DNA of 64,000 bases from Epilithonimonas vandammei (GTDB lineage: Bacteria; Bacteroidota; Bacteroidia; Flavobacteriales; Weeksellaceae). Below the pieces are notes generated by a model. That model did no database searches. It was given only the letters and a program-made list of their open reading frames with translations, and was not told the DNA's origin. The stretch lies in assembly GCF_003860525.1 (NCBI RefSeq), contig NZ_CP034161.1, positions 186,001 to 250,000 on the forward strand, read 5' to 3'. A program made the position numbers and the translations under genes. Positions 1-64,000 of the stretch are shown here, in pieces. Position 1 is the first letter of the stretch. The number at the start of each line of letters is the position of its first letter.

Positions 1-75
1 TTTTGTCCCCATATATAATTTATAATATATCCAATTGCCTCCAAGTATATGATATGTGGTAACATTGTCGTACAT
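1..75 (-). CDS. Lantibiotic elimination-domain protein (SpaB_C / thiopeptide-type), partial
   Basis: Partial gene running off the left edge of the window. The 25 visible residues begin with an ATG at 75 and include the run GGNWIYYKLYMGTK, which matches the conserved start of SpaB_C domains (usual form GSEWLYYKLYxG). In class I lanthipeptide enzymes this domain eliminates glutamate from glutamylated Ser/Thr to give dehydroalanine or dehydrobutyrine. It starts 4 bases after the stop of the upstream lanB gene and in another frame, so the dehydratase is encoded as two proteins. A recent frameshift in a once-fused lanB cannot be excluded, because the rest of the gene is outside the window. Confidence 0.75.
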   Translation of the reverse strand, partial: MYDNVTTYHILGGNWIYYKLYMGTK

Positions 76-79
76 AACA

Positions 80-2308
80 CTAATTTTTGTAGAATGACAT
101 TATGATTTCATTGGAAAAATTCTGACCAAAAGAGTCTTTGACAATCTGTTGGCTATCATTAAAAATAAACTCTGTTAATTTTAAATTTTGTCTGTTTTTT
201 ACTGTTTCAATAAACATTTCTACTGAAGTTAGATTGTTCAGATTTATTAGTAATTCATTATCACCATCACTCAAAAGGATTAGATCAGGAAGAGAAAATT
301 GCCTCTTAAAAATCACTACACTTTGTTCTAGGTTATTTTGCTTTTGTGCCTCAATTAAAGGTTTTATATCTTCAATGCTAAGATTCCACGACGCATATGA
401 GAGTATGATATTTTTATATTCTATTCTTGGAATAGATTTATGCAAATGATCAATATTACTTAAATCCAGATATAATGCAGAATGATCATTTAACTGCATA
501 TCACTTAAGAAATGGTAAATTGGAAGAGTATTACTGTTGGAATAATTATGAGCATTTGTCAATCTCGGCAATATCTCTTTATTATGTACTTTGGACCGCA
601 AAACAATTTTATCATTCCTCACGGATACCATTATATCTTCTAAACTTATTTGCTTATCTAAAGGTTTGGTGGAACGAGCTAGATAGGGAATTTCAAAACT
701 CCTGAAATCTGGCCTTGATAAAATGTTCCCGACCCGTGCTTCCGGAAGGTGAACTATTTCTGCAATAATTTTATGAGAATTATAGGTTGTTTCGAAATGA
801 ATTATTTCATTAACCAATTCATTTATATTCTCATCACTATGACAAAATCTAGCTAATAAATTGCCGCCGCTTCCTCCGCCGGCGCCAGAGAATTTTATTT
901 TAAGAAGATTGTTTTCCTGAATTATTTCAAGTAGTAGAGATATTGTTTCAGGTAAATCTTCATAACTAACTTCTGGCAGAAAAGAAAAATCCTTATCTTC
1001 TAATGTTATTGCCGACTGACCTTGTTGTAAAGCACCTATTATCTTTTTCTGAATAACATCATCTATTATTGTCCATTTTAATTCCCTTGACTCTTTTATA
1101 TCCTTTTCGGGTTGTTGGATTAACAAATCATCAATTAAAGGATTATAGTCATTGGATTGTGTATTAAAACCGTAACCAATACCAATCTCCGGATCTAGAA
1201 CTTTAGATATTGGCATTTCGTGGTCTTCGTATCTTTCGTAGAAAGCTTCCTTAAATTGATCTAAATAATTTTTTGGTCTATTTTTTTTTAATCGATTGAC
1301 GAATCTGATAGCCTGTTCAATATCCTTTGCTATTCTCAAATCAATGGAATTACTTTTAGTTGAAACGACCAGATCACATTGAAAAAGATATTTAAGATCG
1401 TAAGGAATTTGCTTTCTATTAATGGAATCACTAATGTTAATATATTTCTGTAACGGGTTTCCGATGAACTCATCTATACTTTTCAACTCTTGCTCAATTG
1501 ATTCTATGAAAGATAGATATTCATTCTCAGATTCAAATTTTTCTTTTAAGACATTAACTAGTTGATTGATAAATTCCAATCCCGATACAGATGGTTCGAT
1601 TTCGCTAACAATTATTTGATTTATGATCAATTCTTCAACAAAATCTTTTGCATCAGCGTAGTGTATTTCTTCGTCAGTAAGTTTGTCAATAATCTCATTA
1701 ATGTATAATCCATTTTTAGTAATAGCAAGTATCTCCTCAAGATATTCCGAAGAATCAACAGCTACAATATCATAATGCCTGATGGTATCTTTATAAAAAT
1801 ATTCTACATATCTCAACTTGTCTCCGATTTTGTAAATACTTGAGTTTGGATAGAATTTTAACCGATCTCGTATTTTATCAATTTTTAATAGTTCATCGGA
1901 TAAGGCAACAACATAATTCATATCTAACCTTGTATGACGTTTATGATTAGCCGGAGTGTCTAAAATCAGTTCGGTGTTATCAGAAATATGTCCAACAGAG
2001 CAGCCTGCAAACAATCCGTAAGGAGTACATCTAGAAGACATTCGTGAAAGATACTTTACTACGCTATACTTTAATTTTGTTTCTTTCTCACGATCAGTAA
2101 TTTCGCCGTTTACCCATCTGTCAATTTGCGAAGAAAAAGAGGGAGATGCTAAAAATATGGCTTCACGAATAGTTTCATTTTTGCAAGCCTCCATTAATTT
2201 ATGATCGGAAATATTTTTTGCCGATGTCAGATCTTTAAAAAAATCTAATGAAAGAAGAGGTGTTCTTAATACGAACTTTTCAAACGGAAGATATTGCGAT
2301 TTTTTCAT
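80..2308 (-). CDS. Lantibiotic dehydratase, glutamylation domain (LanB N-terminal part)
   Basis: 742-residue protein of the Lant_dehydr_N family, which transfers glutamate from Glu-tRNA to Ser/Thr of a lanthipeptide precursor. Family landmarks are an N-terminal FVLRTPLLS, a STPYGLFAG-like run near residue 110 (RCTPYGLFAG here), and a late block containing SGGNLLARFCH, EIVHLPEARVGNIL and FEIPYLARS. It stops after MSFYKN, where full-length LanB proteins (about 1000 residues) would continue into SpaB_C; that domain follows as a separate ORF. An ATG at 2350 is also in frame, but the ATG at 2308 is preferred because it leaves a 14-bp gap after lanC and begins with MKKSQYLPF as in homologues. It is in one operon with lanC and two precursor genes. 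Confidence 0.88.
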   Translation of the reverse strand: MKKSQYLPFEKFVLRTPLLSLDFFKDLTSAKNISDHKLMEACKNETIREAIFLASPSFSSQIDRWVNGEITDREKETKLKYSVVKYLSRMSSRCTPYGLFAGCSVGHISDNTELILDTPANHKRHTRLDMNYVVALSDELLKIDKIRDRLKFYPNSSIYKIGDKLRYVEYFYKDTIRHYDIVAVDSSEYLEEILAITKNGLYINEIIDKLTDEEIHYADAKDFVEELIINQIIVSEIEPSVSGLEFINQLVNVLKEKFESENEYLSFIESIEQELKSIDEFIGNPLQKYINISDSINRKQIPYDLKYLFQCDLVVSTKSNSIDLRIAKDIEQAIRFVNRLKKNRPKNYLDQFKEAFYERYEDHEMPISKVLDPEIGIGYGFNTQSNDYNPLIDDLLIQQPEKDIKESRELKWTIIDDVIQKKIIGALQQGQSAITLEDKDFSFLPEVSYEDLPETISLLLEIIQENNLLKIKFSGAGGGSGGNLLARFCHSDENINELVNEIIHFETTYNSHKIIAEIVHLPEARVGNILSRPDFRSFEIPYLARSTKPLDKQISLEDIMVSVRNDKIVLRSKVHNKEILPRLTNAHNYSNSNTLPIYHFLSDMQLNDHSALYLDLSNIDHLHKSIPRIEYKNIILSYASWNLSIEDIKPLIEAQKQNNLEQSVVIFKRQFSLPDLILLSDGDNELLINLNNLTSVEMFIETVKNRQNLKLTEFIFNDSQQIVKDSFGQNFSNEIIMSFYKN

Positions 2309-2322
2309 AATCAATTTCACTT

Positions 2323-3567
2323 TTACTCTATCAAAAAAACAGAATCCCATTTTACTGAAGAACTTTCATTTAATAAGCTATCGATAAAAAAAACACCTAT
2401 TCCAGCGATTCCATCTAAAAGTCCTAAAGCAGCTTTTTTATCTCCAGCTTCTGCATTCTTGAGGTAACCAGCCAATCCTTTCTCTTCATTTGAAAGGGAT
2501 AATGTGAATTGAGTAAATTTTTTATATAATTCCAGAAATCTTGTATCTCCAGTTATTAAATACCATTTTTTATGATAATAAGCGACAGATATGGTTCCAT
2601 GACAAAATCCTGCATCACAGCTATCTTCATTTAATAATGCTGTTTTTAGCGAATCCCTTTTTAATGTGGATAGTGCTATTTCCTTGGAAATAGTAATTAA
2701 ATTCTCATCATTTAAAATCAGTCCAGCTTTGTAAAGTCCATAAGAGACTGATTGATCCCCATAGCACCAACCTAAATGAATATTATAGCGTGCAGTCTTT
2801 TTGTTCACGGCAATACTAGGAAATAAACAAAATCCGTCTGCTTGTTCATTTTTAAATAATAAAACTGTCTTTACACTGCTTTCCAAAGCCTGCTTCACTC
2901 TATTGTTATGAGAGAACAATTCTAAATACTTCGAAAACAATAAGATAAATGAAATATGACCGTGTGCCAGGCCAATATTTGTTTTGTGCATATCTGTTGT
3001 AATATGTTCTATATCTTTTACCTCAATTGCTCTTTGATAATCCCATTCTACTATTTCTGCAAGTTTTTCAAGTAAGGCCGTTATTTTTTCTGAATAGGTT
3101 TCTTTTTTGTCTCTCGAAAGAAAGTAATGAGCAATACCCGAAACTCCATGGAGAAAGTCGGCTTGTTCCATTATAAATTCCTTTTCTATGTTATCTATAT
3201 AGGAGAGAAAATAATCGATCGTGTCTAATAGAATTTCATCCAATACTTGAAGAGATTCTGCAAGGTCAATCTTTACATTTTCTGACCTATCTAAAAAATT
3301 CAGCATGTAAGCTATTCCTGCAAGTCCCAGACAATAAGTTTTTGGAATAGTTTCTTCACCCTCATTTAATCGTTCAAAAATAGCATTGAGAACCTCATCT
3401 ATTTTATTTAAGTATTTTGGATCGTTGTTGTAATGATATAACATATAATAGAAGATAGGAATACCACTAATTCCTGTAAGTAAAGAAAGGTCAGAAATGT
3501 AAGGTTGCTTATTCCAATTTTGATCTATTGCCCTTTCGATATCTAATAATTTATTCTCTATATTCAT
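2323..3567 (-). CDS. LanC-like lanthionine cyclase
   Basis: 414-residue LanC-family protein that adds Cys thiols to dehydrated residues to form (methyl)lanthionine rings. Zinc ligands are visible as Cys in HLGWCYGDQS (about residue 268) and Cys-His in AGFCHGTIS (322-323). A catalytic His lies in GLAHGHIS (about 202) and an Asp in QADFLHGVSG (about 137), corresponding to the NisC pattern. The repeated GxxG helices of the toroid fold are present (LTGISG, LGLAG, LDGIAGIG). The start is set at the ATG at 3567; the reading frame extends upstream only to a TTG. It lies between the precursor genes and lanB on the same strand. All key residues are present, so the enzyme is probably active. Confidence 0.92.
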   Translation of the reverse strand: MNIENKLLDIERAIDQNWNKQPYISDLSLLTGISGIPIFYYMLYHYNNDPKYLNKIDEVLNAIFERLNEGEETIPKTYCLGLAGIAYMLNFLDRSENVKIDLAESLQVLDEILLDTIDYFLSYIDNIEKEFIMEQADFLHGVSGIAHYFLSRDKKETYSEKITALLEKLAEIVEWDYQRAIEVKDIEHITTDMHKTNIGLAHGHISFILLFSKYLELFSHNNRVKQALESSVKTVLLFKNEQADGFCLFPSIAVNKKTARYNIHLGWCYGDQSVSYGLYKAGLILNDENLITISKEIALSTLKRDSLKTALLNEDSCDAGFCHGTISVAYYHKKWYLITGDTRFLELYKKFTQFTLSLSNEEKGLAGYLKNAEAGDKKAALGLLDGIAGIGVFFIDSLLNESSSVKWDSVFLIE

Positions 3568-3583
3568 TATGCGTTTAAAATAC

Positions 3584-3607
3584 AAGCTCTATTAATTTAT
3601 AGAGCTT
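3584..3607 (-). terminator. Hairpin between precursor genes and lanC (attenuator-like)
   Basis: A 9-bp perfect stem (AAGCTCTAT / ATAGAGCTT) with a 6-nt loop lies between the second precursor stop (3648) and the lanC start (3567). On the minus strand it is followed by GTATTTTAAACG, a weak T-rich tract. Such partial terminators are common between abundant precursor mRNAs and the modification enzymes downstream. Functional role is inferred. Confidence 0.5.
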
Positions 3608-3647
3608 GCTGATTAATAATTTTTAGATAAAATTTAGTGAACTGTTG

Positions 3648-3827
3648 TTATACTCCATCACAATTAAGTGTTTTCGAAGGTCCGTCACCTCCTTTAGTAC
3701 ACCAACAACAAGTAAAATCATTCCAAGAACTACTTGCAGAAGCTTTACCTCCGTTAATAGATGCGGACTGCTCTCTTGTTAATTTTACGACTCTCTCTTT
3801 GTTTAATGATAATTTTTTTTGCTTCAT
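3648..3827 (-). CDS. Lanthipeptide precursor peptide with GG leader (second copy)
   Basis: 59-codon gene. The leader MKQKKLSLNKERVVKLTREQ ends in SASINGG, matching the Bacteroidetes GG-leader family (KLxLxKExVxKL...IxGG). The predicted core after GG has 32 residues with several Ser/Thr and four Cys, including FTCCWCTKGGDG. The core shares FTCxxCT and GGDG with the neighbouring precursor, so both are probably substrates of the same LanB/LanC. It lies 33 bp after the first precursor and 80 bp before lanC on the same strand. Ser/Thr before Cys fits thioether rings; the actual ring pattern cannot be read from sequence. Confidence 0.9.
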   Translation of the reverse strand: MKQKKLSLNKERVVKLTREQSASINGGKASASSSWNDFTCCWCTKGGDGPSKTLNCDGV

Positions 3828-3860
3828 AATAAAAAATTTTAATATTTGTTGTTTTTAAGT

Positions 3861-4058
3861 TTACACTTCATTACATGCAAAGCATACAGATTTAGCACAT
3901 GTGTTCCAAGAATCTTTTGTTCCATCACCGCCAGTACAAAGTCCACAAGTAAAATTGTGACGTGTACTTACAGCTTGTAGACCGCCTTTGATGCTTGCAG
4001 ATTGTAAATCTGTCAGTCTGCTGACTTTCTCTTTGTTTAATTTTAATTTTTGTTTCAT
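3861..4058 (-). CDS. Lanthipeptide precursor peptide with GG leader (first copy)
   Basis: 65-residue precursor. The leader MKQKLKLNKEKVSRLTDLQ... ends in SIKGG; the 39-residue core follows with five Cys (FTCGLCTGGDG and CAKSVCFAC) and eight Ser/Thr. LanB would dehydrate Ser/Thr and LanC would join them to Cys. The GG site suggests cleavage by a C39-type ABC transporter protease, but no such transporter is in the window; it may lie further left. The leader is nearly the same as that of the second precursor, and the pair probably arose by duplication. Confidence 0.92.
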   Translation of the reverse strand: MKQKLKLNKEKVSRLTDLQSASIKGGLQAVSTRHNFTCGLCTGGDGTKDSWNTCAKSVCFACNEV

Positions 4059-4111
4059 AATGTGAAAATTTAATTGTTGATTTAAATAATCAAAGTCGAC
4101 TTTATATTTGT

Positions 4112-4127
4112 TTTTATCCGGATAAAA
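4112..4127 (-). terminator. Short palindrome after the GLPGLI gene
   Basis: A perfect 8-bp inverted repeat (TTTTATCC / GGATAAAA) directly follows the stop codon of the GLPGLI gene and precedes the precursor genes on the same strand. It could be a weak terminator or processing site separating the precursor mRNA from the upstream genes. There is no loop, so its strength as a hairpin is doubtful. Confidence 0.3.
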
Positions 4128-4128
4128 T

Positions 4129-4968
4129 TTAATTAGGATATGTAATCGCTCTATTTAACTCAATAGGGTTATTGTATTTTTTTATATTCTTTCTTAAAGA
4201 ATCATTAATTTCCCTCATATTAATAGAGTTTACTTTTGTACCGTCATTTAAAAAGAATTCTTCGTTTCTAGAATCACCAATACTATTTTGAATAAAATTT
4301 ACCGGGGATTCATAAAATTTGATTTTGGTATTCTTGTATTTCTCCCATTCAACACCAACAGCTTGTTGTTTGGATATTTCTATAAATTGATTTCCTTCTT
4401 TTGCATTGAACTTTTCAGACTTCACCAGTTCAAATCTATAATTGTTCTTATCATCATAAACCTCTATTATCAAACCAGGCAAACCGTGAAATTTATATGG
4501 GCCTTCCTGAAATGGTATCTCTGTCGTAAACCAAGCTATCCAATTCCGTCCACCCCAATTGGTTACTGCCTTTTGCAAAGACAGTTCTTTTATTTTCTTT
4601 TTTTCACCTGTCAGTTTCCAATTTTGGAAATCTTTTGTTTGTAGCTTGAGAATCGTATTTTCCAATAGGTCGTATTCATCATAATTATTGCCTCCAATCT
4701 TGTGAGAAATAATGGTTGAAGTATTTAACTTCATATTTTTGGGAAAAGGGATATTATTGTTGATTAGAGAGTCTGCAATAAAAAAATCCCTTGTATAATA
4801 GAGAACTTCATCTTTATTAATATCTAGAATATAATTCTCTTTTGTAGTTAGATTTGCAGTTGAATCCTTTTTGTATACAACATCATATATAAACCTATGT
4901 GTTTGAGCCTTTGCAAAGACAAATGATAATAATGCTAATAAAAAACTACTCTTGATATGATTTTTCAT
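4129..4968 (-). CDS. GLPGLI family secreted protein
   Basis: 279-residue protein with a signal peptide (about residues 1-22, ending AKAQ) and the family signature GLPGLI at residues 162-167. It should be exported to the periplasm or cell surface. GLPGLI proteins have no defined biochemical role but are often found beside lanthipeptide-type operons and carboxypeptidase-regulatory-like proteins in Bacteroidetes, as here. The gene overlaps the end of the upstream gene by 23 bp and lies 70 bp before the first precursor, so it is probably co-transcribed with the lan genes. A role in handling or resistance to the peptide at the envelope is only a guess. Confidence 0.85.
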   Translation of the reverse strand: MKNHIKSSFLLALLSFVFAKAQTHRFIYDVVYKKDSTANLTTKENYILDINKDEVLYYTRDFFIADSLINNNIPFPKNMKLNTSTIISHKIGGNNYDEYDLLENTILKLQTKDFQNWKLTGEKKKIKELSLQKAVTNWGGRNWIAWFTTEIPFQEGPYKFHGLPGLIIEVYDDKNNYRFELVKSEKFNAKEGNQFIEISKQQAVGVEWEKYKNTKIKFYESPVNFIQNSIGDSRNEEFFLNDGTKVNSINMREINDSLRKNIKKYNNPIELNRAITYPN

Positions 4969-6118
4969 CTATAAATTTTTGTTCTTCTTGTGATAATAAA
5001 ATGCTATTGTTTTGCTTTTCCTGTTTAGGAATATTCTCCCATATTCTTTTTGTAAGGTCGATTTTTCTCTCAAGACCGATTGCTTGTGTCTCACTAAATT
5101 TTTGAAAGATAATCTCTCTACTAAAGCTGTTTTTTTGCTTATTCCCATCATATGTACAATAACTATAACCTTTGGTCCCAGATATCGATGGGACGTATTT
5201 GCCATCTTTTTTGTAAAAATCATAGTAAGTAACACCATTTCCTACTTTGAATTCGTATTCTGATCCGTTTTTAGTTTTTACTTTATAAGATGGATATTTA
5301 GCCTGGTCATATTGAAGCTCGTAATGAATAATTGTTTTATCAATTTTTTGATACACAATTGTCCCTGTAACATCTATTTCCGGATTACTGATTTTATAGA
5401 CAATAGTTTGTTCATCGTTAGAATCGTTTATAATTCTGCCCGAAAATTTTGCATTTTTTGTTTTGAAATAATAATTAACCCGAGCTAGTTCGTAGTTGAA
5501 AAAAATGTTCCCAACAAAGTCTTTCGATCGGTTCAAAGATTGTCCTTTACAGATATCATCTTCGGAAATAGTGGATTTAAAATATTTTACAGAATCTATT
5601 TCCATTTGGATGAAATTATCAAACCTTTTGTTTAAAGCGTCCTTATAGTTGTAGGTATTACTTTCCATCCAGATCTTACCATTAGTTATCAGAAGAAAGC
5701 TAAGATTGTCATCGTCACTATTTTTTTGCCTGTAAACTATATCATATATAGAGGGTTGATCATAGTATCGTTTTTCATAATTCTTAAGAACATCTGAGAG
5801 GATTTTTTTGATATCAACATTTATTATTTTCACTTCATCGATATCTTTATATAATGGTTTTAATTTTATTATTGCATTATAATTTGCAAACTTCTCCGTT
5901 TGATAGCCAGATGCTGAAATTTCCAAATTTTTGGAAGTTTCAGGTAATAAAATGAAACCATCATCATTGCTATACAATACTGTATTCGATAAGATAATTC
6001 TAGCGTGTGGAATCGGCTCACTGTTTTCTGAATCCAGAATTCTTATCTTCAAGGATTGCGCATTATAAAACCCTAGTATTAAAATGAAAAGAGTGTTGTA
6101 GAGTTTTTTCTGTAACAT
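4946..6118 (-). CDS. Secreted carboxypeptidase-regulatory-like (CarboxypepD_reg) protein
   Basis: 390-residue protein starting at the ATG at 6118 (the frame is open further only to a TTG). It has a signal peptide MLQKKLYNTLFILILGFYNAQ, then an Ig-like CarboxypepD_reg domain (SLKIRILDSENSEPIPHARI; about 22-100) seen at the N-terminus of many Bacteroidetes outer-membrane proteins. The remainder has no recognised domain and no TonB plug. It is the first gene of the lan operon, and palindrome A lies 60 bp upstream. The stop overlaps the GLPGLI start. Pairing of this family with GLPGLI suggests a joint envelope function; the exact role is unknown. Confidence 0.75.
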   Translation of the reverse strand: MLQKKLYNTLFILILGFYNAQSLKIRILDSENSEPIPHARIILSNTVLYSNDDGFILLPETSKNLEISASGYQTEKFANYNAIIKLKPLYKDIDEVKIINVDIKKILSDVLKNYEKRYYDQPSIYDIVYRQKNSDDDNLSFLLITNGKIWMESNTYNYKDALNKRFDNFIQMEIDSVKYFKSTISEDDICKGQSLNRSKDFVGNIFFNYELARVNYYFKTKNAKFSGRIINDSNDEQTIVYKISNPEIDVTGTIVYQKIDKTIIHYELQYDQAKYPSYKVKTKNGSEYEFKVGNGVTYYDFYKKDGKYVPSISGTKGYSYCTYDGNKQKNSFSREIIFQKFSETQAIGLERKIDLTKRIWENIPKQEKQNNSILLSQEEQKFIDEKSYQE

Positions 6119-6177
6119 ATTTGCTTGTTTCTGTTGCAAACATACATAGTTACAAACTACCACCAAAAAACTTAAAG

Positions 6178-6218
6178 TATAGATTTATAAATTTATAGAT
6201 TTGATATATAAATCTATA
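6178..6218. promoter_or_regulatory. Palindromic site A upstream of the lan operon
   Basis: Inverted repeat TATAGATTTATA (6178-6189) and TATAAATCTATA (6207-6218) with a 17-bp spacer, 60 bp upstream of the first gene of the lan operon. A -7 box TATGTTTG of the Bacteroidetes type lies between it and the ATG on the minus strand. Its core is shared with site B at 8259-8284, on the other side of the TPR-AraC regulator gene. A binding site for that regulator is inferred. Confidence 0.6.
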
Positions 6219-6303
6219 TCCTAAAATTACTAAAGTACATTGCAGTTAGTTAACAAATAATTATTTATTTTGTTGATATTTAAAGAAATAAACTAGGCTT
6301 AAT

Positions 6304-6326
6304 ACATCATATCAACAATATGATGT
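6304..6326 (-). terminator. Hairpin downstream of the TPR-AraC regulator gene
   Basis: A 9-bp perfect stem (ACATCATAT / ATATGATGT) with a 5-nt loop lies 41 bp past the end of the regulator gene. It is not followed by a clean T-run, so termination is only probable. Confidence 0.4.
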
Positions 6327-6367
6327 CACTTGCAAGAAAAAATGAATTTATAAAAGATAAGATTAAA

Positions 6368-8092
6368 TTATTCGAGAGATTGGTTAATTTCTTTTATATA
6401 GGTTCTAAGAATAGTGCCAGTCTTTTTTCGAAAAGCTGAAGCAAAAGCCTGTTCGTTATTGTAACCTAATTCATCAGCAACAACAGTTAGTTTATAAGAA
6501 CGGAACTTTTTATCTTTTACTAATCTGTTCAAAGCGTAATCTATTCTGAGATCATTGAGATAAGTAGCAAAGTTCTTTTTTTTGTAAGTATTGACTACAT
6601 CGGATAGGTATGTAGAATTTGTTTTAAAATCTTTTGCAAGACTGCTTAGTGTAATGCCTTTCTGTAAAAATAATTCATTGTGCTCAAAATGTTCTAATTC
6701 AGTCAGAATCTTTTGTACTGTATCTTCAGAAATATTTCTAATTACAGATTTCTCAGTTTTTGCAATATCATCGACTTTTGAAGATATAAAATCTTCTGGT
6801 TCTTGTTTTTCCTCTGTTTCTGGTCTCTTTTCATTAATAGATTTTATTAAATCTTGTGCTATTTCTCTGTATTTCTTTTCAGATTTTTTAGATCTATATA
6901 CTGAGACAACTAAAGCAATTAAAAGCAATAGTAATATTCCAAGACTGGAAAACAAAAAATATTTCTTTTTTTCTAAATCACTAATAATGTTTTCTTTTTC
7001 CTTTAAAAGTTTCGGTGCATCATATTTTCTAGGTAATTCTCGTGATATGTACTTAAACTGGGAATCAAGAACTTTATCAACTTCCAAGAATCTTTCGATA
7101 TAATAAAGTTGCTTTTCCTTGTCTTTTTTTTCTTTATAATAATCTACAAGATAAGTGTAAACATCACGAAGTTCTGGAAAAGTATTATTAGTTTTTTGAA
7201 TAATAGAATCAATTTTAATAAAATTGTCTACCACTTTATCTTTTTTATTAGTTTTTATATATGATTCCCCTAAATATAACATTGTATAATTAGCATCAAA
7301 ATCAAGATTATTTTTCAAAAAATATCTTTTACAGGTTTCTAAATTAGATATAGATTGGGAGTAATTTTTAGTTTCCAGGTAATGTCTTCCTAACAAGATC
7401 AAGTACTTGTTATATTTTATAAATTCATTATTCTTTGATGATTCTTTTAGTCCTTCTTTTATCAATTTTAATGCTTTGTCATATTCATATATATCTATAT
7501 ATGCATCTGCCAAACTTATCTTGATGTGTTCTATATCCTGAGGCGTTAAAAATTCAGTATTTTTATAATAATGTTCAAGAACTTTCACAGTTTCTTTATG
7601 CTTACCAATATATCCATTTAGATAAGCAATTTGAAGGTCTGCAATAGCAATCTGTCTTTTGTTATTGTTTTTCTTAGCATGACTTAAAGCGATTATAAAA
7701 TTATCGAAAGCCAATTTTTCGTTGTCATGATCAAAATACATCTTACCTTTTAGGAGATAAATACGTGCCGGATACCTATTATCAAACAATTCATTACTAA
7801 TAGATTCTAAACTATCTATGTATTTTAGAGAGGTGGCTAGATTCTGGTTATATTGCATAAATACATACCCTTCAGCGACATTGTTGCTTTTCCTTTGCCT
7901 TTTTGCCCTTTCTAAGTAATATTTAGCAATAATTTTAGACTCTTTGATTTTATTGTTGTCTTTGAAATTATAGAATTTGTCTTCCAATTCCAAATAGTTA
8001 TATTTAGATAATGTATCAATTATAACCTTATTTTGGGAATAATACTTACCGTATATTAATAAAAGAATGAATAAATATTTAAGGTTTTTCAT
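6368..8092 (-). CDS. TPR-containing AraC-family transcriptional regulator, membrane-anchored
   Basis: 574 residues from the ATG at 8092. It has a signal/anchor helix at the N-terminus, tetratricopeptide-like helices (about 60-340), a single membrane helix (FLFSSLGILLLLLIALVVSV) near 375, and a C-terminal AraC-type double HTH (about 455-570; TNSTYLSDVVNTY, LRIDYALNRL, ADELGYNNEQAFASAFRKKTG). This layout, with a periplasmic sensor and cytoplasmic DNA-binding domain in one chain, is common in Flavobacteriia. It lies between the lan operon and a third GG-leader gene, and palindromes with a shared core sit in front of both. It is likely their local regulator; the ligand is unknown. Confidence 0.85.
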   Translation of the reverse strand: MKNLKYLFILLLIYGKYYSQNKVIIDTLSKYNYLELEDKFYNFKDNNKIKESKIIAKYYLERAKRQRKSNNVAEGYVFMQYNQNLATSLKYIDSLESISNELFDNRYPARIYLLKGKMYFDHDNEKLAFDNFIIALSHAKKNNNKRQIAIADLQIAYLNGYIGKHKETVKVLEHYYKNTEFLTPQDIEHIKISLADAYIDIYEYDKALKLIKEGLKESSKNNEFIKYNKYLILLGRHYLETKNYSQSISNLETCKRYFLKNNLDFDANYTMLYLGESYIKTNKKDKVVDNFIKIDSIIQKTNNTFPELRDVYTYLVDYYKEKKDKEKQLYYIERFLEVDKVLDSQFKYISRELPRKYDAPKLLKEKENIISDLEKKKYFLFSSLGILLLLLIALVVSVYRSKKSEKKYREIAQDLIKSINEKRPETEEKQEPEDFISSKVDDIAKTEKSVIRNISEDTVQKILTELEHFEHNELFLQKGITLSSLAKDFKTNSTYLSDVVNTYKKKNFATYLNDLRIDYALNRLVKDKKFRSYKLTVVADELGYNNEQAFASAFRKKTGTILRTYIKEINQSLE

Positions 8093-8258
8093 AAACTGAA
8101 ATATGACGTGCAAAAATATCCATTTTTAGTGGTCTTAAGTAAAACAACAAAATTATTTTAAATAATACTAGTGTAATATTTAGACATTTTCCTGTAATAT
8201 ACTTAAAAAATATTAGTAATGAAACAAATTTGTAATGATTGAATTTTTACAATATAAA

Positions 8259-8284
8259 AACTATAGATTTATAAATTTATAGTT
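8259..8284. promoter_or_regulatory. Palindromic site B upstream of the third GG-leader gene
   Basis: Outer arms AACTATA (8259-8265) and TATAGTT (8278-8284) surround an ATTTATAAAT palindrome. It lies 66 bp before the GG-leader gene at 8351 and about 165 bp before the regulator's own start on the other strand. About 20 central bases are the same as in site A. Probable regulator-binding site. Confidence 0.6.
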
Positions 8285-8350
8285 ATAGATCAATGACCAT
8301 GTGAAAAATTTCTTTTTATTTGCAGAATTAAAAAATTTAAAATTTTCAAA

Positions 8351-8515
8351 ATGAAAAAAAAATTTAATGCGAAAAAACCTTCACTAAACAAGGTGAAAAT
8401 TTCAAAAATCAACAATTTGCAGTCTATTAAAGGAGGACTTAATGAAGAAAAAATCAGAACTTGTGCTTATCCTGATAATGCTAGCAAGGATCCACAAGGA
8501 CCAATCAGAATTTAA
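8351..8515 (+). CDS. GG-leader peptide (orphan RiPP precursor)
   Basis: 54-residue gene. The leader is MKKKFNAKKPSLNKVKISKI followed by NNLQSIKGG, which fits the Bacteroidetes GG-leader pattern. The core is 25 residues (LNEEKIRTCAYPDNASKDPQ then GPIRI) with a single Cys, one Thr and one Ser. Only one thioether ring is possible, so it may be a lanthipeptide, a differently modified peptide or an unmodified signal. Site B lies just upstream. The next gene on the strand is a prolyl oligopeptidase and then a decayed lanB, so this looks like the remains of a second biosynthetic set that keeps its precursor and protease. Confidence 0.8.
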   Translation: MKKKFNAKKPSLNKVKISKINNLQSIKGGLNEEKIRTCAYPDNASKDPQGPIRI

Positions 8516-8535
8516 CTAAATAAATTCTTGAATTT

Positions 8536-8628
8536 ACCTCGGGGAAGAGGAGTTAAAATTGAAAGTACATGATTTTTATCAAGGTAAAAATTTATTTCTA
8601 ATTATACCGTTGGGCTTGCCCCCGAGGT
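8536..8628 (+). other. Long-range stem between GG-leader peptide and prolyl oligopeptidase genes
   Basis: ACCTCGGGG (8536-8544) is the exact reverse complement of CCCCGAGGT (8620-8628), enclosing 75 AT-rich bases. These are the most GC-rich runs in the local sequence. It could be a translational or transcriptional control structure in the leader of the protease mRNA. No known motif was recognised. Confidence 0.4.
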
Positions 8629-8646
8629 TGTTTATCCTAGTATCAA

Positions 8647-10830
8647 ATGAAAATATTTATATTTATTTTTCTTTCACTGACCTTAGTTGCGCAAAAAACA
8701 AATTTAGCCCCTTCTGTACCTGTCACTGATCATTATTTTGGTACTAAAATCATAGATCATTACAGAAATCTAGAAAACCTAAAGGATTCTGCAACCGTTA
8801 AATGGATGAAATCTCAGAGTGACTACGCCAATTCCGTCATCGATAAAATTTCCAATAAAAATTACTATCTAAAAAAACGATTGGAATTGGATAAAAGGCA
8901 GGGGTTTTCGGTCTCTGATTTGAGAATAACAGGTAATGATAGATATTTTTATTTGAAAAAAAGTTCTAAAGAAAGGACTGCAAAAGTTTACTATAGAAAT
9001 GGATTTAATGGAAAAGAGGAATTACTGTATAATCCGGAGAATTTTAAATCTTCGCTTAAAGATACTCCTGGAAAATCAAGCCATCAATTTTTAGTGAATC
9101 TTCTTAGTCCTAGTTGGGACGGAAGTAGATTGGCCATTTCTTTGACCGAAGATGGTAAAGAAATCTCCGAAGTCATTGTAATAGACGTCGATAATAAATA
9201 TGTGCACCCAGAAGTTGTAACAAATACCACCCCTGCAAGTATTGGAGGAATTAAATGGTTGGAAGATAACTCTGGCTTTTTCTATGTCTATTATCCCATT
9301 ATTGATAGTAATTCTCAGGAATACGGTAAAAATATACAAACTGTGTTGTATAGAATAGGCGAAGACTCTAAAAAGCTGAATGTTGTATTGTCTAATTCTA
9401 ACAATCCCGATCTGAATATAGAAGAAAATTCATATCCTGCAATTATGGCATTTAACGCAGATGATAAATATTATATAGGCAACTTAGTTGATTCGGAAGA
9501 TTTTAGAAGAACTTTCATTATAAATAAACAGGATTTATTAAGGGGTAAGAAAGATTGGAAGCCACTCTACAATAAAGAAGACAAAATACCTTATATGCGG
9601 TTAGCCGGAGAAGATATTTACTTCTTATCCGGATATAATAATACTTTTAATTACAAACTCTGTAAAACCAGCGCAAAAAATCCAAATTTCAGAAATCCTG
9701 AAATATTAATTCCTGAAAAATCAGATGAAGTTATAACAGGATACGTTCTAACCAAAGATGGAATTTATTTCACAAGAACAAAAAACGGGGTAGAAGCAAA
9801 ATTATATTTGTACCAAGACGGCAAAGAAAGGAATATCAAAACACCTTTTTTACCAGGAGATATCTATTTGGAGGCAAAAGGGAAAGACTTTCCGGATATT
9901 TGGATAACGTGTTCAGGTTGGGCCAACGACGAACAGAGATTTAAATATGACCTGCAAAAGAATGAGTTCACTCCGCAAAATTTTGCTCCTATTATTGAAT
10001 ATCCTGAGTTCAAAGATATTATTGTAGAAGAAATTACGGTAAAGTCCTATGATGGTGCAGAAGTGCCATTATCTCTAATTTATAATAGAAATATTAAAAA
10101 GAATGGAAAGATTCCAGTTCTTATGAATGGTTATGGTGCTTACGCCGAATCATACTTTCCATATTTTTCTATCAGCTACCTATTATGGGCAAATCAAGGT
10201 GGAATTGTTGCGGTTCCTCACGTTAGAGGTGGGGGAGAAAAAGGCGAACAATGGCATATCGACGGACAAAAATCTAAAAAACCGAATTCTTGGAAAGATT
10301 TAATTGCCTGTGTAGAGTACTTAATTGGCAATAATTATACGTCCCCCAAAAAAATAGCACTTCTAGGAGGAAGTGCAGGTGGAATATTAATGGGAAGAGC
10401 AATGACTGAAAGACCAGACCTCTTTGGCGCAGTAATCATTGAGTCAGGAGTTCTAAATACATTAAGAAATGAATATGGAGGCGTAGGGAAATCAGCTGCA
10501 CAGGAATACGGTAATATAAATAATTCTAATGATTTTAAAGGGCTTTTGGAAATGGATGCTTATCAGCATATTAAAAAAGGAACTGAATATCCTGCTACAT
10601 TAATAACTTCGGGAATTAATGATCCTAGAGTAGCTCCTTGGATACCTGCAAAATTTGCAGCCAAATTGTTAGCAAACAGTTCTTCTAACAATCCTATTTT
10701 ATTGAAGATTGACTATGCGGGTGGTCATGGAGGAGATATACCAGTGGTACAACGGTATGCTAACATCGGTGATATTTTCGCATTTGCTTTATGGCAATTA
10801 GGACATCCTGAGTACCAGCCTAACCAATAA
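8647..10830 (+). CDS. Prolyl oligopeptidase (S9A), secreted
   Basis: 727-residue S9A peptidase. It has a short signal peptide (MKIFIFIFLSLTLVAQ), a beta-propeller N-domain (about 20-420) and an alpha/beta-hydrolase domain. Catalytic residues are visible: Ser576 in GGSAGG, Asp659 in NDPRVAPW and His694 in GGHGGD, with spacing like that of porcine POP. The enzyme cuts after Pro in short peptides, with the propeller limiting substrate size. It follows the GG-leader gene by 131 bp on the same strand. POP enzymes are known to remove leaders in some RiPP systems, so a role in processing is possible but unproven; general peptide degradation is the alternative. Confidence 0.9.
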   Translation: MKIFIFIFLSLTLVAQKTNLAPSVPVTDHYFGTKIIDHYRNLENLKDSATVKWMKSQSDYANSVIDKISNKNYYLKKRLELDKRQGFSVSDLRITGNDRYFYLKKSSKERTAKVYYRNGFNGKEELLYNPENFKSSLKDTPGKSSHQFLVNLLSPSWDGSRLAISLTEDGKEISEVIVIDVDNKYVHPEVVTNTTPASIGGIKWLEDNSGFFYVYYPIIDSNSQEYGKNIQTVLYRIGEDSKKLNVVLSNSNNPDLNIEENSYPAIMAFNADDKYYIGNLVDSEDFRRTFIINKQDLLRGKKDWKPLYNKEDKIPYMRLAGEDIYFLSGYNNTFNYKLCKTSAKNPNFRNPEILIPEKSDEVITGYVLTKDGIYFTRTKNGVEAKLYLYQDGKERNIKTPFLPGDIYLEAKGKDFPDIWITCSGWANDEQRFKYDLQKNEFTPQNFAPIIEYPEFKDIIVEEITVKSYDGAEVPLSLIYNRNIKKNGKIPVLMNGYGAYAESYFPYFSISYLLWANQGGIVAVPHVRGGGEKGEQWHIDGQKSKKPNSWKDLIACVEYLIGNNYTSPKKIALLGGSAGGILMGRAMTERPDLFGAVIIESGVLNTLRNEYGGVGKSAAQEYGNINNSNDFKGLLEMDAYQHIKKGTEYPATLITSGINDPRVAPWIPAKFAAKLLANSSSNNPILLKIDYAGGHGGDIPVVQRYANIGDIFAFALWQLGHPEYQPNQ

Positions 10831-10840
10831 GCATAAAAAG

Positions 10841-11378
10841 ATGCCAAGGTTTCCTTATCAATTCTTCACCGAGTTTATTGTAAGACTCCGCTGTTATCAT
10901 ATAAAGAGTTCTTAAATAATTTCATGGAAAACACAAATGATGAAAACATTCATAAACTCTTAAATGATGATACTTTTAGGGAAGCGATTTATCTGGCTTC
11001 TCCGTTTTTGATGCTGGAGATAGAAAAAAGTTTTTCACAGAAAGATTTTTCACAAATCCCAGGGAAACTTAAAAACACAATTCTAAAATATATGAGCCGA
11101 ATCACTACTCGATCTACACCTTTTGGTTTGTTTGCAAGTGTGGGGATAGTACACTTCAGTTCCATAGAAACGGATAATAGAAATCTTCAATCTTCAAAAA
11201 CATGTATGCGGGATACGAAAATCGATATGCATTTTCTGGTTAATCTAGCGCATCATTTTTCTGAAATTCCTGAGATAATACAACATCTCAAATTTTTCCT
11301 AATAATAGTATTTACAAAGTTGGCAATAAAATACGTTTTGTAGAATATGAACTTCTGAGCAGCGTTTGTTTGAAATGA
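10841..11378 (+). pseudogene. lanB remnant (lantibiotic dehydratase N-terminal part, frameshifted and truncated)
   Basis: The ATG at 10841 opens MPRFPYQFFTEFIVR, equivalent to the FEKFVLRTPLLS start of the intact LanB at 80-2308. One base is missing near 10885; after it the frame continues TPLLSYKEFLNNF, then MENTNDENIHKLLND...FREAIYLASPF and TRSTPFGLFASVG. A second shift occurs near 11300, where LKFF(P)NNSIYKVGNKIRFVEYELL aligns with LKFYPNSSIYKIGDKLRYVEY of the intact protein. Homology ends at about 11360, leaving about 170 of 740 residues. The longest uninterrupted piece is 139 codons (10924-11343). It is 10 bp downstream of the prolyl oligopeptidase gene and not functional as a dehydratase. 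Confidence 0.88.
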
Positions 11379-11454
11379 TCATTTACGGGTATTTATTTAA
11401 ACTTTCAAAAAGAATCCATTACCAATAAAGAGTACGTACACTGCACATACTCTA

Positions 11455-11490
11455 GGTAAAACAAAAAAGTCCCCTACTCTTTCGGGGACT
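11455..11490 (-). terminator. Rho-independent-type terminator (minus strand) in the lanB/abiE gap
   Basis: AGTCCCC (11468-11474) and GGGGACT (11484-11490) form a perfect 7-bp stem. On the minus strand it is followed by TTTTTTGTTTT. The 11379-11832 gap holds no gene I can support, only a 13-codon mini-ORF at 11505 and fragments of open frame just past the abiEii stop. The terminator may serve the abiE operon 400 bp to the right. Confidence 0.5.
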
Positions 11491-11832
11491 AAAAACTAAT
11501 AACCATGAAAACTCAGTTAAACATGAGATTCGTTACAAATATATAGATTTTTCAAGATAATCTTTAGTATTCTTAATCTCAGAATATTACTTTAGAGATG
11601 GCTAGAAAGCTATTATTTTTTTGTTTTTTTGGCAAATAAAGACAAAATATATCAAATTTTTTTTATTGAGATAATCCAAATAGTAATTCTTTTTATCTGA
11701 TCCTGTCTCAATTATTTTACATAGCTCATTTGCATTGCAGTTTCCTTTTTCTTTGTAGGTGGTACTAATAAATTAAATATGATACATAGTTCTGCATCGA
11801 TTTAGTGTAGGTTTCCAGATCCTTGGTAAATT

Positions 11833-11873
11833 CAAACGTTCGGCAATAGGATAGAATGACTGCCAATCGTTCG
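11833..11873. repeat. 41-bp inverted repeat, copy 1 (downstream of abiEii)
   Basis: Half-sites CAAACGTTCGGCA and TGCCAATCGTTCG with a 15-bp spacer. It has the same length and spacing as copies 2 (13718-13758) and 3 (13873-13913); the left half differs from copy 3 at one position. It ends 1 bp before the abiEii stop codon. Together with copy 3 it brackets the whole toxin-antitoxin module. Confidence 0.65.
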
Positions 11874-11874
11874 C

Positions 11875-12942
11875 CTAGTATGACTTTCGAATTAGTGAAA
11901 TCTGGTACCAGTAAAAGAAGGCTTCCGGGTTTCCTTTTTTTAACTTATTGAGTTTGGAATCAAACTCCTGATCAATCACTAGCTCCTTTATACTTTCTAT
12001 ACCTTGATATTTTTCAAGTTTTGTTAATTTATATTTTAGTACAGTTGCTAAATAGGCAGCTTTCGCAGCATCGGTAATGGCTCTATCTAAATGATAAGTT
12101 TCTGAGAATATAAATCTTTTCACCTGCGTAATACCTAATGAAAGCGCCTTAAAATCTCCCTTTCCTTTTTCCCCTCGGGAGCAGATATGAAGTGCTGTAT
12201 CGTAAATATCATCGAGAACTCCATTTTCATCAGTTTCGCAATTTCTATAACCGATCTCTGTTTTGGCAAAAATATCAAAAGTCCGCCCAATAATACCTAC
12301 GTCAGTAACAGGTTCTAAAAGACTTCCAATATCAAAAAGCTGTTTCATGATCTCCATCGTCCTGGAATCGCCACTTTTTTCATACGGTATCCCGGTAGTA
12401 TTAGGTGCAAACGCCGTAAGTTTATCTCCTAAAATGTCTTCATGGCATGGGATATTAACTTTTATAGGCTCGCCATCCTGTTTAATAAAACTTGAATTTA
12501 TTGGAAAGTTTATAATTTTTGCGTAGTGCGGCTCTTCAAAGAGAATATCCAGCAACACATAGTCTTCAGTCATATTAGACATATGAACAGGTGTATAAAA
12601 AAACTTGTAATGTGCTTTTTCAATGTCGCCTGATGTTTGCCGGTGTTGTTCCTCAAACCTTGTAAATCCTTGTTCAGATAAAAATCCTTGGAACTTCTCT
12701 TCCAGGTCTTGCTTTGGGTTACTGATAATTACATCAATATCAATGGACAGACGTTTAGTACTGTTCATCAATAGCATAAGGGCTGTTCCACCTTTAAAAA
12801 CAAATTGAACATCAGCCTTTACGAGACCTTCAAGGAGAAGTAATGCTCTAATTACTTTTTCTATAAGAATTTTGTCTGCCTTGTTATTCTTCGCAGAAAC
12901 ACTGTTCAGCCATTCAGTAGTAAGACTGTCTTTTGATATCAT
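11875..12942 (-). CDS. AbiEii-type nucleotidyltransferase toxin
   Basis: 355-residue protein of the AbiEii/AbiGii family, the toxin of type IV toxin-antitoxin and abortive-infection systems. The nucleotidyltransferase signature is present: GGTAL at 51-55 and DID at 68-70. Later family blocks are HEDILGDKLTAFAP and MKQLFDIGSLL. It is predicted to transfer nucleotides to an RNA target and to stop growth when released. It starts 21 bp after the antitoxin stop on the same strand. After the stop, another frame reads LGERLAVILSYCRTFEFTKD, so the C-terminus may have been shortened by a frameshift; this is uncertain. Confidence 0.87.
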   Translation of the reverse strand: MISKDSLTTEWLNSVSAKNNKADKILIEKVIRALLLLEGLVKADVQFVFKGGTALMLLMNSTKRLSIDIDVIISNPKQDLEEKFQGFLSEQGFTRFEEQHRQTSGDIEKAHYKFFYTPVHMSNMTEDYVLLDILFEEPHYAKIINFPINSSFIKQDGEPIKVNIPCHEDILGDKLTAFAPNTTGIPYEKSGDSRTMEIMKQLFDIGSLLEPVTDVGIIGRTFDIFAKTEIGYRNCETDENGVLDDIYDTALHICSRGEKGKGDFKALSLGITQVKRFIFSETYHLDRAITDAAKAAYLATVLKYKLTKLEKYQGIESIKELVIDQEFDSKLNKLKKGNPEAFFYWYQISLIRKSY

Positions 12943-12963
12943 AATAATTAGAATTTAGAATGG

Positions 12964-13710
12964 TTATTGTTTTAGAAATTTAGAATCGTATATATATTTA
13001 ATAAGGTCATGTTTTCTGCCCTTTCGGTCAGCATATCGTAAAAGCCTGTTTTCATTCACAATGTATTTTTGAAATGCATTAACAAAGATACTTCTGAGTT
13101 CACTGCCTGCGAGAAAAGTAAATTCAGGATCACAAAATATATCTACCAGCATTTTTTCGAGGCTAATGAGTGGTAAACCTTTTTCTTCACTCAAAGGACT
13201 TTCTGTTGTCAAATACCTAACTATAATGGGAGAACGGAAGTCCGGAAGAAGGTCATTTATCAGCATCTCTGAAGGACGTAGAAACACACCGCTGAAATTA
13301 TTTTTGAGCTGATAATAAACAGATTCTGTCACATCACGTTCAACATCTACCAGAACGAATGGATATGCACTTAAATGCTGGGCAAATTCGTTTAATAAAT
13401 CTGAGTTCCAGGCACAAAAAGAAACATCAGGAAAATTTTTCCGGATGAATGTGCTGATTTTTTTTGACCTGGAAGATAATTCCGGATGATACTGCTTAGC
13501 ATCGCCGAGTTGAAACAATCCTCTCCCTACTCTATGCAGTACTGACGATCTAACAAGGTCATATACTCTCCACCTGATGGTTGTATCTGGAATCTCAGAG
13601 TCATCTTTTCTAAAATAAGCGCGCAAATCATCTAAGGAAAGCTCTGATTGATTCCTAAAATATTCCTGTAATGCTTTTTTATCTTTCTCTTTTTTTAGCA
13701 TGTAAAACAT
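12964..13710 (-). CDS. AbiEi-type antitoxin (winged-helix transcriptional regulator)
   Basis: 248-residue protein with an N-terminal winged-helix region (DLRAYFRKDDSEIPDTTIRWRVYDLV, then HRVGRGLFQLG), typical of AbiEi-like antitoxins. The remainder (about 85-248) matches the usual C-terminal domain of the larger Bacteroidetes antitoxins (DUF6577-like, from memory). AbiEi proteins neutralise AbiEii and repress their own promoter by binding inverted repeats. Two such 41-bp repeats lie upstream, at 8 and 163 bp from the start. ATGs at 13710 and 13701 are both possible. It is the first gene of the two-gene operon. Confidence 0.82.
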   Translation of the reverse strand: MFYMLKKEKDKKALQEYFRNQSELSLDDLRAYFRKDDSEIPDTTIRWRVYDLVRSSVLHRVGRGLFQLGDAKQYHPELSSRSKKISTFIRKNFPDVSFCAWNSDLLNEFAQHLSAYPFVLVDVERDVTESVYYQLKNNFSGVFLRPSEMLINDLLPDFRSPIIVRYLTTESPLSEEKGLPLISLEKMLVDIFCDPEFTFLAGSELRSIFVNAFQKYIVNENRLLRYADRKGRKHDLIKYIYDSKFLKQ

Positions 13711-13717
13711 TCTGATA

Positions 13718-13758
13718 CAAACTTACGGCAAAATATTTAATTTACTGCCGAAAGTTTG
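13718..13758. promoter_or_regulatory. 41-bp inverted repeat, copy 2 (abiE operator)
   Basis: CAAACTTACGGCA and TGCCGAAAGTTTG are reverse complements with one mismatch and a 15-bp AT-rich spacer. It lies 8 bp upstream of the antitoxin start, where autoregulatory AbiEi sites are expected. Likely operator. Confidence 0.7.
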
Positions 13759-13872
13759 ATATAATTTCTATTCTTTTGTAAAACATAAATACCTATTAAA
13801 TAATTATATAAATGAAATTTTTCTTAAATTTAAAAAATTCCAAAAACGCATAATACACAAAAATAATTAATT

Positions 13873-13913
13873 CAAACATTCGGCAATAATTCTACTTTAT
13901 TGCCAAAAGTTTG
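13873..13913. promoter_or_regulatory. 41-bp inverted repeat, copy 3
   Basis: CAAACATTCGGCA and TGCCAAAAGTTTG with the same 15-bp spacer as copies 1 and 2. It is 163 bp upstream of the antitoxin start and 23 bp past the end of the next gene. It may be a second operator and also the outer boundary of the module. Confidence 0.65.
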
Positions 13914-13935
13914 TAAGATGTTTAAAATTTAACAC

Positions 13936-15168
13936 TTACTTTTTTTCTGCACCGCTAACTGTTGGATTTGCCGTGATTTTAGTTTCTTTCACTTCCGTAG
14001 AAAATAATGTATATGATAATGACAGGAACCAACCTCCTTTAAATTTTTTATTGTATTCTATGTCTGCTGGTTTGACTGAATATAGAAGGTTACCATCATA
14101 CAAATTGTATTTTAATGTTTCAGTCTGAATAAAAGACCAGCCCCCTGTTATATTAAACTGCTTCTCATTTCCTATAAGAGTAGAAAGACCAGCGAAATAT
14201 GCAATTTTTGGACTATTTTCAATTGTTGCACCAGCCCCAATTGTTGTTGCAAAACCAATGTACCTACTTGTTTTTACACCGATGTTAGCAAAAGCTGCTA
14301 AACCGAATGGAGATGTATTTTGTCCTGTTTCCAGAAGCTCATACTTCGGATTTTCAGGAACAGTTCCGGAAACTGACATAGGCTTCCAAGAGTATTTCCC
14401 TGTTTTAAAATTATTGTGTATTCCTATGAACGGTCCAGTACTAAAGCTTATGAAAGGTTTATTCCTTACAAATAGATCGAAATTTACAACACCTTTTTCT
14501 TCCTCTACCTTTTCTTGCGATGAATTTAGACCATATTTAGTAAACGTAATATCATAATTGATTGTATTTCCTTTCAGATACACTGGATATGATCTGTAGA
14601 CGGCATTTTTTTCTAACGAATAGTAAATGCATTTTGCTAGTTCAGTAATATAAGGTTCGGTAACTTCATCAAACTCTATCGTAGCTAGCTTATCTAGTAA
14701 AACTGTATTATTTGTTTTATTCTTTTTTATTAATCTAAAATCATTTATAAATTCCGCCAATTTTTCGTTATTAGAAAATGATTCTGGCAAAACCTTTATA
14801 TCAATCCCTAACTTTATTTGCCTGTAAATCTTTTCATATTTTTCAAATTCCGTTACAAAGTTATCTATCTTATTATCAACATTGGTTGTAAGATGACCAC
14901 CTTGGTCCAGCCCCATAATTCCCTTCCCAAAATAGGTAGTAAATGATTCAGGAGGTTTACTAAGAAGTTCAATATTTTTTTGAGATATGTCGATTCCATA
15001 AATGTATCTGTTGATATTTTTAATTACCAAATAATAAGGCTTATTATATCTTACTTTACTTTTTGATAGCTCTTTAGCCTTAAAATCATAAACAATACTA
15101 TCTTTTTGTCCCCAAATAAAAATGGCAGATAGCAAGAAAATCCCCAATAGTAATTTTTTTGTTTTCAT
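13936..15168 (-). CDS. Hypothetical secreted protein with beta-barrel-like C-terminus
   Basis: 410 residues with a signal peptide (MKTKKLLLGIFLLSAIFIWGQ). I do not recognise the family. The first half is charged and helical (about 25-200). The last 200 residues alternate polar and aromatic residues in strand-like stretches (FISFSTGPFIGIH, RYIGFATTIGAGATIE, KIAYFAGLSTLIG, WFLSLSYTLFS), suggesting an outer-membrane barrel or a membrane-attached beta domain. It stands alone upstream of the abiE module on the same strand and does not look like part of it. Confidence 0.65.
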   Translation of the reverse strand: MKTKKLLLGIFLLSAIFIWGQKDSIVYDFKAKELSKSKVRYNKPYYLVIKNINRYIYGIDISQKNIELLSKPPESFTTYFGKGIMGLDQGGHLTTNVDNKIDNFVTEFEKYEKIYRQIKLGIDIKVLPESFSNNEKLAEFINDFRLIKKNKTNNTVLLDKLATIEFDEVTEPYITELAKCIYYSLEKNAVYRSYPVYLKGNTINYDITFTKYGLNSSQEKVEEEKGVVNFDLFVRNKPFISFSTGPFIGIHNNFKTGKYSWKPMSVSGTVPENPKYELLETGQNTSPFGLAAFANIGVKTSRYIGFATTIGAGATIENSPKIAYFAGLSTLIGNEKQFNITGGWSFIQTETLKYNLYDGNLLYSVKPADIEYNKKFKGGWFLSLSYTLFSTEVKETKITANPTVSGAEKK

Positions 15169-15330
15169 AGTAATATTAGTTTTTTGATTGTCAGACTAAT
15201 ATACAATTTTAATCAAAATAATCATAGGTACTTTTTTTTATTACATTATTTCACAATTTAAACTGACATTTACATAAAGGGAGCTCGTTGATTCTATATA
15301 ATTTTTTCTTAGATTTACAGAAAGCACATT

Positions 15331-15480
15331 ATGAAAACACTAAAAATCTACAGCTTCTTTGCAACTTTAATTATCATTGGGCTTTCCATTTGGATTTCCC
15401 TGCTACTAAAAGAATTAAGAGAAACCAACGAAGTTTTTCAACAATGTTCCGACAGATACTATAAAGAAATAAGTAAATAA
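15331..15480 (+). CDS. Small single-pass membrane protein
   Basis: 49-codon ORF beginning MKTLKIYSFFATLIIIGLSI, with one membrane helix at about 7-28 and a charged tail ending QQCSDRYYKEISK. Only 3 bp separate its stop from the ATG of the next gene, which suggests translational coupling. Function is unknown. Confidence is limited by size. Confidence 0.5.
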   Translation: MKTLKIYSFFATLIIIGLSIWISLLLKELRETNEVFQQCSDRYYKEISK

Positions 15481-15483
15481 AAG

Positions 15484-15696
15484 ATGGAGGAAAAATTATC
15501 TTTTTACGAATTTACCCAGCTCTCAAAGGAAGAACAATACAACTTGGCATTCACCTTAGGCGAGTTCATCAATGCATCAGAAAAAGGCAATGTTAGATTT
15601 GCATTGTATAAGCTTTTAAACTCCTATGTCGAAGCAGTTTATGATTCCACGGAAAACAAAATTATTACCCTAACTAGCTTTTTGAAGTCTGACTAA
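15484..15696 (+). CDS. Hypothetical small protein
   Basis: 70 residues, acidic and mostly helical (MEEKLSFYEFTQLSKEEQYN at the start). No known domain was recognised. It directly follows the small membrane protein gene and probably shares its transcript. Confidence 0.6.
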   Translation: MEEKLSFYEFTQLSKEEQYNLAFTLGEFINASEKGNVRFALYKLLNSYVEAVYDSTENKIITLTSFLKSD

Positions 15697-15699
15697 AGA

Positions 15700-15736
15700 A
15701 AATAAAAAAAACATTACACCTTTCGATGCAATGTTT
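15700..15736 (-). terminator. Terminator (minus strand)
   Basis: AAACATT (15709-15715) and AATGTTT (15730-15736) form a stem. On the minus strand it is followed by a run of eight T. It would end transcripts from the 15803-16147 gene. Confidence 0.6.
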
Positions 15737-15740
15737 GCTA

Positions 15741-15792
15741 AGCTATCTTTAGAATCTCAAGTCAGAAAACTGGTATTTTCACATAACACGAG
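15741..15792 (+). repeat. Imperfect direct repeat, left copy
   Basis: About 52 bp starting AGCTATC and ending CACGAG; it matches 16648-16700 and includes the shared 16-mer TCAGAAAACTGGTAWT. The two copies bracket the two minus-strand genes at 15803-16544. Confidence 0.6.
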
Positions 15793-15802
15793 AAAATAGT
15801 TA

Positions 15803-16147
15803 TTAGGATTTTTTTAACTTAGACAGAATTTCAAGTTTTTCAAAATACCTTCGATATAATTCCTTACTAGTAAAATTAGAGGGATTTGAACCATCATTAT
15901 ACAAAAACACTCTTACAATTTTATTATTTTCCTTTTCTACTGCTCCATCAGTATCACCTAGTTTTTTAAGCACACTTTCAGTCAAATTCTTATATTTACA
16001 ATATTTGAACTCTTTGTCCGAAACATCTTTTACACTGTCAGTATAGCCCAAAGGTTTGTATTCTCTATTAAAAGCTGTCCATTCGCCCTTTCCATTGGAC
16101 TTTATTCCATAAGGAAAATTAATTTTAAAAAAATTATCTAATGCCAT
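15803..16147 (-). CDS. Hypothetical protein
   Basis: 114 residues, basic, no signal peptide or membrane helix (start MALDNFFKINFPYGIKSNGK). No known domain was recognised. It follows the small repressor-like gene on the same strand within the segment bracketed by direct repeats, so the two probably form one transcription unit. Confidence 0.6.
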   Translation of the reverse strand: MALDNFFKINFPYGIKSNGKGEWTAFNREYKPLGYTDSVKDVSDKEFKYCKYKNLTESVLKKLGDTDGAVEKENNKIVRVFLYNDGSNPSNFTSKELYRRYFEKLEILSKLKKS

Positions 16148-16196
16148 TTTATGTTTTTTACGTTATTTAATCTGGTATTTTTATACCTTTCAATTT

Positions 16197-16544
16197 TCAA
16201 ATCCTTTGAAGAATTTCGTCTTCGAATCTACTTACATCACTTTCAGAAAGCTTATCATAAATTTCAGCAAAAGAAGTCATTGTATAACCCATTGATTCAA
16301 CAATAAGAACTATTGTTGCCATTGTTGATCTCTTCTTTCCGCTGAAAGCACTATTTACAGTGGCTTTGGTAAGTTGTGAATTAGAGTTCGCAACAATTTT
16401 ATCATAGCTATTGACTATCTCTAAACTGCTACCAGCTTTCGCTGAGGAATTCTTATTGTTACTAAGCATTTTGCGCAAAGTAATCGCAGTTTTTACAATT
16501 ATAATTTTTTCACTTTCCTTAATCATATATGCAATTAAGTACAT
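16197..16544 (-). CDS. Small repressor-like DNA-binding protein
   Basis: 115 residues from the ATG at 16544. The frame is open upstream to a TTG at 16607, but that would translate through a perfect palindrome. The middle part (NSQLTKATVNSAFSGKKRST followed by MATIVLIVESMGYTMTSF) has the spacing of a Cro/C1-type HTH. The perfect 38-bp palindrome starting 6 bp upstream is a natural autoregulatory operator. An alternative start is the ATG at 16526. It lies in a segment bracketed by direct repeats. Confidence 0.6.
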   Translation of the reverse strand: MYLIAYMIKESEKIIIVKTAITLRKMLSNNKNSSAKAGSSLEIVNSYDKIVANSNSQLTKATVNSAFSGKKRSTMATIVLIVESMGYTMTSFAEIYDKLSESDVSRFEDEILQRI

Positions 16545-16549
16545 AATGG

Positions 16550-16587
16550 AAAATATTTTGGTATAGTTTTGTATACCAAAATATTTT
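16550..16587. promoter_or_regulatory. Perfect 16-bp inverted repeat (operator)
   Basis: AAAATATTTTGGTATA (16550-16565) and TATACCAAAATATTTT (16572-16587) are exact reverse complements around GTTTTG. It sits immediately upstream of the small repressor gene (start 16544) and is probably bound by it. Confidence 0.75.
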
Positions 16588-16647
16588 TTCTTAGCTTTGT
16601 AAAACAAGTTACTTAATTGTAATTTTGCGAAACTTCAAAATATTAAA

Positions 16648-16700
16648 AGCTATTCGCTTAGAATCTCGTATCAGAAAACTGGTAATTTAATGCTCACGAG
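16648..16700 (+). repeat. Imperfect direct repeat, right copy
   Basis: Matches 15741-15792. It also provides the 5' strands of the outer stems of the structured element that follows. Confidence 0.6.
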
Positions 16701-16801
16701 TGGATAAGTTGAAAGCTCACGTCCGCGGCGTGGGCTCTCTTATCTGTGAGCAAGGTATACCAGTACCCCTGATACAGTAAGTAGAGTTCCACGCCGTTTT
16801 T
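16668..16801 (+). ncRNA. Candidate structured RNA with nested stems and switch-like terminator
   Basis: Five stems nest in order: GTATCAG (16668-74) with CTGATAC (16769-75); ACTGGTA (16678-84) with TACCAGT (16758-64); GCTCAC (16692-97) with GTGAGC (16746-51); GATAAG (16703-08) with CTTATC (16739-44); GCTCACG (16715-21) with CGTGGGC (16729-35). The last stem has one U-G wobble that is valid only on the plus strand. An alternative 8-bp pairing, CGGCGTGG (16726-33) with CCACGCCG (16789-96), would break the innermost stem and is followed by TTTTT, as in an attenuator. More hairpins follow at 16781-16827, 16875-16894 and 16899-16922. The 16608-16940 gap holds no other gene. Family is unknown. Confidence 0.6.
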
Positions 16802-16940
16802 ATTCTAATGCTGTCCGCCTGCTCTACATTTTTCTAAGCTGCTTTTACTATAAAGTATAAGATTAGGCAGGATACAATGGCAGCGGATCCATTGGAGCTT
16901 TACAGCTCACACTGAGAGTAAATTTCATTCATATTAATTT

Positions 16941-17561
16941 TTGACCTGTAGCGGCAGGGAGTTTTCTGCACTGGTAAGGCTTCCTCCGATACGGTCTTTA
17001 AAATCAAAAACTAAAAGACAGCTATTGAAAAACAAAAAAATAGATTTTGAGTCACGCTTCTGGTCTGGAAGTAAAACGAATTCAAGGATAAAACTCATTG
17101 AGAAATTCTTTCAGTTCAACGACCTTGTTACCGCCAAAGAATTACTGAACCAGATTATGATTCATTCGGGCAATAAGAAATCTGTAATTGCGGAAGATTC
17201 CTCGGCGATATTTCATTTTCATCAGGCTTTACGGTCTTTAGTTCGCGCCTGCTTTCTCATATTGCAGAAAGAAAAAAGATGGAAAGTTAATGAACCACAG
17301 GAGGGCTGCTCGCCATTATCACAGGGCTCACTTTCTGATGGAGAATTTGTTAACCCAGTACGGGTATTTCAAAAGGCTTTTGGTGAGTACTCCATCAAAG
17401 ATTTTGATTACTATATTTCGGTAGCGGTCTATTTTTCATTAGGAACTTACACTCACGCTGCTGAAAGCAAAATCTTTGTACCATACCTGCATTTATGCAA
17501 AATGCTTGATGCATCGTACCTTATCTTAGAAAGAGGAATCCAAAAGAAGAATATCCACTAA
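16941..17561 (+). CDS. Hypothetical protein upstream of the SusC operon
   Basis: Open frame of up to 206 codons without an early ATG. Possible starts are TTG at 16941 or TTG at 17025 (reading LKNKKIDFESRFWSG). The protein is helical and basic with a hydrophobic C-terminal third (DYYISVAVYFSLGTYTHAAE). I recognise no family. It lies between the structured element and the SusC leader. It could be a true gene with a rare start codon or the 3' part of a decayed one. Confidence 0.5.
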   Translation: MTCSGREFSALVRLPPIRSLKSKTKRQLLKNKKIDFESRFWSGSKTNSRIKLIEKFFQFNDLVTAKELLNQIMIHSGNKKSVIAEDSSAIFHFHQALRSLVRACFLILQKEKRWKVNEPQEGCSPLSQGSLSDGEFVNPVRVFQKAFGEYSIKDFDYYISVAVYFSLGTYTHAAESKIFVPYLHLCKMLDASYLILERGIQKKNIH

Positions 17562-17615
17562 ATAAACAAAGAATGCACAATACTACTTAAGAATTCCTCC
17601 AAACATAATAAAAAA

Positions 17616-17652
17616 GCCCTTTCCGCAAAGTTGAAGCAGCGCTGGAAAGAGC
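17616..17652 (+). promoter_or_regulatory. Leader hairpin of the SusC operon
   Basis: GCCCTTTCC (17616-17624) pairs with GGAAAGAGC (17644-17652) with one mismatch, 31 bp upstream of the susC-like ATG. It probably lies in the 5' UTR and may act on translation or stability. Confidence 0.4.
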
Positions 17653-17683
17653 AAAGTTTAACAAATTAAACCCTATCAAAGGT

Positions 17684-20600
17684 ATGAAAAAAAACTTTTG
17701 CAGGCTGGGCCATCTTCAATGGATGGCTTTCAGCAGCCTGCTCGTCTCGGGAATGGCAATAGGACAAATAAGAACCATTTCGGGCACAGTCACACAAAAC
17801 GGGCTTCCAATAGGCAATGTGTCCATTTTTCAGGAAGGGAAAAATGAAGTTACCATTACCAATTCATCCGGAAAATATCAGATACAAGTCGCAGGTGAAA
17901 ACCCTGTCCTTATCTTCAGGCATCCTGATTACTCTGAACAAAGATCAAAAGTCGGTGTAGAATCGATTATAAATATTGTTCTAAATAACCGTGAAAAGGA
18001 AATCGAAGAAGTCGTTTTAAATGCTGGATATTACAAGGTCAGGGAAAGGGAAAGCACAGGAAGCATTTCCAAACTTGCAGCGAAAGATATCGAAAACCAG
18101 CCTGTCAATAATGTGCTGTCAGCACTACAAGGCAGAATGACGGGCGTAAGTATCACACAAAATTCAGGCGTCGCCGGTGGTGGCTTTGATATTAAGATTC
18201 GGGGAAGAAACAGCCTGCGAAGCTATTCAACGACAGGTTATGACGGCAATAAGCCACTATACATTGTCGATGGCGTTCCTCTGCCATTGGTCAATGATTT
18301 CAATAGTGGAATGACGGCCAATATACTGCCATATAATGAAACCAACCCGCTGAATTCAATCAATCCCGATGATATTGAGTCGCTTGAGGTCCTTAAAGAT
18401 GCCGATGCCACTGCCATTTATGGAAGCAAGGGAGCCAACGGCGTTATTTTAATCACCACAAAGAGGGGCAAAAAAGAAAAAACAGAGGTCAACTTAAGAA
18501 CAAGTTTTGGATTGGGACAGATGACCAACCTGCCAAAAATGATGAATTTAGAAGAATACACGGCAATGCGAAAGCTGGCTTTTGCTAATGACGGTGTAGC
18601 AGTGCCTTCCAATGCCTACGACATCAACGGCGTTTGGAACCCAACAAAAACAACGGATTGGCAAAAATATTTTGTAGGAAATACAGCGGAGATTTCAGAT
18701 GTACAGATTGGTGTATCAGGCGGAAGCGGCAATACACAATTCTCGGTTTCCGGTGGTCACAATGAAGAAACAACAGTTTTTCCGGGGAGCTACCGCTATA
18801 AGAGAAATAACTTGGGAGTCAGTATCAACCATACCAGCGCAGATCGAAAATTCAAGATCGGTTTTAATGGCACTGCCGCATTGCAGGATAATGTCCTTCC
18901 ACCGACTGACTTTAATATTGTTTATCCGGTTTTAGCACCTAATGCCCCGGATCTGTACACGCCTAGTGGAATGATCAATTGGGAAAACAATACGTTTACC
19001 AATCCTATGGGACCTGCAACGCAGATTTTTTCAGTACAAACCAAGAGTTTAAATGCAAATCTAACATCAAGCTATCAGTTTGGCAGCGGATTCAGTGCTA
19101 ACCTGAATAACGGTTATAGTACTTACAACAGTTATGAACAAAAGATTTTTCCAAAAACAACCTATAACCCGTCCAGCAATATCGGCAGCAGCAGTTCTTC
19201 TCTCAGAAAAGCCCAGAAATTAAATGAGAGCTGGATTCTTGAGCCGCAGCTGAACTATGAAAAACGATTGGAGAAACATCAGTTCTCCGCATTGTTAGGG
19301 GCTTCATTTCAAGAGCAGAAATCCGATAATATCGTTATTCTCGGAAGAAATTTTCCTTCAGATGATCTATTGACCAATATGGCAGCCGCAGCTTCCATTA
19401 CTATTCCTAGCGCAAGTGAATCATTATACCGCTACCAGGCCGTTTACGCCAGGCTCAATTACGGCTATAACAAAAGGTATTTTTTAAATTTAACAGGCCG
19501 CCGTGACGGATCCAGCAGATTTGGTTCAGAAAGAAGGTATGCTAATTTCGGAGCTGTTGGGGCTGCGTGGTTATTTTCAGAAGAGAAACTATTCAAAGAG
19601 CGATCGTGGTTAAGTTTCGGAAAACTGAGAACCAGCTATGGAATAGCAGGGAATGACCAGATTGGAGACTATCAGTATTACGACACGTATCAGTCCACCG
19701 GCGGATCGTATGGCGGTAATTCCGGCTTGATCCCACAACGGCTTTACAACAAAAACTTCGGATGGGAGCAGACCCGTAAGTTTGAGGCTGCTTTGGAAGT
19801 CGGACTATTTAAGGAGCGGCTTAATCTGAACATAGGCTATTATCACAACACCAGCTCCAACCAGCTTGTCGGTATCCCGATGCCTGCAACAGTAGGATTC
19901 AGCAGTATTCAGGCAAATCTGGACGCTACGGTAAGGAATCGTGGTCTGGAAGTGTCTTTGGAATCAGTCCCCATTAAAACAGAACATTGGAAGTGGACGA
20001 CCAGTCTCAATTTTACTTTGCCTGAGAATAAACTCATGAAGTTCCCCAACCTTGAAAAGTCGACGTACGCCAACAGATTTGAAATTGGAAAATCCATTTC
20101 CCTGGTAAAACTCTATCAATATACGGGCATCGATCCCGTCACAGGTCTATATACATTTTACGACACCAATCAGGATGGGAAGATTAATACTGCCGACCGT
20201 ACTGTGAGCAAAGAGATCAAAGAATACTGGTATGGCGGACTACAGAACAGTATTCAATATAAAAACTGGAGTTTCGATCTGCTTTTGCAGTTTATTAGTC
20301 AGAGTCAGTATAATGTGAAATCAATGTACGGCAATATTGGTTATATGTCGAATATGCCGGCAATATTCACCGATTACTGGACACCTGAAAATCCTGATGC
20401 CGAATTTCAAAAGCCTAGTGCAGGCTACAACACAGCTGCAGCAACAGCGAGTTCCCTTTTTATCCTTAGTGATGCTACCGTTTCTGATTCGTTCACTGTA
20501 AGAGTAAAAAATGCAACCTTGAGCTACAGCATACCATCAAACGGCAATGGCAAACTGAAAGCTAAGCTTTTTATCAGCGGGCAGAATCTCTTTGTTTTTT

Positions 20601-20692
20601 CCACATACAAAGCAGGCAATCCTGAGTTCATGCTGGCAGGATACAGTAGCCCGCTTCGGGTAGTCAGTTTTGGTCTTTCATTAACCTATTAA
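17684..20692 (+). CDS. SusC/RagA-family TonB-linked outer membrane transporter
   Basis: 1002-residue protein. After an N-terminal signal (to about residue 27, MAIGQ) comes a CarboxypepD_reg-like domain (RTISGTVTQNGLPIGNVSI; about 30-110), a TonB plug (about 115-260; NVLSALQGRMTGVSI, IKIRGRNSL, LYIVDGVPL, ATAIYGSKGANGVILITTKRG) and a long beta-barrel ending in Phe-Gly-Leu-Ser-Leu-Thr-Tyr. With SusD it forms an energy-dependent importer for oligomers, often glycans or peptides. Because an S9 peptidase, not a glycosidase, follows, peptides are the more likely substrate. It is the first gene of a SusC-SusD-peptidase operon. Confidence 0.93.
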   Translation: MKKNFCRLGHLQWMAFSSLLVSGMAIGQIRTISGTVTQNGLPIGNVSIFQEGKNEVTITNSSGKYQIQVAGENPVLIFRHPDYSEQRSKVGVESIINIVLNNREKEIEEVVLNAGYYKVRERESTGSISKLAAKDIENQPVNNVLSALQGRMTGVSITQNSGVAGGGFDIKIRGRNSLRSYSTTGYDGNKPLYIVDGVPLPLVNDFNSGMTANILPYNETNPLNSINPDDIESLEVLKDADATAIYGSKGANGVILITTKRGKKEKTEVNLRTSFGLGQMTNLPKMMNLEEYTAMRKLAFANDGVAVPSNAYDINGVWNPTKTTDWQKYFVGNTAEISDVQIGVSGGSGNTQFSVSGGHNEETTVFPGSYRYKRNNLGVSINHTSADRKFKIGFNGTAALQDNVLPPTDFNIVYPVLAPNAPDLYTPSGMINWENNTFTNPMGPATQIFSVQTKSLNANLTSSYQFGSGFSANLNNGYSTYNSYEQKIFPKTTYNPSSNIGSSSSSLRKAQKLNESWILEPQLNYEKRLEKHQFSALLGASFQEQKSDNIVILGRNFPSDDLLTNMAAAASITIPSASESLYRYQAVYARLNYGYNKRYFLNLTGRRDGSSRFGSERRYANFGAVGAAWLFSEEKLFKERSWLSFGKLRTSYGIAGNDQIGDYQYYDTYQSTGGSYGGNSGLIPQRLYNKNFGWEQTRKFEAALEVGLFKERLNLNIGYYHNTSSNQLVGIPMPATVGFSSIQANLDATVRNRGLEVSLESVPIKTEHWKWTTSLNFTLPENKLMKFPNLEKSTYANRFEIGKSISLVKLYQYTGIDPVTGLYTFYDTNQDGKINTADRTVSKEIKEYWYGGLQNSIQYKNWSFDLLLQFISQSQYNVKSMYGNIGYMSNMPAIFTDYWTPENPDAEFQKPSAGYNTAAATASSLFILSDATVSDSFTVRVKNATLSYSIPSNGNGKLKAKLFISGQNLFVFSTYKAGNPEFMLAGYSSPLRVVSFGLSLTY

Positions 20693-20703
20693 AGTTTATA
20701 ATT

Positions 20704-22101
20704 ATGAAAAATACAATATTAAAACATATCATATCATTAAGTTTTTTCATCTTGTTCCTTCTGATCAATAACAGCTGTGACCGCTTTACGGAAGTAGGGT
20801 TACCGAAAAATCAGATAACAAGAGAGGTCGTCTTCAAAGATGATCAGTTAGCTAAATCTGCTATGGCAGGCGTTTACCGTTCATTAGACGATCAGGGATT
20901 TTTATCAGGGTCTTCGTCAGGTGCCCAGCTTGTGATGGCAGCCTATGTAGATGAGCTACAGGCCTATGGTGCAGCTGCAACTGACGCTGCCATCTTTTAC
21001 CAACTGAGCCATGTGGCTACTACTGATAAGATCAAGAATCTATGGACAATCACATACACTCAAATTTATAACACCAATGCTGTTATTGAAGGAGTTGAAA
21101 ATTCGGAAAGCCTTAGCTTAGAAGTTAAAAACAGATTAAAAGGGGAAGGTCTTTTTCTTAGGGCATTACTGCATCTTTACTTAACCCAGACATTCGGCTC
21201 AGTCCCTTACGTCACCTCTACAAACTATCAGGTCAACCAGAGCATTGGTAAGATCAGTACCAGTCAGGTCTATGCACAGTGTAAAACAGATCTTGAGACG
21301 GCAATACCGCTTTTACCAACAACTTTAGCTGCAGGAAACAGGGTATATCCGACAAAAATGGCAGCCTATACCGTATTGGCAAGAATAGCCTATTATGAAA
21401 AAAATTGGGATTCAGCCATTCAGTATTCGAACAATGTCATTGGAGATGCCCAATATAAAATTGAATCTGATTTAAATAAAGTATTCCTAAAAGACAGCTC
21501 AGGAAGTATATGGCATCTGTTACCTTTTGGTGCTACGTACAATGCTTATCAGGGGAATGTATTTATCCTGAACACAGCGCCGCCGACAAATGTTGCGCTA
21601 CGACAGGATTTTGTAGATGAATTTGAGAATGGCGACCAAAGAAAAACCGCTTGGATAGGGCAAAAAACAGATGCGCAAAATAAAATTTATTATTATCCAT
21701 ATAAATATAAACAGTATTATACCAGTCCGACGTCTTTAGAATATTCGGTCATTCTCAGAGTAGAAGAATTGTATTTAATCAGAGCAGAAGCTTACATTAA
21801 GAAAGGCCAATATGACCTGGGAATTGCGGATATTAATAAGATAAGAACCCGTGCGGGCTTAGCACCACTAGCAAACAGCAGTGATCAAAATACATTGATA
21901 GCTGCTTTAATCCAAGAAAGAAGGTCAGAACTATTTACTGAGTTTGGGCACCGTCTTTATGACTTAAGGCATTATGATCTTGCAGATATCAGAATGCTAT
22001 CAAAGAAAGGTGGATGGAAACCGCACTTTAAATTACTGCCTCTGCCTGCGACCGAACTGCTGCTAAATCCTAACTTAAATCCGCAAAATGAAGGTTACTA
22101 G
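20704..22101 (+). CDS. SusD/RagB-family outer membrane lipoprotein
   Basis: 465 residues. The lipobox is LINNSC with Cys25, followed by DRFTEVGLPKNQITREVVF, typical for RagB/SusD. Central TPR-like helices and the C-terminal SusD block (YLIRAEAYIKKGQYDLGIAD, INKIRTRAGLAPL, LIQERRSELFTEFGHRLYDL) are intact. It caps the SusC barrel at the cell surface and binds the substrate. It starts 11 bp after susC and overlaps the following peptidase gene by 14 bp. Confidence 0.93.
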   Translation: MKNTILKHIISLSFFILFLLINNSCDRFTEVGLPKNQITREVVFKDDQLAKSAMAGVYRSLDDQGFLSGSSSGAQLVMAAYVDELQAYGAAATDAAIFYQLSHVATTDKIKNLWTITYTQIYNTNAVIEGVENSESLSLEVKNRLKGEGLFLRALLHLYLTQTFGSVPYVTSTNYQVNQSIGKISTSQVYAQCKTDLETAIPLLPTTLAAGNRVYPTKMAAYTVLARIAYYEKNWDSAIQYSNNVIGDAQYKIESDLNKVFLKDSSGSIWHLLPFGATYNAYQGNVFILNTAPPTNVALRQDFVDEFENGDQRKTAWIGQKTDAQNKIYYYPYKYKQYYTSPTSLEYSVILRVEELYLIRAEAYIKKGQYDLGIADINKIRTRAGLAPLANSSDQNTLIAALIQERRSELFTEFGHRLYDLRHYDLADIRMLSKKGGWKPHFKLLPLPATELLLNPNLNPQNEGY

Positions 22102-24592
22102 GTTACATATGCTGGCATTCCTCTTAGTTCATGGACTTTGCTTATCTCAGGATATTGACAGTTTAAACGCGGTTTACAAGCAATACTATGAAACAGCATT
22201 GCGGGCGAACAGCCCTAATGGTCGTTTCGTAATTCTAAATCACAGCAACACCTATGGTAAGAATGATTACGAATTGTTGGATGTCAAAAACGGCAAAGCT
22301 TCAATGCTTGGTAATTTTGATAAATTTCAATTTTTAAATAATAACCTACTGTTGATGCGAAATGATCTTCTTTGTCGATTCACAGATTTAAGAACCGGTC
22401 AATTCAGGGAAGTTTCAGGAAACTATTTAATTGAACCTGCGCAACAATCGGCTCAAGTGGTCCTTTTTAATACAAGTTTAAAAGAACTGCTATTAGCTTC
22501 TGTAGAAGGAAAAGTGTTGTGGAGAAAACAGGATGTAACGGTTTATCAACTTGATACAACCAACAATAACCTAATTTATATATCCGGCAATGACCTGGTT
22601 GTCATAAATCTAACAAACCATCGCTCTAAAACCTACAAGGTTGAGAGTGGTATCCAATGGATTTCTTCTAGTGGACAGCGAATCTATGCCGCCAATATCC
22701 AATCCAAGCAAATTAACCTATACACTGTTGACCTAGGATCAGAAAAGTTAACCGGACAGCTGATAGCGATGCCTGAAGGATTTGAATCAACCACTCGCTT
22801 AACCACGTATTTGGAGGTTCGGGAAAATGAACATTTCATATTTCCATTATATTTGAAAAGGAAGCTGGAGCGTAATGAAAATCCTGAATTGAAAATCACC
22901 TATTCCAACAAGAACGGCGAGGACAAAATGCCCTATTACCATTTAGGCATTTACAATCTTAACAAAGAACAGTGGGATTATCTGCCTGATATGAATGATG
23001 ATCTACCTGTTTATAAATTTTTAAACGATAGTGGCGACTTTATTGTGTATGATTTAGCGGATGATGTCGTGGAAGAGCAACAAAATAAAATTCTTGATTT
23101 GAAATTGTTTTTTGATTATGGTAATCATTCCTATGTATTATCCCAAAAAAGAATAGAAGAAGGCAACTATCTTTGGGATCGAGACACAAAACAATTTGTC
23201 TATTTTAATGATACGACATGGGTATCCCATAATATTAGTACTGGGAAGGAGGTTGATCTTATGCCTGCTAACACAAAGGGTTGGGCCAGCCGTGATAATA
23301 GTGGCTTGGCTAAAGCCCCTGCCACTAAACCTGTTAAAATCAAAGACAGATCTGCGATAATGATTTCCAACCAGTTTGATTATTTCATTGTCGACTTGAA
23401 AACCAGACAGACAAAACAGGTCACAATGGGGGAAGAAGCAAAATTGAAATATCAGCTCCTGTTATCAAAAGAGAACTACCCAAAATCATCTTGGAATATC
23501 AGAATGGGAGAAATAGATCTATCGAAGGATTTAATATTTAAGACGTTCAATAAGCTCACTTATGATTCAGGTGTTGCCAGGGTGACATATAAAAACAATA
23601 AAACAACATTTTACCGACAAGGTCATTACAGGGAGATAATACCTTATGACAACGGTTTTTTCTTAACATCGAATTTTGCTTTAGAGCCTTTTAAGCTGAC
23701 AACCTTCGAGAAAGGGAAATATCATACTGTTTATGAATCTCTAAAAAAAGAAAAGAAAGATTTTGAAGGTGCGAGATGTGAAATATTTCAATATAAAACC
23801 GATTTCGGGACTTCCAATGCAGCGCTCTTATTACCTATCAACTATGATCCAAATAAGAAATACCCTATGATTGTTAATATTTATGAAGAACTTTCGCACG
23901 ATGTATTGTTTTTCTTGCAGCCCTACGTTAATATTAGGATTGGGTTTAATTATATACATTATTTGATGAATGGTTATATAGTTCTATTACCAGATCTCCA
24001 GTATGAATTAGCAAATATTAAAAATAGTGTTATAATGTCTTTAGAGAAAAGCATCGATTCCGCAAAGTCGCTGGCATCAGTAGATGAAAAAAATATCGGA
24101 GTGATAGGACTGTCGTACGGGGGATATGAGACAGGTCTTGCACTGACCAATTCGAGCTACTTTAAGACAGGCGTGGCAGGTGTTATGGTGTCGGATTTGG
24201 TTTCTAATGCTCTTAGTCAATCTGAATTTATTACAAAGCCTAATTATATGAGGGTTGAAAATCAGCAGATGAGGATGAACAATAATGTCCTGGATCATTG
24301 GAATCTTTATTTGGAAAATTCCCCCATTTACCATGTGAAAAATATTGAAGTTCCTGTATTGCTCTGGACAGGGTTGAAAGATAAAAACGTATCCCCTGCT
24401 CAGGCAAGAATGTTTTTCCAAGGAATTAAAAGACAGAAGAAAAAAGCTGTGCTGCTGGAGTATATCAATGAATCCCACAATGTTTTCAAACCTTTGAACC
24501 AGGTGGACCTTAATATTAAAATCTGGCAATGGTTCGATTACTACCTGAAAAATAAAAAGCCAGCAGACTGGATTCGTCCACTAGTGCAATGA
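22088..24592 (+). CDS. S9-family serine peptidase (prolyl oligopeptidase superfamily)
   Basis: 834 residues with a signal-like start (RLHMLAFLLVHGLCLSQ), a beta-propeller region and a C-terminal alpha/beta-hydrolase domain. Catalytic residues visible are Ser in GLSYGGYE, Asp in GLKDKNVSP and His in NESHNVF. It is likely periplasmic and cuts peptides brought in by SusC/SusD. The ATG at 22088 overlaps susD; an ATG at 22109 is also possible. The stop codon TGA (24590-24592) lies within the terminal inverted repeat of the IS1182-type element that follows, so the original C-terminus may have been slightly longer. Confidence 0.85.
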   Translation: MKVTRLHMLAFLLVHGLCLSQDIDSLNAVYKQYYETALRANSPNGRFVILNHSNTYGKNDYELLDVKNGKASMLGNFDKFQFLNNNLLLMRNDLLCRFTDLRTGQFREVSGNYLIEPAQQSAQVVLFNTSLKELLLASVEGKVLWRKQDVTVYQLDTTNNNLIYISGNDLVVINLTNHRSKTYKVESGIQWISSSGQRIYAANIQSKQINLYTVDLGSEKLTGQLIAMPEGFESTTRLTTYLEVRENEHFIFPLYLKRKLERNENPELKITYSNKNGEDKMPYYHLGIYNLNKEQWDYLPDMNDDLPVYKFLNDSGDFIVYDLADDVVEEQQNKILDLKLFFDYGNHSYVLSQKRIEEGNYLWDRDTKQFVYFNDTTWVSHNISTGKEVDLMPANTKGWASRDNSGLAKAPATKPVKIKDRSAIMISNQFDYFIVDLKTRQTKQVTMGEEAKLKYQLLLSKENYPKSSWNIRMGEIDLSKDLIFKTFNKLTYDSGVARVTYKNNKTTFYRQGHYREIIPYDNGFFLTSNFALEPFKLTTFEKGKYHTVYESLKKEKKDFEGARCEIFQYKTDFGTSNAALLLPINYDPNKKYPMIVNIYEELSHDVLFFLQPYVNIRIGFNYIHYLMNGYIVLLPDLQYELANIKNSVIMSLEKSIDSAKSLASVDEKNIGVIGLSYGGYETGLALTNSSYFKTGVAGVMVSDLVSNALSQSEFITKPNYMRVENQQMRMNNNVLDHWNLYLENSPIYHVKNIEVPVLLWTGLKDKNVSPAQARMFFQGIKRQKKKAVLLEYINESHNVFKPLNQVDLNIKIWQWFDYYLKNKKPADWIRPLVQ

Positions 24593-26308
24593 ATCCGTCT
24601 CACAACAAAATTTGAGGCGGATTTTTTTGTTATAAAAGTTTTTCAATATTTTAAGAAAAAGTGAAAAGTTGTCCTCTTCAGGCAACTTTCTTTCTTAAAT
24701 TGTGTGCTAAAGCGTGTAATCCGAACTCCAATTCTACTTTTTTCAGACCTTTCAGGGTAAACCGCTTAAAATTGTTGCAATGTTTCAGGTGTGCAAACAC
24801 AGGTTCTACTTCAACTGACCGTTGTTTTCTTTTTTTAATGCCTTCTTCACTGTTTAGAAGTTCCCGGATTTTTTCTTTGTAATCTTCCAAATGAGGGTTT
24901 CGCTCAATGCTCCGGTTTTCTTTGGAGCTGTGGCAAACGCCTCTGATTGGGCATCCATCACAATTTTTAGCCTGATAATGGGAGAGTTTTTGAGGATAAC
25001 CGGTCTTGGTTTTCCGAGTGCTTACGTGCGTTTTTTCCATCTTTTGACCCATCGGACAGACGTAATAATCTTTTTCCTGATTGTAGTGCAGATTTTCTTT
25101 GCTGAATGTTTTGTGTTTCGCCTGATAATGGGCATCCTGCTCTTTGTCGAAGGTGTTGTACTTTACAAATGGAATGATGTTTTTTTGTTCCAATAATTCA
25201 TAATTTTCCTCGCTTCCGTAGCCCGCATCGGCAGTGAGTTCTTCCAATTCTCCGAGTTTTTTTTTGCCGAACAATTTCTCAAAATTCTCCAAATGACGCT
25301 TCAGGGTATTGAAGTCGTTGGTCTCTTGATGGATCGTGTAATTTACAATAAACTGATTCTCGGTAGAAATCTGTGCATTATAGGCCGGTTTGAGCTGTCC
25401 GTTTTGCATATGGTCATCCTTTAGCCTCATAAAAGTAGCGTCTTCATCCGTCTTGCTGTAGGAATTCCTCTCTGCCAAAATAGCCTCCTGAGCTTCGTAT
25501 TTATCGAGGTTTTTCTCAAAATTATTTTTAATGTAATTCAGCTTGGCTTTAGCTTTTTTGTCGGAATCAGTTTTACCGTCGCTGCCTTTCAATTTGGCAT
25601 TGATATTTTCTACGGTTTGCTGGATCTTTTCTTTGCTGATTTCTTTAAATTCCGGCGGTTCAGGGTCTTTGTCCTCTTCCCTTGCCACGCTTTGGGCATA
25701 TTTCCAAAGGTCCTCTAGTTGGCGGAGCATTTTTTCTTTGTTGGTTTTAATGGCATTGGCCCACACAAAAGTGTAGCGGTTTGCCTGGGCTTCGATTTTC
25801 GTTCCGTCCACAAAAACCTGTTTCAAACTTACCAAACCTTCTTCGGCAAGAAGCAAAACCACTTGCGAGAAAATATCTTTGAAAGCCGCTTCAAGCTTGT
25901 GAGCCCGAAATCTGTTCACGGTATTATGATCCACGATGCTCATATTGGAGAGCCACATAAAGTTGATGTTTTCGCGAAGTGCTTTTTCGATTTTCCGGGA
26001 GGAATAAATGTTGTTCATATAGGCAAAAACCATCACCTTGAGCATCATCACGGGATGATAGCTGGGATTTCCTTCTTTGCTGTAGGCTTTTAGCAGCGGG
26101 TCTATATTGATCCTCTCCAAAATATCATTAACAATCCGAACAGGATGATTATCGGGAATCAACTCCTCAAAACTATACGGAAACAACACCGTCTGATTTT
26201 GGTTGTAATACTTGAAATTCATAAACAACTATCTGATTATCAATGATAAATATACACAAATCCTATATAATTACCAAAAAAAATCCGCCTCAGTTGTGAG
26301 ACGGTTTC
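24589..26308 (-). mobile_element. IS1182-family insertion sequence
   Basis: About 1.7 kb bounded by inverted repeats ATGAATCCGTCTCACAAC (left) and the reverse complement of GTTGTGAGACGGTTTCAT (right), each followed inward by GAGGCGGATTTTTTT. It contains one full-length transposase gene on the minus strand. No clear target duplication is visible. The element lies between the S9 peptidase gene and a DUF6520 gene. Confidence 0.85.
24678..26222 (-). CDS. IS1182-family transposase
   Basis: 514 residues from the ATG at 26222. The N-terminal DUF772-type domain (SFEELIPDNHPVRIVNDIL; AYMNNIYSSRKIEKAL) is followed by the DDE catalytic region (VFVDGTKIEAQANRYTF; ELTADAGYGSEENYELLEQ; late SVEVEPVFAHLKHCNNF) and the usual Cys cluster (YYVCPMGQKM, NCDGCPIRGVC). 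Length and motifs are complete, so the enzyme should be active. Confidence 0.93.
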   Translation of the reverse strand: MNFKYYNQNQTVLFPYSFEELIPDNHPVRIVNDILERINIDPLLKAYSKEGNPSYHPVMMLKVMVFAYMNNIYSSRKIEKALRENINFMWLSNMSIVDHNTVNRFRAHKLEAAFKDIFSQVVLLLAEEGLVSLKQVFVDGTKIEAQANRYTFVWANAIKTNKEKMLRQLEDLWKYAQSVAREEDKDPEPPEFKEISKEKIQQTVENINAKLKGSDGKTDSDKKAKAKLNYIKNNFEKNLDKYEAQEAILAERNSYSKTDEDATFMRLKDDHMQNGQLKPAYNAQISTENQFIVNYTIHQETNDFNTLKRHLENFEKLFGKKKLGELEELTADAGYGSEENYELLEQKNIIPFVKYNTFDKEQDAHYQAKHKTFSKENLHYNQEKDYYVCPMGQKMEKTHVSTRKTKTGYPQKLSHYQAKNCDGCPIRGVCHSSKENRSIERNPHLEDYKEKIRELLNSEEGIKKRKQRSVEVEPVFAHLKHCNNFKRFTLKGLKKVELEFGLHALAHNLRKKVA

Positions 26309-26582
26309 ATTCCAGCTTGTACAATTCGACATTAGCCGTCTCTGGATGATCAACTTCCGGTCCGGTTGTACCAAAAACCTGCTGTCCAGTTGGTAAACCA
26401 TTAACAGTACAAATTATTCCATCTGTTCCACACATGACACTTCGATCCCACTGATTGGTTGAGTGATTAAAGATATAGCCTTGTATAACTGCATTTCGGA
26501 TATCACTTTTTTCAGTCTTAGTAATATATACAGTGCCGATTCCTATTAAAATGGGAATTATTGCTAATACGTAATTTTTCAT
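26307..26582 (-). CDS. DUF6520 family secreted peptide (copy 1, adjacent to IS)
   Basis: 91 residues with an N-terminal signal helix (MKNYVLAIIPILIGIGTVYI) and the DUF6520-type body (QGYIFNHSTNQWDRSVMCG, NGLPTGQQVFG, ELYKLE). Two Cys are conserved with the neighbouring copy. The stop codon (TGA) is formed inside the terminal repeat of the IS1182-type element, so the last residues may be altered. Function of the family is unknown. Confidence 0.78.
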   Translation of the reverse strand: MKNYVLAIIPILIGIGTVYITKTEKSDIRNAVIQGYIFNHSTNQWDRSVMCGTDGIICTVNGLPTGQQVFGTTGPEVDHPETANVELYKLE

Positions 26583-26776
26583 TTGTAAAAATTTAGTGTT
26601 GCGCTATAATTGATTAACATATTTTATTAAAGTTTTTTCTGATAGTTAGAATAAGTACCATATGGATAACCATCAAATGGTATAAGAGGATTCAAGTATA
26701 AAATTAAACTGCAAACGGACAACTCATAAAATGGCTGTGAAATCTGCTAAAATAAGCTCCCTTTCGGGAGCTATAT

Positions 26777-27058
26777 TTAATTAATCTTGTATAATTCAAC
26801 ATTGGCCGTTTCCGGATGATCAACTTCCGGACCTGTTGTACCAAAAACCTGTTGTCCAGATGGCAGACCATTGACCGTACATGTAGGAGCAATCTCGTCT
26901 TGACACATGACACTTCTGTCCCATTGGTTGGTTGAGCTATTGAATATATAGCCCTGTTTAACTGCTAAATTCTTTTTGCTACTTTTTACATTTTGAGTAG
27001 CGAAAGCAGTTCCTGTTCCAATCAGAATTAGAACTGCGGGTAAAATGAAATTTTTCAT
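26777..27058 (-). CDS. DUF6520 family secreted peptide (copy 2)
   Basis: 93 residues with a signal peptide (MKNFILPAVLILIGTGTAFA) followed by KQGYIFNSSTNQWDRSVMC and a conserved tail (NGLPSGQQVFGTTGPEVDHP). Cys pair CQDEIAPTC. It differs from copy 1 mainly after the signal peptide. It lies 76 bp after the MauE/DoxX gene, in the same orientation. In Chryseobacterium-type genomes such peptides often accompany MauE-type membrane proteins, suggesting that the Cys pair is a disulphide substrate. Confidence 0.82.
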   Translation of the reverse strand: MKNFILPAVLILIGTGTAFATQNVKSSKKNLAVKQGYIFNSSTNQWDRSVMCQDEIAPTCTVNGLPSGQQVFGTTGPEVDHPETANVELYKIN

Positions 27059-27134
27059 TGTAATAAAATTTGATGTTATGCCTACTCTAAATCAACAGGT
27101 TTTCGGCATTCCCTGTTCTGTTGGCCAACAGATA

Positions 27135-28577
27135 TTATTTATATGTATATCTTGTAATTGCGTCACTTGACAATACATAAAAATAATTTTTCGTTGATAA
27201 GATTCCTTTGATCTTATTTCTATTTTGATTCTTAATGTAAAAGCTATACAGGTACTTTTTTGAGTGAACGTTATAAACATCAATGACATAATTATTTCTA
27301 AAATCTTTAAAGGATTCATTCATACCTCTCATTTTCGAAACATTGAAGAATTTGTCATCTGAAACGGTTTGGGTACTGTTAATTACACTCGGAGATCGCA
27401 ACAATTTGGTCTGCCCGTTATCAAGGGTCTTAGTTTCTATCTTTGTGTTAGACAGCGAATCAATAGTATGACTTCTCTGGATGTTCTGGAGATCAAAATC
27501 TGTCGTAATGATCTCGTTTCTGTAAAAATGGGTATAAATAATCTTTTTGTTTTTTCTATCCACGGTAATATCTCCATCCGTGTCAAAAACTCCATCTACT
27601 TTTGTCTCTAAGACATTTGGGACGATAACGTATTTTTTAGATGCCGTGTTTAAAATGCCCAGTTCATTCGCTTTTGTTTTTACAAGCATAGTTTTAAAAA
27701 TGTACCTTTTCGGTTCCAACATATAAAATCTTGAAAAATACAGGCGATTTATTTCTGTATCATAAGCTGTCAATGAAGGTAGCTTCCCTTCAAAAATAAC
27801 AGGTACTTTGCCATCGGAAACACTAAAGTAGGGATACAATACATTGATCGTGACACTAACAAATTGATAATTATAATTATCCAATTTAATTTTGTCAATT
27901 TTTACGGAACTAAAATCAGGATGTATCGTTGAAAGTAGTAAGGGCGTTTTTCGATTTCCCAGAAATAAAGTGTCACCATAATTACCAGCCAGATAATAGT
28001 TATTCATAGAAAACTCCAGTGTCTTGTATTTTTCTTCAATAGGTACAATTATCTTCCGAGTGAAAGTTCCCTGATTATCATAAATATGCGGATAAAATAC
28101 AGCAGTTAATACTGCTAATGGAAGCAAAATAGCTATTCCCAAGTAACTTATTAATCTTTCTTTGTCTACTGAGGTTCTAATTATAATGGCAATAATTGAT
28201 AAAAGAACACAAGTTAAATTAAAAAAGAGATGTTGATTCCAATCCATTTTTTCCAGAATTCCTCCACAAGAACAAGGTATAGAATCACTATAGTTAAGTA
28301 TTAGATAGATGTACAAGGTAAATGCAGTCATTATACTCAAACAAACATACAGACCGATCGTTCTTGATCTCGGTATTATTAATAGCAAAACGATAATTAC
28401 TTCAGATATAATGGTTGCGTACGACACAGCTCCAGCATACGTGCCGAATAGAGGTGACTGCGCTATCTGAACCTGGAAATTCTCAAAATCTTTCAACTTA
28501 CTTGCACCAGCATAACAGAATAGCAGGATGAAAAAGTAAGATACAGATATAGGGATAAAGGCATTGATCTTTTTCAT
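27135..28577 (-). CDS. MauE/DoxX-type redox-associated membrane protein with extracytoplasmic domain
   Basis: 480 residues. The first 170 contain four or five membrane helices and the MauE-type motif DSIPCSCGGILEKMDW (CxCGG). The remaining 300 form a soluble domain outside the membrane with repeated strand patterns (propeller-like). MauE proteins are linked to disulphide formation in secreted proteins such as methylamine dehydrogenase; here the nearby DUF6520 peptides with paired Cys are plausible clients. The large C-terminal domain is not part of classical MauE and may bind the peptide. It probably belongs to an operon with the small lipoprotein gene upstream. Confidence 0.75.
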   Translation of the reverse strand: MKKINAFIPISVSYFFILLFCYAGASKLKDFENFQVQIAQSPLFGTYAGAVSYATIISEVIIVLLLIIPRSRTIGLYVCLSIMTAFTLYIYLILNYSDSIPCSCGGILEKMDWNQHLFFNLTCVLLSIIAIIIRTSVDKERLISYLGIAILLPLAVLTAVFYPHIYDNQGTFTRKIIVPIEEKYKTLEFSMNNYYLAGNYGDTLFLGNRKTPLLLSTIHPDFSSVKIDKIKLDNYNYQFVSVTINVLYPYFSVSDGKVPVIFEGKLPSLTAYDTEINRLYFSRFYMLEPKRYIFKTMLVKTKANELGILNTASKKYVIVPNVLETKVDGVFDTDGDITVDRKNKKIIYTHFYRNEIITTDFDLQNIQRSHTIDSLSNTKIETKTLDNGQTKLLRSPSVINSTQTVSDDKFFNVSKMRGMNESFKDFRNNYVIDVYNVHSKKYLYSFYIKNQNRNKIKGILSTKNYFYVLSSDAITRYTYK

Positions 28578-28653
28578 GGCTTTTTACATTATTGTTACAG
28601 TAAGACTCTTTTAAAGCTTCGCTCTACGGTCGACTTGCGATCTGTTTGAGGAC

Positions 28654-28866
28654 CTATGGTTGGGAGCTCATTCGCCAGTTGTCCCGGTCTTTTGGCGGGT
28701 CCGTTTTTACAAATTCTTCCAACCTGGAGCTGTCGCCTTCTTTTTTGAAAGGGCTTCGCTCAAGTGCGGGCATTGTAGTGTCTTCGGTTAACAATTCATT
28801 TTCTCGACAAGAATTTAAAGAGGTAAGAATGATTCCTGTTGCTATAATTACAAAATGCTTTTTCAT
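28654..28866 (-). CDS. Small lipoprotein
   Basis: 70 residues with a type II signal peptide (MKKHFVIIATGIILTSLNSC, Cys20) and a charged tail without known domain (RENELLTEDTTMPALERSPF). It is the first gene of the minus-strand unit that continues with the MauE-type protein and DUF6520 peptides. Palindrome C lies 99 bp upstream. Function is unknown. Confidence 0.65.
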   Translation of the reverse strand: MKKHFVIIATGIILTSLNSCRENELLTEDTTMPALERSPFKKEGDSSRLEEFVKTDPPKDRDNWRMSSQP

Positions 28867-28964
28867 GATCTAAGGGATTAATGAGTTAATAATCCCGGCC
28901 GGTATTTTTCTAAGAATTCTTTCGACGAATTTAGAAAAGCAAAGTGTTTTGAAAAAGCTAATGT

Positions 28965-29011
28965 TGATCCGATTTATAAATTGTATAGGGTACGATTTAT
29001 AAATCGGATCA
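28965..29011. promoter_or_regulatory. Palindromic site C upstream of the lipoprotein-MauE-DUF6520 unit
   Basis: TGATCCGATTTATAAAT (28965-28981) and its exact reverse complement (28995-29011) flank 13 bp. Site D at 31362-31408 has the same arms and spacer length. It lies between the divergent lipoprotein gene and the TPR-AraC gene (29357). The rest of the 28867-29356 gap shows no gene. Probable target of the neighbouring regulator. Confidence 0.7.
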
Positions 29012-29356
29012 TCTAATTTATTTTACAATTAACTTATTATCAATTACATATGTGCGAAATCATGCGAACATTGGAATTCCGAATATTTTTTTGCGCTGCG
29101 GTCAGATTTCTCTCTCAAACAAGCCAAAAAAGGATTGCCTTAAAACGAAAAAATGATAAATAAAGATATATTGTCTTGCTATCGACTGATATTTTCCAAT
29201 TTAAATCATTGGAAATTAACAAACACTTGTTTAAATTTATAGCCAAATCGGATATAAAGTGTACATGATTCCTAAACATTAGGCTTTACGATGATTGAAC
29301 TAATAAATGATTACTCGTAAAATACTTAAATTAGTACTACCATAATTGCAGAGAAT

Positions 29357-31030
29357 TTGAAAAAAATTTTATTGTTTTTAGCGTTTTTCTATATTTTGCT
29401 AAATGGCCAGGAATTTACTGACTACAGAGAGCGGTATGACAATTTTGAAGAAAATGATATCAGGGCTTTTAAATTCCTAAATCCGTACATTGGAAAAGCC
29501 AAGGAGCAGAAAAATTATGCAGAATTAACTCAAGCTTATAAGGACGCGACAAGTTTTTCACCAGATAATAAATTACAATACGCAGACAGTATGGTCTGGG
29601 CTGCAGCCAAAAGCAAAAATCGAGACCTGATAGGAGCTTCTTACTTAACTAAAGGAACGATCTATTATTTTAACTACAAAAAATTCAAACTTGCTTTAGA
29701 CGAATACCTAAAAGCCTGGACTTATTTACAAGGGTCTGAAGATGAATACCTTTATTATAAAAACCTGTACCATATCGCTGTTGTAAAAAGCTACCTCGGT
29801 TATTATCAGGAGGCATTGCATCTTTTTGAAAAATGCAGGATACACTACGGAAATGAAAATAGCCATTCTAATCCCCCCAATTTGTCTTATAACAATAAAA
29901 AGGGTTATTTAAATAGTCTGCATCAGAATATTGCCTGCCTTGTCGAAGTTGGCCGTTTGAAAGAAGCTTCGTCATTGCTTAATAAAGGATTTCGGGAAAC
30001 AGCAGGTGATATAGACTTTTATATCGAAAGAAGTTATTTCTATAAGTTGCAGGGCATTATCGACTATAAAAATAAAAACTATGATCGTGCTATTTTAAAT
30101 TTCAATAATGCTCTTGCCGGCATTGAGAAAAAGAATGATTTCACGAATGCTTCAACAATCTATTTCTACAAAGGCAAAAGCCTGCTTAATAAAAATGAAA
30201 CTCATAAGGCGGTTTCTTATTTTATGAAGGTTGATTCCATATTTATAAAACATCTGTTCATCCTACCGGAAGTGAGAGAAAACTATGAAATACTGATCAA
30301 TAACTCCAAAAGAACAGGCGACAATAAAATGGAACTTTATTACACAAGCCAGCTGCTTAAAGTGGATCATATGCTTTCAACTGATTTTAAATACCTGTCT
30401 GAAAAGATTCATAAGGAATATGATACTAAAGATTTACTCGAAGCTAAGAAAAGACTGGAGACTTCCAGCGCAAATGCAAATCGAACAGCGGCGATACTTT
30501 TTTGCCTACTGCTTCTTTTCGTTTTGATTTTATATCTCAATTGGCAAAAAGAAAAGCGAATTGAGTTAAAATATAAAGATCTACTGGTTAAGATAAATGA
30601 TGAAGGTAGGCAAAAGCCAATAGATAAGCTTGACTACAAACCTAAAAATTCTAAACTCAACGAGGAAAAAGCAAATGATATTTTATCCAAACTTTCACAG
30701 TTGGAAGAAGAGCATTTTTTTCTTGAAAAGAGTTTGACGCTCAATAAGCTGGCGACAAGATTAAAAACAAATACATCCTATTTATCGGAAATCATTAATG
30801 ACTATAAAGGTTGTCATTTCAATGCGTACTTAAATCAGTTACGAATAAAATATATTATGCATAAATTGTATCATAACAAATCTTGGCGTGGCTATTCTAT
30901 AAAAGCACTAAGTGATGAGTGTGGATTCAGTAACAGATCTAAATTTTCCGAAGCATTCTATAAAATCAGCGGTTTGTCTCCCGTAGAATTTATCAGAAAA
31001 AGAAATAAAGAATTAGACGAAGATCACTGA
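29357..31030 (+). CDS. TPR-containing AraC-family transcriptional regulator (second)
   Basis: 557 residues. The start is TTG at 29357: no in-frame ATG precedes the signal-like KKILLFLAFFYILLNGQ. TPR-like helices occupy about 25-350, a membrane helix (ILFCLLLLFVLILYLNW) lies near 380, and the C-terminus is an AraC-type HTH (TNTSYLSEIINDYKG, LRIKYIMHKLYHN, SDECGFSNRSKFSEAFYKISG). The layout equals that of the regulator at 6368-8092. It is flanked by the identical palindromes C and D and probably controls the peptide locus on its left. Confidence 0.85.
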   Translation: MKKILLFLAFFYILLNGQEFTDYRERYDNFEENDIRAFKFLNPYIGKAKEQKNYAELTQAYKDATSFSPDNKLQYADSMVWAAAKSKNRDLIGASYLTKGTIYYFNYKKFKLALDEYLKAWTYLQGSEDEYLYYKNLYHIAVVKSYLGYYQEALHLFEKCRIHYGNENSHSNPPNLSYNNKKGYLNSLHQNIACLVEVGRLKEASSLLNKGFRETAGDIDFYIERSYFYKLQGIIDYKNKNYDRAILNFNNALAGIEKKNDFTNASTIYFYKGKSLLNKNETHKAVSYFMKVDSIFIKHLFILPEVRENYEILINNSKRTGDNKMELYYTSQLLKVDHMLSTDFKYLSEKIHKEYDTKDLLEAKKRLETSSANANRTAAILFCLLLLFVLILYLNWQKEKRIELKYKDLLVKINDEGRQKPIDKLDYKPKNSKLNEEKANDILSKLSQLEEEHFFLEKSLTLNKLATRLKTNTSYLSEIINDYKGCHFNAYLNQLRIKYIMHKLYHNKSWRGYSIKALSDECGFSNRSKFSEAFYKISGLSPVEFIRKRNKELDEDH

Positions 31031-31113
31031 TGAGCTTACTATTAAAGTATGTTTATAAAGCTTCCTGGCATATTGGAGATTTATTGCGTTTTAACCTTGG
31101 CATTCATAGGCTT

Positions 31114-31275
31114 CTAGCCATTTCTGATAAAAATCCATCGTACCTCTTTACCGCAGTAATCTGGCATTATATCTCCCTTTGAAATATAGATGACAGTACT
31201 GATCGTACCTTGAACCTCCCATTCTCCGCTGAAAGTACATTTTCTACCTGTTACTAAAGAAGTCTTCAAATCCGG
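31114..31275 (-). pseudogene. Gene remnant between the regulator and site D
   Basis: On the minus strand an open frame of about 53 codons without a start codon reads CTFSGEWEVQGTISTVIYIS followed by KGDIMPDYCGKEVRW. It looks like the C-terminal part of a small protein that lost its 5' end. Site D lies 87 bp upstream, as expected for a former target promoter. The rest of the 31031-31594 gap shows no gene. Confidence 0.4.
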
Positions 31276-31361
31276 TTATTGTTTTAGATGATTTTAGTCT
31301 GCTTTTTCAAGCTTTTATATGTCGAAGTTAGAAAAGCAATCATTAGGTTAATAATATTAGA

Positions 31362-31408
31362 TGATCCGATTTATAAATTGTACAGGGTACAATTTATAAA
31401 TCGGATCA
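31362..31408. promoter_or_regulatory. Palindromic site D
   Basis: The same 17-bp arms as site C with a 13-bp spacer; here the pairing extends inward (TGTAC / GTACA), giving 22-bp arms around AGG. It lies 333 bp past the regulator gene and 186 bp before rteC. Confidence 0.7.
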
Positions 31409-31594
31409 TAGAGACATCCATTATAAACCATTGACTACCAGTATTTAGACTAAAAAATTACGACAGAGTAATGATATTTACCACAATACAACTGATCATA
31501 ATAACAGAGACGCATAAATGCTATCACAATAAAAGCTAAACAGTTAATTCTGTACGATTATCCGATTTTTATATGTATTTAAAATAATTTACTT

Positions 31595-32440
31595 ATGAAT
31601 CGACAAGTTTTTAGAAAAAGAATTGATCAATTGTGGAAGAACTTAACAATGTCAATAGACCAGATTAACCGGAGTGATCTTGATATCATTTCCAGGGTCG
31701 AGAAAATCCTGATGGAAACAGATGAAGCAATTACCAGTTTGAAAGCTTTACTAAGACAATACAAGTTTCAGGACTGGAGTGATGAAATACAATTCTTTAA
31801 AATTACCAAACCCCAGTTTGTGGCTCTTTACATTTACTATTCAAAAGTGTTGTCTATTGAAGCCTCAAAACCCTATGCTAATGAAGCTACATTAAAATCC
31901 TATTTTGAAAATGAAAGATCTGGTCTGCTGTACTTCTACAATGAACAGAGAGAGTTTATCAGTTACTACCGCAGAAAAGCAACCTTCCTCGATAAGAAAT
32001 ATTTTGTTCGTTTTAAATTTGATTTTAAACTAAAACTTAGTCCCGAATTATATAGCTACGACCAGGAATTCTGTACATCGCACGATCACCTCGTTGCACA
32101 AATTATTGCAAATGATCTGTTGGATGAATATTTAGTGCATAGAATTGACCTTAAAGATTCTATTGAAAAACCAATCAGCGCCGTCGGGAAGCTTGAATGG
32201 ACGGCTCCAAAAGTGGCGCTCATCGAGCTGCTATTTGCGCTGCATCAAACAAAGTGTTTTGATGGCGGCCAGGCTGATCTGGCAGAGGTATTCCGCTGGG
32301 CGGAAAACTCAATGAATATTAATCTTGGTAATTATCATAAGACGTTAAGCGAAATACGTTTACGAAAAAGCGATCAGACCAAGTTTTTATCGCTGCTTCA
32401 GAAGAATTTAAGCCAATTTCTCGATGATCTGGATATTTAA
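31595..32440 (+). CDS. rteC: RteC-like protein
   Basis: 281 residues of the RteC family. In CTnDOT, RteC activates excision genes of a conjugative transposon. Family-typical parts are the helical N-terminal half (SIDQINRSDLDIISRVEKIL), the central FYNEQREFISYYRRKATFLD, and the C-terminal region GKLEWTAPKVALIELLFALH, then NMNLGNYHKTLSEIR-like (here MNINLGNYHKTLSEIR) and KTKFLxxLxxxL. Its presence supports an ICE relationship. No rteA/rteB two-component genes are in the window. Confidence 0.82.
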   Translation: MNRQVFRKRIDQLWKNLTMSIDQINRSDLDIISRVEKILMETDEAITSLKALLRQYKFQDWSDEIQFFKITKPQFVALYIYYSKVLSIEASKPYANEATLKSYFENERSGLLYFYNEQREFISYYRRKATFLDKKYFVRFKFDFKLKLSPELYSYDQEFCTSHDHLVAQIIANDLLDEYLVHRIDLKDSIEKPISAVGKLEWTAPKVALIELLFALHQTKCFDGGQADLAEVFRWAENSMNINLGNYHKTLSEIRLRKSDQTKFLSLLQKNLSQFLDDLDI

Positions 32441-32583
32441 TACATCAAAATCTTCCGGATTGTACGTTTTATAACAGCAAAATTACGATTGGACGGTTAA
32501 AACATCTACTTTTCCCCTTTATCCCAAATTCTGTGATTGTATCTTAATGTAAAACCGTTCCATAGCGGTGGATACAAAGGATT

Positions 32584-32613
32584 CTTTCGGTAGTACCGAC
32601 AAACTACCGAAAG
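32584..32613 (+). other. Perfect hairpin upstream of the HTH gene
   Basis: CTTTCGGTAG (32584-32593) and CTACCGAAAG (32604-32613) are exact reverse complements with a 10-nt loop, 48 bp before the ATG at 32662. It may be an operator or an rteC terminator, although no T-run follows. Confidence 0.5.
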
Positions 32614-32661
32614 ATTTCTATTTCGATTTCCAAATTTTGTCAAGTGATAAACATTGAACCT

Positions 32662-32925
32662 ATGGAAATATCAATTGTAACCAAAGAGGATCTTCAACAG
32701 CTGAAAAATGAACTGCTGGAAGAGATCAAACATTTACTGGAAAAAGAGAACACAGCCCAGAAAGAATGGCTTCGAAGTTCCGAGGTCAGGAAATTACTGA
32801 ATATTTCGGCCGGAACTTTGCAGACGCTGCGAATCAACGGCTCGCTGTCTTACACCAAGGTTGGAGGAACGCTCTTTTACAGCTACAAAGACATTCAGAA
32901 ACTTCTTAGCGGCGCTAAAAAATGA
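32662..32925 (+). CDS. Helix-turn-helix (excisionase-like) protein
   Basis: 87 residues from the ATG at 32662 (a GTG at 32644 is in frame). A coiled-coil-like N-terminus (LKNELLEEIKHLLEKEN) precedes a MerR/excisionase-type winged HTH (WLRSSEVRKLLNISAGTLQT, GSLSYTKVGGTLFYSYKDI). Such proteins in Bacteroidetes elements act in excision or in controlling the element's genes. Its stop overlaps the start of the next gene (ATGA). Confidence 0.8.
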   Translation: MEISIVTKEDLQQLKNELLEEIKHLLEKENTAQKEWLRSSEVRKLLNISAGTLQTLRINGSLSYTKVGGTLFYSYKDIQKLLSGAKK

Positions 32926-33482
32926 TAGTTAATCGAAACAGCAGTCGTATGAAACAGTCTAAAAATATCATCCGCCTATTTGAAAATGTGGTCTGGGATG
33001 AAACCATGCTTCCCTCCCACATCAGTATGTATGTCTCGCTTCTTCAATTGTGGTCAACCAACCAGTTCCGGAAGTCCTTCAGGATTCATCGTGATGAAGT
33101 GATGAAGCTGAGCAGGATCAGATCACTGGCTACCTATCACCGATGCATCAGGCAATTGGATACTGCCGGATTAATAGACTATGCACCTAGCTATGACCCG
33201 TACAAAGGAAGCCTTGTTGAAATCATTGAAGATAGAGAACGGTCGCTTCGAAAGACGAACACTATAGCTCAAAACGAGCAAAAGTTTGTTATTCCCGATT
33301 TTTTTGAGGTCGAGTTATATTTTACGGAGCGTGATCTTTCTTCTTCCGAAGCAAAAAAGTTCTTCAACTATTATGAATTACAAAACTGGAACGTGCACCG
33401 TAATAAACCAATGTCGAGCTGGCAGGCTGCGGCAAGGAACTGGATTTCAAAACAACAAAAACAAGTGCTTACGCACCAATAA
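32922..33482 (+). CDS. Replication/regulatory protein with winged-helix region (hypothetical)
   Basis: 186 residues. The centre (HISMYVSLLQLWSTNQFRKS; LSRIRSLATYHRCIRQLDT; GLIDYAPSYDPYKGS) has the pattern of winged-helix domains found in phage-type replication proteins. It overlaps the upstream HTH gene by 4 bp. The C-terminal MSSWQAAARNWISKQQKQ recalls the tails of primosomal helper proteins. No exact family was recognised. Confidence 0.6.
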   Translation: MIVNRNSSRMKQSKNIIRLFENVVWDETMLPSHISMYVSLLQLWSTNQFRKSFRIHRDEVMKLSRIRSLATYHRCIRQLDTAGLIDYAPSYDPYKGSLVEIIEDRERSLRKTNTIAQNEQKFVIPDFFEVELYFTERDLSSSEAKKFFNYYELQNWNVHRNKPMSSWQAAARNWISKQQKQVLTHQ

Positions 33483-33484
33483 CA

Positions 33485-33751
33485 ATGCAAAGCTTACTTA
33501 TGAAAAATATAGATCCGAAAACACCGCTCTGGAAACTGACCGTGGAGGAATACCTTGAATTGATGAGAAGCATTTGCCCTGAAAATCAATATGCGTTTGG
33601 GCTCAAAGGATTGGCCAATATCCTTGGATGCTCGATCTCAAAAGCCTCCGAAATAAAGTCTTCGGGAATACTGGATGAGGCGATTATTCAGAGGGGAAAT
33701 ATCATCATCATTGACAAGAAAAAAGCACTCAAGCTTTTTGCAGCCAAATAG
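33485..33751 (+). CDS. Small DNA-binding-like protein (hypothetical, DUF3853-like)
   Basis: 88 residues. After LWKLTVEEYLELMRSI comes a HTH-like segment (GLKGLANILGCSISKASEIK) and the tail IIIDKKKALKLFAAK, which resembles small Bacteroidetes element proteins of the DUF3853 type. It starts 2 bp after the preceding gene and ends 2 bp before the next, so it lies in a tight operon. The family name is from memory. Confidence 0.6.
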   Translation: MQSLLMKNIDPKTPLWKLTVEEYLELMRSICPENQYAFGLKGLANILGCSISKASEIKSSGILDEAIIQRGNIIIIDKKKALKLFAAK

Positions 33752-33753
33752 CA

Positions 33754-34464
33754 ATGTATTACCTGGAGCTCATACAGAAGTTTTGGAACTTCAACCAGAA
33801 AGCAAAGCTTGACGCAACGGTTATTACGGTATATTTCTACCTGCTGAACCTTGCCAATGACTGCGGTTCATATACGGTCAGTATTTCCGACCGAAATTTT
33901 AGCAGAACTTTAGGTCTGTCCAGGAACAGCATAATGGCCGCAAGAAAGAAACTGCAAAGCCTGGGAATCATTCATTACAACAAAGACACCGTAGGTGTTG
34001 CAACCTACCGCTTGGTATTGGACTATCAGGAAGAACTATTTGAACCTGAAACGGATCAAATAGATTCTCTTTTGCCAGCTGTTGTTATCCCCACGGACGA
34101 AGAACCCATTGCCTCCTCCTCTACTTCTCTGACGTCTCCTGTTTCTTATGAAAATCAGGAAGAAATAAATGATAACCTGGGGGCAGGCGATAGCAGTCAC
34201 GAACCAGCAGTGAAAGGAACCGACCAACCGTCTTTGGATATATTCCTGGAATATGCCCAAACTTTAGAGGGCTACGAACCGTCACTGGATCACAAGATCA
34301 CAGAAAAATACAGTTCCTGGCAAAAAAATGACTGGAAAAGTGTGTCCGGACGCCCTATCACCGACTGGAAATCGTCGCTCAAAAGCCTGATGCCTTTTAT
34401 GAAAAATACGGCTGACAAAGATCTCTCTGTAACATCAATTCCCAGAATCAAACGACCTCAATAA
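33754..34464 (+). CDS. Winged-helix replication-associated protein (hypothetical)
   Basis: 236 residues. The N-terminal domain (YYLELIQKFWNFNQKAKLDA; VSISDRNFSRTLGLSRNSIM; SLGIIHYNKDTVG) is a phage-replication-type winged helix. The rest is low-complexity and acidic, with a C-terminal helical part (ITEKYSSWQKNDWKSV, GRPITDWKSSLKSLMPFM) like that of helicase-loader proteins. Last gene of the small operon before rep. Confidence 0.55.
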   Translation: MYYLELIQKFWNFNQKAKLDATVITVYFYLLNLANDCGSYTVSISDRNFSRTLGLSRNSIMAARKKLQSLGIIHYNKDTVGVATYRLVLDYQEELFEPETDQIDSLLPAVVIPTDEEPIASSSTSLTSPVSYENQEEINDNLGAGDSSHEPAVKGTDQPSLDIFLEYAQTLEGYEPSLDHKITEKYSSWQKNDWKSVSGRPITDWKSSLKSLMPFMKNTADKDLSVTSIPRIKRPQ

Positions 34465-34532
34465 GAATAGGCTGAATTTGTCAGAATTTAAAACGGCACT
34501 TAAATACATCCAATATCTAAATAGCATTAAAT

Positions 34533-35630
34533 ATGGCAATCCCTGAAAAAGAGGTCAGATTGGTACGCAAGAACTTTGAAAACAGCACGGATAAAGTGCA
34601 GGACAGAATTCGTATAGGCAACCGGTTTGTCGATGATTTTATCTTTGATGACCATCAGGCTGCAGATATTCCGATCAACGCACTGCGGGTTATTTTTAAC
34701 ATTATTTCTCAACTCAGCAATGAACAGTTTCGTCCCGAAGACCGTCCCAAGCAGCTTTCATTATTCGATGATGAATTTGAGACAGACAACAATATTTTCG
34801 CAGCAATGAAGATCCGAAACAGTAAAATCTCTCCGAGCGGCTCGACAAAACAGGTCATCGACGCCTACGAGTTTTTGGCTCAATTCAAAATGGGATGGTA
34901 TCGGTCCGTTAATGCCAAAGGAAAAGAAATAAGGACATTCGGAGGATTGATCTCCACGCCAAGTTACGATCAGCGTGGTTATACCAGTTTTCTTATCAGC
35001 AGTTACTGGCTTAAAAAATTAATGGTCATCCCGGAATACAATTATGTGCTGTACAACCTGGTCTATAACATCCGGAATAATAAGCATATCATTTTTGCGA
35101 TCTGGCTTTCTAAACTGCCGGAGACTGGAAGCTCTTTAAAGCTTGAAACGCTGAACAGCAAATTCGGGCTTCATTACAGATCTGCCAATGACTTTTGTTT
35201 TAAATTCCTGAAACCGGCCAAAGCAAGCCTTGACCAATTTAATACGCTTTCATTCCGCTACCATTACCGTGGCGATACAATTGATATTCAGCCCGTCCTT
35301 TTAAGTGAACGAACGGATAATAAAGCTTTGCAACAAAAGGAAAACTATACCCCGATCACAAGAAGGCTCCGGTATTTTAAAAATAGGTACCGTCTCACCG
35401 ACCGGCAGATGACCCAACTCTCCTATCAGTACATCCACATTTTTCAGACCCGGGAGCTAATCGAAAAAGCCTTCAAAAGATTCATCAGGGATAACCGGCT
35501 TCAAAAAATCAGGTCAACGGACTATACCGGTATTGATTTTCTAAACAAATTGCAGGAATACCTGATCCTGGTGTACCGAGAAACCAAAATGGGTGAATTG
35601 CTGCCCAATGGTTATCCTGTTATTATATGA
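34533..35630 (+). CDS. Replication initiator protein (Rep)
   Basis: 365 residues related to iteron-binding Rep proteins with two winged-helix domains (about 45-170 and 190-350; IPINALRVIFNIISQL, AYEFLAQFKMGWYRSV, LKLETLNSKFGLHYRSANDF). The strongest support is its position: eight copies of a 19-bp iteron and two DnaA boxes start 2 bp after its stop. It would bind the iterons and open the origin. This is the usual arrangement of a plasmid replicon and unusual in an ICE. Confidence 0.8.
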   Translation: MAIPEKEVRLVRKNFENSTDKVQDRIRIGNRFVDDFIFDDHQAADIPINALRVIFNIISQLSNEQFRPEDRPKQLSLFDDEFETDNNIFAAMKIRNSKISPSGSTKQVIDAYEFLAQFKMGWYRSVNAKGKEIRTFGGLISTPSYDQRGYTSFLISSYWLKKLMVIPEYNYVLYNLVYNIRNNKHIIFAIWLSKLPETGSSLKLETLNSKFGLHYRSANDFCFKFLKPAKASLDQFNTLSFRYHYRGDTIDIQPVLLSERTDNKALQQKENYTPITRRLRYFKNRYRLTDRQMTQLSYQYIHIFQTRELIEKAFKRFIRDNRLQKIRSTDYTGIDFLNKLQEYLILVYRETKMGELLPNGYPVII

Positions 35631-35631
35631 T

Positions 35632-35941
35632 TTCGGAATTGCACTCATCCGTATTTCGGAATTGCGCTCATTCGATTTTCGGAATTGCACTCGTAAAAGT
35701 TAAAGAATTGTTAAAATCTAAACTTTTTTGTCGTTTATTTCGGAATTGGACTCATCCGAGTGTTTGCATAACCGTAAAAATTGTGGATAACTTCCTGAAA
35801 TTGTGGATAGTCTCAAATATTGACGAAAATCGAAATAATGAATTCGGAATTGCACTCATCCGATAATCGGCTCTTTTTCGGAATTGCACTCATCTCTATT
35901 TCGGAATTGCGCTCATTCGGAATTCGGAATTGCACTCATCT
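35632..35941. repeat. Iteron array (putative oriV)
   Basis: Eight direct repeats of TTCGGAATTGCACTCATCC or close variants start at 35632, 35655, 35678, 35739, 35843, 35877, 35900 and 35923. Spacing is 23 bp within clusters (1-3 and 6-8), which is about two helix turns. Two DnaA-box-like sites lie between repeats 4 and 5. It follows rep directly and is most likely the replication origin. A 79-codon open frame across it is a shadow. Confidence 0.88.
35782..35810 (-). promoter_or_regulatory. Two DnaA boxes in the iteron region
   Basis: TGTGGATAA (35782-35790) is the complement of the perfect DnaA box TTATCCACA; TGTGGATAG (35802-35810) differs at one position. They lie 20 bp apart between the two iteron groups. 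Confidence 0.75.
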
Positions 35942-36072
35942 CAAAAAGGGCTGTATCTGCCTGTCAGAAGGCGCCAGGGCGATTTACTAAAAGTATATTA
36001 AAAGTATTAAAAAGTTCTTTTTTTTATTAAAAGGGAAATGTGAATAAAAATTTGCTTTAAAAAAGAAAAAAA

Positions 36073-36921
36073 ATGAATTGCGAAAACATCAAACAAAAGG
36101 TCGGCATCCGGGCGGTCCTTGAATCCTTCGGACTTTTTCCTGCCAAGGAAAACCGAAGGACCGCTTTTTATTTTGCGCTCGAACGCGAAGAGAAAATCCC
36201 CAGTCTTTCCGTGGATTTTATCAAAAATACTGCGTTTGATTTTGGAACGGGAAAAAGTTACGATGTGATCTCCATCGTACAGCAAATCAAAAAATGCTCT
36301 GTTTCGGAAGCATTGAAATACCTTTCAGCACTTGATCTTTCATTTGATCCCGGACAAGTTCCTGTCGAAATACAGTCAGAGGCTTCTTACAAGATCTTAA
36401 AAATCAAAGAGATCAGGCATCCTGCTTTGATTCAGTATTTAAAATCCCGAAAAGTTCTTGAACAGAAACATTTGCTGAAGGAAATTGATTACGAATTCTG
36501 CGGCCGGAACTATTTTGGAATTGGTTTCGAAAATAACTCCGGCGGCTTTGAGATCCGGAATGCATTTACGAAACTCTGCCTGGGTCCAAAAGATGTTACT
36601 TTGGTTCGGGCAGGATCTAAGCCAACTGCAGAAATTGCTGTTTTCGAAGGGTTCTTTGATTATCTCACCTTCCGGAACCTGGAAAATACATTTAATTCAG
36701 CTTGTGATTGTCTGATTTTAAATTCTACGGCGGTGCTCTTCAAAGCAGAACGTCTCTTAAAAGAATACCATAAGATCCTTCTTTTTCTTGACAATGATGC
36801 TAACGGAAAATCCGTCGCCTTGAAGATCCGGAATGAATATCACAACGTTGAGGATTGCTCGTTAATGTATCACGGCTATAAAGATTTGAACGAATGGCTC
36901 ATCAAAACGAAAGTGCCATAA
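36073..36921 (+). CDS. Toprim-domain DNA primase-like protein
   Basis: 282 residues. The N-terminal 90 correspond to a CHC2-type primase zinc region in which the usual Cys are not conserved (FGLFPAKENRRTAFYFALER; FDFGTGKSYDVISIVQQ). The toprim domain follows with the catalytic Glu in AVFEGFFDYLTF and the DxD in LLFLDNDANGKS. It likely makes primers for replication or conjugative transfer of the element. It lies 130 bp after the iterons. Confidence 0.8.
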   Translation: MNCENIKQKVGIRAVLESFGLFPAKENRRTAFYFALEREEKIPSLSVDFIKNTAFDFGTGKSYDVISIVQQIKKCSVSEALKYLSALDLSFDPGQVPVEIQSEASYKILKIKEIRHPALIQYLKSRKVLEQKHLLKEIDYEFCGRNYFGIGFENNSGGFEIRNAFTKLCLGPKDVTLVRAGSKPTAEIAVFEGFFDYLTFRNLENTFNSACDCLILNSTAVLFKAERLLKEYHKILLFLDNDANGKSVALKIRNEYHNVEDCSLMYHGYKDLNEWLIKTKVP

Positions 36922-37045
36922 TCCATATTTTTGAATTTACATTACGGTTTTCCGTAAGAATAAAAGAAAGATAAAGATTTATCCCAATTGTTCTCTGTAA
37001 CCATAATAACGGTTTCTTGATTTCCAATAAATTGTTGTTTATAAG

Positions 37046-38293
37046 ATGTTCATCTATTGGATATTTCTTAATGTTTTTTATCTTTATATCAGCTATTTAC
37101 TAACAAAAACACAGAGATATACCATTGCATTGAAGCTGCCTGCCGAATTAGAAGACCAGTATGTCAAGGAAGTGATCTACAACCGTTCTTTATCAGATCT
37201 ACCTGGTGAAGAATGGAAAGTCATTGATGGCTTTCCAAATTATGCCATATCAAACCTTGGAAGATTAAAGAGCTTAGAACGGTGGACTTTTTTGCCTGGC
37301 AAAACAAAAGGGAAGAAAGAGCCGGAGATGATTATGAAGCTTATTGTGATCAAGCAATTTAATCAATATCTTCATAAAGACTTTTACCATTTCCACTGCA
37401 CCTTGTCTTCTGACGGCAAAAAACACCGCAAATCGATGGCGCGGCTGGTTTATTATCATTTTGTCGAAGCGTTTGATTATAACGATCATTATATTAAGAT
37501 CTCTTTTAAGGACGATAACGGTATGCATCTGCATTATACCAACCTGGAAAAGACGACACCAAGCGAAAGGCGTCTTAAAACCTATCAAAGCAACAGGGCG
37601 AGAAACCGAAATGCCATTTATTCACAGCCTGTCTCACAGTACGATATTGACGGGAATTTTATAGCTGCCTTTGACAGTATGTACAGTGCCGAGAAGGCTG
37701 CCGGTGTCGGCTGCGAAAGCATAATGGATGCCGTACACGGTGTGTTCCTGACAGCCGGTGGTTTCCGGTGGTTTCTTAGCAGCCAGCCCATTACCGAAAA
37801 AGATTTTGAGATCATTCCCAAGTCAAAAAACAATCGTAAGATTTTTAATAAAACGGTGTGGAAAAACCTCGGAAGACCTGTAGTGGATCAAAAGAATCCT
37901 CCTGCCTGTATGAATCTGTCTTTACAAGATCTGCCCGGTGAAGAGTGGAAGCCGATACCCGGCTTCGGAAACCGCTTTGTGATTTCAAACCAAGGGCGGG
38001 TTAAGCGCTTAAGCGGCTGGATTACCGAAGGCCGGAAAGTCTTCCTGAGAGAACACATCCTCTCCCAATATGTCGATTTTTTCAATAGTAAGCCTTATGC
38101 CCTGCGATGCATCCTGCGGCATCAGAAAAAAAATGGCTATCTGTCGGTTCCCAAAGCAATGCTCTGCTGTTTCGTCCGCGAATTTGATATGGAAGACAGG
38201 AAATTTGCGGTGGTTAATACCAACGAACCGTTCTGGAAATTTGACCTGTCAAAAATGTATTTGACCTACAGTGGTTCGGTTATTACAGATTAG
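37046..38293 (+). CDS. NUMOD4/NUMOD1 modular protein with degenerate HNH region
   Basis: 415 residues. Two NUMOD4 motifs are visible: SDLPGEEWKVIDGFPNYAIS at about 50-69 and QDLPGEEWKPIPGF at about 295. Between them lies an HNH-like segment (ARLVYYHFVEAFDYNDHYIK; MHLHYTNLEKTTPSERR), whose His/Asn core is not intact, and a NUMOD1 block (SQYDIDGNFIAAFDSMYSAE; TAGGFRW). These modules occur in homing and phage HNH endonucleases, where they bind DNA. With the HNH core altered this may be a DNA-binding protein rather than a nuclease. The first 25 residues are hydrophobic, which is odd for the family, so the true start may be later. Confidence 0.75.
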   Translation: MFIYWIFLNVFYLYISYLLTKTQRYTIALKLPAELEDQYVKEVIYNRSLSDLPGEEWKVIDGFPNYAISNLGRLKSLERWTFLPGKTKGKKEPEMIMKLIVIKQFNQYLHKDFYHFHCTLSSDGKKHRKSMARLVYYHFVEAFDYNDHYIKISFKDDNGMHLHYTNLEKTTPSERRLKTYQSNRARNRNAIYSQPVSQYDIDGNFIAAFDSMYSAEKAAGVGCESIMDAVHGVFLTAGGFRWFLSSQPITEKDFEIIPKSKNNRKIFNKTVWKNLGRPVVDQKNPPACMNLSLQDLPGEEWKPIPGFGNRFVISNQGRVKRLSGWITEGRKVFLREHILSQYVDFFNSKPYALRCILRHQKKNGYLSVPKAMLCCFVREFDMEDRKFAVVNTNEPFWKFDLSKMYLTYSGSVITD

Positions 38294-38453
38294 TAGATGG
38301 CACTCATTTACGATCGTTAGCATTTAAAGCCATTCCAGGAAACCGCATTTCCTACTTTGCCCTCTTTTATTTTCCCCGATCAAAACGTTCAGTAACTGAT
38401 CTCATACCGAGGTTAGGCTTTTTACTGTTGCAAATGTAGCACAGCATCATTCA

Positions 38454-38548
38454 CTCAAAAAAATCTTTTTGGGTTTCTAAAAAAATTCTCTCCGCTTCAC
38501 TCCGACAATTTTCCCAGACACTCCTGAATTCTGCGAACAAAAAAATTT
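38454..38548 (+). repeat. Repeated leader element, copy 1
   Basis: About 90 bp with CTCAAAAAAATCTTTTTGGG and GACACTCCTGAATTCTGCGA; copy 2 is at 45798-45892. Both lie 160-310 bp upstream of a gene start (ssb here). AAAAAGATTTTT-like arms could form a hairpin. The rest of the 38294-38853 gap contains no gene I can support. Confidence 0.6.
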
Positions 38549-38853
38549 CAAGCCCGATCCGTCAGCAGTTTATTTTTAAGCTGAAACGAATCGGGTTTTG
38601 TGTGCCTGATGCTGTCCTATCGTCATCGGCAAAGAAAAAGCCGGAACCTCAGTTATACGAATCAATTCAACTTCAGACGTTCTTTGACATCAACGGAAAA
38701 ATAAAACAAAAACAACGATACATAATGCTTTTCAACATTTGAAAAAGTAAAAAAAAGAAAGCCGAGTGTCCTCGATACCCAATCAATTCAGTCGGAATTT
38801 CCCAACGAAAAACAAAAAGAAATCAAAACAATTAACATTTAAATCGAAATATT

Positions 38854-39252
38854 ATGAACACCATCGTAGGTAGAGTAACGAAAAACGCAGAAATCAACAT
38901 CCTGAAAAACGACAGACAGGTCGTTAATTTTTCAATCGCCATCAATGACAATTACAAAACAAAACAGGGCGAAATTAAAGAGCAGACGACTTTTTACAAT
39001 TGCTCGTACTGGATTAACGCCAAAATCGCTCCGTATCTCATCAAAGGGACTTTGGTGGAATTGTCGGGAAGAATCAGCAGTAATGCGTGGATCGGAAAAG
39101 ACGGTGAAATCAAATCGGGTCTAAATTTCCACACCTCAAGAATTAAGCTTCACGGAAAAGCAAACCAAAAAAATACCCAGCAACAGCAGACTTCGGAAGC
39201 GCCTAAAGGCAATCCTTTTACAGAAGATGAAAATGATGATTTACCATTCTAA
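38854..39252 (+). CDS. ssb: Single-stranded DNA-binding protein
   Basis: 132 residues. The N-terminal OB-fold (NTIVGRVTKNAEINILKNDR, VVNFSIAINDNYKTKQGE, FYNCSYWINAKIAPYLIKGT, VELSGRISSNAWIGKDGE) is followed by a Gln-rich linker and the acidic tip ENDDLPF for partner binding. Element-encoded SSB helps plasmid or ICE DNA during transfer. It is the first gene of the ssb-PRTRC run of genes. Confidence 0.92.
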   Translation: MNTIVGRVTKNAEINILKNDRQVVNFSIAINDNYKTKQGEIKEQTTFYNCSYWINAKIAPYLIKGTLVELSGRISSNAWIGKDGEIKSGLNFHTSRIKLHGKANQKNTQQQQTSEAPKGNPFTEDENDDLPF

Positions 39253-39265
39253 CAGCAACAACATT

Positions 39266-39478
39266 ATGAATGCACAGTTTAATTTTCAGCTCAGGTCTGC
39301 TAAAGATAAAAAAGATTGGGATCAGATCACCGTCTCTTATCAGACCTACAGCGACAGAACAACAGCCATACGCTATGCCCGAAAGCTTTCACTGATTTTC
39401 AAATCGGAAATCAGAATGACAGAGGGTGCAGACCCTTTTAAAACCAGTGGAACATACATTAATGAAAACAACTGTTAA
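39266..39478 (+). CDS. Hypothetical protein
   Basis: 70 residues from the ATG at 39266 (MNAQFNFQLRSAKDKKDWDQ). Short, basic, no domain recognised. It lies between ssb and the next hypothetical gene, 13 bp after ssb. Confidence 0.65.
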   Translation: MNAQFNFQLRSAKDKKDWDQITVSYQTYSDRTTAIRYARKLSLIFKSEIRMTEGADPFKTSGTYINENNC

Positions 39479-39496
39479 ACAAATTTTAATAATAAT

Positions 39497-39934
39497 ATGA
39501 AAACATCACTTCAACCCACAGAATACTTCCTTATCAAAGCAATGACAAACAGCGAATGGGACGACTGCGGATTTGCCATCATCCGAATTTCAGAAGAATG
39601 GAAAATCACTCAAAGGAAAAGGCTCGAAGCTGTTAAAGCCGTGGAAAACGACCCCGATTTGAAATGGCTGAACTATGGTGATACGGATGTAGAATTTTTC
39701 AGATTTTCGGACGAAAAATATCCCGAAGTGGAGCAACTTCTAACTGAAAGCAACCGAATGTTTATCGAACTGGAGACGGATGATCTGAAAAAACTCCTGC
39801 AACCCGAAAATAACCTGAACTGCTACCAGATGCAGGTATTCAAAAATGGCAACGCCATTTATAATGCCTTCGGTAAACATACAGGCGAGGAATTTTATAC
39901 GGAGGAATTTTCATTGTGGGAACTCACCCGATGA
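39497..39934 (+). CDS. Hypothetical protein of the PRTRC region
   Basis: 145 residues, acidic (MKTSLQPTEYFLIKAMTNSE, then WDDCGFAIIRISEEWKITQR). No known domain was recognised. It is in line with ssb and the PRTRC genes and probably co-transcribed. Confidence 0.65.
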   Translation: MKTSLQPTEYFLIKAMTNSEWDDCGFAIIRISEEWKITQRKRLEAVKAVENDPDLKWLNYGDTDVEFFRFSDEKYPEVEQLLTESNRMFIELETDDLKKLLQPENNLNCYQMQVFKNGNAIYNAFGKHTGEEFYTEEFSLWELTR

Positions 39935-39997
39935 TTGTTCAAAAAATGAATATTCATCTTTTTAATCTCATACTATTAATCTCGAAACCACATCAAT

Positions 39998-40540
39998 ATG
40001 CAAACTAATTTTTTCAGGCAGATCGCCAAAATGAATCTCACGGGAGATCTACAGCTAACGATACGACCCACGCAGGATAACCGCTTTGTCATTTCCGTAT
40101 TGCTCAATAATGAGCAATGCGGAGACGAAGCAAGAAAACTGATTCCGCCCCTCAATCTGAGGGGAACGGCAGAAGATTTGGACAATGGCTTTTTTGAAAA
40201 CGTTGCGACACCAATGCAGACCGCTTCGGGCTTGATGGTGGATATGGATGCCTATATGAAACAGGTTGAGGAAGCCAAAATGAAATCGGCAATGGAAAAG
40301 GAGAAGGCTGACCGTGAGAAAAAGGAAAAGGAAGCCAGAGACAAAAAGTACAATGAAGCATTGCAGAAAGCGGAAGAATTTGAAAAAGAGGGCAAATATA
40401 AAGAAGCGTGGTCTGCCCTTCCGAAAGCTTCAGATTTTCCCGAAAATGCAGAACATATCCGCAAAAAGCAGGACGAATACGAACGGCATTTTGCGCCGAG
40501 CCTTTTCTCTGAAACGAATAATGACAATGTTGAATCTTAA
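39998..40540 (+). CDS. PRTRC system protein E
   Basis: 180 residues. The N-terminal domain (MQTNFFRQIAKMNLTGDLQL; PPLNLRGTAEDLDNGFF) matches PRTRC protein E, followed by a long charged coiled coil (EKEKADREKKEKEARDKKYN). PRTRC clusters occur on plasmids and mobile elements and include a ThiF-like and a ParB-related protein; the process is not known. It heads the PRTRC genes E-C-(large)-B-ThiF here. Confidence 0.85.
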   Translation: MQTNFFRQIAKMNLTGDLQLTIRPTQDNRFVISVLLNNEQCGDEARKLIPPLNLRGTAEDLDNGFFENVATPMQTASGLMVDMDAYMKQVEEAKMKSAMEKEKADREKKEKEARDKKYNEALQKAEEFEKEGKYKEAWSALPKASDFPENAEHIRKKQDEYERHFAPSLFSETNNDNVES

Positions 40541-40549
40541 AATGAGCCT

Positions 40550-40768
40550 ATGTTACTTGCAACACTATTAGAACGGGTTTTTATACTCAAAGAAAACGGT
40601 CAGGACATAAGACTGCCTGACCCTGAACCGCAATGGACGGTGGAAACAGTAATGAACTTTTACGCCAACTCCTACCCAATTTTGACCACCTCGAAAATTT
40701 CAGCCCCTAAGATCAAAGATGATGCGATAGAATACCGATTTGAAAGCGTAGTCGGAACTAAGGGCTGA
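40550..40768 (+). CDS. PRTRC system protein C
   Basis: 72 residues (MLLATLLERVFILKENGQDI; VMNFYANSYPILTTSKIS), a close fit to PRTRC protein C in length and sequence. It starts 9 bp after protein E. Confidence 0.85.
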   Translation: MLLATLLERVFILKENGQDIRLPDPEPQWTVETVMNFYANSYPILTTSKISAPKIKDDAIEYRFESVVGTKG

Positions 40769-40867
40769 AATGAACGGATCGTTTAGGCTGACAGGTGGAA
40801 GATTTCATCTGCTGTCAGCCAATAGCGGTTCACTTATTTGTTACCATCAACTAACAACCATAAACCA

Positions 40868-42064
40868 ATGAAAAAATCAATGAAAAATGCAACGAAAAAC
40901 CCTATCGGGAATCATTCAACCGCCCGAAGAAAAAAAACAAAAGCAACTGCACCGGCAGTTAAGAGACTTCGCACAATGGATGCATCAGCCCAAAGACAGT
41001 TCGGAAATACAGAAAGACCAACGGAAATCAGTTCCCGCTTCCCAACTTCCGATGCTTTTCTGAAAACCTGCTTTATGCCCTTGCTAAAGGAAAATGAGAT
41101 CACTGCAAAAAAGAGCCAACGCAGGATTGCCAAAACGGAAAGGGATTTTTATAAGTCCCTTTCTCAATTGGCTGAGCATTATGACGTACAGCCTATGCCA
41201 ACAAAGCATTTTGGTTATTCGTATAATATCAGGCTTGCTCTGATGGACGTGCAGAAGCAGTTGAAATCCAAAACGGAGAATTGGGCGGGTGTTCAACTCA
41301 TCGATAAGGAGGGCAACACCTATTTTACCGTGGAAGAAAGATGCAACACAGGGGCGACTTTGTTCTATATTCCCGTTGTTCCGCTTTATCTGTTGCTCCG
41401 TCAAAAGACACGCAGAAAAGTAGGTAATCTATTGCTTTCGGTATGTTCCTACCTGTACAGAAATGCAGGGATTCCCTATTACAGGATGGAAGATTCGTAT
41501 CTCTACTGGAATTACGAAATGCTCACTGATTGGATAGAACAGGATGCGGAAATGGAGGATTATTTTCTCTGCAAAAAAGAGTTGCAAAGAGCAGAATTGA
41601 TAGGCGACCTGATGGGACAAAAGATCTCAGACCCAAGGAATCTGCATTTTTTTGAGCAGCGTCTGAAAGGCTTCAACCCTAAAGACCAATTCGACAAAGC
41701 GTGCTTTGAACTTGCCAAAGAGGTATTTGCGCTTTACAGTCAATATTCCGATGAAAGCATTTTCAGAAATGCGCATCATAACAATGCCATCGACCCTGAA
41801 ACTATGGATGAGAATGGCTATAATTATTACAACGAGGAAAATGTGGTAACAATGGATAAATACATTTCATTCTTCGCAGAGAGTGAAGGTGTGCTTTACG
41901 ACAACTTAGTCAGTATGATCAATAATGAATTCAACGAATATGCGGAAGCGCAGGAACCGATTATCTTTAAAACTTTTGACGGAAACTTTCTCTTAAATGA
42001 AAGTCTGGACTTTGAAAATAATCTATTCAAGGTACTGAATGAACTGTGCCGATTGCTGAATTAA
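40868..42064 (+). CDS. PRTRC-cluster protein (possibly protein F; tentative)
   Basis: 398 residues from the ATG at 40868 (the frame extends to a TTG at 40838). The first 70 residues are basic and low-complexity; the body includes YFTVEERCNTGATLFYIPVV, PLYLLLRQKTRRKVGNLLLS and an acidic C-terminal half. Position between PRTRC C and B suggests that it belongs to the system. I am not certain of its family name. Confidence 0.65.
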   Translation: MKKSMKNATKNPIGNHSTARRKKTKATAPAVKRLRTMDASAQRQFGNTERPTEISSRFPTSDAFLKTCFMPLLKENEITAKKSQRRIAKTERDFYKSLSQLAEHYDVQPMPTKHFGYSYNIRLALMDVQKQLKSKTENWAGVQLIDKEGNTYFTVEERCNTGATLFYIPVVPLYLLLRQKTRRKVGNLLLSVCSYLYRNAGIPYYRMEDSYLYWNYEMLTDWIEQDAEMEDYFLCKKELQRAELIGDLMGQKISDPRNLHFFEQRLKGFNPKDQFDKACFELAKEVFALYSQYSDESIFRNAHHNNAIDPETMDENGYNYYNEENVVTMDKYISFFAESEGVLYDNLVSMINNEFNEYAEAQEPIIFKTFDGNFLLNESLDFENNLFKVLNELCRLLN

Positions 42065-42309
42065 ACCACTTTCTAATCTCCAACAAGTCCTAAACAGAAC
42101 GCTATGAAAAATAATACAAATACGACAGAAAGTATAGAAACCGATATTACCAATACTTTCGGGATGCTCTATTATCCAAAATCAGCATTGGTTTTTTATG
42201 AAACCGATGATTACAATCCCGATGGGTATGTCGAACATTTTGATATTGACGGCAACGGACACCCTGTCAATGCGCATCCCCTGATGTTCTATGTTAATCT
42301 GCAAATTTT

Positions 42310-43299
42310 TCAGGTTAAAATTTTTAATTTATTTTGAAAATCCTGTTGAAAAGCTGTTTTGTTTTTTACTACGCTGAAGCATATTCGCAAAAGTTTGTTG
42401 CAGACGGCAATCAGAGCCAGTTTTTTTGCCTTTCCCTTCTCAAGCAGCCGCAGGTAGAGTTCTTTACATTTTTGGTTGTGCTTTATTGCCGTCCAAGAAC
42501 AGACATAGAGAATACTTCGGATATAAGTTTTTGAAGTTCGGCATTTTCCGGGTGAATAAGATTTCTTTCCAGATTGGTAAATTCTTGGAGCCAGACCAAA
42601 ATACTTCACCAGAGATTTTGAAGAATGAAAGTTTCTAAATCCTGAAGTAGCAGTCATTAATTGGAGTGACGTTTTTTCGCCAATTCCCGATACAGACTGC
42701 AGCAGGTTTTTAGTTTCTGTAAATTCCTCATCTTGCAACTGTGGCAATCTGGCTTCCACTTCCTTGATTTCTTTCTCCAACTGCTTTAAACGTTTTTCAT
42801 AATGTTTCTCTGTTGAAGGATTAAGAACAGGATGGAATCTTAAGGCCTTTAGTTTTACCGCGTAACGTCGCTTTTCTTCTTCCAAGTCATTAAGAAGCTT
42901 TATTTCCTGATCCAGATATTCAATGTCCTGAGTTTTTGGAATATAAAATTCCGGACGGAACATCTCTCCGTAATTCCTGATCAGTTTTGCATCCTCCGCA
43001 TCGGTTTTAGTGATGATGTTTTTCATCCTTGCAAAATGTTTCACGGACATACAGTTAATCAGACTGCTTTCAAATCCTTTTCCTATAGAGAAGTGAAGCA
43101 GGCGACTGCTGTAGTTTCCGGTTGCCTCAATCACAAAACAATAATCGCTTGGAGAGATTTTAGACAGAAACGACAAAATGCTGCGCTCATTATTTGGTAA
43201 ATTCAAAACCTGTTCTCCTTTTTCATCGTCCAGGAAACTAAGCGTTAAAAATTTGGATCCAACGTCCACACCAATTACTTTTTTCAATAAATTTGACAT
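42310..43299 (-). CDS. IS110-family transposase (DEDD)
   Basis: 329 residues from the ATG at 43299. The N-terminal RuvC-like DEDD domain (KVIGVDVGSKFLTLSF; DYCFVIEATGNYSSRLLHF; TKTDAEDAKLIRNYGEM) is followed by a coiled-coil region and the C-terminal Transposase_20 domain with the catalytic Ser region (LLQSVSGIGEKTSLQLM; KSLVKYFGLAPRIYQSGKK). Full length. The enzyme works with a bridge RNA from the non-coding end. Confidence 0.92.
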   Translation of the reverse strand: MSNLLKKVIGVDVGSKFLTLSFLDDEKGEQVLNLPNNERSILSFLSKISPSDYCFVIEATGNYSSRLLHFSIGKGFESSLINCMSVKHFARMKNIITKTDAEDAKLIRNYGEMFRPEFYIPKTQDIEYLDQEIKLLNDLEEEKRRYAVKLKALRFHPVLNPSTEKHYEKRLKQLEKEIKEVEARLPQLQDEEFTETKNLLQSVSGIGEKTSLQLMTATSGFRNFHSSKSLVKYFGLAPRIYQSGKKSYSPGKCRTSKTYIRSILYVCSWTAIKHNQKCKELYLRLLEKGKAKKLALIAVCNKLLRICFSVVKNKTAFQQDFQNKLKILT

Positions 43300-43390
43300 C
43301 AATTCTTTTTTTTGGAAAGAACGTTTTCTTCTGATCCATCATGGTAAAAGTTCTTACCAACAATGTTCTATCCGGATTTGGAAGAAAACA

Positions 43391-43458
43391 ACAGCAGGGG
43401 GATAAAATCAGGGGCGATATCTTAAGTATCAACGCAGCGTCTGCCTTACTCCTGCTGT
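43391..43458 (-). ncRNA. Candidate bridge RNA segment of the IS110 element
   Basis: ACAGCAGG (43391-43398) and CCTGCTGT (43451-43458) form a stem around a large internal region upstream of the transposase gene, where IS110 bridge RNAs are encoded. On the minus strand that region contains AGTAAGG and CCCCTGA, both of which occur at the PRTRC B insertion point (CCCCTGA | CAGTAAGG). A second hairpin (GGTAA-TTTACC) lies at about 43340-43360. The assignment is inferred, and the limits of the RNA are unknown. Confidence 0.5.
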
Positions 43459-44087
43459 TTTTCTTTCTAGTTAATATTATCAACTAATTTACTTCATTAA
43501 TTATCCTAGTGCAAACTTACCACAGTAAGGGAAGCGCAACGGTTAGCAAAATCGCTGACGATTCACAGCAGGAAAGAAAAAGATTTTCTAAAACCCAATG
43601 GGGTGATGTCCGAAAATGTGCTTTTTATTGATTCGGCAGAAAACGGAAAAGTAATCTGGTTGACAAAAGGACAGAAGCGACCAATGTTGTTTACCGAAAA
43701 GCTGTCTATTCCCAATGGATCAGCGGAAGTACCGCCTTTGGTATGGTGTGCCAACAGGCACGGAATGAAAATATTTGCATTGGATTCGGATGAACGCCCG
43801 AATGAGGAAACGCCCCTTTTTCACGCTCCTTTCTTTAATGTGTATGAAAGCGGAAGCGTGTGTATGGGAACTGTTGACATCAGCATTAAAAGGTCGGCTT
43901 CACTGGAAGCGTTTATGGCCCAATGGGAGCATTACTTTTTTAATTCTTATTTCAGCCATCTGGTCAATAGCCATAACCCCATCAAAGGCAATTGTGTGAA
44001 TCTGTGGAGGGGCTTAATTGAGAATCAAGGCTCTTTTCCGAAAGAGGTTCTGATCAGTTCCGGTCTAACCTTAAAAAATCTACTCTG

Positions 44088-44897
44088 ATGATGAACAATG
44101 AAAAACCAAAAGTCCATTTTACGGACGACAGCCTTATTTATCCGACCAATCCTGTTTCTGTCAATCTTATTGGGGCAGGCGGAACAGGTTCTAAGGTAAT
44201 CACCGCCCTGATGGAAATGAACCATTCGTTAATTGAACTCGGACACCCGGGATTGCAGGTAAGGCTTTGGGATGACGATACGGTGACAGAAGCCAATATC
44301 GGCAGGCAACGTTTCGCAGAATGTGAGGTCGGTCTTCCAAAGGCGGTTGCTCTTATCAATCGGGCGAACCGTTGGTCAGGAACCAATTGGAATGCGGAGG
44401 TCAGCAGGTTTCAAAGGGATGCCTTTGGCAGGATTCACGAGCCAATGCAATCCACGCTGTATATCTCCTGCGTTGATAATGTCAAATCACGTTTTGAAAT
44501 TGCGGATATGCTCAATGAGCTAAAGCAAGACAGAAGATCATACCGAAATAATGTTAAATATTGGCTGGATGCAGGCAACGGAAAAAATACAGGGCAGGTT
44601 CTGCTCTCAACCATCGGGAATATTAAACAGCCTGATTCGGAAAAATATGAGACCGTGGCGAATCTTCCTTTTGTGACCGAAGAGTTTGGAGACCTGTTAA
44701 GACAGTCGGAAACCGAGGATGATACGCCAAGCTGCAGCTTAGCCGAAGCATTGGAAAAGCAGGACTTGTATATCAATTCGACATTGGCGCAAATGGGATG
44801 CTCGCTGTTATGGAATCTGTTCCGAAACGGATTGACAGAATACCGAGGTTTTTTCCTGAATCTTAAAAATTTCCATTCACAGCCCATTAGGGTTTGA
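44088..44897 (+). CDS. PRTRC system ThiF-family protein
   Basis: 269 residues. Nucleotide-binding motif GAGGTG at 29-34 (VNLIGAGGTGSKVITALMEM) and the acidic loop LWDDDTVTEANIGRQRF are typical of the E1/ThiF adenylation fold; later CVDNVKSRFEIADML and LDAGNGKNTGQVLLST. It probably adenylates a protein C-terminus or acts as a structural partner in the PRTRC system. It overlaps the end of PRTRC B by one base, so translation may be affected by the IS in that gene. Confidence 0.88.
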   Translation: MMNNEKPKVHFTDDSLIYPTNPVSVNLIGAGGTGSKVITALMEMNHSLIELGHPGLQVRLWDDDTVTEANIGRQRFAECEVGLPKAVALINRANRWSGTNWNAEVSRFQRDAFGRIHEPMQSTLYISCVDNVKSRFEIADMLNELKQDRRSYRNNVKYWLDAGNGKNTGQVLLSTIGNIKQPDSEKYETVANLPFVTEEFGDLLRQSETEDDTPSCSLAEALEKQDLYINSTLAQMGCSLLWNLFRNGLTEYRGFFLNLKNFHSQPIRV

Positions 44898-44924
44898 CAA
44901 ACCGCCTGATGTAAAAGTCGGGCG

Positions 44925-44967
44925 GCAAAAATGCAATTCCTCCCTGCGGTCGGAAACGCATTTTTGC
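44925..44967 (+). repeat. Repeated hairpin element, copy 1
   Basis: GCAAAAATGC (44925-44934) and GCATTTTTGC (44958-44967) form a perfect 10-bp stem with an inner TTCC/GGAA. The same hairpin, with downstream similarity GCAACCCTATTTCTA, occurs at 46964-47006. It lies 28 bp after the ThiF gene. Confidence 0.65.
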
Positions 44968-45107
44968 ATCAATCGGAGCAACCCTATTTCTAAAACATTA
45001 CCGCGGCTTCTGGCTTCAGAAATATTTTGAAAAAAGGTTGCGGCTTTTTTGTTTTATTGACTTGAATTCAAAAAGTAAATCGATGTATGATGATGTAAAA
45101 GCCGGTT

Positions 45108-45647
45108 CTAATTCCAGTTTACTTTAAGGTCTCTGAATTCTAAATTCGCCCTTGATTTTTCAAAGGTATTTCTTTCTAATTGTGAAATGGTTTTGAATCT
45201 GAACATTTTGATAAACATCGGTTCTCCCTGCACCTCTTTAAACGAAAAAGTAAGCTTAACAGGAACATTCTTCGCCAGCTGAGGATAGGTTTTACTCGAT
45301 TTATACAGATCAATTTTATACTCATTTCCTTCAATATCTACTACCGATATGTCCTCGATCGTCATTTTTTTATTTTCATCCTTCCATTCAATAAGGAAGG
45401 AAACTTCGATATTCTTTCCTGCTTTATTGGCTTTTACCGCTGTTATTGTATAGGTGGAATTTTCCTGTTCACTTTCCAGAACGGGCTTATTAAGATCAAG
45501 AACTTTCTTCAGGTATTCGTTTTCGGAAGTCAGCACTTTGTTGGTCGACTGCAAGGTTGCATTGTCTTTCTTCAGGGCATCGCAATTCGTCTGACCGTAT
45601 CCGTATGCCGTCATTACTACAGCAGATAAAAATAAAAATCGTCTCAT
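45108..45647 (-). CDS. Hypothetical secreted protein with coiled coil
   Basis: 179 residues from the ATG at 45647; an upstream ATG at 45677 is also in frame. Signal peptide MRRFLFLSAVVMTAYGYGQ, then a coiled coil (CDALKKDNATLQSTNKVLTS) and a strand-rich domain of about 110 residues. No known family was recognised. It stands alone on the opposite strand to the neighbouring element genes. Confidence 0.65.
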   Translation of the reverse strand: MRRFLFLSAVVMTAYGYGQTNCDALKKDNATLQSTNKVLTSENEYLKKVLDLNKPVLESEQENSTYTITAVKANKAGKNIEVSFLIEWKDENKKMTIEDISVVDIEGNEYKIDLYKSSKTYPQLAKNVPVKLTFSFKEVQGEPMFIKMFRFKTISQLERNTFEKSRANLEFRDLKVNWN

Positions 45648-45797
45648 ATTAATTGTTGTCATTCTTCTGGCTATCATAGTCCAAATATAAGGATAAAATG
45701 GCTTCTATTCAAGGGATTGCCGTGAAAAATGCGGTCGGTATGCTTGCCACCGACGGGCGTTTGTTTTCAGGTTGCAAAAGTATAAATCCCGTTTCTG

Positions 45798-45892
45798 CTC
45801 AAAAAAATCTTTTTGGGCATCTAAAAAAATTCGCTCCGGTTCTCTCCACTAATTTTTCCAGACACTCCTGAATTCTGCGAACAAAAAGATTT
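45798..45892 (+). repeat. Repeated leader element, copy 2
   Basis: Matches 38454-38548 at about four of five positions, including GACACTCCTGAATTCTGCGA. It lies 160 bp upstream of the gene at 46055. No other gene is visible in the 45648-46054 gap. Confidence 0.6.
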
Positions 45893-46054
45893 CGGAGCCT
45901 TCATTCCATTAGTTCCATTCCGGTTTTGGCTGAAACGGAATTTCTATCGTCAGAAAGCAATGAAAAACGACAGGCACGTCGGACACAAAGCAAAGCGCTC
46001 TTTACATTTCAATGATCAATCAAAAATCAATATCAACCCATTAAATTTTTAACT

Positions 46055-46414
46055 ATGAAAAATCCAGGTATTTCAGCCAATGAATTTTACAACCATTTTA
46101 GCGGTACTGAGCAGTATTTCGCCTATTTCTTCGGATTCGTCTTTACGGATGGCGTCAAGATTATCGCAGAAGAAGAACAATGCTTCTGGTTCATCGACTG
46201 CATTGTATCGTATCAGCTTTCTGAAAAGTTCCGTCAGGAAGAATTCCAGGTCTGGAAGCTCGAAAGAGTGAAAGAAACGCAGTTCAGGCTTACGGCAACA
46301 GACGGAAACAATCAAATTCTGGCTACGCAGGATATTCCGTTTTCGGATTTCTTCTTCAATGAATTTACCATCTGGAAGGAAGGCAACGTGCTGCTGCTGC
46401 CAAGCGAACATTGA
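46055..46414 (+). CDS. DUF6876-like hypothetical protein
   Basis: 119 residues (NHFSGTEQYFAYFFGFVFTD; FWFIDCIVSYQLSEKF; FTIWKEGNVLLLPSEH). The order of motifs recalls DUF6876 proteins found on Bacteroidetes elements (family name from memory). No signal peptide or membrane helix. It is followed by another small gene after 58 bp. Confidence 0.65.
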   Translation: MKNPGISANEFYNHFSGTEQYFAYFFGFVFTDGVKIIAEEEQCFWFIDCIVSYQLSEKFRQEEFQVWKLERVKETQFRLTATDGNNQILATQDIPFSDFFFNEFTIWKEGNVLLLPSEH

Positions 46415-46472
46415 TCTTAAAAACCTCACGATGTATAGGCAATCGTATTTATAACTTTAAAAAATCATAACA

Positions 46473-46892
46473 ATGGGAACCTATGCCATCATCTATTTAA
46501 AAAAGGCTGATAAAGCCTCCGAAGTCAACGAGCTGTTGAAAAACAGCTATCAATTGGAATACGAAACGTTTAACGGCGTGGAGTATGGTGTGTTTTTCAC
46601 AGAGGAAATGTTTGAAGAAGATTTACGTTTTATGAATGAAGACGAAGAAGGAAAAAAGAACCTTCCGCACTACACACGCCCGATTTCAAGGGAAACTTAC
46701 CATTCTCTTCTTTTTGGTGCAGGAAACTGTTTCGGTGACATCGGTACTGCCTGCTTTAAAATTTCCTGTGTCGATGAAAAGGAGATGCAGTATATCAGAG
46801 CGCTTAAGGCGTTTATAAAAAATCCTGAATATAAGGCCTATATCAATTTTAAAAAGTCAAAACATTTACAGGAGTTCCTGCGCCTGAAGTGA
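46473..46892 (+). CDS. Hypothetical protein of the element backbone
   Basis: 139 residues (MGTYAIIYLKKADKASEVNE; LLFGAGNCFGDIGTACFKIS). No known domain was recognised. A strong terminator begins 14 bp after its stop, so it ends the transcript that includes the 46055 gene. Confidence 0.65.
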   Translation: MGTYAIIYLKKADKASEVNELLKNSYQLEYETFNGVEYGVFFTEEMFEEDLRFMNEDEEGKKNLPHYTRPISRETYHSLLFGAGNCFGDIGTACFKISCVDEKEMQYIRALKAFIKNPEYKAYINFKKSKHLQEFLRLK

Positions 46893-46905
46893 TGATCTTT
46901 ATTGA

Positions 46906-46941
46906 AACGCAATCTGAGACTTCTCAGATTGCGTTTTTGTT
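46906..46941 (+). terminator. Rho-independent terminator
   Basis: AACGCAATCTGAGA (46906-46919) and TCTCAGATTGCGTT (46922-46935) form a perfect 14-bp stem with a 2-nt loop, followed by TTTGTTT. Confidence 0.85.
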
Positions 46942-46963
46942 TAGGTCTGAAATTCTTAAAAAG

Positions 46964-47006
46964 GCAAAAATGCAATTCCTCCTTTTGGTCGGAAACGCAT
47001 TTTTGC
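46964..47006 (+). repeat. Repeated hairpin element, copy 2
   Basis: The same 10-bp stem as at 44925-44967 (GCAAAAATGC / GCATTTTTGC) with a conserved loop (AATTCCTCC...GGTCGGAAAC). It lies just beyond a terminator. Confidence 0.65.
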
Positions 47007-47130
47007 GCAAAGCAGTGCAACCCTATTTCTACAACAGTTCCGTAATGTTGAAAAAAGTTTGCGAATCCATTTAATCGTCAAATTATTTACATAAAGAAGC
47101 TTTTGTTCAACTTCAAATGCGATAATTAAA

Positions 47131-48462
47131 TTAAGATGTGGTTTTTGGTGAAAACCCTGCAAGTGCCCAATGACGCCAAATTGCCCCAACAGGACAGAGG
47201 TCGGTATGCTTTTCCCAAGGTGCATTGTCACAACGCTCATCTGTAATATCATCTATTCCTTCCAATTCCGAACTTTTTTTGCAAAACCCTTTCAATTCAC
47301 AAGGTGTAGGCGATTGATTAGTAAATATTTTTAGGATTTGATTAATAGCCCAAAATAGATGGGGTTGAAAATTTTCCGGGTTGAATTGATTAGGTAAAGC
47401 AACTGTACCTTTATCCTCGCTGTTTACTACAAGAGGAGAACCGAAAGCCAGGTAAAACATAGCGAAATCTTTATTATTCTTTAAATTTCCACCTTGAAGA
47501 AAGTCAATTATAAACTGGGGATATTCTCTTCTGATAATTGTAATGCGATCAAATAATACGTCGATCCATTGATTATTGCCATTAAAAACATCAGCTTTGA
47601 AATTCTTTTTTATCGAATCTCTTACCTGCTCCACAATAACGTCGAAATCGAAATGATTTCCTTTTAAGAAAGCACTCAGTACTTCATAAAGTTTTGATAT
47701 TATCTGATCATTATCCAGATTAGTTTCAATGAATTTTGATTTACTTAGAAATTCCATAGCACGGATAAAACTTAATCCGGGATGGTATGTCATTAGTGAA
47801 CAGTCACAAACGGCTATAAGTAGAATAGTGTACTGTGCTAATTCAGGGTAAATTTTTTGTGCGATTTTTTCAACTACCAGGTAGGGATATTCATCAGCTT
47901 GAACATTAGCACCCTGTGATTGTAAAATTTCTGAATAAACATACCGTTCAGAAAGGTAAGCCATACCTTCAGTTATCAGAATACCTCCAAGACTCACCTC
48001 AAAATTTGTATTTAATTTTGCATCGTTCAAAGTTACTTTTATAATGTTAACTTTTTCATTTTTATCATTAAATACCTGGCTTCCATATTTATATGAAACC
48101 AGCTCTATTTTCTTTCTTTTGGGATTAATCTTACTTCCAAGATAGATAGGCTGCAGACAAAAATTTGAATATCCATAATCACCTTCTCTGGGTGAGAGTT
48201 TTAATGGAACTTTAAATTCTTTATTATTTTCCCTGTAAATTCTCGATGCACAATCCTGAATGTAATAGTTGATTGTCGAGATATTCACAAGACCATATAT
48301 GGTTGAAATATCCTGAATAAAATGAATATATTCGTGGAGATATAATGACAATGTCCCATCGGTTAATTCTTTTAAGTTTTTGAATTCAAAGGGTAAATCA
48401 ATTTTTATTTTGAAAAATGCTGGTCTGTAATAACATTTTAGAAAGTCTAATTGGTCATTCAT
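47131..48462 (-). CDS. Putative HExxH metallopeptidase-like protein (unrecognised family)
   Basis: 443 residues without signal peptide. Near the N-terminus a helix carries HEYIH at 43-47 (SLYLHEYIHFIQDISTIYGL), the zinc-metallopeptidase motif HExxH, and a Glu in LITEGMAYLSERY (about 165) could be the third ligand. The C-terminus has four Cys in a short stretch (CELKGFC ... ERCDNAPWEKHTDLCPVGA), a possible second metal site. No named family was recognised. It is alone on its strand in a variable part of the element, next to two small genes and a GHKL ATPase, where defence genes are often found. Confidence 0.7.
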   Translation of the reverse strand: MNDQLDFLKCYYRPAFFKIKIDLPFEFKNLKELTDGTLSLYLHEYIHFIQDISTIYGLVNISTINYYIQDCASRIYRENNKEFKVPLKLSPREGDYGYSNFCLQPIYLGSKINPKRKKIELVSYKYGSQVFNDKNEKVNIIKVTLNDAKLNTNFEVSLGGILITEGMAYLSERYVYSEILQSQGANVQADEYPYLVVEKIAQKIYPELAQYTILLIAVCDCSLMTYHPGLSFIRAMEFLSKSKFIETNLDNDQIISKLYEVLSAFLKGNHFDFDVIVEQVRDSIKKNFKADVFNGNNQWIDVLFDRITIIRREYPQFIIDFLQGGNLKNNKDFAMFYLAFGSPLVVNSEDKGTVALPNQFNPENFQPHLFWAINQILKIFTNQSPTPCELKGFCKKSSELEGIDDITDERCDNAPWEKHTDLCPVGAIWRHWALAGFSPKTTS

Positions 48463-48772
48463 TGGTTATCTTTAATTATTAGTTTTTTAAGCCGTAAATT
48501 GCAACAGTTTTGACATTACTTATGATAGAAAAAAGTGGCTTAATTTAAATAAAATATACCTATTTGCAGAATAACTTAATGCAAAAAGTTTGAGCTTTAA
48601 GTCATAACACAGCTCTGGTTATGTTTGGAACCATAATTCAATTCAATTTTCAACAGCAAAGATGCATTCGGTGTCAAAAAAATGTTGGGATTTACATCTG
48701 AGATTGGATGTTTAAAAAGCTCTCTTATTTATAGAAAAAATTCAAAAATTTTTAACCACGGAATTTGTTCGT

Positions 48773-48780
48773 TACATTTG
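48773..48780 (+). promoter_or_regulatory. Putative -7 box (TAnnTTTG)
   Basis: TACATTTG lies 20 bp before the start of the 48800 gene and fits the Bacteroidetes -7 consensus. No clear -33 box is seen at the expected distance. The rest of the 48463-48799 gap shows nothing else. Confidence 0.4.
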
Positions 48781-48799
48781 TTTTCAACAAGAAAGGAAA

Positions 48800-49474
48800 A
48801 TGATTTACACCATACCAACAAAGAAAGGTTTAGGAATTGAGATTTGGGGAACGCGCGATGATCTGGAATACCTATACAATATTGTCTCAAAATTTTGGAA
48901 TGATCCGTCGCTCTCACCAATAAAAGGATACGAAGATAAAAATCATCTCATCAGCGGTTTTTCTTACGAAATACGAAAAGCATCGTACGGAAGCAGGCTG
49001 ACCAGAACCCATAGTCATTATTCTTTCGAAGAGATTCCATATTGTGGCGTTCAGGTTTCCTGGGTTCATATCATATTCTCTATTGCCGCACTGAAATACA
49101 ATATGAAATTAATGAAAAGCGATAAGGCGGATATCGCGATGTTTTTACATTTGGAATATTGGATAGAAAGGTCAATGAAAGGTTATGATCCTGTCGGAGC
49201 CGTCAATCTCTTACCCTATCTGGATGACGCTATTCACACAGGTAATGAAAATCTGTATCTTTATATGCGGCATATCAATTCAACATTTTTTGGCTTGAAG
49301 GGCGGCAAGAAATCGTTTAGAAACTTAGCACAGCTGATGCGGACTGCGGTCTTTTCAACGGATGAATACAATGATTTACAAAACTTTCTGCAGTCGGAAG
49401 CTAATAAGCACAACTGTAAAGTTGAGGATTTGGAATTGAATGATGATGACAAGATATACGAAATAGAATGGTAA
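48800..49474 (+). CDS. Hypothetical protein (DUF6904-like)
   Basis: 224 residues (MIYTIPTKKGLGIEIWGTRD; HLISGFSYEIRKASYGSRLT; VQVSWVHIIFSIAALKYNMK). It resembles DUF6904-type proteins from memory, for which no function is known to me. It carries no signal peptide. It is followed after 25 bp by a GNAT-like gene in the same direction; the two probably form an operon. Confidence 0.6.
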   Translation: MIYTIPTKKGLGIEIWGTRDDLEYLYNIVSKFWNDPSLSPIKGYEDKNHLISGFSYEIRKASYGSRLTRTHSHYSFEEIPYCGVQVSWVHIIFSIAALKYNMKLMKSDKADIAMFLHLEYWIERSMKGYDPVGAVNLLPYLDDAIHTGNENLYLYMRHINSTFFGLKGGKKSFRNLAQLMRTAVFSTDEYNDLQNFLQSEANKHNCKVEDLELNDDDKIYEIEW

Positions 49475-49499
49475 TAATACCTATTAATTGCTATTGAAA

Positions 49500-50192
49500 A
49501 TGACTGATCAATCCCTGCAATCACTTATTGATAATTTAAATTCAGGTAATACCGGATCTTACCTTATCTTCCGAAGACCCCTAAGTCAATATGTCGATTA
49601 TGCTAAAATCTGGTTAGAAAAACCCACAGCAGATGATAGTGTAACCTCTTCTGACGGTCCTGATCATTTTTACCTGATTAAAAATAATGAGGGTGTCTTT
49701 GTCGCAATTGTATATGATATGCGCCGGGATTTACACTGGTTTGTGTTACCTCAGTATCGTGGAAAAGGCCATTTGACACAATCAATGAAGAGTACCATTA
49801 TTCCGCATTTGTTTTTGAGTAGGGATCAGCAAAGAATTACCATTGACGAAATGCAGATCGGACCCCAGAATTTTAAAGCTTCCCAAAAAGTTGCATTGGA
49901 CTTAGGGTTTACAAAGAGTGAAGAGGAAGACTATATCCTTTTGAAAGACCATTCTATTAAAGAAATTCCCGATGCAGGCGTAAATTCAGAACTTACTCCT
50001 GAAAGAGTGGGTGAACTAAGAAAACAAATCAATTTCTTAGCCCGTTCATTGTGGGCCATACAAACCGAAATAGAAATGGGATATGGAAAAACTGAATACT
50101 CCGAAGAACTTCAACAATTAGTCTGGCAGATTAAAAATCACACTTGGAAAATTGAAGATTTTTTGTGGAGTAATAAAAATAATATTGATTGA
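49500..50192 (+). CDS. GNAT-like N-acetyltransferase domain protein
   Basis: 230 residues from the ATG at 49500. The stretch FVAIVYDMRRDLHWFVLPQY then RGKGHLTQSMKSTI and IGPQNFKASQKVALDLGFTK has the order of GNAT motifs A and B (R-G-x-G-x-L acetyl-CoA loop). The C-terminal 75 residues are helical and unrelated. Substrate is unknown. It converges with the GHKL gene, with 14 bp between the stop codons. Confidence 0.65.
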   Translation: MTDQSLQSLIDNLNSGNTGSYLIFRRPLSQYVDYAKIWLEKPTADDSVTSSDGPDHFYLIKNNEGVFVAIVYDMRRDLHWFVLPQYRGKGHLTQSMKSTIIPHLFLSRDQQRITIDEMQIGPQNFKASQKVALDLGFTKSEEEDYILLKDHSIKEIPDAGVNSELTPERVGELRKQINFLARSLWAIQTEIEMGYGKTEYSEELQQLVWQIKNHTWKIEDFLWSNKNNID

Positions 50193-50206
50193 TTTTTCGA
50201 TAAGGC

Positions 50207-52261
50207 TTATTCTATATTGAGCTTTTCAAAGAGTATTCTATTTCTTTTTTTAGCATCTTCTAATACCTTTTCAAAAGGCAACACCTCAAAATACGCCGAG
50301 TAGTATTTGCTTTTAACCTTAAAAAAACCTTTACCATCAGGAGTTTTTTCAAACTCTCTGTTTTTTAATACTTTTTCCAAAGAGGGAGTTATGTCACAAA
50401 CGATATAAACATAGAAAGGAGTTTTGTCAGTGACTTCGATTGTTCTGCCATTCCGTCCTTTTACTTTCTTGTCCAAAAGACTATCAATATACTTTTCTGT
50501 CTGTTCAATTGGATTTTTTTCTACATTATAATCCTGATAATTATCCCGCATTGGCTTTTTAAACTCAACAATTGTGAAAGAATTATGAGGAGCCATCTTT
50601 GAATCAGAAAAAGCAAAAGCTTCATTATAAATTAAAAGATCTGTTCTGTCTTTGCTGTCTTGAGAAACCTCGTTAATGCTGTTAAAAGTTTTGTCAGATG
50701 CAAGAAATGAATGATATGTCAGCCTTTCATCAATCAGCCAAAGATTTTGTTTGTCCGGTGTAATTTCATCAGAGGTTGTCCGTATGGGAAAGAAAATATT
50801 ATGCAATAAATCTTCATTTTCAAACTTACTTTCAGAGTTTACTCCAATTAGATTCTCAAGTAATTCGATTATGGTTCGTCTATGCACTACATATCTTGCT
50901 AAATCAGATTTCCCAATCTCATTAAATTCTGCTAAAAACTCTTCATATTTTTTAGCATATTCTTCGTGGTTTGTAATATCTTTTTTTTCATCCAGAAGCT
51001 TTAGCTTTTCTTCCTTTACTTCTAATCTCCATTTCGCTTCTATTTTATATAATTCGATATCCAGTTTTTCTTTTGGAAGATCAGGAGCAAGCTTCATCAC
51101 TTCTGATTTGCGATAGTTTAAGGTGCTTCTATATTGAGGAAGCTCTTCGTTGATAGTAGGTCTGTAATTTTCGACTTTTTGAGTTCTTACTGATTCCAAG
51201 AATTCGGATAGTATATCTTCGATGCAATTAACAGAAGCTCTCCTCAGTCTTGATAAATTAATATATAATGACTCTTCTTCTGTTTCATCATCTACTCCCG
51301 GAAAATTAAAGCCGATTCGCTCTGTATCTACATATTCATCTAAAAGATCGCCTACCACATAAGCTTGGTAATAAAATTTTTCACCGTGCTCATCTTTTAT
51401 GAAAGATCTGCCCAAATCTATTATTCTTGTATATAAGCCTTCATTAACAACACTTCTGTTATGAGCACAGAAATGTATTTTATGACTTTGGAACTCAAGT
51501 GATTTAGTAAGGAACAATGTGAAATCTTCGCCATCTAAATCAAAATCTCTTTGTTGAACATCACTTTTAAATTCTGCGTTATAAAGGTTAAGTAAGTTAA
51601 ATTCAACATTATTTTGATTTCTGATAATTATCTTCGGTACCTGATCGCGAATGAAATATAATTGAAAATGGGCAACTATCTCTTTTGCAACAGAATGTAA
51701 ATCAAAATCAAGATTTTTCTGATAATCTTCTTTATATGTTTTAAGCAATACTTTAGTTCCCGTAGAATTATCGCCAGGAGTAGGTGCTTCAATATTATGA
51801 AAGCCTTCTTTAGTATTCCTAAAATCAAAAGAAATGGCTTTTAAATCACCTTTATCATCCTTGAATTGGCTATAAATATTAAGCTCTGTAAAAGCTTTCA
51901 GGCAAACAAATCTCCCTACGCCTTTGCCTCCTATTTCGATTTTATGGTCTGTGTCAGCCTCGACAAATGATTTTAAATTGTCAGCATTTAGCCCTATTCC
52001 ATTATCAGTGATTTCAAAGGAATGAATTGGGTATCTATTTATTTCCGGAAGGGTGCTTAAGACATCTTCGCCGCCATTTCTTATACATTTTATAATGATT
52101 TCCCCATTTCCTTTCTTCAATAAACCAGCTTTTTCCGCTTCTTCAATCGAATGAATAGAGTTACTTATTACTTCGAATAATGGCATTAAAGGTTTTGTAC
52201 GCGGGAGCCGAGTATTTCTTACTTTATTAGCAATATTTGATGTTGCATATAGTGTTTCCAT
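50207..52261 (-). CDS. GHKL ATPase with PD-(D/E)xK-like C-terminal domain
   Basis: 684 residues from the ATG at 52261. The GHKL nucleotide-binding fold is clear: N-box E30/N34 (LFEVISNSIHSIEEA), G1 box DNGIG at 86-90 and G2 box GGKGVGRF at 111-118. A long coiled-coil and helical middle follows (KAEIYKIEAKWR-type helices). Near 550-610 DRTDLLIYNEAFAFSD, then FTIVEFKKPMRDN, then EQTEKYIDSLLDKK give the D...ExK...Q spacing of PD-(D/E)xK nucleases. An ATPase joined to a nuclease suggests a defence protein like other GHKL-nuclease fusions. The nuclease reading is an inference from motifs. Confidence 0.75.
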   Translation of the reverse strand: METLYATSNIANKVRNTRLPRTKPLMPLFEVISNSIHSIEEAEKAGLLKKGNGEIIIKCIRNGGEDVLSTLPEINRYPIHSFEITDNGIGLNADNLKSFVEADTDHKIEIGGKGVGRFVCLKAFTELNIYSQFKDDKGDLKAISFDFRNTKEGFHNIEAPTPGDNSTGTKVLLKTYKEDYQKNLDFDLHSVAKEIVAHFQLYFIRDQVPKIIIRNQNNVEFNLLNLYNAEFKSDVQQRDFDLDGEDFTLFLTKSLEFQSHKIHFCAHNRSVVNEGLYTRIIDLGRSFIKDEHGEKFYYQAYVVGDLLDEYVDTERIGFNFPGVDDETEEESLYINLSRLRRASVNCIEDILSEFLESVRTQKVENYRPTINEELPQYRSTLNYRKSEVMKLAPDLPKEKLDIELYKIEAKWRLEVKEEKLKLLDEKKDITNHEEYAKKYEEFLAEFNEIGKSDLARYVVHRRTIIELLENLIGVNSESKFENEDLLHNIFFPIRTTSDEITPDKQNLWLIDERLTYHSFLASDKTFNSINEVSQDSKDRTDLLIYNEAFAFSDSKMAPHNSFTIVEFKKPMRDNYQDYNVEKNPIEQTEKYIDSLLDKKVKGRNGRTIEVTDKTPFYVYIVCDITPSLEKVLKNREFEKTPDGKGFFKVKSKYYSAYFEVLPFEKVLEDAKKRNRILFEKLNIE

Positions 52262-52364
52262 TTCCGTATAGTATAGTTTAAGCAAATTACGTAATTTTTA
52301 TATATTTAATAATGATTTTTTAGATAGCTTGTTCTTTATTAATATTCTAAAATTCTCATTTTAT

Positions 52365-55300
52365 TTAACTCATTTTCCTCCTCGGTAGTCCAATCTCGTG
52401 TTCCTGAGGATAAGGCTTTCTGAAGGTCATACTGACATCTTCCCGGATATTGTTATAAGCTTCGTACGCTTTGTCTTTATCCAAAGTGTATCTTGGGTCG
52501 GGAATGAAAGGCATTTTTGCCATTTTCAAAATCGTTATCGTGGGAAAGTGAAAATCTACTTCCACGGTTCCTAATAATAAATAGCATCCGCCACCCTGAA
52601 AAGGATACTGTGAAAGATTATCCGGGAAATGTGCTGTATCAAAATATTCTCCTTCCGCGTCTATCCAGGTCCCGAAAAACATTGTGCCTCTTTTCGTGGG
52701 AACGTGCTTTCGGGATATGAGGTAGGCCAGCATTTTGACTTGCTTCTTATGATATTTCGTCAGGTCTTTTGCCATTACACTTCCCCTATATTTGGTTTGC
52801 AATAAGTCGAATGGACTTACGGAAACCGGGAATCCCAAGATCTCGATTTCGTCAAAAGCATCTTCCAATGGATGTCTTAGCACCTTTGGGAGGGTATATT
52901 CTTTTTGTGGTTCTTCCAGTAATGTCAAATGCTTAAAAGTCGGCCTGTTTCCTGCTAAAAGAAATCGAGCTTCAATTAATAATTCGTGTTTTTGCTTTCC
53001 TGTAAACCGGAATGCTCCTATGAATATTAAAGTTTGTAAGGTTTCAATACCAATAGGGATCCTTTTGACAAAGTTTTCCAGGGAGGTATAATCACCGTTG
53101 TTTTTTCGTTCTTCAGGAATTAAAACGGCGATTTTGCTTTCCAGCTTTTCAATATGCATCAATCCTAAATAGACATCCTCTCCGTAAACCGTAGTCTGAT
53201 ATTCGCTTAGATTGACACAGGGATTTAATATGGTTGCACCTGACATTCTCGCTTCGTGGACATATACCTCCGTTCTGTAAAAACCTCCGCCATTATTGAT
53301 CGCCGAAACCATAAACTCGATAGGATAATAAACTTTCAGGTAAAGACTTTGGTAGCTTTCTACGGCATAGGATGCAGAATGAGCTTTGCAGAAAGAATAG
53401 CCTGCAAAAGATTCTATCTGGCGATAAACCTCTTTGGAAAGCTGCTCTGGATGGCCCAGGGATTTGCAGGATTCAAAGAAATGATCTTTGACTTTCTGCA
53501 GGGCAGATAGCGAACGCCCTTTTCCGCTCATTGCCCTTCTTAAAACATCACCGTCAGCAGGCGACAGGCCTCCAAAATGAAGGGCGATTTTTATAACGTC
53601 CTCCTGATAAACCATAATGCCATAAGTTTCTCCCAATTCTTTTTCAAAAACCGGATGAAAATATTCAAATTGATCCGGGTTATTGTGACGGAAGATATAT
53701 TCCTTCATCATTCCGCTTTGCGCTACCCCCGGGCGTATGATGGATGATGCGGCTACCAATACTTTATAATTGTTGCATTTTAATCTTCGGAGCAGTCCGC
53801 GCATTGCCGGACTTTCAATATAGAAACAACCGATGGTTTTTCCCCTGCTCAGAAACTCATTGCATCTCTCTTCGTCTTTTGACAAGCTCACATCCCGGAT
53901 ATTGACTTTGATGCCTCGTTTTTCTTCAATGAGCTTAACCGTATCGTTGATAGTGCCCAAGCCCCGCTGGGAAAGGATATCGAATTTTTCCAGACCGATT
54001 TCCTCCGCCACGTGCATGTCGAACTGAGCAATCGGAAATCCTTTCGGCGGCATTTCCAATGCGGAATAATTGGTGATGGGTTCTTCAGAGATTAAAATTC
54101 CACAAGAGTGCATACTTCGCTGGTTTGGAAATTTCTCTAAAAGCTTTCCATATTTGTGCACCATTGCTGACACAGAATTAATATCGTGCTGTTCAATCGA
54201 TTTGGTGGCAAGCTCATCCAGTTCCTCTTTTGGCAAACCAAATGCCTTTCCTACCTCACGGAAAATGGATTTATACTTAAATTCGACATTCGTGCCACAA
54301 AATGCCACGTGGTCTTTTCCGTATTTGTCAAAGATGTATTGTAAAATCGTATCTCTGTTCTGCCAGCTCCAGTCGATATCGAAATCTGGTGGTGTTTTGC
54401 GGTTCAGATTCAGGAAGCGCTCAAAATACAGATCAAGCTCCAGCGGGCAGATGTCTGTAATGCCAAGGCAGTAGGCAACGATACTATTGGCACCACTTCC
54501 GCGCCCGACGTGCATAAACCCCATCCGGTTGCTGTACTGAATAATGTCCCAAGTGATCAAAAAATAGGCACAGAAGTTCAGTTGGTTAATGACCCCCAAT
54601 TCTTTATCCATCCGTGCTTTTGCCTTTTCGTCATCATCAGGATATCTCTTGGTGAACCCTTTATAGGCAAGTTCTTTCAATAGCTTTATATCGCTGTCTT
54701 TACTTTCTGTAAAGTTCTTTTTGTTTTTAGGAGTCTTATAGTCAAAATGAAAATGGCATTGTTCCAGTAATTGCTGGGTATTTTCGATGATTTGCGGATA
54801 ATGCTGGTAATTCTTTAAAAGCTCATCAATTGAGATCAGCTTCTCGTTTTGCCCGCATATATCATTTTCTTCAAGCTTAGTGATCAGCGTGTTTCGGTCA
54901 ATTGCGCGCAGGATCTTATGAAGTTTATATTCTCTCTTTGTTGTAAAAGTTACCGGCTGTAAAATGACCATTCTTGGGATATACTTTTTCAGGATGGGAT
55001 TAATCAACAAATTAATTTCTTCGGGACGTATGCCGATGTATTCGTTTCGGTGAAGTTTTTCAGGGTAATTATTCAAAGGATAAACGACAAATACATTAGG
55101 CAGATTTGGGTGATGCAATGGCAAATCGTTTCCTTCGCAATGATGCTGTGTCAAAAGCCTGTTGATTTCTCCGATACCTGATTGATTTTTTGCCAAACAT
55201 ATATAATGCTGTTTATTGTCAGTTCTTATATCTACACCTACGACAGGTCGGATGTTATTCTTCTCACATAATCTGTGAAAGTCATAAATGCCAGAGATAC

Positions 55301-55418
55301 AATTGATGTCGGTCAAAGCAGCCACACCTATTCCCAGTTCAACACATTGCTGAACCAATTCTTTTACTGAAATGGTGCCATACCGAAGGCTGTGGAAAGA
55401 ATGACAATTGATAAACAT
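52365..55418 (-). CDS. DNA polymerase III alpha subunit-like (DnaE2/ImuC-type) polymerase
   Basis: 1017 residues, the length of DnaE2/ImuC rather than of the replicative subunit (about 1160). It has an N-terminal PHP domain (NCHSFHSLRYGTISVKELVQ), the polymerase active site (TPPDFDIDWSWQNRD; HVGRGSGANSIVAYCLGITD), the helix-hairpin-helix region (NNGDYTSLENFVKRIPIGIE) and a C-terminal OB domain (AYLISRKHVPTKRGTMFFGT). Together with a Y-family polymerase and an S24 repressor it forms a translesion/mutagenesis cassette often carried by Bacteroidetes elements. It follows dinB by 12 bp. Confidence 0.88.
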   Translation of the reverse strand: MFINCHSFHSLRYGTISVKELVQQCVELGIGVAALTDINCISGIYDFHRLCEKNNIRPVVGVDIRTDNKQHYICLAKNQSGIGEINRLLTQHHCEGNDLPLHHPNLPNVFVVYPLNNYPEKLHRNEYIGIRPEEINLLINPILKKYIPRMVILQPVTFTTKREYKLHKILRAIDRNTLITKLEENDICGQNEKLISIDELLKNYQHYPQIIENTQQLLEQCHFHFDYKTPKNKKNFTESKDSDIKLLKELAYKGFTKRYPDDDEKAKARMDKELGVINQLNFCAYFLITWDIIQYSNRMGFMHVGRGSGANSIVAYCLGITDICPLELDLYFERFLNLNRKTPPDFDIDWSWQNRDTILQYIFDKYGKDHVAFCGTNVEFKYKSIFREVGKAFGLPKEELDELATKSIEQHDINSVSAMVHKYGKLLEKFPNQRSMHSCGILISEEPITNYSALEMPPKGFPIAQFDMHVAEEIGLEKFDILSQRGLGTINDTVKLIEEKRGIKVNIRDVSLSKDEERCNEFLSRGKTIGCFYIESPAMRGLLRRLKCNNYKVLVAASSIIRPGVAQSGMMKEYIFRHNNPDQFEYFHPVFEKELGETYGIMVYQEDVIKIALHFGGLSPADGDVLRRAMSGKGRSLSALQKVKDHFFESCKSLGHPEQLSKEVYRQIESFAGYSFCKAHSASYAVESYQSLYLKVYYPIEFMVSAINNGGGFYRTEVYVHEARMSGATILNPCVNLSEYQTTVYGEDVYLGLMHIEKLESKIAVLIPEERKNNGDYTSLENFVKRIPIGIETLQTLIFIGAFRFTGKQKHELLIEARFLLAGNRPTFKHLTLLEEPQKEYTLPKVLRHPLEDAFDEIEILGFPVSVSPFDLLQTKYRGSVMAKDLTKYHKKQVKMLAYLISRKHVPTKRGTMFFGTWIDAEGEYFDTAHFPDNLSQYPFQGGGCYLLLGTVEVDFHFPTITILKMAKMPFIPDPRYTLDKDKAYEAYNNIREDVSMTFRKPYPQEHEIGLPRRKMS

Positions 55419-55430
55419 AGCATTGTGGAT

Positions 55431-56576
55431 TTATTGATTTAAAAATCCGGATGCCCGGCCAACGCTGTCTGAACCGAACCTCATTTTAATTTTGTCCAAC
55501 GTTTGATAAAGACTGATAAGCTCTTCCGTATCTTCAAACAGGTTCATCTGGTGACAGCCGTGTACCAGGCCAGTGAATTTTACTCCTATAAGTCGGATTC
55601 GCATTCTGCGGTTATAGACTTTCTCAAATAATTCTATTGCATACTTAAGCAGCGTATGGTCGGACGAAGTGTAAGGAATCCTGTATTGCTTGGTCTCCGT
55701 ATCGAAGTTAGAGTACCGAATTTTTACCACAACGGTAGAAGTCAGCCACTTCTCCTGACGGAGCTGGAAGCATAACTGTTCCACCATTCCCGACAGTATG
55801 CTCTTTATGCCATTGATATCGATGGTATCCTGTGAAAATGTATTTTCCTTTGAGATGGATTTTCTTTCCGAATAGGGAACAACTGGCGTTTCATCAATAC
55901 CATTGGCTTTCTTCCAAAGTTCCTGCCCGTTTTTTCCGATTAGCTGGTGCAGGACGTCAACAGGCATCTCTGATAGGGTTTGGATATTTCTTACGCCCAA
56001 CCTGGATAGCAATTGAAAGGTCACATTGCCAACCATCGGAATTTTCTTAACTGAGAGCGGATTCAGAAAAGGTCTTATATTCTGCTCGGGAATTTCAAGT
56101 TTACCAATAGGCTTCGATTCCCCGGTCCCGATTTTTGAAACGGTTTTATTGGTGGATAAGGCAAAGCTGATGGGCAAACCGGTATTTTTTCTGACAGCCT
56201 CTGCAATTTCAGTGGTCCATTGATAGCAACCGAAAAATTTATCCATCCCGGAAAGATCAAGGTAGAACTCATCAATACTTGCCTTTTCAAGAACCGGAAC
56301 TTTTTCCTGTATGACTTCAGTGACTGTATGCGACATATTCGAGTACATTTCCATATCGCCCCGGATAACCTTTGCCTCCGGGCAAAGCCGAAGCGCCATT
56401 TTTATCGGCATTGCACTTCGCACTCCAAAATATCGTGTCTCATAAGAGCAGGATGCTACCACGCCTCTGTCTCCGCCACCAATGATAAGTGGCTTTCCAA
56501 CGAGGTCGGAGTTCTTCAGCCTCTCACAGGAAACAAAGAATGTGTCCAGATCCATATGTGCTATTGCCCGTTTCAT
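55431..56576 (-). CDS. Y-family DNA polymerase IV (DinB-like)
   Basis: 381 residues. Catalytic motifs are complete: HMDLDTFFVSCERL at the start and ASIDEFYLDLSGM near 100. The palm (VVASCSYETRYFGVRSAMPI), thumb HhH (IPMVGNVTFQLLSRLGVRNI) and little-finger domain (ISKENTFSQDTIDINGIKSI) follow. It makes error-prone bypass synthesis. It is first in the operon with the DnaE-like gene and is divergent from the S24 repressor gene with 61 bp between, holding the operator. Confidence 0.9.
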   Translation of the reverse strand: MKRAIAHMDLDTFFVSCERLKNSDLVGKPLIIGGGDRGVVASCSYETRYFGVRSAMPIKMALRLCPEAKVIRGDMEMYSNMSHTVTEVIQEKVPVLEKASIDEFYLDLSGMDKFFGCYQWTTEIAEAVRKNTGLPISFALSTNKTVSKIGTGESKPIGKLEIPEQNIRPFLNPLSVKKIPMVGNVTFQLLSRLGVRNIQTLSEMPVDVLHQLIGKNGQELWKKANGIDETPVVPYSERKSISKENTFSQDTIDINGIKSILSGMVEQLCFQLRQEKWLTSTVVVKIRYSNFDTETKQYRIPYTSSDHTLLKYAIELFEKVYNRRMRIRLIGVKFTGLVHGCHQMNLFEDTEELISLYQTLDKIKMRFGSDSVGRASGFLNQ

Positions 56577-56597
56577 TTGACAAAATTAGATTCATTT

Positions 56598-56637
56598 TGT
56601 ATCATTTTTATTATATTTGCTGATACAATTTGTATCA
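56598..56637. promoter_or_regulatory. Operator in the divergent dinB / S24-repressor promoter
   Basis: TGATACA and TGTATCA (56621-56637) are exact inverted arms around ATT, directly before the ATG at 56638. A further half-site TGTATCA is at 56598-56604. Likely bound by the adjacent S24-type repressor. Confidence 0.7.
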
Positions 56638-57416
56638 ATGTCAGTTTTTTCAGATAATATCAGGTTTCTAAGGCATAAAAAAAGTTTGTCCCAGCAAAGT
56701 ATTGCCGACAATTTGGGAATAAGCAGGGTGCGTTATGCCAAATATGAAGACGGCCGTTCCGAACCGCCATTCGATGTTCTTCTCAACATCTCCAAATATT
56801 TTAGCATCAGCATCGACCTGATGCTGACATTGGATCTGAGAAAATATCCTTTGGAAGATGTTATCAAACTGCCGGATAACAGGATTGTTCTGCCAATACT
56901 GGTCGATGAATCCGGTGAAAATAAAATTGAAATTATCCCCATAAAGCTTCAATGGGATATATTGAGGGATATAATGACCCGGGATATATTGAAAGCCTGC
57001 AGTATATGTCACTGCCTTTTCTGAGAAACGGAAAGTACAGGGCTTTTCCCGTGGGAGGGGATTCAATGCCTCCATACAATGACCGGACTTTTATCATTGG
57101 AAAATATGTGGAAAGTATAGATGACCTGAAAACTGGAAAAACCTATCTCTTCATCACCCGGGAAGGAATGACCTATAAAAGATATGTGGGAAAAGATGAA
57201 TATGGAACACTCGTGAGTGCAGATAACAGCTTTTACAGTCCTTACGAAATCGAATGGTCATCCGTTATGGAAATGTGGGAATATGAATGTTCTGTAAACC
57301 GCGATGAGCTGGGACTTTGGAATTTTGGGCAACCCGACATCCAGGGAATGTTTTTATCGTTAAAGAAGGATATCCAAATCCTAAAAGATCAACTCAACAG
57401 CAATAAAAAAAAATGA
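56638..57416 (+). pseudogene. XRE/S24 (LexA-like) repressor split by a frameshift
   Basis: The ATG at 56638 begins MSVFSDNIRFLRHKKSLSQQ with a XRE-type HTH (QQSIADNLGISRVRYAKYED). Near 56946 the frame is broken: IEIIPIK is followed by LQWDILRD and a stop at 57024, while the +1 frame continues ASMGYIEGYNDPGYIESLQY and the S24 peptidase domain to 57416 (AFPVGGDSMPPYNDRTFIIG with catalytic Ser; GMTYKRYVGK with catalytic Lys). One extra A would restore a 260-residue protein. The second part might be translated alone from the ATG at 56952. The break would leave dinB/dnaE-like expression unregulated if not read through. Confidence 0.8.
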
Positions 57417-57524
57417 AAATCTGGTGTTTCTCCAGCTCTGTTGTTTTATCAAACACCGGATAATATAGCAAAAACGATAACCTGACGGTGCCATACAAAC
57501 ATCCGGAACAAAATATAACCTAAA

Positions 57525-58070
57525 AAGCTTTGCTTGTAATAAATTTGGTCCACTTTTACAAAACCGGCTCAAAATTATTACCACAAAACGCTGTACTGGC
57601 TCAAATAATAAGCCGACCATCTCCTACCCGGTCCAGAATTTCAGCCGGATGTTATTGATGCGGCTCAGGAGTTAAGCCGTTCTATTTGTGACGTGTATTC
57701 AATAAACTACAGGAGCTGATAACCTTGCTTAAAAATTGCACCACTTATTGGGAAACCGGTTCAAATTTGTTACCACCAAACACTCCACTGGCTCAAAAAA
57801 TAAGCCGCTTATCTCAAAACCGGTTCAGAATGTGCACCATATAATGCCAGTGCGGTTCAAGAGTTAAACCACCTTATTTCTAAAGTGTATTCAATAAACT
57901 GCAGGAGCTGATAACCTTGCTTAAAAATTGCACCACTTTTTAGGAAACCGGCTCAAAATTGTTACCACCAAACGCTGCACTGGCTCAAATAATAAGCCGC
58001 CTATCTCAAACCCGGCTCAGAATTTGAGCCAGATATAGTCAATGCGGTTCAAAAATTGAGCAGCCTTGAT
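57525..58070. repeat. Tandem array of 192-bp repeats
   Basis: Units start at 57562, 57754 and 57946 (AACCGGYTCAAAWTTG...), exactly 192 bp apart; the last is cut at about 58070 and a partial tail of another lies before the first. Each unit contains several GGCTCAAA-like boxes. No ORF is supported in it. The 57417-58434 gap holds nothing else apart from a hairpin near its end. Possible roles are partition, incompatibility or transfer origin. Confidence 0.75.
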
Positions 58071-58255
58071 GTCATTTACTTTTCTGCTCTTTTTCTTTTC
58101 GAAAGCAATCATTCCAACTTACTAATAATCAATTAAATGCAGTCTTTTTTCACAGCTCTGAAAAATCAGCGGTATAAGTTAGCAAGATGTGTCTTTGTAT
58201 ATACAACTTTTCAAGTTCCATATCCCAAGACTCTCTTGCCTTTTTGCAAAAGGGG

Positions 58256-58287
58256 AAAAGACTTCGGAACTCGTCTTTTTTCTTTGT
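58256..58287 (+). terminator. Terminator-like hairpin
   Basis: AAAAGAC (58256-58262) and GTCTTTT (58273-58279) around TTCGGAACTC, followed by TTTCTTTG. Confidence 0.5.
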
Positions 58288-58434
58288 AAACCCTTAGTTA
58301 GATTCCAATTTATTCTTTTTTAATCTCCACGGCTTCAAGAGTAATCCAGATTGTTCTTATTTAGCCCAAGCCCCTCTAACCCTATTGTTTTCAAGGTTTT
58401 AATGCTCCAACTTTGCAGCAGAAATCTTAATCAG

Positions 58435-59220
58435 ATGAAAACAATTCTTTACTTTTTCTTTAGCTTATTGACAGTATCAGTCTCGGGACAGGTCGGCATT
58501 AATACACCAAACCCGGAAGCTACTTTTCAGGTTGTAGGCAAACCTGATGATCCGAATCATTATGATGGAATCATTCCACCAAGTATTACCGGCGATCAGT
58601 TATCAAAAAAGATTTATTCATCCTCAAAAAAAGGAGCATTGGTATTCGTGACGACTCCGCCCTACATACTGTCAGGGCAGGTCATTAACATTGCCGAGCC
58701 CGGACTCTATTATTTTGACGGCAATCGATGGCAGCCTGCAAAGCAGGAGTGGAAGATCGAGTATCAAACCATTCTGGTTTTAGACGGTAACACCAACAGC
58801 CCTCTCACCGCTTCTACCCACTGGAGTGCACCTGTTAACATTTGGGATGATAAGGACACTTACGACACCTCTACGAAATTCTACAGCATGGGAACAAAAA
58901 AATTCGGCGGCTTAGAGGGAGCGGTATCGTTTAGAAAAATTGACGGGATCATCAACATTAAATTCCTGTTATCACGAACAGCTGGTGCCAACCCTCTTTC
59001 TGATGATGCCGTAATGGATATTTCTGATATCTGCAATGAGCTTGGATACTTCCCGACCGATGTCGCCTGGCTCCATCCTGAAAATTCAACAGTCCTGATG
59101 ACTGTTTTTCTGCAAAACAATTCAATTCATATCCCCGCAACAACTTTAAATGCAATCAGTTCCAATACAGTGGGCGAAGCCAAAGGATATTCAACCTGGA
59201 CGAAACCTCATTTAAAATAA
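58435..59220 (+). CDS. Secreted protein upstream of the mob genes (paralogue 1)
   Basis: 261 residues from the ATG at 58435 with a signal peptide (MKTILYFFFSLLTVSVSGQ). The first 90 mature residues (VGINTPNPEATFQVVGKPDD; YDGIIPPSITGDQLSKKIYS; GLYYFDGNRWQPAK) are closely related to those of the next gene. The C-terminal 150 residues differ and are strand-rich (DKDTYDTSTKFYSMGTKKFG). No family name was recognised. Position just before mobC suggests a surface protein of the conjugative element, perhaps an adhesin; this is a guess. Confidence 0.7.
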   Translation: MKTILYFFFSLLTVSVSGQVGINTPNPEATFQVVGKPDDPNHYDGIIPPSITGDQLSKKIYSSSKKGALVFVTTPPYILSGQVINIAEPGLYYFDGNRWQPAKQEWKIEYQTILVLDGNTNSPLTASTHWSAPVNIWDDKDTYDTSTKFYSMGTKKFGGLEGAVSFRKIDGIINIKFLLSRTAGANPLSDDAVMDISDICNELGYFPTDVAWLHPENSTVLMTVFLQNNSIHIPATTLNAISSNTVGEAKGYSTWTKPHLK

Positions 59221-59302
59221 GGCAATACAAAATGCTATTCAACAGCATTTCGAAATGATAAACGATTCTAAAAACGCAATAAACCTTAAACAAAAAACAA
59301 CA

Positions 59303-60397
59303 ATGAAAAACAATTTTCTAACCTTACTTTTTGCATTGGCATTCGTTAACCTGTTCTCGCAGGTCGGTATTAATACCCAGTCGCCTAAAGCTACTTTTGA
59401 AGTGGTCGGAAAACCAAATGATGCGAATCATTTTGACGGGATCATTCCGCCACGCATCACCGGCGATGAGTTGGCTGCAAAAACTTACTCCACCGCACAA
59501 AAAGGTGCTTTTGTATTTGTGACTACGCCTGCGACCACTCCAACGGGACAAGTTGCTCACTTAACAAAGTCGGGATTGTATTATTTTGACGGCCAGCAAT
59601 GGGTGGCGCTGAGTAAGGATGACCCTTTGGAAATGGTTGCGCTAAGAGGCAATACTTCTCCGGTTGAATTGATACTGAAGAACTATCTTACACTTGATTT
59701 TGACCAGAAGGAAAATTATATCCTGGGAAGATCCCGGAGTCCGATCACCGGTGAATACAATACCATCGTGGCGACAGATTCCAACATCACTTCCGGTAAA
59801 GGGAACTCAGCATTTGCCTACGCAATGTCACAGGGAAAGGTGACCGGGAAACTGAATTATGCAGCGGGCGTATCGGCATTGAATGGAATGGCTAACGGAA
59901 CCATATCCGGTAACAGGAATATCGGTATTGGCCCAGGCGCCATGTCATACATCACCTCAGGAAATGACAATATATCGATCGGTTACCTGTCAGGAACCGG
60001 AAACCGGACAGGCTCCAATAATATTTTTATTGGCGTGGGTGCAGGAAGCCCTGCCGTCGGAGACCGAAGTGTCAGTAACAAGCTGGCCATTCATTCGACT
60101 CCGGTTAACACAAACCAAAACGCCTTTTGGGACAGTATCACGAACAATTACACCGACTACAAGTTTGCGCTTATCTCGGGAGATTTTTCTGAGAGATGGC
60201 TGAATATTAATGGCAAGTTAAGTGTCACCCCTTCACAGATGCCTAATGCAGACGGTGATTCCTCCTATACTAAAAAAGTAGTCGCAAAGGCTGATGGTTC
60301 ATTTGGTTTTGCCACCGAGGTTATTCCCGCACCACCGGCTGTTGGAACGTATGTTCTGAAAAGTGTTAATGGCATCCCGAGTTGGAGTTCACTGTGA
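59303..60397 (+). CDS. Secreted protein upstream of the mob genes (paralogue 2), with head-like repeats
   Basis: 364 residues from the ATG at 59303 with a signal peptide (MKNNFLTLLFALAFVNLFSQ). The first 90 mature residues match the upstream gene. The middle carries short repeats such as NRNIGIGPGAMSYITSGNDN and NNIFIGVGAGSPAV, like the heads of trimeric adhesins or tail-fibre proteins, and ends with a C-terminal block (KKVVAKADGSFGFATEV). The stop overlaps the GTG start of mobC, so it is in one operon with the transfer genes. A surface or mating-related role is likely, but unproven. Confidence 0.72.
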   Translation: MKNNFLTLLFALAFVNLFSQVGINTQSPKATFEVVGKPNDANHFDGIIPPRITGDELAAKTYSTAQKGAFVFVTTPATTPTGQVAHLTKSGLYYFDGQQWVALSKDDPLEMVALRGNTSPVELILKNYLTLDFDQKENYILGRSRSPITGEYNTIVATDSNITSGKGNSAFAYAMSQGKVTGKLNYAAGVSALNGMANGTISGNRNIGIGPGAMSYITSGNDNISIGYLSGTGNRTGSNNIFIGVGAGSPAVGDRSVSNKLAIHSTPVNTNQNAFWDSITNNYTDYKFALISGDFSERWLNINGKLSVTPSQMPNADGDSSYTKKVVAKADGSFGFATEVIPAPPAVGTYVLKSVNGIPSWSSL

Positions 60398-60759
60398 AAA
60401 AAGAAGGGAGTACGACTTCTGAAGTGATCTTTTTCCGGATCCAACAGGACAGAAAAGAGAATTGGAAGAAAACGTGCCAGGAAAGAAATATCTCCTTGAC
60501 CAGACTGATCATCGATTCTGTGGAGAACAGGATTATGGATGACGAAAGAAGAAAGGTTCTTGATTTTATTGAAAAGCAGGACAACATCTTTGCAAAGATC
60601 GAAACCAACGTCAATCAAATCGCAAAAGTGGTCAACGGACAGAAGTTCATCTCAGAAAGTCAATTGGAACTATTTTCCGCACAACTTTCTGAAATAGCAG
60701 CACTGAAAGCCAGGCAGAATACAATTTTTGAAAACATCTACACATTGCTTTCAAAATGA
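60394..60759 (+). CDS. mobC: Plasmid mobilisation relaxosome protein MobC-like
   Basis: 121 residues from the GTG at 60394, which overlaps the upstream stop. An N-terminal ribbon-helix-helix-type segment (EVIFFRIQQDRKENWKKTCQ; ISLTRLIIDSVENRI) is followed by a coiled coil. Such proteins bind oriT and help the relaxase. The stop overlaps the relaxase start (ATGA). Confidence 0.75.
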   Translation: MKKEGSTTSEVIFFRIQQDRKENWKKTCQERNISLTRLIIDSVENRIMDDERRKVLDFIEKQDNIFAKIETNVNQIAKVVNGQKFISESQLELFSAQLSEIAALKARQNTIFENIYTLLSK

Positions 60760-62210
60760 TTGTCAAGCTTATGAAGCCTGCTGGAGCTAACTTTCCCGGG
60801 GTTGATTACAACGACAAGAAGATTGATAAGGGAAAGGGAGAATTAACGCTGATGAAGAATTTTCCGTCATTCATTAATGAAAATAGCAATAAGCAGCAGG
60901 TCAGAGATTATCTGAAAGCGATATCCAAAAGCAATAAGGTACAAAAACCACAATTCCACGCGGTGATCTCTACCAAATTCCAGGATCACAGCAAGGAAGA
61001 GCTTACAAGGATCAGCACAGACTTTATGGCTCAAATGGGATACGGACAACAGCCCTACATTGCAGTTTTCCACAAGGATACCGAAAATAATCATATCCAT
61101 ATTGTTTCTACAAGGGTCGATAAACAAACCGGGAAAAAGATCGATGACAGCTACGAAAAGCTAAAGGCGCAAAAAGCTTTGGCCCACGTGATGGAAAAAT
61201 GCTACGGAATCAATGAGGAGGAAAAATTAAATCAACTTTTAAATTACAAAATTGGCTCTTTTCAGCAGCTGAAAATTTTGCTCAATAGAAATGGTTACCA
61301 ACTTACCGAAAACACAAATGATGGAAAATCCATTACCATTTCAAAAAACGGCATTGTGCAGCGAAGAATCTCAGCAGACCAGAGTGTTTTCAGCAATAAG
61401 GAAAGCGAGAAACGGATCAGGCAGATCAGGGCCATTTTTTCAAAATACAAACAGCTATACTCCAACAAAATGTTTAGAGTAGATGATTACCGAAAACAGG
61501 AAGCGATGCTCCCTGAAGAAAAGCACAAAGACCTTTGGAAGCCGGAAATCGAATTTGAAAGTGAGCTTCAGAAGAAACTGAGAGACGCTTTTGGCATTGA
61601 CATCGTATTTCATCATAAGGATGATCGAATGCCTTTCGGCTACACGTTGATCGATCACAAGACGGCGACAGTTCATAAAGGCAGTGAGATCATGAAGATG
61701 GGTGACCTGTTTGAATTCACTTCTGCTACGATGGATAAAAGGCTTTTTGAGCAACTGCAAGATTATGGGATTCCCAATGCGGGGACCAGGACGGTACTGC
61801 TGAAATATCTGAAAGAAAGATATCCGGAAAATGAGCTAAGTGATTTTATGCTGTTTGAGAATAAAAAGCTGAAGAACAAGGAACTATTCAATGCTATCAG
61901 AAGCGATACAAAAGAATATCTAAAAAGCCAGCGCAAAGATGATGTCAGCCTTGTAAGATCCGATGAAGGGAAATATTACGCGATCCATTCCAGGCTTCAC
62001 TTTGTTGGTGAGCTGCAAACCTTGATCGGCGAGAAGCAATATCAGCAGTTTCTGAATCCGGAGTTGAAAAATGAAAAGCTACCAGAAAACAATACCGGAA
62101 ACGAGTTGAAGCAGGTGATCAATGAAATGCTGTTTGAATGGATGAAATCGTCCGGAACAGCAAAAGACCCATCTGAGAACGAATTGAAAAAGCGAAGAAA
62201 AAAGAGATAA
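60756..62210 (+). CDS. mobB: Relaxase/mobilisation nuclease MobB
   Basis: 484 residues. The relaxase domain is in the first 150: a Tyr in GVDYNDKKI (about 18), and the metal-binding motif HKDTENNHIHIV with His106, Asp108, His113 and His115. It nicks oriT and stays attached to the transferred strand. The C-terminal half is helical and charged. MobC and MobB overlap, and a ParA-like traA follows after 12 bp, as in Bacteroidetes conjugative elements. Confidence 0.9.
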   Translation: MIVKLMKPAGANFPGVDYNDKKIDKGKGELTLMKNFPSFINENSNKQQVRDYLKAISKSNKVQKPQFHAVISTKFQDHSKEELTRISTDFMAQMGYGQQPYIAVFHKDTENNHIHIVSTRVDKQTGKKIDDSYEKLKAQKALAHVMEKCYGINEEEKLNQLLNYKIGSFQQLKILLNRNGYQLTENTNDGKSITISKNGIVQRRISADQSVFSNKESEKRIRQIRAIFSKYKQLYSNKMFRVDDYRKQEAMLPEEKHKDLWKPEIEFESELQKKLRDAFGIDIVFHHKDDRMPFGYTLIDHKTATVHKGSEIMKMGDLFEFTSATMDKRLFEQLQDYGIPNAGTRTVLLKYLKERYPENELSDFMLFENKKLKNKELFNAIRSDTKEYLKSQRKDDVSLVRSDEGKYYAIHSRLHFVGELQTLIGEKQYQQFLNPELKNEKLPENNTGNELKQVINEMLFEWMKSSGTAKDPSENELKKRRKKR

Positions 62211-62222
62211 AACCAACAAAAA

Positions 62223-62873
62223 ATGATTATCACATTCGGGACACAAAAAGGAGGAACAGGCAAAACCACACTTGCGATTGCTTTTGCCAATTATATTTCG
62301 GGCGTATCCGAAAGAAAGGTCAACGTGTTCGACTTTGATTTTCAGAAATCTTTTTACCACAAATGGAAGGAAGATGAAGAGTCGGAACTACCGAAACTAT
62401 ATGAGGTCAAGATTATTGATGAGGACAATGAACAGCCTTTCTCCGATTTTGAACAACTGATCGAAATGAAGGAAAGTGAAGAGGTCAACGTTTTTGACCT
62501 TGCCGGAACGCTGGATGCCCGGTACAGTGATCTGCTGATCTATAGTGATTTTATCGTGATCCCCTTTGAATATTCAAATGTCTCTGCCAAATCTACATTG
62601 GTTTTTATCAACTTTTTGGGATTGCTTGAAAGCCAGGCGGAGCGAATTTTTATCCGGTCTAAATACGATAAAGGCTACAAATACCAGAACCAGGAAGGAA
62701 TGGATGCTGAGATCGGCAAATACGGCATCCTGCTGAAAAATCCGGTATTCAAACGGAACTGTCTTCAGACCATTGATACCAGAAGACTGACCTATGAACA
62801 GAAATATGCAGTCAAACATCCATTCAATGAACTGATCGATCACATCAACCAAACGCTTGAAATTAACATATAA
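62223..62873 (+). CDS. traA: ParA-family ATPase (TraA)
   Basis: 216 residues with a deviant Walker A (KGGTGKTT at 9-16) and a Walker B-like segment (VNVFDFDFQKSFYHKWKEDE; VNVFDLAGTLDARYSDLLIY). In Bacteroidetes conjugative elements the ParA-like protein directly precedes the tra operon and is named TraA. It may position the element or the transfer machinery. Confidence 0.85.
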   Translation: MIITFGTQKGGTGKTTLAIAFANYISGVSERKVNVFDFDFQKSFYHKWKEDEESELPKLYEVKIIDEDNEQPFSDFEQLIEMKESEEVNVFDLAGTLDARYSDLLIYSDFIVIPFEYSNVSAKSTLVFINFLGLLESQAERIFIRSKYDKGYKYQNQEGMDAEIGKYGILLKNPVFKRNCLQTIDTRRLTYEQKYAVKHPFNELIDHINQTLEINI

Positions 62874-62893
62874 CGATTCTAAAAACACTTACA

Positions 62894-63481
62894 ATGATCA
62901 AAATATTTCTTACCATCCTCATTGTTTATCTGCTGTATTACGCAGGAAATATTGTTTATGACCTTTTTCTAAAAAAAGATAATGCATTAAAAGAAGATGA
63001 GGCGCAAGAATATGCCCTTGCAGCACTTACCGAGCAGGACAAAGCTGAAATAAAAGCCGTCAGGATCGATGATGTGGAGCATCTCAATACACCCAATTCA
63101 TTTAATACGAAGGAGCTGTTTTCTTCAAATGGAGAAGAAGCGGACGAACCACACGATTTAGACCACTGGCGTCAGAAATTTGAATCCGAACAGGATATTG
63201 ATGCGTTTGAGATAGCACCGCAGATTGATGAACAATTAACGGAGTCGAAAGAAGTTCCGCAAGACGATTGGGTTGAGGAGGAGATTGTTCAGGGCACTGA
63301 AAACGGAATCTCTACGAATCCAACATCTGTCATCGCTGATAACGCTGATTCACGGCCGGAGAACGAAAGTCCTTCCTTGAAACTGAAACAGCAGTTCAAC
63401 CAATTTCTCAGCCTTGCCGAAACCCAGATCCAGGTCCTTTCAGACCGTGATGGCTTCAAGGTCTACCATTCAATGATCTAG
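62894..63481 (+). CDS. Conjugative transfer region membrane-anchored protein (TraB/C-position)
   Basis: 195 residues. One membrane helix at the N-terminus (MIKIFLTILIVYLLYYAGNI), then an acidic, mostly disordered segment and a C-terminal part (LKLKQQFNQFLSLAETQIQV). No domain was recognised; the place between traA and traE suggests a transfer function. It starts 20 bp after traA. Confidence 0.7.
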   Translation: MIKIFLTILIVYLLYYAGNIVYDLFLKKDNALKEDEAQEYALAALTEQDKAEIKAVRIDDVEHLNTPNSFNTKELFSSNGEEADEPHDLDHWRQKFESEQDIDAFEIAPQIDEQLTESKEVPQDDWVEEEIVQGTENGISTNPTSVIADNADSRPENESPSLKLKQQFNQFLSLAETQIQVLSDRDGFKVYHSMI

Positions 63482-63596
63482 AGGAAAACCGAAACTTTTA
63501 AATCTTCAAATGATCCGCTCAGTAGAGCCGGATAGCACACCTCCTATGCCTTTTTCTGAACAAAAAAACACAATTCAAATATAAATCTTACCTATT

Positions 63597-63917
63597 ATGA
63601 AACACAAATGTAAACGTTACCTAACGACGAAAAAATTATTGACTGCGGCACTACTTCTTATGGCGGTCACGCCCATGCTGGCACAGGGTGGGGCTACGGC
63701 CATCTCCAATGCAGCCAATGACATTAAAGACTATTGGGATCCGATTAAACTGATCCTAAAAGCCGTTGGCGGATTGGTAGGTTTCATCGGCGGGCTTCGG
63801 GTCTATAACAAATGGACCAACGGCGACCAGGATGTCAATAAAGAGATCCTGGGGTATGGTGGTGCGATGATCTTCCTCATCGTTGTTCCTGAATTTGTAA
63901 CCTCCTTTTTCGCATAA
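63597..63917 (+). CDS. traE: Conjugative transposon protein TraE (DUF4134)
   Basis: 106 residues with an N-terminal signal (ALLLMAVTPMLAQG) and two membrane helices (IKLILKAVGGLVGFIGGLRV; GAMIFLIVVPEFVTSFFA). This matches TraE/DUF4134, a small VirB2/VirB3-like component of the mating channel. The next gene, traF, starts one base after the stop. Confidence 0.9.
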   Translation: MKHKCKRYLTTKKLLTAALLLMAVTPMLAQGGATAISNAANDIKDYWDPIKLILKAVGGLVGFIGGLRVYNKWTNGDQDVNKEILGYGGAMIFLIVVPEFVTSFFA

Positions 63918-63918
63918 G

Positions 63919-64000
63919 ATGGGATTCTACCTCTACAAGGGGCTTAAAAAGCCTCTTGTTTTCTTCGGGCTAAAAGGAAAGTATATCATCTATGCAGTAG
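63919..64000 (+). CDS. traF: Conjugative transposon protein TraF (DUF4133), partial
   Basis: The first 27 codons (MGFYLYKGLKKPLVFFGLKG) are visible before the right edge. The sequence and the position after traE match DUF4133/TraF, a small membrane protein of the mating apparatus. Confidence 0.8.
   Translation, partial: MGFYLYKGLKKPLVFFGLKGKYIIYAV

What the first reader, a model, noticed from the sequence alone, without database searches (positions are those of the whole stretch)
16668..16922. Highly structured RNA-like element with an attenuator-like alternative fold
Five nested stems of 6-7 bp close in perfect order over 108 nt. The only wobble fits the plus strand. An 8-bp alternative pairing followed by TTTTT would replace the innermost stem, as in riboswitches and attenuators. 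Three more hairpins follow up to the next ORF, which has no ATG start. I do not recognise the class.
Basis: seen in the sequence. Interest (0 to 1): 0.75.

Follow-up and report, generated by a model that had tools for sequence, protein, structure and literature searches.

The report
Bacteroidota RNA switch before surface genes
The DNA just upstream of a nutrient-uptake operon likely encodes a compact, knotted leader RNA whose sequence family recurs in many genomes of the phylum Bacteroidota and matches no RNA family in Rfam; evolution has kept two predicted folds that exclude each other, so it would act as an on/off switch for the gene that follows, in response to a signal still unknown.

Summary
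Window 16645-16803 lies where the 5' leader of a SusC/SusD operon would be. Covariance models find it in 22 of 23 genomes of the genus and 179 of 246 sampled from the family, and in 106 of 395 sampled from the class, with 1-8 copies each. No Rfam 15 family matches. All five stems covary: 30 of 31 pairs change on both sides. Two crossing helices also covary, one of them less clearly. The 3' strands of P5 and P4 can instead pair with the stretch before a U-run, giving a long terminator-like hairpin. Over 138 copies this rival helix is far better with a copy's own tail than with swapped tails (-22.8 against -17.4 +/- 0.2 kcal/mol), and the two folds are nearly equal in energy (median difference -0.4). 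Promoter motifs lie just upstream and the next gene is on the same strand in 129 of 137 copies: SusC, type IX-secreted proteins, lipoproteins, response regulators, methylases. Best reading: a new riboswitch-like transcription attenuator, ligand unknown. Nothing was tested at the bench.

The parts
16596..16627 (+). Predicted Bacteroidota-type promoter: TTTG (16596-16599), 20-nt spacer, TAATTTTG (16620-16627); transcription predicted to start near 16634
   Evidence: Sequence. TAnnTTTG in the 150 nt upstream of 114 of 138 copies (18.6 expected from order-1 random sequence); TTG-N17-21-TAnnTTTG in 73 of 138 (1.7 expected). What the motif means is recalled.
16645..16803 (+). The predicted RNA leader: structured core plus alternative hairpin and U-run
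   Evidence: R2 match 16652-16808, 158 bits, the only match with E<=1 on either strand of the 64-kb window
16647..16659 (+). P0, small 5' hairpin AAGC/GCTT
   Evidence: fold; a hairpin of similar shape seen by eye in other copies; covariation not counted
16663..16702 (+). PK1 crossing helix (16663-16667 with 16698-16702; in the window itself about 3-5 bp, CTCGT/ACGAG)
   Evidence: 4 of 5 pairs change on both sides among 96 distinct rows, 87.4% of cells paired. Three of five measures exceed all 500 shuffles; the count of both-side pairs (159/500) and of pair types (54/500) do not stand out
16668..16775 (+). P1 (16668-16674 / 16769-16775)
   Evidence: All 6 modelled pairs (16669-16674 / 16769-16774) change on both sides
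16679..16763 (+). P2 (16679-16684 / 16758-16763), whose 3' strand lies in the HP loop; flanked by near-invariant A and U bases
   Evidence: 99.3% of cells paired, 6 of 6 pairs change on both sides; conserved unpaired columns
16692..16751 (+). P3 (16692-16697 / 16746-16751)
   Evidence: 6 of 6 pairs change on both sides
16703..16744 (+). P4 (16703-16708 / 16739-16744)
   Evidence: 5 of 6 pairs change on both sides
16715..16735 (+). P5 (16715-16721 / 16729-16735)
   Evidence: 7 of 7 pairs change on both sides
16754..16767 (+). HP hairpin GGTA/TACC enclosing the P2 3' strand, which makes P2 a second pseudoknot
   Evidence: 3 of 4 pairs change on both sides, 98.2% of cells paired; shuffles reach the pair count 3/500 and the other measures 0/500
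16725..16797 (+). Alternative (terminator-like) hairpin: 5' arm 16725-16748 (3' strands of P5 and P4 and the joint between them), 3' arm 16773-16797, HP inside its loop
   Evidence: Minimum-energy fold of 16636-16798 and on to 16808, -53.9 against -53.7 kcal/mol for the rod; at 16813 the rod is lowest again. Own-tail against swapped-tail test on 138 copies
16797..16801 (+). U-run closing the alternative hairpin
   Evidence: TTTT within the 37-nt end stretch of 133 of 138 copies, 58.3 expected by shuffling that stretch
17025..17561 (+). First downstream ORF (178 aa from TTG 17025; function unknown)
   Evidence: 9 relatives found; 7 of 9 have the RNA upstream, L013 a weak remnant (18.9 bits, E 0.17), L012 none
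17684..22101 (+). SusC (17684-20692) and SusD (20704-22101) genes, the likely regulated operon
   Evidence: Plug, TonB barrel, SusD_RagB and SusD-like_3 matches

Best explanation
This sequence family, found across the Bacteroidota, is predicted to be transcribed as an RNA leader in which a covarying double-pseudoknot fold and a covarying rival hairpin with a U-run share strands, so that it would work as a riboswitch-like transcription attenuator for the gene that follows. Inferred steps: RNA polymerase starts near 16634 and the rod P1-P5 with its pseudoknots folds first. The linker and tail (16776-16796) then emerge. The linker can pair with the P4 3' strand, the start of the tail with the free joint between P4 and P5, and the rest of the tail can displace the P5 5' strand. 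The resulting long hairpin plus U-run would stop transcription. A ligand or protein that stabilises the knotted rod would block this and let transcription run on (ON switch). Shown by computation here: both folds are conserved, share strands and have near-equal predicted energy; promoter motif and gene order fit a leader. Inferred: transcript, termination, signal and direction. The ligand is not identified.
For: Covariation in the rod: A3, aligned by sequence only, 31 copies, 17 of 36 pairs (rod plus PK1) change on both sides, 0/500 shuffles; A4 30 of 31 pairs; A5 30 of 31; A6 29 of 31. Crossing helices. Rival helix: own tail -22.82 kcal/mol against -17.35 +/- 0.23 for tails permuted among 138 copies, best of 2000 permutations -18.18; linker part alone -5.44 against -3.76 +/- 0.12. 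Energies: median difference -0.4 kcal/mol, within 5 in 110 of 138; in the window the minimum-energy fold flips as the transcript reaches the U-run. U-run 133 of 138 and same-strand next ORF 129 of 137. Promoter motifs. ORF starts a median of 168 nt downstream, a tenth within 29 nt (131 copies with a downstream ORF), so in some copies there is little room for a second promoter. Rfam: no match.
Against: No transcript, termination or ligand data. Downstream genes are very diverse, unlike metabolite riboswitches tied to one pathway. The next ORF is on the other strand in 8 of 137 copies, and in 6 of 138 a mechanical ORF of 80 aa or more spans the RNA. Some copies have weak U-runs (L114, L133, L137, L139); in Chryseobacterium the run is often only GTTTT, and further conserved sequence follows before the gene. 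With more 3' sequence the window's rod becomes the lower fold again (16813). Vienna energies ignore pseudoknots, so the balance of states is approximate. PK1 does not stand out on two of five measures. In Chryseobacterium alone the 8-bp core varies little (mostly G-C to G-U); its support comes from the wider phylum. A4-A6 were fitted to the model's structure, which favours it. The RNA was not found in 67 of 246 family and 289 of 395 class genomes (strict filters).
Confidence: 0.75

Rival explanations
1. A free-standing small RNA of about 160 nt that ends at the U-run and acts in trans; the downstream gene has its own promoter.
For: Own promoter motif and U-run; SusC starts 200-700 nt downstream in many Flavobacteriales copies.
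Against: Next ORF on the same strand in 129 of 137 copies; ORF starts only 16-60 nt after the RNA in many distant copies; the alternative hairpin would dismantle the very fold that is conserved.
Confidence: 0.12
2. An RNA that binds RNA polymerase or a Nus/RfaH-like factor and makes it resist terminators along the operon (processive antitermination, like put or EAR RNA), so gene diversity is expected.
For: Very diverse downstream genes; long SusCD operon in the window; conserved pseudoknotted fold.
Against: A conserved, covarying terminator-like rival fold is not part of put or EAR RNAs as I recall them; the idea itself was not tested.
Confidence: 0.2
3. A protein-responsive leader (a sub-case of the best explanation): an RNA-binding protein, not a small molecule, selects the fold.
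For: Same structural evidence; no metabolic theme among downstream genes.
Against: None direct. Near-invariant unpaired A and U bases fit a small-molecule pocket equally well.
Confidence: 0.25
4. A mobile or recombination element whose fold matters as DNA (integration site, attC-like) or a mark for a hotspot of defence cassettes.
For: Defence-type genes behind the divergent HTH gene in several Flavobacteriales copies; copies on two IMG/VR contigs and one plasmid.
Against: Strand-specific promoter motif, gene order and U-run, G-U pairs accepted on one strand and two competing folds point to RNA. Many distant copies lack the divergent HTH gene.
Confidence: 0.05
5. Ribosome- or tRNA-dependent attenuation (leader peptide or T-box).
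For: Terminator/antiterminator layout.
Against: Transcription is predicted to start only about 13 nt before P0; 49 of 97 copies have no ATG in the first 60 nt of the matched RNA and the commonest ATG position occurs in 27 of 97; no Rfam T-box match. GTG and TTG starts were not checked.
Confidence: 0.03

Closest known systems
Transcription-terminating riboswitches (e.g. fluoride and ZTP types, whose terminators invade the aptamer by strand displacement; recalled)
   Same: Leader position, pseudoknotted conserved domain, mutually exclusive terminator hairpin with U-run, free joint usable as toehold
   Different: No Rfam match; precedes many unrelated gene types; ligand unknown
Second-messenger riboswitches (c-di-GMP-I/II, ydaO c-di-AMP; recalled)
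   Same: Several copies per genome before surface, secreted and regulator genes
   Different: No Rfam match. GGDEF found in 1 of 23 and DAC in 0 of 23 genomes of the genus, while 22 of those 23 carry the RNA
put and EAR processive-antitermination RNAs (recalled)
   Same: Compact structured RNA early in an operon, indifferent to gene type
   Different: Here a conserved terminator-like rival fold shares strands with the structured domain
Flavo-1, 6S-Flavo, Bacteroidales-1 and other Rfam motifs of Bacteroidetes (names recalled)
   Same: RNAs of the same phylum
   Different: No Rfam family matches the RNA; the only Rfam match in the window is DUF805b at 27079-27116
Structured 5' regions and Rfp RNAs of Flavobacterium psychrophilum (PMC9723704; passages seen)
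   Same: That study reports 64 structured 5' transcribed regions, some conserved outside the species and without Rfam hits
   Different: The passages give no sequences and name other genes; its tables were not seen, so I cannot say whether a copy of this RNA is among them

Membership tests
Riboswitch / riboswitch-like transcription attenuator | Lies in the 5' leader of the regulated gene, same strand | tested here: met
   By position only: same-strand next ORF 129 of 137; promoter motif upstream in 114 of 138. No transcript data
Riboswitch / riboswitch-like transcription attenuator | Conserved structured domain supported by covariation | tested here: met
Riboswitch / riboswitch-like transcription attenuator | Expression platform mutually exclusive with the structured domain | tested here: met
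   Rival hairpin uses the 3' strands of P5 and P4: tail-swap test, fold flip, U-run 133 of 138. Actual termination not tested
Riboswitch / riboswitch-like transcription attenuator | Direct binding of a specific ligand that changes the fold | not testable with these tools
   No ligand known; needs probing and in vitro transcription
Any of 4227 Rfam 15 families | Match at or above the gathering score | tested here: not met
   window; 8 other loci; permissive search of 541 bases gave two chance-level matches outside the RNA core
c-di-GMP or c-di-AMP riboswitch | Genome encodes the enzyme that makes the ligand | tested here: not met
   PF00990 in 1 of 23, PF02457 in 0 of 23 genomes of the genus; controls rang in 8 and 11 of 14 genomes
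Leader-peptide attenuator | Conserved short ORF before the switch | tested here: not met
   49 of 97 copies have no ATG in the first 60 nt; other start codons not checked
Processive antitermination RNA (put, EAR) | Suppresses unrelated downstream terminators | not testable with these tools
   Needs a reporter with a distant terminator
Integron attC site | Function as folded DNA; R/L boxes | not tested
   Set aside because the strand-specific evidence favours RNA

The most novel reading that the evidence does not exclude
A new and abundant class of riboswitch: a portable, double-pseudoknotted ON switch spread through the accessory genome of the Bacteroidota, which places nutrient receptors, type IX-secreted proteins, lipoproteins, DNA methylases, response regulators and even an RNA-guided sigma-factor module under one undiscovered intracellular signal.
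Probability: 0.5. Interest if true: 0.92.

Novelty: new variant of a known kind. Interest (0 to 1): 0.8.

Why it matters
An RNA found in 179 of 246 sampled genomes of a family and 106 of 395 of a class, and missing from Rfam 15, implies a widespread signal that may have gone unlooked for in a phylum that is abundant in guts, soils and seas (general knowledge). Its two covarying folds of near-equal energy make the question directly testable with short RNAs in vitro, and its genes point to control of surface receptors and secretion, in Flavobacteriales often beside defence genes.

Tried and rejected
Known family: Rfam at gathering threshold and, for 541 bases, with permissive E-values gave nothing on the RNA. 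c-di-GMP and c-di-AMP as ligands: their synthases are nearly absent from the genus. Leader peptide: no conserved ATG. The alternative as an 8-bp helix only: the first test on 40 copies (own -14.8 against permuted -11.5 +/- 0.44, best -13.2) was extended to the longer hairpin seen. A single theme among downstream genes: 131 of 138 copies had a downstream ORF by my rule; 58 of these, from loci L001-L104, were not scanned, and of the other 73 I dropped 11 (5 further SusC-like, 6 short or doubtful). The 62 scanned matched 70 Pfam families, the commonest in 7 members, so SusC is under-counted. Defence genes as the general rule: seen in several Flavobacteriales copies, not in many distant ones (the listing was cut). 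A phage home: no blastn match in 50,697 phage records; two IMG/VR contigs. A specificity control on E. coli could not be run. What specificity evidence there is: the 64-kb window gives one match with E<=1, and 40 loci fetched because of a match, 275 kb, give 40 matches and no extra ones. Literature: six answered searches (listings with the start of abstracts only) and passages of PMC9723704 show nothing that I can recognise as this RNA; most subscription papers and bioRxiv are not held.

Full report
What is there. Rfam 15 holds no match to it.

It is a family. BLAST of 16640-16940 finds two more, partial, matches in the same genome, and a slightly shorter query finds matches in 20 of 23 genomes of the genus. 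A covariance model from 31 copies (R1) matches 22 of 23 genomes of the genus and 179 of 246 sampled from the family, in 24 of 33 genera, with up to 8 copies per genome, and 51 of 395 sampled from the phylum, in 24 of 170 genera, including other orders and classes. A second model from 97 copies (R2) matches 106 of 395 sampled from the class, in 66 of 197 genera. These large searches used strict filters, so weak copies may be missed. On fetched sequence, 40 loci (275 kb) gave 40 matches and no extra ones, and the window gave one; a control in another phylum could not be run. The named relatives of the first downstream ORF are all Chryseobacterium, so the window is probably from that genus or a close one (inference).

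The rod is an RNA fold. On A3, aligned without structure, 17 of 36 pairs (rod plus PK1) change on both sides; 0 of 500 shuffles reach the observed value on four of five measures and 1 of 500 on the fifth. On the wider sets 30 of 31, 30 of 31 and 29 of 31 pairs do so (A4, A5, A6), with 96-97% of cells paired against 34-50% when the partner is slid. These three alignments were fitted to the model, so A3 is the stricter test.

Two crossing helices. PK1 pairs the strand before P1 with the strand after P3: TCTCG/CGAGA becomes TCTTG/CAAGA or GTCCC/GGGAC. By three of five measures it exceeds all shuffles, by two it does not stand out. HP pairs GGYA with TRCC on either side of the P2 3' strand and covaries, so P2 is a pairing between the HP loop and the strand GAAAACUGGUAAUUUU, in which several A and U bases are at least 95% conserved. 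Such a compact core is what one expects of a sensing domain (inference).

The switch. The P5 3' strand can instead pair with a tail just before a U-run. In the window the minimum-energy fold changes from the rod to the long alternative hairpin as the transcript reaches 16798 (-53.9 against -53.7 kcal/mol) and back when it reaches 16813. This hairpin also uses the P4 3' strand, which pairs with the linker after P1 (GATAA, CAATAAG or CGGTAAG in different copies), and leaves HP in its loop. Over 138 copies (97 of A5 plus 41 of A6) the helix formed with a copy's own tail averages -22.82 kcal/mol; tails permuted among copies give -17.35 +/- 0.23 and never better than -18.18 in 2000 permutations. 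The linker part alone gives -5.44 against -3.76 +/- 0.12. The two states differ by a median of -0.4 kcal/mol and lie within 5 kcal/mol in 110 of 138. The permutation does not correct for relatedness, and the energies ignore pseudoknots. P5 and the alternative are thus both conserved and exclude each other, and the joint between P4 and P5 is free to act as a toehold (inference).

It looks like a leader. TAnnTTTG lies within 150 nt upstream in 114 of 138 copies (18.6 expected), and the full two-part motif in 73 (1.7 expected). TTTT is found in the 37-nt end stretch of 133 of 138 (58.3 expected by shuffling), and the nearest downstream ORF of 80 aa or more is on the same strand in 129 of 137, on the other in 8; in 6 of 138 an ORF spans the RNA. 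ORFs start a median of 168 nt downstream and a tenth within 29 nt. In the window, transcription would start near 16634, about 13 nt before P0.

What it precedes. In the window's genome: a SusC/SusD operon, a type IX-secreted protein, and a response-regulator-like protein below the Pfam cut-off. Among 62 downstream ORFs elsewhere (131 found; 58 of L001-L104 not scanned, 11 dropped): 7 with the type IX sorting domain, 5 SusC, 3 DNA methylases, 3 response regulators, 2 FecR, 2 RibD-like, and many others; several more look like lipoproteins by eye. In L031, L032 and L044 the RNA precedes a sigma-factor-like ORF and a second ORF; in L137, the same place as L032, these match ECF sigma factors and, below the cut-off, the TnpB/Cas12f families. 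No single metabolic theme appears, so the signal may be global or a protein. Two obvious second messengers are unlikely because their synthases are nearly absent from the genus.

Beside it. Of 135 copies with an upstream ORF, 76 have a divergent ORF of 60-200 aa within 260 nt, mostly in Flavobacteriales; 48 of the 75 that I scanned (L009 left out) match HTH_3. Behind it, among 36 proteins from loci picked by hand, are matches to reverse transcriptases of DRT systems, PDC-S06, SMODS, NACHT, AAA_13 and a cytosine methylase; one cysteine-desulfurase-type protein matches SspA/DndA but could be housekeeping. How many of the 36 match any defence model was not tallied. In the window there are AbiEi and AbiEii. 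Whether RNA and defence genes are linked in function or only share a hotspot is open.

Verdict. A new, widespread riboswitch-like transcription attenuator (confidence 0.75 for a cis-acting switch; about 0.5 for the boldest reading, a small-molecule riboswitch class). Supported by computation: fold, rival fold, conservation, position. Not shown: transcript, termination, ligand.

Noticed in passing
window 11875-13710 and 16197-16607; loci L006-L045, L125-L144: Upstream of the RNA in Flavobacteriales a small, often HTH-type gene diverges from it and is in several loci followed by anti-phage-type genes (AbiE in the window; DRT, SMODS, NACHT, AAA_13 and others elsewhere): perhaps a defence hotspot next to SusC loci. 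The window's own divergent ORF has no Pfam match.
   Followed up: partly
L137 5247-7155 (L031, L032, L044 by eye): ECF sigma factor followed by a 364-aa protein with sub-threshold TnpB/Cas12f matches, the pair preceded by this RNA; resembles reports, recalled only, of sigma factors paired with inactive Cas12f.
   Followed up: partly
window 16553-16584 and the same place in other Chryseobacterium-type loci: A palindrome whose sequence differs from locus to locus lies between the divergent gene and the RNA promoter; a second dyad (GTTAC..GTAAC) lies inside the promoter spacer in many copies (by eye).
   Followed up: no
window 16832-16930: In Chryseobacterium-type copies a second conserved stretch with hairpins (GTATC/GATAC; CAATNGG/CCNATTG with paired changes) follows the switch before the gene; role unknown.
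   Followed up: partly
window 17025-17561: Protein family of unknown function, 9 relatives in Chryseobacterium-named contigs, usually between the RNA and a SusC or TlpA-type operon; TTG start, ATG in three relatives.
   Followed up: partly
window 15749-15779: 31-nt stretch 87% identical to the 5' part of the RNA (16658-16688), possibly a remnant of another copy.
   Followed up: no
window 27079-27116 (-): DUF805b RNA motif, the only Rfam match in the window.
   Followed up: no
window 10924-11343 and 22088-24592: Short ORF matching the N-terminal part of lantibiotic dehydratase, apparently truncated, and an S9 peptidase with a sub-threshold match to lasso peptide isopeptidase behind SusCD.
   Followed up: no
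L204 4447-4602 and 4738-4897; L203 11170-11322: Copies of the RNA on two IMG/VR contigs, one with a second, weaker copy in tandem.
   Followed up: partly
G003 C7 285366-285836: The only GGDEF gene found in the 23 genomes of the genus lies about 1.5 kb from an RNA copy, on the side where the defence-type genes usually sit.
   Followed up: no
L165-L167 (G884): Three RNA copies lie 228-311 nt from contig starts and share upstream sequence, which suggests repeats next to the RNA.
   Followed up: no
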